Shown here piece by piece: positions 1 to 24,809 of a stretch of DNA of 24,809 nt. Each line of letters starts with the position of its first letter. Position 1 is the first letter of the stretch. Source of the DNA: a virus. The position numbers were made by a program, and so were the translations under genes. The stretch lies in IMG/VR virus record IMGVR_UViG_3300040801_006098, positions 1 through 24,809 of that record, one strand, 5' to 3'. The notes under the pieces were generated by a model. That model was not told where the DNA came from. It saw nothing but the letters and a program-made list of their open reading frames with translations, and searched no databases.

Positions 1-285
1 GAGGTCGGCAAGCACCTGCTGGGCTCGGTCCAGCTCGGCGAGCTCTCGGCGGCCGACGCCTGGCCGACCCACGCCGCGGCGCTCGGCCGGGTCCGCGACG
101 CGGTGGCGGTGGTCCGCGCCGGCGCGGCCGACGCCGGCCTGGCGATCGACTTGGACCTGTCCCTCACCGCCGCGGCCATGGCCGCCAAGCCCGCGGCCGC
201 CTGCCCGCCCGACGCCCCCGGCCGCCGCCTCGCCGGCGTCCTGGCCTACTGCCAACGCCTGGCCCTGCCCAGGGGGGCCGCGTGA
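1..285 (+). CDS. Unrecognised protein, 5' end outside window
   Basis: The frame is open from the first base to a TGA at 283-285, giving 94 visible residues; the true start is probably upstream. The protein is Ala/Leu-rich and acidic to neutral, with helix-forming stretches such as GKHLLGSVQLGELSAADAW near the left edge. I recognise no domain. The stop overlaps the next gene's ATG (TGATG), the same coupling used throughout this operon, which supports it as a real translated gene. A shorter form from the GTG at 103 is possible but less likely, because the frame keeps protein-like composition upstream of it. Confidence 0.55.
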   Translation, partial: EVGKHLLGSVQLGELSAADAWPTHAAALGRVRDAVAVVRAGAADAGLAIDLDLSLTAAAMAAKPAAACPPDAPGRRLAGVLAYCQRLALPRGAA

Positions 286-539
286 TGTCCGACGACGTGT
301 GCCTGGTTAACGGCAGGCTTGAGCCGATGCGGCGCATCAGCCCCGCGGAGCAAGCCACCCGGCAACGCTGCGTGCGAGAGGCCGCCGAGGCCGAGCGCGG
401 GTACCGCCAACCCCGCCCCCGCGAGCGCCGCGCCCTCGTGCTGCTGTCCAAGGCCCGCGGCCACCTGCTCGATTGCGTCGGGGCCGACGTGGCAAGCCTG
501 ATCGACGACATCGACCTGCTGCTGGAGGATCGATCGTGA
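285..539 (+). CDS. Small unrecognised early protein (84 aa)
   Basis: The ATG at 285 overlaps the preceding stop (TGATG); an in-frame GTG at 282 is an alternative start. The protein is Arg/Glu-rich, with a basic central part (RQPRPRERRALVLL) followed by an amphipathic C-terminus ending in DDIDLLLEDRS. It has no membrane segment and no motif I recognise. It overlaps the next GTG start by four bases. It belongs to the run of short genes typical of a phage early region. Function unknown. Confidence 0.5.
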   Translation: MSDDVCLVNGRLEPMRRISPAEQATRQRCVREAAEAERGYRQPRPRERRALVLLSKARGHLLDCVGADVASLIDDIDLLLEDRS

Positions 540-703
540 CCGAAACCCTCGCCGTCATCGCCATCGCCGCGGTCCTCCTCGGCTGGGTCCTCCTCGGCGG
601 CTGGCTCGATGTCCGACGCCACCGCCGCCACCTCGAGCGCCAGCGACCGACCTGTTTCGACGAAGCCTCTCAACTCTGGAGCAACGCTGATGAACGTCCC
701 TGA
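536..703 (+). CDS. Small single-pass membrane protein (55 aa)
   Basis: I chose the GTG at 536 because it overlaps the previous stop (GTGA). The product starts MTETLAVIAIAAVLLGWVLL, so residues about 4-22 form one strong hydrophobic helix, followed by a basic stretch (DVRRHRRHLERQR). This predicts a type-I-like orientation with the tail in the cytoplasm. A holin-like or superinfection-related role is conceivable, but a single helix is not diagnostic and no endolysin is adjacent. It could also be a short inner-membrane accessory protein. Its last 14 bases overlap the next gene. Confidence 0.5.
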   Translation: MTETLAVIAIAAVLLGWVLLGGWLDVRRHRRHLERQRPTCFDEASQLWSNADERP

Positions 704-926
704 CCCCGACGCCCTCGATCACTTCCTGGACCTGGCGATGCAAGGCCGCGAACAGGGCTGTAGCTCCGGTGAGTGGGCGGCGCTGCAACTCGCCCAAGCC
801 GTTAGCGAATACGCCCCGCGGCTCGACGACGAAGCGACCCGCGGCCTTCAGACATTCCTGGGTTGCGCGCGGCGGGAGCCCGGCACCTGTCGATCGTTGT
901 TCGGCGGATTGGCGGCAATGCGATGA
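690..926 (+). CDS. Small unrecognised early protein (78 aa)
   Basis: The ATG at 690 follows a ctggag purine stretch at a plausible ribosome-binding distance; upstream in-frame ATG codons lie deep inside the previous gene. The product starts MNVPDPDALDHFLDLAMQG and looks helical and acidic, with three cysteines and a C-terminal FGGLAAMR. No domain is recognised. Its TGA (924-926) overlaps the next ATG (923) as ATGA, consistent with a translationally coupled early operon. Confidence 0.5.
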   Translation: MNVPDPDALDHFLDLAMQGREQGCSSGEWAALQLAQAVSEYAPRLDDEATRGLQTFLGCARREPGTCRSLFGGLAAMR

Positions 927-1194
927 GCCGCCCCGTCCTCCCCGACCCCGACGACCTGGTTGTCCATGTCCACGTCGATCGCGACGGCTGCCGCTTCGAG
1001 GTCCGCTGCGGCGAACGCCAGGCGGTCTACGAGGCGCGACGGCCGGTCATGTCGCCCAGCGGCGGGGCCAGGCCTGGGTCCGCCTTTACCGGGCCGCGAG
1101 CAACCGCGAGCGCTGCCGGATGTGCGGCTACCACTGGTCGGCCGTGAGCCGCGCCCTGACCCGCCAACGCCAGGAGGAGGCGAGCCGAGCATGA
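923..1194 (+). CDS. Frame-disrupted small protein with Cys pairs
   Basis: The ATG at 923 overlaps the preceding stop, and the frame begins with sensible protein (MSRPVLPDPDDLVVHVHVD, then DGCRFEVRCGERQAVYEAR). After about position 1040 it degenerates and stops at 1147. The -1 frame takes over with equally good protein (RGQAWVRLYRAASNRERC, then RMCGYHWSAVSRAL) and ends at TGA 1192-1194, which overlaps the next gene's ATG as ATGA. The -1 frame has no obvious start of its own. The 272-base span fits one gene of about 90 codons with a one-base loss or -1 shift near 1030-1060. The Cys spacing suggests a small zinc-binding protein. No slippery heptamer is visible, so a sequencing error or true mutation is more likely than programmed shifting. 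Confidence 0.5.
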
Positions 1195-3062
1195 TCGCCC
1201 GACTCACCGGCCCCGCCCCCGACCCGCTCGTCGCTGCCTTCGCCGCGGCGAACGATGTCGGCCCCGTCATTGCCGAGCGGCGTGTCCGTCTCATGGCCGG
1301 CCGACTCTGCAACGTCGAGCACCTCGACGACCTCACCGACGCGCAGCGCGACGCGCTGCGTCATCACATCGACCAGGCCGACGTGGCCGCTCGCCCCGAC
1401 GAGCGGCTCGCCCCGGCCCCAACCGGAGAGCCCATGCCCCCGACCGCCCCCACGAAACCACGCGCCCCGAAACGCAAGGCCAAGGCCGACGCCAAGCCGA
1501 CGATCCGACGAGCCTCCGCCCCGATGCCCGCAGCCGACTTCCCGGCCGAGCAGAAGCAGGTCCCGCTCAAGTCGATCCGGCCGAGCCCGCTGAACCCGCG
1601 GAAGCATATCGACCAGGAGGCGCTTGCCAAGCTGGGCGACTCGATGAAACTCAATGGCCAGATGCAGGAATGCGTCGTCCGGCCGATCGAGTCGAAGACG
1701 GGCAAGGCCGAGTACTACGAGATCGTCGCCGGCGAGCGTCGTTTCCAGGCGGCGCTAATGGCCCACCTTGAAACCCTCCGCTGCCGTGTGCAGGTCCTCA
1801 CCGACGCCCAGGTCGTCGAGCTGGCCGGCGTCGAGAACTACGAGCGTGAGGATCTGAACCCGATGGAGGTCGCCGGCTGGTTTCAGTCGATGATCGAGAA
1901 GGCCGGCTACACGCAGAAGTCGCTCGCCGAGCGGCTCCAGATCAGCCAGCCGCTGGTGAGCCAACGTCTCGGCCTGCTCGCGCTTTCGGAGGTCTGGCGA
2001 GACTCCATTATTACGGGCGTAATAGCGGCGACCTGGACCCGCCACCTCACCCCGTGGGCCGACTTCCCCGAGATCCTGCAGGAGGCTTGGGAGGTCTACG
2101 AAGCCGAGGGTGAGCACGGGCCCACCAACGCCGACGATTTCGGAACCTTGGTGGCCAGCGCAATCGAGAACGTCACTCGCCCTCTCATCCACGGCTATTA
2201 CGATCGGCAACGGGACGGCTTCGTTGACAATCATCTGACGAAGAAGGACCGCGGCCGCAAAGACCTTCGGATCGTGATGATGCCGGCCCGGAGCTCCTGG
2301 CAAAGCTCCGAGCAGCGTTGCCTGAACGTCGAGCTTTGGGACGAAATCAACGCCCAGCGCCTCGCGGCGAAGAAGTCACGCGAGGCCACGAAGCTCGCGA
2401 AAGAGATGGGCTTCGAAGACTCGCCCGAAAAGCCTGGGAAGGCCTCAACCGCCGAAGCGAAGTTGAAGCGGGCCCAGCGGCAGAAGCAACAAGCCAAGCG
2501 TCTCTATGAATACAAAATTCGGTGGCTCCAAAGCCAAGCCATCGGCAAGCTCGCATCGGCTTCCGATGACTTGATTCAGCGACTCGTCCTGCACTTCACT
2601 GTCCAGGATCGCGCGGGCAACCGCACTCGCCACTTTTCCAAGGTCTGCCGCGATGCCGGCGGTGGATCTCGCGGCGGGACGGCCGGTTACTGCGACATTT
2701 CCGGGTATCGATCGATCAGCAGCATCGGCAAGCGAGATCTACGCGCCATTTCGATCGACCTGTTAACCGTTTGGCTAAGCGGCGATCCGTTCGGCTGGTC
2801 GGCAGACTTCAAGCCCGCGGACATCGTCGCTCTCGCCGGCGAGCTCGATGTCGATCTCGTCCGCGACTGGCGGATGGACCGGGCCTTCCTCGAGCTGCAC
2901 ACGAAAGACGATCTCGACGCCCTGGCCAAGGAGTGGGGCAAGGATGCGGCGTCGGTCTGCAGCGAAGCGGCGAAGCGCGGCGCCAAGCTCGACGCCCTCG
3001 AAAAGCTCACCTTCCTCAAAGCCCCGAAGTCCCTCGTCCAGGCGAAGGAGCCGAAGCGCTGA
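1191..3062 (+). CDS. ParB-like DNA-binding protein (623 aa)
   Basis: ParB/RepB/Spo0J-family protein. Residues about 123-205 form the ParB N-terminal domain with the GERRFQAA box (181-188). The ENYEREDLNPME segment (215-226) matches the second conserved box, which in characterised ParBs forms part of the CTP-binding site. Residues about 240-262 (YTQKSLAERLQISQPLVSQR) are the helix-turn-helix. The first 110 residues are an unrelated Ala/Pro/Lys-rich leader. About 340 residues follow the HTH that I cannot assign, including a basic coiled-coil-like stretch (AKLKRAQRQKQQAKRLYEYK). It is about twice the length of chromosomal ParB. The ATG at 1191 is chosen for its aggaggagg ribosome-binding site and ATGA overlap. 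No parA is visible, so it may be a phage regulator or plasmid-prophage partition factor rather than a standard segregation protein. Confidence 0.85.
   Translation: MIARLTGPAPDPLVAAFAAANDVGPVIAERRVRLMAGRLCNVEHLDDLTDAQRDALRHHIDQADVAARPDERLAPAPTGEPMPPTAPTKPRAPKRKAKADAKPTIRRASAPMPAADFPAEQKQVPLKSIRPSPLNPRKHIDQEALAKLGDSMKLNGQMQECVVRPIESKTGKAEYYEIVAGERRFQAALMAHLETLRCRVQVLTDAQVVELAGVENYEREDLNPMEVAGWFQSMIEKAGYTQKSLAERLQISQPLVSQRLGLLALSEVWRDSIITGVIAATWTRHLTPWADFPEILQEAWEVYEAEGEHGPTNADDFGTLVASAIENVTRPLIHGYYDRQRDGFVDNHLTKKDRGRKDLRIVMMPARSSWQSSEQRCLNVELWDEINAQRLAAKKSREATKLAKEMGFEDSPEKPGKASTAEAKLKRAQRQKQQAKRLYEYKIRWLQSQAIGKLASASDDLIQRLVLHFTVQDRAGNRTRHFSKVCRDAGGGSRGGTAGYCDISGYRSISSIGKRDLRAISIDLLTVWLSGDPFGWSADFKPADIVALAGELDVDLVRDWRMDRAFLELHTKDDLDALAKEWGKDAASVCSEAAKRGAKLDALEKLTFLKAPKSLVQAKEPKR
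2009..2024. repeat. AT-rich inverted repeat TATTACGGGCGTAATA, copy 1
   Basis: Seven-base arms TATTACG / CGTAATA around GG. It sits inside the ParB-like gene just after the HTH, read as Ile-Ile-Thr-Gly-Val-Ile. The identical 16-mer occurs at 18419-18434 and a variant at 6545-6558. Such an AT-rich dyad stands out in the GC-rich surroundings. Confidence 0.6.
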
Positions 3063-3391
3063 TGGCCGTTGCCCGCCGCTGCCTGGGATGCCAAAACCTT
3101 TTCGAGCCGGCCCGCTCTGATGCGCGGACCTGCTCGGGCAAGTGTCGGCAGGACGTGTATCGCCGCGGCGGCGAGCAGGCGATCCGCGCGACCCTCAACC
3201 GGCCGGCCGGATGGTGGGACGACGTCCGCACCTGGCCGGCCATGATGAACCCGGCCGGCGCGACGCTCGACACGTCGTCGATCGTCATCCCCTTCGAGCC
3301 CGGGCAGCTTGTACTGACGGCGATCGACGACAAGGGAACGCTCGGCGTGCAAGTGATCGTCCTGGCTTCGCCTCGATCGGGGGTGGCGTGA
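3062..3391 (+). CDS. Small zinc-ribbon protein (109 aa)
   Basis: The start overlaps the ParB-like stop (TGATG). Near the N-terminus, CLGCQNLFEPARSDARTC followed by SGKCRQ gives C-x2-C and C-x3-C pairs about 12 residues apart. This 'CSGKCRQ-x-YRR' zinc-binding head is common in small phage and prophage proteins. The rest is a beta-rich domain (SSIVIPFEPGQLVLTAIDDK) without a recognised family. Likely a structural zinc site in a nucleic-acid or protein-binding factor; precise role unknown. It lies between the ParB-like gene and the structured region upstream of the integrase, apparently in the same transcript. Confidence 0.7.
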   Translation: MAVARRCLGCQNLFEPARSDARTCSGKCRQDVYRRGGEQAIRATLNRPAGWWDDVRTWPAMMNPAGATLDTSSIVIPFEPGQLVLTAIDDKGTLGVQVIVLASPRSGVA

Positions 3392-3705
3392 TGCTCAAAC
3401 TGTGGCATGCTTCCAAACGAGGGGGTTCCGTGGGGACGGGGACCTCTAAATCAAAAGCGGGATCGCCGCGCCTGCGTGGTGCAACGGCGCGGCGATCCCT
3501 GACCTCTGGACCGAGATTGCGCCTCGGGCCGTCGGCTGTCGCGAGTGTATCGCGGTGGCTGTGCGTGTTCTCCCGTCCCCGGCCTGGCCGGGGGCGGGGC
3601 GCATTCGGTCTGGTCCCGTGGGAAGTACTCCCGCGGTGGGACGGCGACTTGCCAAACCCGGCCGACTCTCGATCCTCACTTGAGGCACGGAGGCCGGGAA
3701 GATGA
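3391..3705 (+). CDS. Doubtful ORF over the structured pre-integrase region
   Basis: A 104-codon frame starts at ATG 3391 (overlapping the previous stop) and ends at 3705 (overlapping the integrase ATG). Coupling at both ends is the only argument for it. Against it, the product is an Arg/Gly/Ser/Pro-rich string (RPRPGRGRGAFG) with no secondary-structure pattern, codon third positions are visibly less GC-rich than in neighbouring genes, and the DNA is packed with hairpins. I favour non-coding sequence here, possibly with a short translated leader. Confidence 0.2.
   Translation: MLKLWHASKRGGSVGTGTSKSKAGSPRLRGATARRSLTSGPRLRLGPSAVASVSRWLCVFSRPRPGRGRGAFGLVPWEVLPRWDGDLPNPADSRSSLEARRPGR
3459..3698 (+). 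ncRNA. Candidate structured RNA / integrase leader
   Basis: Consecutive complementary segments, all seen directly. (1) A 14-bp perfect hairpin, 3459-3472 with 3486-3499. (2) A long stem, 3509-3526 with 3595-3610 (GACCGA/TCGGTC, AT/AT, GCGCCTCG/CGGGGCGC, with one G-U pair and small bulges), enclosing two perfect hairpins: 3540-3544 with 3550-3554, and 3577-3582 with 3588-3593. (3) A branched hairpin 3613-3642. (4) Stem 3657-3663 with 3692-3698 (CCCGGCC/GGCCGGG) with inner hairpin CCTC/GAGG at 3674-3685. The last stem covers the integrase ribosome-binding site (ggaggccgggaag). It could be a cis-regulatory leader, a trans-acting RNA, or DNA structure at an attachment or replication site. I do not recognise a known RNA family. 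Confidence 0.45.
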
Positions 3706-4751
3706 GTCAAGTGCCTTCTTACATCCCGCGGCATCTGTTCTCGCCGCTCCAGGCCCCGCCCGTCACCGTCGGCGACTACATCGACGCCTACCTGGTCGGC
3801 TGGGGCGACTGGCACGGTGCCGAGGCTGAGTACCCCGCCCGCACCGAAACCAACCGCACGACCGAGGCGTCGAACATGGCCTACGCGCTCGCCGATCTGC
3901 GGCGAACGCTGGGCGTCGAGCCCGACGGCTCGCCCCGCGCCGTCGCGGGCCTCGCGGTGGGCGAGCTGCGGCCCGGTGACCTCCGCGCGATGCAGCAGCA
4001 GCAGATCGACGCCGGCCTGGCTCGTTCGTCGATCAACGCGCGGAAGAACCGTGTGCTGCGCTGGGTGCGGTGGCTGGTTGAGTACGAGCACGCCGACGCG
4101 ACGCTCATCGCGAAGCTGGAAGTCGTCAAGGGTGTCAAGGCCTCGCGGCCCGGCGTGCGCTCGACGGCTGAAGTCGAGGACGTGCCCGACGACGTGGTCG
4201 CGGCGACGCTCAAGGCGACGCGGGACTACGAGCTGCGGCGGGCCGTCCGCGTGCAGCAGCTCGCCGGCATGCGGCCCGGCGAATTGCTGGCCATGCAGGT
4301 CCGCTGGCTGCACCCCCACCCGTCGGGGGCCTGGTCGTACCGGCCGAGCTGGACCAAGACGCAGGTGAAGCTCGGCTTCCGCCGCGAGATCCCGATCGGC
4401 CCCTTCGCCCAGGAGCAGCTCCGGGCGCAGGCGGCCACCATGGGCGAAGAGTTCGGGCTGTTCGGATCCACGGTCCCGCGGCTGGGCGACGCGACGGACC
4501 AGCGGCCGATCTGGCGGTGGAAGACGGTGGGCGGGTATTACCAGGCCGTGCGGCGGGCGGTGAAGAAAGCCGGCGTGGCGTCCTGGCACCCAAACCAACT
4601 GCGGCACTCGACGCTGACCAAGGCGATGAACTCGGCCGGCGAAGACACGGCCGCCTCGATCGGCGGGCACCTGGACCCGCGGACGACGCGCAAGCACTAC
4701 TTCCACGGCCACGCCGAAAAGGCGCGGCTCTGGGCGGAGGAGCACGGATGA
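3702..4751 (+). CDS. int: Tyrosine recombinase / phage integrase (349 aa)
   Basis: Catalyses site-specific integration and, with partners, excision of the prophage. Residues about 20-135 are the core-binding (SAM-like) domain with YIDAYL and the helix SSINARKNRVLRWVRWLVEY. The catalytic domain follows: box I LAGMRPGELLAM with Arg191, then HPNQLRHS with Arg301 and His302, GGHLDPRT with His323, and the nucleophile Tyr333 in RKHYFH. The usual H-x-x-R histidine three residues before Arg301 is Asn298, a variant I associate with planctomycete integrases. Length is normal. The ribosome-binding site lies in the stem at 3657-3698, suggesting translational control. The gene is embedded in the early operon and overlaps the next gene (ATGA). 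Confidence 0.93.
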   Translation: MSQVPSYIPRHLFSPLQAPPVTVGDYIDAYLVGWGDWHGAEAEYPARTETNRTTEASNMAYALADLRRTLGVEPDGSPRAVAGLAVGELRPGDLRAMQQQQIDAGLARSSINARKNRVLRWVRWLVEYEHADATLIAKLEVVKGVKASRPGVRSTAEVEDVPDDVVAATLKATRDYELRRAVRVQQLAGMRPGELLAMQVRWLHPHPSGAWSYRPSWTKTQVKLGFRREIPIGPFAQEQLRAQAATMGEEFGLFGSTVPRLGDATDQRPIWRWKTVGGYYQAVRRAVKKAGVASWHPNQLRHSTLTKAMNSAGEDTAASIGGHLDPRTTRKHYFHGHAEKARLWAEEHG

Positions 4752-4996
4752 TCGACAGATTCCTACTCGCCATCGATGTCCGCTTCACCTGGGAAGAGTT
4801 CCTCCGAGCGGCGGCAATCACCTGGCACATGCGGCGGCAACTGCGGCAGAAAGGATTGAGGCTGCAAGAGGGCTTCACCTGGCTGCTGATGTTCAAGCTC
4901 GTGCTCTCGGCTTCAGTGACCGTTAGAGAGCGCCGCGAACTCGCCGATCGCTACGACCCCACCGCTTCAAAGCCGACCGTGAAGAGTGACATTTAG
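4748..4996 (+). CDS. Small protein following the integrase (82 aa)
   Basis: Starts at ATG 4748, overlapping the integrase stop, so it is probably translationally coupled. The sequence MIDRFLLAIDVRFTWEEFLR is amphipathic and helical, followed by a basic helix (HMRRQLRQKGLRLQEG) and a hydrophobic stretch (FTWLLMFKLVLSASVTV) too short and interrupted to call a membrane helix firmly. No excisionase (winged-helix) signature is evident, although position and size would suit an integrase accessory factor. Its stop lies inside the inverted repeat at 4989-5013. Confidence 0.5.
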   Translation: MIDRFLLAIDVRFTWEEFLRAAAITWHMRRQLRQKGLRLQEGFTWLLMFKLVLSASVTVRERRELADRYDPTASKPTVKSDI

Positions 4997-5013
4997 CTTG
5001 CCTAGCTAAATGT
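4989..5013. repeat. 10-bp perfect inverted repeat at end of the int gene pair
   Basis: Arms ACATTTAGCT and AGCTAAATGT around a five-base spacer (TGCCT). It includes the stop codon of the 82-residue gene. It is AT-rich against the background and has no T-run after it, so it is a poor classical terminator. Candidates are a regulator binding site, part of an attachment region beside the integrase, or an RNA 3'-end hairpin. Confidence 0.6.
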
Positions 5014-5028
5014 TCAGCGCTACATCTT

Positions 5029-5044
5029 GGGGCCGCGCGGCCCC
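5029..5044. terminator. GC hairpin between 4996 and 5071 (possible weak terminator)
   Basis: The 16-base perfect palindrome GGGGCCGCGCGGCCCC can form a six-pair stem with a GCGC loop. It is followed by GTTACC rather than a T-run, so termination would be weak or Rho-assisted. Together with 4989-5013 it separates the integrase pair from the next genes. Confidence 0.35.
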
Positions 5045-5070
5045 GTTACCCCCACGAAAGGACTCGAAGC

Positions 5071-5349
5071 ATGAAAACAGAAACCACCCCGATCGATCTC
5101 GGCGACCGCGTGCGCTGCAAGGTCACCAACTTGGAAGGCATTGTCATGGGCATGACGCGGTATCTCTATGGGTGCGTCCGCGTCGGCATCCAGCCCGCGG
5201 CCTTACACCAGGGGCGGCCTGTCGAGGCATATTGGGTCGACCTTCCCCAACTCGAGCTGGTCGACCGCGGCGTCGTCGCCGTCAAACCGGCCGAGCGTGA
5301 AACCGGCGGGCCGATGCCGTCGATTCCGACCCGCAACCAGCCCGGGTGA
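5071..5349 (+). CDS. Small conserved-looking beta-barrel protein (92 aa)
   Basis: The ATG at 5071 is preceded by CACGAAAGGA (5053-5062), a strong ribosome-binding site. The pattern GDRVRCKVTNLEGIVMGMTR then YGCVRVGIQP and AYWVDLPQLELV resembles a short SH3/KOW-like barrel seen in many small phage and mobile-element proteins of unknown role ('GDrV-d-vTgf-GIa-----YlnGC-r--vqp'). That match is from memory and not verified. The C-terminal 20 residues are Pro/Thr-rich and probably disordered. Not part of the overlapping-gene chain: it has its own leader. Confidence 0.6.
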   Translation: MKTETTPIDLGDRVRCKVTNLEGIVMGMTRYLYGCVRVGIQPAALHQGRPVEAYWVDLPQLELVDRGVVAVKPAERETGGPMPSIPTRNQPG

Positions 5350-5365
5350 GACCCGCCCCGCCCGG

Positions 5366-5398
5366 TTTGCTCTCACCCCCCCGTGGGGTGAGAGCAAA
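5366..5398. terminator. 14-bp perfect hairpin after the 92-residue gene
   Basis: Arms TTTGCTCTCACCCC (5366-5379) and GGGGTGAGAGCAAA (5385-5398) around a five-base loop. A very stable intergenic stem, symmetrical and thus usable on either strand, but without a downstream T-run. It may terminate weakly, protect mRNA ends, or bind a regulator. Confidence 0.5.
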
Positions 5399-5426
5399 GA
5401 CAAGCCCATTCACGAAAGGATTCACG

Positions 5427-5642
5427 ATGAACCCAGACACCGGAGCGATCGGCCACTTTGAGAAAAAACGAGACGCGATCGCGGCCGGCTTCACCCTCGA
5501 ACTTTCGGCGGAGCAAGCCACCGAGCTGTCGCCGCCCTCCCGCAAGGAGCGTCGTCGACGGGCCCGCGAGATGAAGGTCGACGCCGCGGCGGCCAGAAAT
5601 CCCCGTCAGTACAAGCAGCGGAAGAAGAAGCGTACGAAATGA
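5427..5642 (+). CDS. Small basic protein (71 aa)
   Basis: The ATG at 5427 lies six bases after CACGAAAGGA (5411-5420), the same ribosome-binding block as the gene at 5071. The product begins MNPDTGAIGHFEKKRDAIAA, has an SPPSRKERRRRAREMK basic helix, and ends in RNPRQYKQRKKKRTK. The strongly basic C-terminal half suggests RNA or DNA binding. Similar tiny Lys/Arg-rich proteins accompany phage early genes. I do not recognise a family. Its stop is overlapped by a further micro-ORF. Confidence 0.55.
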   Translation: MNPDTGAIGHFEKKRDAIAAGFTLELSAEQATELSPPSRKERRRRAREMKVDAAAARNPRQYKQRKKKRTK

Positions 5643-5695
5643 TGATCCTCGAACACCACGACCCGATCCTCGACGACGATCGGGAGGCGTCATGA
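5639..5695 (+). CDS. Possible 18-residue micro-ORF
   Basis: ATG at 5639 overlaps the preceding TGA, and its own TGA (5693-5695) overlaps the next ATG (5692). The product MMILEHHDPILDDDREAS is too short to judge. Double coupling suggests it may be translated, if only to carry ribosomes to the next gene. No independent support. Confidence 0.25.
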   Translation: MMILEHHDPILDDDREAS

Positions 5696-6138
5696 GCACC
5701 GAAACCATCACCCATTGCCAAAACGAAGTCCTGGTCGTGACCAAATGCTGGTGCGGCGTCACGCACGGCGTGCCTCAATCTCTCTACGACCTCCAGCGGC
5801 GTCAATTCAATGAAGGAGGCCAGGTTAAATCGATCTATTGCCCGCTTGGGCATGGATGGATTCCTAGCGGAACTCCAAAGTACAAGCGGCTCGAACAGGA
5901 TCTTCAGCGCGAGCGAGCCAGCCACGACCAACAACGCGCACGGCTGCACGATCAAATCGAACAAGAGAAGAACCGCACCCGCGCCCAGAAGGCCGCGAAG
6001 ACGCGGCTCAAGAACCGTGTCGCCGCCGGCGTCTGCCCGTGCTGCAACCGCCACTTCGACAACCTTGGCCGGCACATGGCCCACCAGCACCCCGATTTCA
6101 CCGAGCGGGACGACACGTCGTCGCCCCGCGCCTCTTAA
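5692..6138 (+). CDS. Zinc-finger / coiled-coil protein (148 aa)
   Basis: The N-terminal part has KCWCGVTHGVP (Cys19, Cys21) and YCPLGHGW (Cys50, His54), giving a first likely metal site. Residues about 64-105 are a charged coiled coil (YKRLEQDLQRERASHDQQRA). The C-terminus has a C2H2-like finger VCPCCNRHFDNLGRHMAHQHP split as Cys115/Cys118 and His128/His131-133. This architecture recurs in small phage-encoded proteins; a DNA- or RNA-binding role is likely but the target is unknown. ATG 5692 is supported by the ATGA overlap and ggagg just upstream. A strong hairpin follows the stop. Confidence 0.75.
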   Translation: MSTETITHCQNEVLVVTKCWCGVTHGVPQSLYDLQRRQFNEGGQVKSIYCPLGHGWIPSGTPKYKRLEQDLQRERASHDQQRARLHDQIEQEKNRTRAQKAAKTRLKNRVAAGVCPCCNRHFDNLGRHMAHQHPDFTERDDTSSPRAS

Positions 6139-6143
6139 CCAAA

Positions 6144-6185
6144 GGGGCCCCGAGCACATTGAGTTGGACGCTCACTCGGGGCCCC
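6144..6185. terminator. 11-bp hairpin after the zinc-finger gene
   Basis: Arms GGGGCCCCGAG (6144-6154) and CTCGGGGCCCC (6175-6185), with a second inner stem TGAG/CTCA (6160-6163 with 6171-6174). It lies in the 64-base gap before the next gene. No T-run follows, so it is terminator-like rather than a textbook terminator. Confidence 0.5.
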
Positions 6186-6202
6186 GTCATGGAGACTTTA
6201 CG

Positions 6203-6649
6203 ATGTCACCCCTTGCCCCATCCGCCTCGCTAAGCGTTACAGAAACCGTAACGCCTCCCCCGGAAGCTCTACCGGATCATATCGGCGACCCGGGCTGCCG
6301 GCCGCATGATTTCCGGGGGTGGAAAGTCGACGCGGCCCGCCGGAATCTCGACGCCGGCGAATACGACCGCCCCGAGGCCCTCGACGGCGTCCTGGACCCG
6401 CTGGCCCTGGAGCTGGGTCTGGACCGCCAGCCGGCCCGCGACTGGCAGGCAGGCGACACGGCCGGCCTGGTGACCCAGGGCGGCCGCTACGAGGTCCGGA
6501 TCGTCGAGCTGGTCGATCGTGTCGTCCCGTCGGCTCTGGTCCGCATTACGCGCGTAATACACGCCGACCCGGTCAGCGGCCTCGGCCGCGGCGCGGGCGG
6601 CAGCTGGCCGCTGACGGCGCTACAGGTCCTCTCGCCCTCGGAAGATTAA
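6203..6649 (+). CDS. Unrecognised protein, last gene of plus operon (148 aa)
   Basis: The ATG at 6203 follows ggagac at good spacing. The first 25 residues are Pro/Ser-rich and probably disordered. The middle (FRGWKVDAARRNLDAGEYDR) is helical and acidic. The C-terminal half (DTAGLVTQGGRYEVRIVELV then SALVRITRVI) looks like a small beta-barrel. Two inverted repeats lie inside the gene: 6234-6254 close to the start, and the AT-rich 6545-6558 motif read as Ile-Thr-Arg-Val-Ile. A strong terminator follows. Function unknown. Confidence 0.55.
   Translation: MSPLAPSASLSVTETVTPPPEALPDHIGDPGCRPHDFRGWKVDAARRNLDAGEYDRPEALDGVLDPLALELGLDRQPARDWQAGDTAGLVTQGGRYEVRIVELVDRVVPSALVRITRVIHADPVSGLGRGAGGSWPLTALQVLSPSED
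6234..6254. repeat. 7-bp inverted repeat near start of the 6203 gene
   Basis: Arms GCGTTAC and GTAACGC around agaaacc, about 30 bases after the start codon. As RNA it could form a hairpin that slows or gates translation; as DNA it could be an operator. Role inferred only. Confidence 0.35.
6545..6558. repeat. AT-rich palindrome ATTACGCGCGTAAT, variant copy
   Basis: Fully palindromic 14-mer with the same ATTACG...CGTAAT arms as the 16-mers at 2009-2024 and 18419-18434, and in the same reading frame (Ile-Thr-x-Val-Ile). Confidence 0.55.
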
Positions 6650-6668
6650 TTCGACTTTTTCTCTTTCC

Positions 6669-6706
6669 GCGGCCCGCGTCCGAGTCGATCGGCGCGGGCC
6701 GCTTTT
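6669..6706 (+). terminator. Strong intrinsic terminator of the plus-strand operon
   Basis: A 10-bp perfect stem GCGGCCCGCG / CGCGGGCCGC (6669-6678 with 6693-6702), an inner CCGA/TCGG pairing, and a TTTT run immediately after. It is 20 bases past the last plus-strand stop and faces the converging HigBA module. Confidence 0.85.
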
Positions 6707-6724
6707 ACCCTACTGGGTAGGGTA
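6706..6724 (-). terminator. Hairpin after higA
   Basis: Perfect 8-bp arms TACCCTAC and GTAGGGTA around TGG, directly downstream of the higA stop on the minus strand and abutting the plus-strand terminator. No clear T-run on the minus side, but the pair together likely insulates the convergent transcripts. Confidence 0.5.
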
Positions 6725-6725
6725 G

Positions 6726-7025
6726 TCACCCCGCCGCGCGGGCTTTGACTTCGCGCTCGATGGCCCGGCCTGACGCGTCGCGGGCGGCTTCGAGTTCGTA
6801 GTGGGCCTGCAGATCCAGCCAGAATTCGGGCGTGGTGCCGAAGTACTTGGCCAGCCGCAGCGCGGTGTCGCCGGTGATCCCGCGCTTGCCGTTGACGATG
6901 TTGCCGACCCGGCTCTGGGGCATGCCCGTGTCCTGGGCGAGCCGGTAGTTGCTGATCCCCAGCTCGTCGAGGAACTCGACCTTCAGGATTTCGCCGGGGT
7001 GCACGGGGGGCATGAGTTTGGGCAT
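6726..7025 (-). CDS. higA: HigA-type antitoxin (99 aa)
   Basis: XRE-family helix-turn-helix antitoxin that neutralises HigB and represses its own operon. The start PPVHPGEILKVEFLDELGIS is the classic HigA/VapI opening. The HTH follows (NYRLAQDTGMPQSRVGNIVN), then the family signature TGDTALRLAKYFGTTPEFWL. The C-terminus (HYELEAARDASGRAIEREVK) is the usual helical tail. The ATG at 7025 is chosen for its homology start and the GGAG eight bases before it; the same frame stays open 41 codons further upstream but that part is Arg/Pro junk. It is downstream of higB, as in known higBA loci, and overlaps the extended toxin frame. Confidence 0.93.
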   Translation of the reverse strand: MPKLMPPVHPGEILKVEFLDELGISNYRLAQDTGMPQSRVGNIVNGKRGITGDTALRLAKYFGTTPEFWLDLQAHYELEAARDASGRAIEREVKARAAG

Positions 7026-7363
7026 GGTGGTTCTCCGGGGGCCATGGTTTGAGTTCCGGAGGTTTGAATTCCGGGGGGGGGGCAGTGGTAATCGACGATC
7101 TCGACGTCGTGGGCGTGGTGGTCTTTCCAGCGGAAGCAGACCCGCCACTGCTGGTTGATGCGGATGCTGTACTGCCCGCGGCGGTCGCCCTTGAGGGCTT
7201 CGAGCCGGTTAGCCGGCGGGAAGCGGAGGCTTTCGAGGTTGCGAGCCTTGTGCAGCAGCACCAGCTTGATCAGAGCCCGCCGCCGGATCGTCGGCGGGAA
7301 CTTCTTGACCGGCTCGCGGCGGAAGAGGCGTTCGGTCTGCTTGCAGGCGAAAGAAGCGATCAC
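6983..7363 (-). CDS. higB: HigB-type toxin with abnormal C-terminal extension
   Basis: RelE/ParE-superfamily HigB toxin (ribosome-dependent mRNA interferase), expected family PF05015. Diagnostic segments: MIASFACKQTERLFRRE at the start, RLEALKGDRRGQYSIRINQQ, WRVCFRWKD and DVEIVDYH at the normal end. The usual protein stops right after DYH (about 93 residues). Here no stop follows; the frame runs through a C10 tract (7082-7073 on the minus strand), adding about 32 unrelated residues and overlapping higA out of frame. A GTG start at 7363 matches the family N-terminus. The true product may end elsewhere if the C tract length varies or was misread. An operator and promoter lie directly upstream. 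Confidence 0.88.
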   Translation of the reverse strand: MIASFACKQTERLFRREPVKKFPPTIRRRALIKLVLLHKARNLESLRFPPANRLEALKGDRRGQYSIRINQQWRVCFRWKDHHAHDVEIVDYHCPPPGIQTSGTQTMAPGEPPCPNSCPPCTPAKS

Positions 7364-7369
7364 ACCCCA

Positions 7370-7398
7370 ATGCTAACGTATAACGTTAGCACAGTCAA
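7370..7398 (-). promoter_or_regulatory. higBA promoter with HigA operator
   Basis: A perfect inverted repeat with 9-base arms TGCTAACGT and ACGTTAGCA around ATA spans 7371-7391, eight bases before the higB start. On the minus strand, TTGACT (7398-7393) and TAGCAT (7375-7370) are 17 bases apart and fit -35/-10 boxes. The dyad fills the spacer and overlaps the -10, the expected place for HigA autorepression. TTGACT overlaps the TGA of the last late gene. Transcription would start almost at the GTG, so the mRNA may be nearly leaderless. Confidence 0.7.
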
Positions 7399-8618
7399 GA
7401 CGCGACATCATAAAATTCAAAACCACCTGCGTGGTCAAAGAACACCATGGCCAAGAACCTCCAATCAACGTCGTAGGTCTCGGTGTGTTGGGCAGAAGGA
7501 TCCGGTGGCTCGGGGGGATCAATGTCCGGGGCGGTCTGGCCATAAGGACCTGATGTGTAAGCCGCAGCATCGTGCCAGACAACTGATTTCTCGTCCCGCT
7601 TGACCCAAATGTGCGGATCAGCGGTCGCGCCTGATGACTGAGCGGCATCGGGCGCGTACACGTTGCCGACCGAAGACGTTGCATACGACCATAGCTCAAA
7701 GCGGCCCGTCGCGGAGCTGAAATAATTGCCTTGCGTCGAGGTCCCTGTTATGTCGGCCGTCGTGGCTCGACCCCAGAGAAACCAGTCGTAGAGATTGTTG
7801 CCGGACGTGACCGAGATTTCGAACGGCGTATTAATAACACCCGGCGAAGATGTCCATGGCTCAGCCTGATAAGCGAGCAAGGCATCCGCGAAGTTGTTAC
7901 CCGAACGGTTATGTGAAATGCTCTTAAAGTAGCTCGTCACATTGTCCATCTGAAAGGAAGCTCGGCACACGACCAATTGATCGAGCACTGCGCGCATCTC
8001 GTTCCAAACCCAGGGACCGATGTAGTCGCCGGGCTGCATCGGGCCGACGGCATCGATAACATCGGGGCCGAGTTCGGGGTCCTGGGCGAGCTGCCACTCG
8101 CCGGCGTCGTAGACATAGATCGCATGGTCCGCCTTGCTTTTGGCGCGGTGCCCCTGAGTACCGGAAGCCGTGGCGTTGGTGATTTCACGCGGGTACTTGC
8201 GGCTGAAGCCGACCTCGCTCGGTAGTCCGGCCACCTTGAAAACGCTGTTGATGCTCCCCACGGGATTAAACGGTCCACCTCCCGTTGCCGGAAGCCCTTG
8301 ATCGTCGGTAAAAACGCTGCCGTAGTTTTTCGGCGCGGCGGTGTTTCCCACCAATCTCGATTCTCCCGCTACGACCAGGTTCACCAGGTTGATATCGAGA
8401 AACCTAGTGGACAGGGACGCGATCTTCAGCTGCAGCTGGCGGATCGACCACACATCGGCGATGCCTTGGACATCGTCGCCGGGTTCGACATCTTGGAGCG
8501 TCGAGGCATTTGTGAGGAACAACTCATCACGCTCACGGACGGCCCGGACGAACTGGTTATAAAAGTCCTGATGCGACCAGTCGGTGTTCTGGTCGGCGGG
8601 CAGGCTTGACCAGGTCAT
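7395..8618 (-). CDS. Last late gene: probable tail-tip/fibre protein (407 aa)
   Basis: Last gene of the late operon. The start ATG 8618 overlaps the preceding stop (ATGA). The protein opens MTWSSLPADQNTDWSHQDFY, followed by NQFVRAVRERDELF. A later GPWVWNEMRAVLDQLVVCRA segment resembles a pattern I recall from planctomycete prophage late proteins of similar length. The second half is beta-rich, Ser/Thr/Gly-rich and acidic, ending VDWRFLAMVFFDHAGGFEFY, as expected for an exposed tail-tip or receptor-binding protein. No enzymatic motif or signal peptide is seen. Base composition is slightly less GC-rich than neighbouring structural genes, which fits a rapidly exchanging host-interaction gene. 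Function inferred from position. Confidence 0.65.
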   Translation of the reverse strand: MTWSSLPADQNTDWSHQDFYNQFVRAVRERDELFLTNASTLQDVEPGDDVQGIADVWSIRQLQLKIASLSTRFLDINLVNLVVAGESRLVGNTAAPKNYGSVFTDDQGLPATGGGPFNPVGSINSVFKVAGLPSEVGFSRKYPREITNATASGTQGHRAKSKADHAIYVYDAGEWQLAQDPELGPDVIDAVGPMQPGDYIGPWVWNEMRAVLDQLVVCRASFQMDNVTSYFKSISHNRSGNNFADALLAYQAEPWTSSPGVINTPFEISVTSGNNLYDWFLWGRATTADITGTSTQGNYFSSATGRFELWSYATSSVGNVYAPDAAQSSGATADPHIWVKRDEKSVVWHDAAAYTSGPYGQTAPDIDPPEPPDPSAQHTETYDVDWRFLAMVFFDHAGGFEFYDVAS

Positions 8619-9325
8619 GCGTGCGCCCTCACCCAGCCCGGCGTCCAAGCAAGCGGGGACCCCTCGGCGACCAGCACATTGTATAGCGCCTCCGGGGGCG
8701 GCAGCGATCCGCCCGTGGTGAAGTAGGCGTTGAAGGTGCCGTCGGCGTTGCGGCTCATTGTGACCTCGACGATGGTGTCCTCTTCGGAGTCGTAGAGGCC
8801 AGTCGCGCCGGCGGTCTCGTAGATTTCGGGGTAGTCGGTGTCGTCAAAGATCGCGCCGCCGGTGACGTCGGCAAATGATGAGCCGGTGCCGTCGACCTCG
8901 ACCGCCTGGTAGAAGCCGTCGCTCGCGCCGTCGCCGGAGAGCTTGACGTGCATCGTCGCCGGCGAGCGGTCGAAGAGGTACAGCGGGTCCGCCGTGCCAT
9001 CCTTGTAGCCGGCGAACTCGACGCGCACGATCGAGCCAATCGGGGCGAGCGTCCCGTCGATCGCGCGGGCGGCGAAGTCGGCGGTGAAGCCCGAGGCGTG
9101 GTCCTCGAACTTCGCGTCGGCGATCTTCTGGAGCAGCTTGATCGATTGCAGGCCGGCGTTGGCCGCGGTGCCCGTGGCGGTGATCTCGACCCAGAGGCCG
9201 GGGCCGCGCGGGGCGGGCCCGCCGGTGCCGGGCGTCATCGACGCCGGCGGCGTCGTCGCCTCGTCGCGGCGGGCGATCTCCAGGAGCTTCGTCGCGGCGC
9301 GACGGGTGAAGGCGAATAGTTCCAT
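8615..9325 (-). CDS. Distal tail protein of unknown function (236 aa)
   Basis: I chose the ATG at 9325 because it lies two bases after the upstream stop and begins sensible protein (MELFAFTRRAATKLLEIARR); the longer upstream frame is a shadow of the next gene. A short helical N-terminus is followed by a beta-rich body (GLWVEITATGTAANAGLQSI, later LYLFDRSPATMHVKLSGDGA and DTIVEVTMSRNADGTFNAYF). It lies third from the end of the operon between two other distal tail candidates. A baseplate or tail-tip role is inferred from position; no family is recognised. Confidence 0.65.
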   Translation of the reverse strand: MELFAFTRRAATKLLEIARRDEATTPPASMTPGTGGPAPRGPGLWVEITATGTAANAGLQSIKLLQKIADAKFEDHASGFTADFAARAIDGTLAPIGSIVRVEFAGYKDGTADPLYLFDRSPATMHVKLSGDGASDGFYQAVEVDGTGSSFADVTGGAIFDDTDYPEIYETAGATGLYDSEEDTIVEVTMSRNADGTFNAYFTTGGSLPPPEALYNVLVAEGSPLAWTPGWVRAHA

Positions 9326-9327
9326 GG

Positions 9328-10170
9328 TCAGGACCAGATCGAGGCGATGCCGGAGAAGCCGGCGCTTTCGTAAGGCACGAGCGTGACGATCGCCGGCGCG
9401 TCGGCCGACGTGGCCAGCGGCTCGCCGCTGGCATTGAGCGGCCAGGGCTCGCTGACGCGCTCGCCGTGCAGGTCCACGATGTCGGTGCCGTCGCCTTTGC
9501 GTCGGCCGCGGCTTTCGAAGAGGTCCTCCCAGTTGGGCTTGCCGCTGATCGTGACCGAGGTCCGGCGGTAGGTCACGCCGTTCTCGGTGATCGGTCCGCT
9601 CACGCTGTAGTCCTCCACGCGGGCCGTGCCCGCGCCCAGAGTGATGCCATCGATCGTGACCGAGCCGGACGTGAGGACCTTGTGCAGGTTCTTCAGCGAC
9701 GACGTGAGGTTCGATGAGAGGTTGCGGGTCACGCGCACCGTCAGGCCCTTGGCCACATCGCGATCGGGCAAGCGGTCGAAGGCGTCGCCGGCGGTGTTCA
9801 CGGCGAGGTTGCCCTCGGTATCTTCGAAGTAGGTCTCGCGCTCGGAGAGACCGGACCACTCGATGTCGGCCGGTCGATCGATCGGGTTGGTTGCCTCGGC
9901 CGTGGCCGCGGATCCGCTGCTGTAGTTCACGGTGACCTGGTAGGTGAACTGGCTGTCGTTCTTAACGCGCTTGGCTGCGACCTTGCGGGCGGTCATGGCC
10001 GAGCCCGACTTCCAGGCGTCGCCTTCGTCGGGGATCGCCGCGGCGCTGCGGGCGGTCTCGCTGTCGTCGGTGATGTCGTCGACCTCGACCTGGTAGATGC
10101 GCGTGCCGGTGAGCACGCCCTCGCTGGTCTCGGAGTTCTCATCGATGAGGGTGACTTTGACGACGCTCAT
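9328..10170 (-). CDS. Tail protein downstream of tape measure (280 aa)
   Basis: Immediately follows the tape-measure gene (start ATG 10170 overlaps its stop), the position of the distal tail protein in siphoviruses. The N-terminus is beta-rich (MSVVKVTLIDENSETSEGVL). The middle includes WKSGSAMTARKVAAKRVKND and several beta hairpins (RVTRNLSSNLTSSLKNLHKV, GPITENGVTYRRTSVTISGK). A Dit-like or minor tail role is plausible from location, but I see no diagnostic Dit motif. Confidence 0.7.
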   Translation of the reverse strand: MSVVKVTLIDENSETSEGVLTGTRIYQVEVDDITDDSETARSAAAIPDEGDAWKSGSAMTARKVAAKRVKNDSQFTYQVTVNYSSGSAATAEATNPIDRPADIEWSGLSERETYFEDTEGNLAVNTAGDAFDRLPDRDVAKGLTVRVTRNLSSNLTSSLKNLHKVLTSGSVTIDGITLGAGTARVEDYSVSGPITENGVTYRRTSVTISGKPNWEDLFESRGRRKGDGTDIVDLHGERVSEPWPLNASGEPLATSADAPAIVTLVPYESAGFSGIASIWS

Positions 10171-12335
10171 AGATCCACCACCTTGATCGTGTTGCCCGAG
10201 CCGCCGAAGATCGAATCGCCGCGGCGGTTGATCTCTTCGATGCCGTCGGCCATGCGGGTCTGCAGGTCGGTTTGCTTTTTGATCTCGTCGCTGCCGGCGT
10301 TGTCCCGGCCGCGGAACGCCGCGAGCTGGGCCTCGGCCGAGCCGGCGCGGAGCGCGTCGTTCGTGTCGCTGCCGTCCTTACGCTTCGCCTCGTCGGCGGC
10401 TTCCAGGCCCGCGAGCTGCTCGAAGGCCTCGCGGGCCCGGGCGAGCTGCTCCTCGGTCGCTCCGGCCGCCTCCAGGTCCAGGAGCGTCCGCTGCTCCTCG
10501 GTGATGCCGAACGTGCGAACGCGCGACTCGATGTCGTCGAGCTTCTCGGCGATCGTGTTGCGGCGCTCGGCGTCGCGCTCCAGGCGTGCGAGCTTCTCCA
10601 TGGAGGCCCGGGCCTTGTCGAGCTGCTCGGCGGTGGCCCCGGCTTCGCGGAGGCCGTCGAGCTTGATCGTGATCGGATCCTGGCCGAACTGGTCGAGCGA
10701 GGCCTGGAGCTTGTCGAGCTCGTCCTGGACTTTGCTTGCTGCCTCGGCCGCGGCTTCCTCATCGAGCCCCGGCGTCTGCTCCACGGCCGCGGCGACGCCT
10801 TCGGCCTGGGCCTGGGCGTCCGCTTGCGTCTTGGCAATGAAGTCAGCGACTGCTCTGCTGTTGCTTCCGTCTTGGAAATTCTTCCATGCCTCATCGGCTT
10901 TGCGGCCCGACTCCGCGACGGCGTCCCAAGCGTTGTCGGCGAACGTACCGGCGAGTCTCGACGCTTCGATCTCGACGCCCGGGAGTAAATTCAGGAGATA
11001 AACCGTGCCGTCGATCAGTCCCTGAACGCCCTCGGCGATCAGCGCGAGCCCGGTGGTGATGCTGATTTGCGCGTTGTAGAAAACGACCTTCGGCAATTCA
11101 AACCAGTCCGCGAGCTTGCCGACCCAGCCGCCTGTCGCAGCCAGCGCGACGTTCACCCGCGAGCTCGCCCCTTCCCCGGCAGTCGCCCATTCGACAAGGC
11201 GCTCTGCCCCGGCTTCGATGTACGGTGCGATCGCAACGGTGAACGTCTGACCGATCCCCGTCGCCGCGGCACTGGCCCGAGCCATCGCATCGTTGGCCGC
11301 TTCGACCTTTGCCGCGTCGACGCGGTCGAGAGCGAGCCCGAGCTTCGTTGCTTCCTCGGCGTTGGCGGCGAGGCCTTCCGACCCCAGCCGTGTCACGTTG
11401 AGCATGTCGACGCCAGCGCGGCCGAAGATCCGCGACGAAAGCGCGGCCCGCGTCGTTCGATCCTCGACCTTGTTCAGCGCGTCGGCGATCGCGGAGAACT
11501 GGCGATCGGCCGGCAGCTTGGCGAGCTGATCCAGGTCCAGGCCGAGTTCGCCGAAAGCGTCCTTCGCCGCGCCGGTGCCCAGCGCCGCTTCGCCGATGTT
11601 GCGGGTCATTTTGACCAGGCTCGCGTCGAACTTTTCGGAGGCGACACCGTTGAGGTTTGCCGAGTGACGGAGGCCGGCGAGCGCGGCGGTCTGGATGCCG
11701 ATCGCGTCGGCGGCCTTGGCCGTCTGATCGATGACCTGGCTTTGATGACGCACGACCGCCGCCAGGCCGATGCCGGCCCCGGCGATGGCGGCGACCCCCA
11801 CCCCCGCCAGGCCGCGGGCGTAGCGGCCGGCGTGACGGCCGGCGAAAAGCATCGCGGTACCGCCGGAGTGAACAGCGCGGTTGAGACGCTGCTGGAGCGG
11901 CAGAAGCCGCGCCGCCTGGCGTCGAGAAACCCCGTAACGATCGGCCGTGGTGAGGACGGCTCGGTTGTAGGTTTCCTGGCTGATCCGACCCGCCCGCAGA
12001 TGATCGTTGAGCTCATCGACTTCGCGGCGGTACCGCACCTTCTTGCTCGTGGCTTGGTCGGTGATCTGGGACGCCCGACGCTGGGCCTTGGCTTCGGCCT
12101 CGACGGCCTCCAGATGCTTGTTAACCGCCTCGGCCGCAGAGAGCGTCTCGGCCGACGCCCCGCGCTGGGCGAGCTTGTAGAGCTGCGTCTCGCGGCGGGT
12201 GAGGCCGAACGTTTTGATCTGCTCTTTCAGACGGTTTTCATGCCGGACCGTGGCGCGGTCGGCGGTGCTCATCCCGTCCAGGTATTCGGAGGGGTCGAGG
12301 GTGATCTTGCTGGCGATCGGGGCGATGTCGGCCAT
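10167..12335 (-). CDS. Tail tape-measure protein (722 aa)
   Basis: Sets tail length and passes DNA into the cell. Residues about 173-196 (ARGLAGVGVAAIAGAGIGLA) are hydrophobic. Residues about 205-360 hold the conserved tape-measure core (FDASLVKMTRNIGEAALGTG, LPADRQFSAIADALNKVEDR, SRIFGRAGVDMLNVTRLGSE). Residues 420-455 form a second hydrophobic helix region, and 525-650 are coiled coil. Three copies of an FG-x-T ... GAT-x-EQL repeat lie at about 36-80, 541-586 and 599-648. At roughly 1.5 angstroms per residue the tail would be about 110 nm. ATG 12335 is chosen; a longer frame to 12374 runs back across the end of the chaperone gene. Confidence 0.92.
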   Translation of the reverse strand: MADIAPIASKITLDPSEYLDGMSTADRATVRHENRLKEQIKTFGLTRRETQLYKLAQRGASAETLSAAEAVNKHLEAVEAEAKAQRRASQITDQATSKKVRYRREVDELNDHLRAGRISQETYNRAVLTTADRYGVSRRQAARLLPLQQRLNRAVHSGGTAMLFAGRHAGRYARGLAGVGVAAIAGAGIGLAAVVRHQSQVIDQTAKAADAIGIQTAALAGLRHSANLNGVASEKFDASLVKMTRNIGEAALGTGAAKDAFGELGLDLDQLAKLPADRQFSAIADALNKVEDRTTRAALSSRIFGRAGVDMLNVTRLGSEGLAANAEEATKLGLALDRVDAAKVEAANDAMARASAAATGIGQTFTVAIAPYIEAGAERLVEWATAGEGASSRVNVALAATGGWVGKLADWFELPKVVFYNAQISITTGLALIAEGVQGLIDGTVYLLNLLPGVEIEASRLAGTFADNAWDAVAESGRKADEAWKNFQDGSNSRAVADFIAKTQADAQAQAEGVAAAVEQTPGLDEEAAAEAASKVQDELDKLQASLDQFGQDPITIKLDGLREAGATAEQLDKARASMEKLARLERDAERRNTIAEKLDDIESRVRTFGITEEQRTLLDLEAAGATEEQLARAREAFEQLAGLEAADEAKRKDGSDTNDALRAGSAEAQLAAFRGRDNAGSDEIKKQTDLQTRMADGIEEINRRGDSIFGGSGNTIKVVDL

Positions 12336-12339
12336 GGGT

Positions 12340-13025
12340 TTACGCCTTGCCTTGTTGGCGGGCGATCCGTCCACGGGCCCAACCCAGGACGATCGCTTTC
12401 TTGTTCGCGTTGCTTAACGGCGGCCGGGGTGTGCGGTCGGGCAGGAAGTCCTCGACCTTGGGTTCCTTGATGCCGCGGAAGCCGGTCTGGTGCAGGTGGG
12501 TCAGCAGCCGGGCTAGTCGGATGTCCTCGGGCGAGTGCTCGGTGTGGTGGACGTAATCGAGCACCATCCGCTCTTCGAGCTCGACGCAGCTCATGCGCTG
12601 CATCAGCTCGCGGGCCGTGCAGCCCATGCGCTCGCTTAGTTCGAGGACGAATCGTCGCCGGCTTCCCGGCCTTCGGAGTTTCCCTCCAGCGCTGCCAGGT
12701 CGGCTCGCGTGAGCAGGTTGAGTTTGAGCGACGCTTCCATCAGGTCTTGCACCTCGCCGGCCGGCAGCGCGGCCAGGCGATCGGCGTCGCCGTCCTGGTC
12801 GAACAGGCGCGAGCCGTCGGGCTTGACGCACACACGCACGAGCATCTCGCCGCGAATGTTGCGAGCCCGGCCGTGCAGAACTCGCTGCTCGGCGGTGAAG
12901 GTTTCCCACTCGTCCTTTTCGAGGGCCGACATGGTGCGGACCAAGACGGTGCCGCCGAAGGCCTCGACCTCGCGGGTGGGCAGTTTCTTGGGGGCGTCGG
13001 CGAAGATCTGTTCGCGGGTAAGCAT
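12340..13025 (-). CDS. Tail assembly chaperone, frameshifted long form (gpGT-like, 228 aa)
   Basis: The second reading frame (down to 12340) has no credible start of its own and joins the first by a -1 shift at GGGAAAC (12684-12678). The shifted part reads GKLRRPGSRRRFVLELSERM, then a conserved-looking helical domain (CTARELMQRMSCVELEERMV) and a basic tail (NANKKAIVLGWARGRIARQQ). This mirrors lambda gpG/gpGT, where the rare fusion recruits tape measure and tube subunits. The pair sits between tail tube and tape measure, the invariant position of this signal in siphoviruses. A stable hairpin lies seven bases past the slippery site. Confidence 0.88.
12636..13025 (-). CDS. Tail assembly chaperone, short form (gpG-like, 129 aa)
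   Basis: Starts at ATG 13025 and ends at TAA 12638-12636. The N-terminus MLTREQIFADAPKKLPTREV leads to a beta-rich domain (FGGTVLVRTMSALEKDEWET) typical of phage tail chaperones, then a Leu-rich helical segment (SLKLNLLTRADLAALEG). The slippery codons GGA AAC encode Gly-Asn before the short tail SEGREAGDDSSSN. It should be the abundant product, with a small share of ribosomes making the longer fusion. Confidence 0.87.
   Translation of the reverse strand: MLTREQIFADAPKKLPTREVEAFGGTVLVRTMSALEKDEWETFTAEQRVLHGRARNIRGEMLVRVCVKPDGSRLFDQDGDADRLAALPAGEVQDLMEASLKLNLLTRADLAALEGNSEGREAGDDSSSN
12657..12684 (-). promoter_or_regulatory. -1 programmed ribosomal frameshift signal
   Basis: The slippery heptamer G-GGA-AAC is in the correct frame of the short form (12684-12678). 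A seven-base spacer follows, then hairpin GCCGG-GAAG-CCGGC (12670-12657). After slippage the codons read GGG AAA, leading directly into the second frame. Spacing and frame match known tail-chaperone signals. Confidence 0.88.
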
Positions 13026-13053
13026 GGTGACTCCAGGTGAAGGTGAAAGCCGA

Positions 13054-13073
13054 CCGCCCCGGGTCGGGGGCGG
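13054..13073. repeat. Hairpin between tail tube and chaperone genes
   Basis: Arms CCGCCCC and GGGGCGG around a six-base loop in the 71-base gap. Probably an mRNA processing or attenuation element between the highly expressed tube gene and the chaperone. No T-run. Confidence 0.35.
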
Positions 13074-13096
13074 GCGACGATGAGCGGGCTTGAGGA

Positions 13097-13558
13097 TTAC
13101 TCCGCCGGCGTGGTGTCGGCCACGATCTCGGTGATCGAGCCGGCGACCTTGCCGCCGAAGCTGATCGAGACCAGGCCCTTGGCGTCCATGGGCAGGCCGA
13201 TCTTTTTGATGTAGCCGGGGAACATGATCCCGCCGCTGTGCAGGCCGGCGTCGGTGTCGTCCTCGAAGAGCATCCGGTAAGCCTTCTTCACACCCTTGAG
13301 CGCACGAACGGTTGCGTGCTGGGCCTGCGTGAAGTGACCATTAGCCGAGAACTCACCCGGCTCATTCCAGCCCGGCTTGTACTCTTTGGTCTTGTCCGGG
13401 CTGGCCAGGTGCGTGGTCTCCTGATCTTCGACCTGCTCTTCGGGCGGCGTGAAGTCGGTCAGGTTCGTGATCTCGGTCCAGGTCGCTACGGTCGCCGGAT
13501 CGACGGTGTCGCCGACGTAGAGCCGGCCCAGGTAGCCATCAACAGTTTCATCGGGCAT
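13097..13558 (-). CDS. Major tail tube protein (153 aa)
   Basis: Forms the stacked rings of the tail tube. The sequence has the usual tail-tube layout: GYLGRLYVGDTVDPATVATW opening, a WTEITNLTDFTPPEEQVEDQ loop, YKPGWNEPGEFSANGHFTQA and YRMLFEDDTDAGLHSGGIMF strands, and a closing LVSISFGGKVAGSITEI. Length and position (after tail terminator, before the frameshifted chaperone) agree with lambda gpV N-domain-like tube proteins. No Ig-like C-terminal domain. ATG 13558 is the only sensible start. Confidence 0.87.
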   Translation of the reverse strand: MPDETVDGYLGRLYVGDTVDPATVATWTEITNLTDFTPPEEQVEDQETTHLASPDKTKEYKPGWNEPGEFSANGHFTQAQHATVRALKGVKKAYRMLFEDDTDAGLHSGGIMFPGYIKKIGLPMDAKGLVSISFGGKVAGSITEIVADTTPAE

Positions 13559-13628
13559 GGTGTGTTCTCGCGAGGGGTGAAGGGTTCAGTTCGATCGACG
13601 CCGGCACAAGGGCCAGGCGACCGCCGGA

Positions 13629-13994
13629 TCAGTTGCCGCTGTCAGCTTTTCCGGGGGCGGACTTGGGGTAGGTCAGGACGAAGCGGAACTCGGCCCGCGG
13701 GGCTTTCGCTTCGGGCTGGGCGGCGAGCTGCACGCGGACCTCGACGCCGTCGACGATCGCGGCCCCCTGTTTGCCGTCGAGAATGGCCGTGAGCGAGGCG
13801 AAGCCCTGGGCGTCCTTGGCGACGATCGTCAGCGTGCCCTTGTCGGCGGCGCGGCGTTCGTTGGTGGTGGTGACCACGTTGGACACCAAAGGGTTGAGCT
13901 CTTTCACCGCGGGGGCGTGGTGCTCGATGAACTTCTTCAGGGCCCGCACGGGGGCGGGCAACGTCTTGACGGCGGGGTCGGTTTTGTCGGACAT
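13629..13994 (-). CDS. Unknown late protein between tail terminator and tube (121 aa)
   Basis: The ATG at 13994 sits just after the upstream stop; the longer frame beyond it is a shadow. The N-terminus is helical and basic (LPAPVRALKKFIEHHAPAVK), followed by a beta-rich part with GTLTIVAKDAQGFASLTAIL and GVEVRVQLAAQPEAKAPRAE. An extra gene at this position is common in siphovirus late operons. I do not recognise a family; a minor tail or tube-associated role is only positional inference. Confidence 0.6.
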   Translation of the reverse strand: MSDKTDPAVKTLPAPVRALKKFIEHHAPAVKELNPLVSNVVTTTNERRAADKGTLTIVAKDAQGFASLTAILDGKQGAAIVDGVEVRVQLAAQPEAKAPRAEFRFVLTYPKSAPGKADSGN

Positions 13995-13996
13995 GT

Positions 13997-14440
13997 TCAG
14001 GCTCCGGTGGGAAGGGGTTCGTGGGTCTGGTAACGAAAGTCGAGCTGGACGCCGTGGGTCTTGATCTGGCCCTGGCCGTCGCGGTGATCGCTGGGCACGT
14101 CGGCGATCGATTCGAGTTCGAGGTAGCTCACGCGGACCGCCTCGCCTTCGACCACGGCGGATCCGCGGAAGCCGTCGAGGCGGTTTCGGACCAGCCGGCC
14201 GATCGTGGCGGCGTCGAGGTACGTGCCCGCCAGGCACGTCACGCGGACGAAGCCCTGGACGGTGCCGACGGGACCGGTGAGGCGGTGCTGGGCCACGGCG
14301 CTGCCTCGCTGCACGACGACGGCCGGCAGGTCGGTGGTGACCTTCGACTGCGGCCGCTCGGCGACGTAGATCCGCGTGGCCACGGCCGCGGTCAGCGGCG
14401 TGGACGAGGTGAGCCGTTGGTAGACGACTTGCTCGATCAT
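13997..14440 (-). CDS. Tail terminator / completion protein (147 aa)
   Basis: Resembles DUF3168-type (gpU/gp17-like) tail completion proteins: opening MIEQVVYQRLTSSTPLTAAV and IYVAERPQSKVTTDLPAVVV, then beta strands FVRVTCLAGTYLDAATIGRL, and a final VQLDFRYQTHEP. These proteins cap the tail tube and join it to the head. It lies directly after the gp10-like connector and its start overlaps that gene's stop (ATGA), the expected order for an HK97-like virus. Confidence 0.8.
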   Translation of the reverse strand: MIEQVVYQRLTSSTPLTAAVATRIYVAERPQSKVTTDLPAVVVQRGSAVAQHRLTGPVGTVQGFVRVTCLAGTYLDAATIGRLVRNRLDGFRGSAVVEGEAVRVSYLELESIADVPSDHRDGQGQIKTHGVQLDFRYQTHEPLPTGA

Positions 14441-14856
14441 GCGCGGCTCGCCTCCTTGCGCAGCTCTTCATCGACCTTGGCGGCGACGGCAGCTTCGGCT
14501 CGCTGACGGGAGCGGTCCTGGGCACGCTTCAGGTACGGGTTGCCGACCACGAAAGAGCCGTCGGCGGCGATGTGGCCGTCGTGGACCAGGTGGTGATGCT
14601 GCCCCTTCCATGAATCGCCGACGCGGGCACCGACGATGCTCACGCCGGTGCCGGTACTTTTGTAGAGCTTGGTCTTGCGACCGAGCGATTCTTCCAGGCC
14701 GCTCTCGTCGACAGGGACTTCGATCTGGGCGGCGAGCAACACGACTTTGCCGCCGGCCGTCACGGCCTTGCGGACGATGCTGTCCTGGATCGCGTCGCGG
14801 AGCTTGCTGAAGGTGGTGCGGATCTGGCCGGTCTCGATGGTCTGGTTGATATTCAG
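14437..14856 (-). CDS. HK97 gp10-like head-tail connector (139 aa)
   Basis: Helical N-terminus (TTFSKLRDAIQDSIVRKAVT) followed by VVLLAAQIEVPVDESGLEES, a lysine-rich segment, a beta strand (GTGVSIVGARVGDSWKGQHH) and a final helical tail (NPYLKRAQDRSRQRAEAAVA), the familiar gp10-like layout (PF04883 expected). No ATG, GTG or TTG fits the N-terminus. The best candidate is CTG at 14856, overlapping the previous stop as CTGA, with AAGGAAC somewhat far upstream. A small indel hiding a normal start is the alternative. Confidence 0.78.
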   Translation of the reverse strand: MNINQTIETGQIRTTFSKLRDAIQDSIVRKAVTAGGKVVLLAAQIEVPVDESGLEESLGRKTKLYKSTGTGVSIVGARVGDSWKGQHHHLVHDGHIAADGSFVVGNPYLKRAQDRSRQRAEAAVAAKVDEELRKEASRA

Positions 14857-15197
14857 GACGCACCCCCCGCCGTCTGATGTTCCTTCGCGTCGATGACCAG
14901 CTTCACGCGCCGCTCGCCCACGTCGATCGGGGGAGCCAGGACATCGAGCAGACGCCCGCCGTAGTTGATCCGGTCGCCGGTCTGGATCCCGTGGCCGGAC
15001 CAGAATCGCACGGTGACCCGCCACGTCGCCTCGGGGTGGACGCCCAGCGTCGACGACTGCTCGCGGCCGCCGAGCTGCTCGACGTGGCCCCAGAGCGAAG
15101 CCCGGGTGGCCCAGGACTCGCGGACCTGGCCCCGCTCGTCCTTGTCCTGGACGCGGCGCTCGATCGTGACACGGTGGCGGAGTTGGCCGGCTCTCAT
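14853..15197 (-). CDS. Head-tail joining (head closure) protein (114 aa)
   Basis: Matches the SPP1 gp16 / HK97 gp9-like head-closure family (PF05521 expected): MRAGQLRHRVTIERRVQDKD, then RESWATRASLWGHVEQLGGR, WRVTVRFWSGHGIQTGDRIN and RLLDVLAPPIDVGERRVKLV. These small beta-barrels bind below the connector and seal the packaged head. Length is typical. The ATG at 15197 overlaps the upstream stop (ATGA); the longer frame beyond is a shadow of the gp6-like gene. Confidence 0.87.
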   Translation of the reverse strand: MRAGQLRHRVTIERRVQDKDERGQVRESWATRASLWGHVEQLGGREQSSTLGVHPEATWRVTVRFWSGHGIQTGDRINYGGRLLDVLAPPIDVGERRVKLVIDAKEHQTAGGAS

Positions 15198-15769
15198 AGC
15201 CTCGGCCTCGCGTACTCGAGTAAGAGCGACTCGACCGCCATCGGCACGACCTTCAGGTCGGCGGCGCTGGTCGCTTCGCGGTTTTCGAAGAGGTGGCCGA
15301 CGATGAGCTTCAGGGCAGCGATCAGATCCGCGGGGACGTCGGCCTTGGCCCCGAAGCCGGCGGTGTAGGTGACCTGCACCGCCGCGGGGCGGCATTGAGT
15401 ACTCGGCCAGGTCGTGACGGGCACGACGCGGCCGGGGGTGGTGGTGTCGTCGACGTAGTAGTCGTCCGAGTCAAGCGTCTGGAGCGTGCCGCCGGCGTCG
15501 TAATACTTCACCGACTCGACGGCGACCAGCGGCGGCATCGGCACCGCCAGCTCGCCGCGGCAGATCGGGAAGCCCGCGGCCTGGTAACGCAGCGTGCGGG
15601 TCACCAATGCCCGGCCGGTGGACCGCTCGACGTGCGTCACGGCCGCGGCGATCAGCGCATCGATAAGGGCGTCCTCCGAGCCGTTGTCGCTGATGCGGAG
15701 GTGCGCCTTGATTTCGGTCCCGTTGAGCGGCAGCTCGGCGGGCGGTGCGATGACGGTCAGGCCGTTCAT
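15194..15769 (-). CDS. gp6-like head-tail connector (191 aa)
   Basis: The adaptor that sits under the portal. The N-terminal half has the signature LNGTEIKAHLRISDNGSEDA and LIDALIAAAVTHVERSTGRA, followed by beta strands around VAVESVKYYDAGGTLQTLDS and a C-terminal helix (DLIAALKLIVGHLFENREAT). This is the pattern of the phage gp6-like / 'phiE125 gp8' head-tail connector family. Start ATG 15769 overlaps the previous stop. Normal size. Confidence 0.88.
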   Translation of the reverse strand: MNGLTVIAPPAELPLNGTEIKAHLRISDNGSEDALIDALIAAAVTHVERSTGRALVTRTLRYQAAGFPICRGELAVPMPPLVAVESVKYYDAGGTLQTLDSDDYYVDDTTTPGRVVPVTTWPSTQCRPAAVQVTYTAGFGAKADVPADLIAALKLIVGHLFENREATSAADLKVVPMAVESLLLEYARPRL

Positions 15770-16023
15770 TTTTTCTTGGTCTTGCCCTTCGCCCCGGCGG
15801 CGGGGGCGGGGGCCGGTTCCTCGGTCGCGGGAGCAGCATCATCGGCGCCGCGCGTCTCGGCCGGGCCGGGCGTTTTCGGCGTCTCGACTTGCTTGGCCGT
15901 GACGGGCACGGCCAGGCCCGCATCGATCATGCGGATGGCTTCGGCGTCGGGGCGTTCGACGATGTCGCCCCGCTGATGCGAGATGCCGGGGCCGACCAGG
16001 GACGTTTCGAGTTTGATCTTCAT
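15766..16023 (-). CDS. Small head-associated protein (85 aa)
   Basis: The ordered first 45 residues (MKIKLETSLVGPGISHQRGD, then RPDAEAIRMIDAGLAVPV) match a short motif often found in a small gene right after the major capsid gene. The rest is Pro/Ala/Glu-rich and ends in a KGKTKKK basic tail, probably disordered. Role unknown; possibly a capsid or connector accessory. ATG 16023 lies ten bases after the hairpin at 16033-16052; the longer frame would run back into the capsid gene. Confidence 0.65.
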   Translation of the reverse strand: MKIKLETSLVGPGISHQRGDIVERPDAEAIRMIDAGLAVPVTAKQVETPKTPGPAETRGADDAAPATEEPAPAPAAGAKGKTKKK

Positions 16024-16032
16024 AAAGACCCG

Positions 16033-16052
16033 GCCCGGCCTTTCGGCCGGGC
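16033..16052 (-). repeat. Stable hairpin after the major capsid gene
   Basis: Perfect 8-bp arms GCCCGGCC / GGCCGGGC. On the minus-strand transcript the loop is GAAA, a GNRA tetraloop, which gives unusual stability. It lies in the 55-base gap between capsid stop and the next start. It may protect the 3' end of abundant capsid mRNA or reduce read-through. Confidence 0.5.
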
Positions 16053-16078
16053 GGGCCTGGGTCATGAGGGCGAGTGGA

Positions 16079-17359
16079 TTACTCGGCCGCGGCCATCTGC
16101 AGAACTTTGACCGCCTTGGCGTCGGCCAGCCGGCCGTCGGCACGCTGGGCGATGTAGAAGCCGACGCTGCGCTTCTCGGCGTAGCGTTCTTCCAGGCGGC
16201 GGATGAACGGGTTGGCCACGAGCCGCACGCGGTAGCGACTAAAGTCGCCGAAGGCGATCGGCTTGGCCGCGGCTGCGATGTCGGCCATCGCGTCGTTGAC
16301 GACGTAGGGCTTGTTCATGAACCGGTCGGGCTCGCCCGCGACACCGGCCATGAAGATGTAGCGTCCGTCGCCGTCCTTGAGCTTGCGCAGGGCGGCGAGC
16401 GTCGTGTCGTTGAACTGGAACGCACCGCCGCGGCGACGGTAAGCCGCGTTGAGCGAGTGCTGGAAATCGATCAGTTCGTCGTAGGTGATGGCGGTCTGAG
16501 AGGCGGCGGTCTTGCCCACGCCCGCGCCGGTGACGAAGCCTTGCGGCTGGGTCGTGCCGTTGCCGGTCGTGGTGCGCCCGTTGAGCTTGACGCCGATGCG
16601 CTCCGACGCGAGATCAAGGATCTCGGCGGCGAGATCGACCTCGCTGTCCTGGAGCAGCTCGTAAGGCACCAGCACGACGCCCGAGTCGTACGTGTACGCC
16701 CCGAGCTCCTTGCTGACGAAGGGCGGATCGACATCGTCGTCGGCGTCGCTGCCGTGGGCCTTCTCGTCGCTGCCTTCGTTAGCGGTGTCGTCAACCGTCA
16801 GCATGCCGATCGAGTTGCCCGTTGCCGTGGTCAGCACCCGAGCGCCCGCTTCGAGCACACCGGTGTAGTTGCGAAGCGACTTGATGAGCTTGGCCTGAAA
16901 GCCGCGCGAACCGATGACGCCGGTGCCGCCGACCGAGACGGCGCGGGTTTCGCCATCGACCTGCATGCGGCCGGTGCTGAGCACCGAACGCTGCTCGGGC
17001 GACATGCCTTCCAGGCCGCCACGCAGGTAGGCATCGAACGCCTCGGCGTGACGCTCTTCGAGCTGGTCGCCTTCCGAGCGCTCTTCGCCGCCCGGCTGGT
17101 TGTCGACGTCGTGATGCCCCGGCCGCTGGCTGCGGTTTTCGTCACCTTCGCCCTGGTCGGCGTAGGCGGCGAGCAGGGTGTCGCACCGTTCGATCTTGGT
17201 TTTGAGTGCCTCGGCCCGAGTGTTGAAGTCGTCGAAGCTGGTGTTTTCCTCGGGCGTGAGGTCACGCTTCTCGGTTTCGGACTTGTCGAGGATCGCCTTC
17301 ATGTCGGCGAGAATCTGGGCACGCTCTTCGGCGAGCTTCTTGCGCTGTTGCCAGGTCAT
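16079..17359 (-). CDS. HK97-family major capsid protein (426 aa)
   Basis: Builds the icosahedral head. Residues about 1-120 form the coiled-coil scaffolding (delta) domain (RKKLAEERAQILADMKAILD, NTRAEALKTKIERCDTLLAA), to be removed by the adjacent protease. The capsid fold follows, with VPYELLQDSEVDLAAEILDL, GNGTTQPQGFVTGAGVG, then GGAFQFNDTTLAALRKLKDG, KPYVVNDAMADIAAAAKPIA and FGDFSRYRVRLVANPFIRRL, all characteristic of PF05065. A very acidic insert (EGSDEKAHGSDADDDVDPPF) lies before the spine helix. ATG 17359 is chosen because the frame upstream reads into non-protein-like sequence. Confidence 0.95.
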   Translation of the reverse strand: MTWQQRKKLAEERAQILADMKAILDKSETEKRDLTPEENTSFDDFNTRAEALKTKIERCDTLLAAYADQGEGDENRSQRPGHHDVDNQPGGEERSEGDQLEERHAEAFDAYLRGGLEGMSPEQRSVLSTGRMQVDGETRAVSVGGTGVIGSRGFQAKLIKSLRNYTGVLEAGARVLTTATGNSIGMLTVDDTANEGSDEKAHGSDADDDVDPPFVSKELGAYTYDSGVVLVPYELLQDSEVDLAAEILDLASERIGVKLNGRTTTGNGTTQPQGFVTGAGVGKTAASQTAITYDELIDFQHSLNAAYRRRGGAFQFNDTTLAALRKLKDGDGRYIFMAGVAGEPDRFMNKPYVVNDAMADIAAAAKPIAFGDFSRYRVRLVANPFIRRLEERYAEKRSVGFYIAQRADGRLADAKAVKVLQMAAAE

Positions 17360-17492
17360 GGTGATATTCCGGTCAGGGTGAACGCGGTCGGCGATCCAAC
17401 GTGGATCGCTCGGGTGGTTCACGCTTCGCCGGTCGGCAACGGCCCCGAAGTGCTGGGCGTGAGTTGGGATGTGTTGCCGGACTGACGCGGGG
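17360..17492 (-). other. 133-base leader upstream of the major capsid gene
   Basis: The longest gap in the late operon. It holds a 7-bp perfect hairpin GCGATCC/GGATCGC (17391-17397 with 17403-17409) with further wobble-assisted pairing outside it. The capsid gene may have its own promoter or mRNA processing site here, but I see no convincing -35/-10 pair. Confidence 0.4.
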
Positions 17493-18086
17493 TCAGGCGG
17501 CGGCTTGCTGCTGGCGGAGTTGCCGGCGGCGTTCGTCAAGGTCGGGGCACTGGCCCGCTTCCTTGCGTCTTTTCGCTTCGCTGATCGCGGCCGGGTCAAC
17601 GGACCTTTTGGCGATCGACGAATCGGTGTAAGCGGGGGAATCGGTGATCGTGACTTCGTGCAGCTCGGCCTTGAAGATGTCGCGGTAGAGCTTGTCGCCC
17701 TCCTCGGACCAGGCCTGCCCGCCGGGCATGACCCGGAAGCCGAAGCTCATGCCCTCGATGTCACCCCGCTCGACCAGGGCCAGGGCGTCATCGCCTGCTC
17801 GGGTTTCGGCCACGTCGATCTCGACTTCAAGGCCCGAGGGGGTGTCGGTGAGTTTAAGCGTGCTGTTGCTCCGACTGGCGAGCAGCTCATCGTGCTCGAA
17901 GCGAGCGCGGACGTTGAAGTCTGTGGCGAGCCACTCTTTGAACGCGCCCGGCTGGAAGCGTTCGGTAAAGTCGAACATCTCGGCCTCGGCCCCGTAAACC
18001 ACGGCCACCCCCGTGAGCCGGCGAGGGTGAGCCTCGTCGGCGGCGCGGAGTTCCGTGAGTTTGACGGTGCGGGTTTCGAGAGACAT
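17493..18086 (-). CDS. HK97-family prohead protease (197 aa)
   Basis: Serine protease (S78/U35 type) that cleaves the capsid delta domain during head maturation. The fold starts GVAVVYGAEAEMFDFTERFQ PGAF-like, the catalytic His65 sits in ARFEHDE, Ser114 in IEGMSFGFRV, and Glu144 in ELHEVTITDSPAYTDSSI. Length is typical. It starts at ATG 18086, overlapping the portal stop, and precedes the capsid gene. The last 30 residues are Arg/Gln-rich and probably a flexible tail. Confidence 0.92.
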   Translation of the reverse strand: MSLETRTVKLTELRAADEAHPRRLTGVAVVYGAEAEMFDFTERFQPGAFKEWLATDFNVRARFEHDELLASRSNSTLKLTDTPSGLEVEIDVAETRAGDDALALVERGDIEGMSFGFRVMPGGQAWSEEGDKLYRDIFKAELHEVTITDSPAYTDSSIAKRSVDPAAISEAKRRKEAGQCPDLDERRRQLRQQQAAA

Positions 18087-19657
18087 CAGGCAGCCTGGCT
18101 GTGACGCAGAATCGTCAGGGGTCGGGTTTCGGCCCAGGCCTCGAGTTCGGCATCGAGCCTATTCTCGGCGTGAGCTCGGATGACCAGGTCTCGCGCGTCC
18201 GCGGCGATCCGGTCTGCAACGGCATCATCGACCACCGGCAGACGCGACTTAATGTGGGCCCGGTGCTCCTCGAACCAAGTTTGGGCCCACGCGGGGAAGT
18301 CCTCGGTGCGTCCCGCGGCTTTCCGCACGGCATTGGCCTCTTTCGTCGCCACGCCGTCCGCGATCGAGCGGATCAGAGCATCGACCCGGGGATCCGGGGT
18401 GGGTTCGGCCGCGTCCGGTATTACGGGCGTAATAACCCGCTTGGACCGCCGACGCGACCGCTGGTCGGCGGGGGCCATGTTCAGCGGCGAGAGCAGCTTG
18501 TCGCCGCCCGGCAGGGGCGGCAGATTGTGGTGGCCGCGGGCTTCGTTGGGCGTGGCGATGCCGGCCGTCACCAATGCCCTATCCGACTCGGTCCGGTCCT
18601 TGAGCGACGCCCGGACCATCGCGTCGAGGTTCCACTCGATCGACAACTGGTCCTGCTCATCCTCGGTGAGCAGCTTGCGCTCGAGTTCCTGCTCGATCAT
18701 CACCGCGACCGGGCGGAGGGTGGCCTGGGCGTAGTCGCGGTACTGGGATTCAAGACCGGCGTACTTGGATTTTTCGGCGTCGATCAAGCCGATCGGCATG
18801 TGGTAGATGCGGGCGATCTCGCGGGTCTGGAAGTCGCGGGCCTCGATGGCCTGGCTGTCGCGTGGGGAAACCCCCACTTTGTGCGGCTTGGCTTCGGGGA
18901 TGGCCATGAACTTGTGGGCGTTTCGCAGCCCCGTGTAGGTGTCTTGGATGTGCTTCTGGGTTTCCTTCAGAGCGTCGGGGTTCATCTTCGGGAGCTCAAA
19001 GAAGCTGCTGATATTGCCGCCGTTCGAGAAGAACCTCGCCGCAAATTCGTCGAGCGCCAGCGTGGTGCCGACCACGTCCCGGGCAAGGCGGATGGGTGAC
19101 TCGCCGCTGATGCCGTCGAGCGACATGTAGGGGGTGTGCAGAACCTGGTCTGCCCGTCGCGCCCGAGCGAAACCGGCGATTTGATAAATCATCTGACCGC
19201 CGCGGCGATTGCACGCGACGTGCTTGCTCATCAGCGGCACGATCGCCGTGGGGGTGGCGCCGTCTCGATCGCGCTCGATCGACGCCAGGCCGTAGCCCCA
19301 GGTCAGCAGGTTGAGGATGTAGGTTTGCCAAACCACCGCGGCGCAGTGATTGGGCGACGGCTTCTTAAGCAGCTTCGCGACCGGGTGCTGGGTGACCTTC
19401 GCGCCACTGGCGTCGCGGAGGTGCAGGGGCAGGGTTGCCAGATCTCTCGCGATGCGGCCGACGCACGCGAGCACCGCCGATGCCTTAAGCGCGGTCTCGG
19501 GGGTAACGTTCGTCCCGGCGACGGCCCCACCGGCACCGAGCCAGGCGAGGAAGGCATAGCCATCGGCACCGGGGAACGGGGCTTCGCTGCGTTCTTCGAC
19601 GCTACGTTTCTGCTTACGGTTGAAAAGCTGCATTAGCATATTGAGTCCTTGGGTCAT
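18086..19657 (-). CDS. HK97-family portal protein (523 aa)
   Basis: Dodecameric DNA gate at one head vertex. Signature stretches: TALKASAVLACVGRIARDLA and LPLHLRDASG near the start, KKPSPNHCAAVVWQTYILNL, GISGESPIRLARDVVGTTLA, FFSNGGNISSFFELP, and FQTREIARIYHMPIGLIDAE before a C-terminal helical region with IATPNEARGHHNLPPLPGGD. The C-terminal 130 residues extend past the conserved core and contain the AT-rich inverted repeat (Ile-Thr-Pro-Val-Ile). ATG 19657 overlaps the terminase stop (TAATG); ATG 19639 has a better ribosome-binding site (AAGGA) and is an equally good start. Confidence 0.93.
   Translation of the reverse strand: MTQGLNMLMQLFNRKQKRSVEERSEAPFPGADGYAFLAWLGAGGAVAGTNVTPETALKASAVLACVGRIARDLATLPLHLRDASGAKVTQHPVAKLLKKPSPNHCAAVVWQTYILNLLTWGYGLASIERDRDGATPTAIVPLMSKHVACNRRGGQMIYQIAGFARARRADQVLHTPYMSLDGISGESPIRLARDVVGTTLALDEFAARFFSNGGNISSFFELPKMNPDALKETQKHIQDTYTGLRNAHKFMAIPEAKPHKVGVSPRDSQAIEARDFQTREIARIYHMPIGLIDAEKSKYAGLESQYRDYAQATLRPVAVMIEQELERKLLTEDEQDQLSIEWNLDAMVRASLKDRTESDRALVTAGIATPNEARGHHNLPPLPGGDKLLSPLNMAPADQRSRRRSKRVITPVIPDAAEPTPDPRVDALIRSIADGVATKEANAVRKAAGRTEDFPAWAQTWFEEHRAHIKSRLPVVDDAVADRIAADARDLVIRAHAENRLDAELEAWAETRPLTILRHSQAA
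18419..18434. repeat. AT-rich inverted repeat TATTACGGGCGTAATA, copy 2
   Basis: Identical 16-mer to 2009-2024, here inside the portal gene about residue 410 in a variable linker. The gene is read from the other strand, and the motif again falls in the Ile-Thr-x-Val-Ile frame. Confidence 0.6.
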
Positions 19658-21339
19658 TAGAAGGTGATGGCGGGGCAGTAGTCGTACCCCTCGTCTTCCT
19701 GGCTACCCTTGACGATGCGGCCGAGCGACATGAGCAGGGCGCTCATGCCGTCGATCTTCGCGCCGCCGCTGGGCTTGGCCGGCTTCATGTGTCCGGCTTC
19801 GTTGACCTTTGCCAGGAGGTTGGAGGCTTGCCAGTCGAGCATCGGGTTCTGATGGCGGATCCGGCCGGCGAGCACGAGCTCATCGAGCTTGGCCATCACC
19901 GGCGTGTACATGCGCGCCGTCTGCCAGAACTCGAAGACCTCGAAACCGTCGCCGGCGAGCTTCGGCCCGATGTCCGAGGCGAACGCCGGGTCGTACGCGA
20001 TTTCGCGGATCTTGAAGCGCTTGCCGATTTCGTTGATGCGCTGGCGGATGAACGGCTGGTCGATGTAGTCGCCGTCGGTGAGCTCCAGGTGCCCGGCCTC
20101 GACCCACTCGGGGTAGCGATCGCACTCGGCCTTGGCGCGGTCCATCAGCACGTCCTCGGGCAGCCAGTGCCAGGCGAGCACGTCGATCGACCCGTCTTCG
20201 GCCGGGAACGAAAGCACGAACGAGGTCAGGTCGGTGTTGCTCGACAGGTCCATGCCGCCGTAGCAGTCTTTATCGGCGAGGGCGTCAAGGTCGATGTCGC
20301 TGCGACCCGCGAGCCAGCGGTCCAGGCTAAGGAAGGTCTGCGTGTCATTGAGGCCCCAGACATTGAGCCGGCGGGCCTTGAAGTTCACCATCTTCGCCGG
20401 GGAATCGACGGCCCGCTGGGCTTCGGACGCGAAGTCGTCGGCGTTGACCGTCACACCGAGGCCGGGGTTCGCCTTGGCCCACACCGCCGGGTCCAGCGGA
20501 TCCTCGTCGTGCTGGGCCGCGGCGACGTAGGCGAACCGGGCATGATCGACCACGGCCCCGGTCAGCAGCTTCTCGGCGTCCTCGTAGAGCTCGTATGCGA
20601 TCGACGTGCGATCTTTCGAGGCCGTGGTGATCACGAGCATGAGCGGCTGCGCCCGACTCCGCCCACCGTACACCAGGGCATCGAACAGATCGCGATCCTT
20701 GGCCAGATGGATTTCGTCGTAAACCGAAACGTGTACGTCCTTGCCCTCGACCGCCTGGGCTTCGTTGGGGGCGATCGAGAGGATGGCCCCGGTCCGATGG
20801 TCGACGATCCGGCCGGCCCCGTTGAATACCTTCAGGCGGCGGGAAAGCGCCGGTGAGTTGCGGACCATGCGGCAGCAAAAAGAGAACACGGTCCGGGCCG
20901 ACGCCGCGCTGGTCGAGCAGGCGTAGCCCAGCGGCGGCACCGGCTCACCCTCGGCGAACGCCAGAAAGAGCAGCACGATCGCCGCCATGACCGACTTCGT
21001 GTTGCCCTTGCCGACGGTGATGAAACCAAACCGGAAGCGGCGGGTCCCGTCGGCTCGCTTCCAGCCGATCAGTGAGCCGAGGATGTACCACTGGAAGTCG
21101 AGCAGTTCGAGCGGGAGCAGCCGGCCGCGGCCGTCCTGGGGCTTGGGGTTCTCCAGGCGGAGGAAGCGCCTGCAGAACTCGCGGAGCCGCTCGGCCGCGG
21201 CGAGGTCGAAGTAGTGGCCGTCGAGCATGGCCAGGCGGTCGGCATCGGTGCGGATCCAGTCCGCCCAGCCCTCGGCCTCGGCTTGCTCGAGCAGAGGGGC
21301 GAGTCGATCGAGTTGGCTTTGGGTCAGGCCGCTGCTCAT
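19657..21339 (-). CDS. terL: Terminase large subunit (560 aa)
   Basis: Packaging motor and genome-cutting nuclease. ATPase: Walker A at about 109-116 (VGKGNTKS, where relatives often read PRKNGKS), Walker B VSVYDE (204-209) with catalytic Glu209, coupling motif ITTAS (237-241). Nuclease domain: GGMDLSSNTDLTSF with Asp364, AYDPAFAS with Asp450, and GGAKIDGMSALLM with Asp530 as the three acidic metal ligands. This is the phage terminase-like family (PF03354/PF20441 expected), which pairs with P27-type small subunits as here. The ATG at 21339 overlaps the small-subunit stop; the longer frame upstream is a shadow. Confidence 0.95.
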   Translation of the reverse strand: MSSGLTQSQLDRLAPLLEQAEAEGWADWIRTDADRLAMLDGHYFDLAAAERLREFCRRFLRLENPKPQDGRGRLLPLELLDFQWYILGSLIGWKRADGTRRFRFGFITVGKGNTKSVMAAIVLLFLAFAEGEPVPPLGYACSTSAASARTVFSFCCRMVRNSPALSRRLKVFNGAGRIVDHRTGAILSIAPNEAQAVEGKDVHVSVYDEIHLAKDRDLFDALVYGGRSRAQPLMLVITTASKDRTSIAYELYEDAEKLLTGAVVDHARFAYVAAAQHDEDPLDPAVWAKANPGLGVTVNADDFASEAQRAVDSPAKMVNFKARRLNVWGLNDTQTFLSLDRWLAGRSDIDLDALADKDCYGGMDLSSNTDLTSFVLSFPAEDGSIDVLAWHWLPEDVLMDRAKAECDRYPEWVEAGHLELTDGDYIDQPFIRQRINEIGKRFKIREIAYDPAFASDIGPKLAGDGFEVFEFWQTARMYTPVMAKLDELVLAGRIRHQNPMLDWQASNLLAKVNEAGHMKPAKPSGGAKIDGMSALLMSLGRIVKGSQEDEGYDYCPAITF

Positions 21340-21797
21340 CCCGCGGCCCCCGTGATGAACGAGTCGAGGCTCTCGCCCTCGGCTTCGGGGTTGTCGATCT
21401 GGATCCGGCTGCGGCTCGCCGGCGTCGCACCGAACTCGGCAAGCAGCTTCGAGAGCTTGGCCGCTTCCTTGTCGGCGCGGATCAGGTGAGGGTTGGGAAT
21501 CTTCTGACCGTTGACGTTGATGATGTTGCCTTGCTTCTGCGCGAGGCGGAGGTGTTTTTTCCACGACGCCCAGGCCTGGCAGAGCATCGCGAACGCCGGG
21601 GCGTCGAGCTCGGTGAGCAGACCCAGCTTCGCGAACTGCGGCGCGTAGAGCTTCCACTCGCGCCGGGCCTCGGCGGGCAGGCCCGGCGGGATCTCGGCGA
21701 CGCCGGTCGGTCTGGGCTCAGCCGAGTTGAGCTTGCGCTTGCCGGGGTTGCCCTCGGCGATCTTCAGCGCGGTCGGTTTGGGAGCTGGTCCTGGCAT
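21336..21797 (-). CDS. terS: Terminase small subunit, P27 family (153 aa)
   Basis: Recognises the packaging site and delivers DNA to the large subunit. Typical opening MPGPAPKPTALKIAEGNPGK and RPTGVAEIPPGLPAEARREW, then helical LDAPAFAMLCQAWASWKKHL and the family signature NPHLIRADKEAAKLSKLLAE FG. The C-terminal 30 residues are polar (SRIQIDNPEAEGESLDSF). Matches the P27 family (PF05119 expected). Start ATG 21797. A 104-base untranslated gap precedes it. Confidence 0.92.
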   Translation of the reverse strand: MPGPAPKPTALKIAEGNPGKRKLNSAEPRPTGVAEIPPGLPAEARREWKLYAPQFAKLGLLTELDAPAFAMLCQAWASWKKHLRLAQKQGNIINVNGQKIPNPHLIRADKEAAKLSKLLAEFGATPASRSRIQIDNPEAEGESLDSFITGAAG

Positions 21798-21901
21798 GGT
21801 TTGGCGCGACCCCCCCCTCGTCTATCCTGCGGGCGCGAAACGCCCCCGGGACATTTGGTCTCGATCCGGGGCCTGGTGAACATTTCCAGGCCCCCTCCCC
21901 C
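21798..21901 (-). other. HNH-terminase gap, candidate packaging (cos) site
   Basis: This 104-base gap contains a 9-bp perfect hairpin GGGGCCTGG/CCAGGCCCC (21868-21876 with 21886-21894), a second stem GGGCG/CGCCC (21831-21835 with 21841-21845), and an eight-C run (21811-21817 with the preceding base). In HNH-encoding cos phages the cohesive-end site often lies beside the HNH and small-terminase genes. Assignment is by context only. Confidence 0.4.
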
Positions 21902-22246
21902 TCACGCCGCCGGTGGGCGGCGGCGTCGGTCGGATGGTTCGTTGATGCCGGTCGCGCGGAAATTGCCGGTGATGTCGGCGTGACAATCTCGGCAAACCCC
22001 GCGCCCGTTGTTGAGCTCAAGTCGGCCTTGCGGATCCACGGCGATCGGAACGATGTGGTCCGCGATGACCGCCGGCGTCACGATGCCGCGCCGCTTGCAC
22101 ACGACGCAGAGCGGGTCGCGACGCAGCACGGCCTCACGCCACCGCCGATGGTCGGCGTCGTAGCCGCGGCGGGCCGCGGTCTGCCGCACGTCGGGCGTGG
22201 GCCTGCGTGGGGTGGTGAACGTCATGGACTGGGGACGCTTGGGCAT
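21902..22246 (-). CDS. HNH endonuclease (114 aa)
   Basis: Small phage-type HNH nuclease next to the terminase, where such enzymes assist cos cleavage in characterised phages (HK97 gp74 type). The motif is complete: RRDPLCVVCKRRG (Cys47, Cys50), ADHIVPIAVDPQG with Asp63-His64, LELNNGRGVC with Asn80, and CRDCHAD with Cys85, Cys88 and His89. N- and C-terminal ends are basic and probably bind DNA. ATG 22246 overlaps the last base of the preceding fibre-like gene's stop region. Confidence 0.9.
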   Translation of the reverse strand: MPKRPQSMTFTTPRRPTPDVRQTAARRGYDADHRRWREAVLRRDPLCVVCKRRGIVTPAVIADHIVPIAVDPQGRLELNNGRGVCRDCHADITGNFRATGINEPSDRRRRPPAA

Positions 22247-23529
22247 CAGGCGACTTGGATGTAACCGCGGGTGAGCTCGACCTGGCTGTCGTCTCCGAGC
22301 GTGGCGTCAAGCGTGAAGTCGTACGCAACATCGCCGAGGTCGAGCGTTGCCGTCTGCGGAGCGGTGAGTGAGAGCCTGACCACACGATCGGAGAGCAGCT
22401 CACACGCGATCGCGTTGAGGTCGACGTCCCCCGTCTGCCGACTCGTGGCCGTGAGCGTGATCGTTGCACCCGCGAGGTCTGGCCAGGCAGCACTCGACCA
22501 GTGGAAGGCGTTGGCCTGGTCAGGGTGGTAGACGGTGCCTCGCACGATGCGCATTGAGCTCGGTGCCGACGCCGGCGACGAGGCAGTCTCGGTAATGATG
22601 TAGTTGTTCTGCACGCTGGCCTGGGCGTCGTCGGCCGAGGCCGGCTCATCGGGGATCAGGTCGGTGCGTTCCTTGACCTGGTCCAGCTTGCCATCCGCCG
22701 ACGCGGCCGAAGCCGCGGCGGCGGCAATGCCGGCGTTGTCGGGAGCGGTGTAGTCGCCGGCCTGGAGCGGCGAGCCCAGGGCCGTCACCGACGCCTGGCT
22801 GGCCAACGCGCTCACGTCGGTTTGGCTCGCCGTGCGACTGGCCGCGTCGGTTTCAACGGCGAATCCGAACGCGGTGAGCGTCCGCGTGGCGTAGTTCCAC
22901 ACGTCGGCGACCAGCGTTCCGAAGCCGGTGAGCGTCCGGCTCCCGGCCGACCAGATCGCGGTGGCCAGATTGGTCCGCTCGCCGGCGGTCAACGTCATTG
23001 CGTCCCCAGCCGCTGCCGGGCTCGACGGCAGATTGTCCGTTTTGTTTTTAACTGCCTGGACCTTCGTATCAATGTCGATCACAAAGCTCGCCGTCGGCAG
23101 TCCGGAAACGTCAGCCTTGCTGGCGTTCCTGCTGGCCGTGTCGGTCTCAACGGCCGCGGTCGGGTTGATCGCGTCGAGAAACCGCACGCTCCCGCCGATC
23201 GACGTGTCCGAGGCGCTGCTCGACTCGACGTACACCTTCAGCGTGTCGCCCACGTTGAGCCAGGTCGCAAAGCCGGTGAGCTGCATCCGCGTGTCCGCGG
23301 CCGCGGCCTTGATCCGGCTGCCCCGATCGCCCGGGTGATCGTTCGTCGCGTCGTTCAGCACTTGGGAGAGCGTGAGCGTCTGTCGGCCCGCCGTGTTCAG
23401 CCCGGTGAGCCGGATCGACGGCAGGACAAAGCCGCTCGCGCTGGCGGTGTAGCTGGCGACCAACGCCCCGCCGGCAGGCGTGACGTTGGTGGAGCTGATG
23501 GTCGTGGGCGTGGCGAGCAGTCCAGGCAT
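22246..23529 (-). CDS. Fibre-like structural protein with repeats (427 aa)
   Basis: Beta-rich N-terminus (STNVTPAGGALVASYTASAS), then a region of short repeats: VKNKTDNLPSSPAAAGDAMT, LATAIWSAGSRTLTGFGTLV, ADVWNYATRTLTAFG, and twice a 'AVETD(A/T)ASR(N/T)AS' unit (near residues 130 and 225). Such units recur in fibre, collar or baseplate proteins of planctomycete prophages. The C-terminal 130 residues (ATITLTATSRQTGDVDLNAI) form a beta-sandwich-like domain. No enzymatic motif. Its place before the terminase genes is unusual for a tail fibre; it may be a head or neck decoration instead. Confidence 0.65.
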   Translation of the reverse strand: MPGLLATPTTISSTNVTPAGGALVASYTASASGFVLPSIRLTGLNTAGRQTLTLSQVLNDATNDHPGDRGSRIKAAAADTRMQLTGFATWLNVGDTLKVYVESSSASDTSIGGSVRFLDAINPTAAVETDTASRNASKADVSGLPTASFVIDIDTKVQAVKNKTDNLPSSPAAAGDAMTLTAGERTNLATAIWSAGSRTLTGFGTLVADVWNYATRTLTAFGFAVETDAASRTASQTDVSALASQASVTALGSPLQAGDYTAPDNAGIAAAAASAASADGKLDQVKERTDLIPDEPASADDAQASVQNNYIITETASSPASAPSSMRIVRGTVYHPDQANAFHWSSAAWPDLAGATITLTATSRQTGDVDLNAIACELLSDRVVRLSLTAPQTATLDLGDVAYDFTLDATLGDDSQVELTRGYIQVA

Positions 23530-23535
23530 CGCGTC

Positions 23536-24084
23536 TTACTCTCCGAGGGCGTCGGCGAGCGCATCGTTAAGCGTCTCGGCCGCGGCGGTGATCGTCTGGT
23601 CGTACGCGGTGCGAGCCGCGGTGACGGCCCGAACGGCGGTCAAGTCGTCGGCCGTGGCCGCTCGGCCAAGGATCCGGCCGGCCTGCGTCGGCACCATCGC
23701 TTTGATCGCCGGCGCGAGCTGGGCGACCGGCGTGCCGGGCATCTGCTGGGCGAGCTGATCGACCATGGCCAGCGAGGCCGGGTCGGCGAGGTTGATCCCG
23801 TCCGCGGTGAGGCGGGCGACCACCTGCACCAGCAGCCGACGCTGCACGAGGTCGGCCGGCTCGGCACTCCCCGCCAGGCTGTCGGCCGCGGCCTCGAGCG
23901 CCACCAGCAGCGACGCCGCCCCGGCCGGCCCGATCTGCGGGTTGGCCGAGAGCGTCCGCTCGGTCACCCAGACCTCGGCGACGCCGGGCGTCTTGTTGAG
24001 GCGGGCAACCGTCTCGGCGTCGTCGGCCTGGGCGTCGGCCTTGATGAGGTCGGCGAGGGCGTGGGCTTGGTCGAGGGTCAGCAT
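23536..24084 (-). CDS. Unrecognised helical late protein (182 aa)
   Basis: The ATG at 24084 overlaps the previous stop (TAATG); the 13 extra codons upstream are not needed. The protein is almost entirely helical and Ala-rich: TLDQAHALADLIKADAQADD, GVAEVWVTERTL, GPAGAASLLVALEAAADSLA, LVQRRLLVQVVARLTADGIN. The layout (helix, short VW segment, QRR helix) recalls a family of about 180-residue proteins near phage fibre genes, but I cannot name it with confidence. It lies between the LamG-like and fibre-like genes and is likely part of that surface module. Confidence 0.6.
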   Translation of the reverse strand: MLTLDQAHALADLIKADAQADDAETVARLNKTPGVAEVWVTERTLSANPQIGPAGAASLLVALEAAADSLAGSAEPADLVQRRLLVQVVARLTADGINLADPASLAMVDQLAQQMPGTPVAQLAPAIKAMVPTQAGRILGRAATADDLTAVRAVTAARTAYDQTITAAAETLNDALADALGE

Positions 24085-24809
24085 TAGAGCACTCCGTTGG
24101 CTGCGAGGTACAAGAATTTGCATTCATCGCTGCGCAAAGCGCGGTCGAATATCGCAATTGAAGCTAGCACGCCCGAGAGCGAGCCCAAGATGTCGCCGCT
24201 CGCAATCTGCGTTGGCTTTTGCGAGTCCACAAGATCCGGGGTGATATTCGACGTGTTTTCAGCGACCAGGTTCCCCTGGCAATACAGCCGAAAATAGACT
24301 CCGCCTTGAAACGTGCAGACGATGTGCTGCCACTCCCCAGGCGTGATCAAATCCGTCGGGCCTTCGATTCGTCCCCCGAAGCCTTGGATGCGGCCTAAAA
24401 ACGTGATCGTGTTCACGTTCCCAGTCCAAGCGCCGACGCGATCAACAAACACCACTGGCCCATCAAACGGACCAGCGTCGAATCGACTCACGATCGACCC
24501 GTTAGCGCTGACGCTGCCGGAATGGCGCAGCCAGAACGCCACGGATGCGGCGGTCTTGCCCGACAGTAGCGAGTAATCGGACGTTGTCATTCTGCCGCCG
24601 TCGCTGAATAGCGTTGCGCGGCTTTCCGACGCCATTGGCCCAGGCTCCTCATGCTTGAAGCCGCCCGAATAGAAGCCCTCGATTCCGTGTGGACCGAGAT
24701 CGTTTGCTTTGTTTCCGCCATCGCCTAGCGGCCAAAACGCAGCGGGCAGCATCTCCATGAGGGCGTGGTTGTAGCTTGGGCGGCGAGATGGCATCAACGC
24801 AATCGTCAT
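24084..24809 (-). CDS. LamG / concanavalin-like protein (at least 241 aa)
   Basis: The ATG coincides with the last base of the window, so the start may be here or further out. The sequence has the LamG-type (PF13385 expected) beta-sandwich pattern: AAFWPLGDGGNKANDLGPHG at the start, KTAASVAFWLRHSG, LITPGEWQHIVCTFQGGVYF, RLYCQGNLVAENTS, and the closing LASIAIFDRALRSDECKFLY. These domains bind carbohydrate or protein and are common in phage fibres, collars and head decorations. Base composition is visibly less GC-rich than the next genes, suggesting recent exchange. Confidence 0.75.
   Translation of the reverse strand: MTIALMPSRRPSYNHALMEMLPAAFWPLGDGGNKANDLGPHGIEGFYSGGFKHEEPGPMASESRATLFSDGGRMTTSDYSLLSGKTAASVAFWLRHSGSVSANGSIVSRFDAGPFDGPVVFVDRVGAWTGNVNTITFLGRIQGFGGRIEGPTDLITPGEWQHIVCTFQGGVYFRLYCQGNLVAENTSNITPDLVDSQKPTQIASGDILGSLSGVLASIAIFDRALRSDECKFLYLAANGVL

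Follow-up and report, generated by a model that had tools for sequence, protein, structure and literature searches.

A strongly folded, non-coding interval upstream of a phage tyrosine integrase gene as a candidate translational leader

In the window analyzed here (the 24,809-base IMG/VR virus record IMGVR_UViG_3300040801_006098, positions 1 to 24,809), the approximately 310 bases that separate a tyrosine integrase gene from a small zinc-finger gene upstream are non-coding and strongly folded. We tentatively read this interval, at close to even probability, as a cis-acting leader that keeps integrase translation low and lies behind a terminator for leftward transcription. The neighboring genes form a rightward cluster that also contains an ORF at 4748-4996, and the structural genes (capsid, portal, terminase; identified with Pfam) run leftward. 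The cluster is organized as follows:

1269-3062, plus strand: ParB-like gene (ParB_N and HTH_ParB, from Pfam), at the head of the integrase cluster
3062-3391, plus strand: small zinc-finger-like protein (CxxC...CxxxC, read from the sequence; weak PHROG hits)
3391-3701, plus strand: non-coding interval and putative integrase leader, with no codon bias in any frame; the most structured stretch of the window
3702-4751, plus strand: tyrosine integrase gene (Pfam Phage_integrase, E 1.4e-10)

The integrase has R191, the H and R of HPNQLRH, H323, and Y333. No DNA homologues of the window were found in phages or plasmids, and no relatives of the integrase were found in the phages, plasmids, and genome contigs searched. 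Repeated searches of IMG/VR returned one close integrase relative, which was the same contig each time (IMGVR_UViG_3300048083_000044; L002 = L011 = L014 = L101 = L111). Its integrase is 47% and its ParB 35% identical to those of the window, and the region upstream of its integrase gene is also largely non-coding.

The interval contains a 104-codon frame whose ends abut the neighboring genes (TGATG and ATGA, the stop of the zinc-finger gene overlapping the ATG of the frame) in a manner resembling a coupled gene. This frame was rejected as a gene, as its GC content is flat across codon positions (0.65/0.70/0.66 vs. approximately 0.67/0.47/0.83 in real genes) and its codon usage is unlike that of every real gene tested (codon score -0.47 vs. 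+0.05 to +0.55). The remaining frames of the interval showed no coding signal on either strand.

The folding energy of positions 3430-3704 corresponds to z = -4.6 on the plus strand and -5.3 on the minus strand, with none of 200 dinucleotide shuffles reaching values as low. When the whole window was scanned in 200-nt segments, 3501-3700 (z = -4.5) and 3401-3600 (z = -4.0) ranked first and second of 247, followed by a third-ranked segment at -3.9 (scan mean -0.6, sd 1.3), in line with an initial annotation, made from the sequence, according to which pairing here far exceeds that in adjacent coding DNA. The same annotation recognized no known RNA class, and this holds at Rfam thresholds: no family of Rfam 15 was found at the gathering score, searching the interval alone gave chance-level matches, and the best sub-threshold ones were miRNA models located on the hairpin. 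Helix coordinates were taken from the minimum-energy fold of 3441-3760, in which the mean pair probabilities of the leader helices are 0.90-0.99. The elements are, in order:

3441-3447, plus strand: GACCTCT, copy 1 (sequence)
3459-3499, minus strand: hairpin 1, 14 bp, intrinsic-terminator-like, followed by GCTTTTGATTT (3458-3448)
3501-3507, plus strand: GACCTCT, copy 2 (sequence)
3501-3615, plus strand: branched stem of 18 pairs (3501-3504/3612-3615, 3508-3515/3604-3611, 3518-3523/3598-3603)
3526-3570, plus strand: inner hairpin 1 of the branched stem, 19 pairs with two single-base bulges
3573-3597, plus strand: inner hairpin 2 of the branched stem, 11 bp
3617-3635, plus strand: hairpin CGTGGGA/TCCCGCG (predicted fold)
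3636-3722, plus strand: closing structure around the integrase Shine-Dalgarno sequence (SD) and AUG (3636-3641/3717-3722, 3643-3645/3713-3715, 3647-3651/3708-3712, 3657-3663/3692-3698, inner 3674-3677/3682-3685)
3689-3693, plus strand: GGAGG, presumed SD of the integrase gene, its last two bases lying inside a 7-bp stem

The heptamer repeat is where the initial annotation had placed it, the perfect 14-bp hairpin that it named is present (3459-3472/3486-3499), and additional short direct repeats occur at 3424-3443 and 3612-3648. The multi-branch stem, which had been given as about 16 pairs between 3509-3526 and 3595-3610, does exist and encloses two hairpins, but with shifted coordinates and 18 pairs; both of the enclosed hairpins, described as perfect, are present, although the one at 3526-3570 is bulged. 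Measured against shuffled sequences, the branched stem is more favorable on the plus strand (z -5.0, with 10 G.U pairs) than on the minus strand (z -3.3), a point in favor of the leader reading.

Hairpin 1 looks like an intrinsic terminator for leftward transcription, separate from the remaining leader. Twelve of its 14 pairs are G-C, the minus-strand tail holds six T in eight positions, and it ranks first in strength among the U-tailed hairpins of the window, with a G+C-rich stem and a U-rich tract within 2 nt on the minus strand; its loop, at 11-13 nt, exceeds the usual length. The flanks lengthen the stem through G.U pairs on the minus strand only, and a rightward terminator was rejected, as the plus strand is without a U-tract. 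A similarly sized hairpin, carrying one bulge, occupies the corresponding position in the relative and is followed on the minus strand by the tail GCTTGTTTGC; its flanks are the best match to those in the window (20 of 31 positions) among 1,907 hairpins from the loci compared (mean 10.6, sd 1.95). In IMG/VR pattern scans for these flanks, only the known relative was convincing among the matches listed. Between the two sequences, 6 of the 14 pairs are changed on both sides with pairing kept, and when the arms are exchanged only 8 of 14 pairs form. Compensatory changes, the check suggested for each stem, were seen in hairpin 1 and not in the ribosome-binding-site stem, which is absent in the relative (last 64 nt, z 0.2), so that comparative support within the lineage of the window covers hairpin 1 only, from two sequences. 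The branched stem of the relative is weakly favored (z -2.2), its SD region is nonetheless mostly paired in the fold (0.20 unpaired), and the similarity of the two whole leaders is not significant, with 28 of 400 shuffles scoring as high.

The claim that a last stem pairs the integrase ribosome-binding site was borne out (3657-3663/3692-3698), and the closed region is larger than initially described, since a longer helix (3636-3651/3708-3722) also closes the start codon. The pairs closing the SD and AUG have probabilities of 0.75-0.97, and the mean unpaired probability of integrase positions -16 to -5 is 0.19, whereas 18 genes of the window average 0.45. The SD of the gene at 5692 is just as buried (0.19), and that gene has no long leader.

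According to the leader reading, the interval would be the untranslated leader of an integrase mRNA transcribed rightward as one piece, originating in the ParB/zinc-finger cluster or at an unseen promoter near 3391-3440. This RNA would form the branched stem, the hairpin, and the long closing stem, and integrase output would be low because the latter buries the SD and start codon. Integrase would then be made at a low rate unless the structure were opened, possibly by a protein such as the integrase itself, by a second RNA, or by a changed 5' end of the transcript, while the terminator at hairpin 1 may insulate the ParB and zinc-finger genes from leftward transcription. A riboregulator of integrase translation had been proposed initially; the non-coding nature of the interval, the closed SD and AUG, and the structured leaders of related integrases (five of them, described below, with the last stem also ending just before the integrase AUG) are consistent with it. 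Against it stand the relative without the ribosome-binding-site stem, the weak similarity of the two leaders, the lack of promoter-like sites on both strands of 3250-5500, and the equally buried SD at 5692. Because the ribosome-binding-site stem is missing from the relative, covariation in the lineage of the window does not support it, and what carries the regulatory part of the leader reading is folding energy and analogy. In temperate phages, both integration and excision depend on the amount of integrase, and most known control is exerted by proteins at promoters. If the reading is true, a leader burying the integrase start would provide protein-free prophage stabilization in a poorly studied phage group.

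The same features can be read in other ways, two of which, a trans-acting small RNA and structured DNA where the phage attaches or replicates, the initial annotation had also offered. The U-tailed hairpin could end a minus-strand small RNA of approximately 250 nt that starts near the integrase start codon, reaches the hairpin at 3459-3499, and acts in trans or as an antisense to the integrase ribosome-binding site. The hairpin and its U-tail are found on the minus strand of both the window and the relative, no other U-tailed hairpin in the window is as strong, the minus-strand fold is marked (z -5.3), and the leftward orientation of the genes just upstream in the relative (before its toxin-antitoxin promoter) makes a leftward terminator in front of that promoter reasonable there. 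Nevertheless, the absence of a promoter-like site in 3250-5500 weighs on this explanation as well, the branched stem with its 10 G.U pairs is better on the plus strand, and the terminator could act on leftward read-through of any kind, so we consider such an RNA unlikely. Structure at the DNA level, i.e., an attP with integrase-binding sites or another cruciform or recombination site, would account for the heptamer and the short direct repeats (3424-3443, 3612-3648), which could be arm sites, and the five related integrases do have a tRNA or tRNA 3' fragment, a likely att site, 120-170 nt upstream. However, no tRNA or tmRNA sequence is present in the window, which rules out an att core of that kind, and the palindrome common to the window and its relative sits downstream of the integrase gene. 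The arms of hairpin 1 differ between the two while pairing is kept, which fits structure better than a fixed sequence bound by a protein, and burial of the SD would have to be a coincidence; a DNA site is improbable in our view.

GC-rich DNA folds easily, and with a G+C content of approximately 0.70 at 3401-3700 and a relative that supports hairpin 1 only, the interval might also be an ordinary terminator accompanied by incidental folding of intergenic DNA with no regulatory role. This is hard to reconcile with the shuffling results, in which no randomized sequence folded as well and the branched stem was by itself exceptional, and we regard it as very improbable.

A better conserved leader was found upstream of five more distant integrases (approximately 28-30% identical to that of the window) on IMG/VR contigs that we take to come from planctomycete hosts, judging by integrase type. 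In each case it lies between a tRNA or tRNA fragment and the integrase gene:

L003: 2576-2716
L004: 4256-4385
L007: 1049-1170
L008: 3870-3992
L010: 94-214

These leaders are compact (approximately 120-140 nt; folding z -2.9 to -6.0) and share the three-way junction P1-A-P2-ACC-P3-GUG-P1', whose GUG-P1' strand can also pair with the bases immediately preceding the integrase AUG to form a stem around one long hairpin. After the strands were aligned by hand, with one bulged base of L007 omitted, 143 of 145 cells were paired, compared with 46-62% when strands were swapped between sequences, and at each pair position at least one sequence had both bases changed. A model made from three of the leaders recovered L010 as a fourth (E 2e-5) and missed L008, and Rfam searches of the five regions returned tRNAs only and no leader family. 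P1 and the closing stem are mutually exclusive because they use the same GUG-P1' strand, and mutually exclusive stems are the design of many translational switches. The energy folds show the closing stem, and alternation between it and P1 is a prediction; on this reading the five-integrase leader looks like an undescribed translational switch, and its better conservation makes the idea of such a control directly testable.

The window resembles these leaders in that its structure is directly upstream of an integrase of the same family and contains a long stem pairing the bases before the integrase AUG and enclosing a hairpin (3636-3663/3692-3722). The five leaders are compact, keep the junction bases A, ACC, and GUG, and have a junction strand in common with the closing stem; none of this applies to the window. 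Models R1 and R2 had no match upstream of the integrase in the window or its relative, and a descriptor of the three-way junction (P1-P2-(N)ACC-P3-N2-4-P1') had none at 3391-3704. Membership of the window in this group was rejected on these grounds; its AUG-proximal stem is an analogous feature, which counts for a similar way of working and not for membership. It seems quite unlikely that the leader in the window diverged from a broader set of RNA switches preceding this integrase family. In the five better conserved leaders, the junction and the AUG-proximal stem have one strand in common, so that either can form but not both. Leaders of such a group would keep integrase translation off in the integrated state until a signal released it, such as the binding of integrase or of a ligand, or an altered upstream RNA on excision.

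A stem-loop leader in front of an integrase gene is an already known kind of element. The integrated ICEKp1 is transcribed from a tRNA promoter, stem-loops in the 5'-UTR of its int gene lower the full-length message, and deletion of SL3 raised reporter activity by 194%; stem-loop int 5'-UTRs also occur in ICEEc1 and ICEclc (PMC13023037). The window likewise has several stem-loops directly upstream of the integrase gene, but the ICEKp1 leader follows a host tRNA and has been proposed to work by ending transcription. The window lacks a tRNA, its branched fold is longer, and its SD and AUG are buried in the predicted structure; the likeness is architectural. In KplE1, autoregulation of intS holds the integrase low by protein binding at a promoter overlapping attL (PMC2951348). 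There too an upstream region keeps integrase low, as proposed for the window, although through protein rather than RNA folding. Structured RNAs in the vicinity of integrase or phage genes have been reported as the int-alpA, Lacto-int, STAXI, and C4 RNA motifs (PMC2864571, PMC12370729). Non-matching at the Rfam gathering score sets int-alpA, STAXI, and C4 apart from the window, and Lacto-int, for which the table consulted gives no Rfam accession, lies outside this comparison.

Further features were observed around the integrase cluster. Downstream of the integrase gene, a palindrome occupies the same place in the window (4989-5013, 10 bp, ACATTTAGCTTGCCTAGCTAAATGT / TTTAGCTTGCCTAGCTAAA) and in its relative (L002 5577-5600, GCTAGCTTAGGTAGCTAGC); it is a possible attP core or ParB operator, and its half-sites resemble the KorB OB. 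An intergenic 14-bp palindrome at 5366-5398 (TTTGCTCTCACCCC...GGGGTGAGAGCAAA) belongs to the most strongly structured sites in the window and has a U-tail on neither strand. At 6726-7390 a leftward pair was recognized by eye as HigBA-like toxin-antitoxin genes, with the palindrome CTAACGTATAACGTTAG at the promoter end, and between parB and int the relative instead carries another pair, one gene BrnT-like by a weak Pfam hit and the other HTH. On the minus strand of the relative (L011 4577-4753), a 59-codon frame with a weak coding signal ends inside the terminator hairpin. The gene at 5692-6138 of the window encodes a phrog_33336 protein with no assigned function, and a 38% identical relative of it is present at 2073-2474 of L154, an otherwise unrelated 70-kb phage contig.
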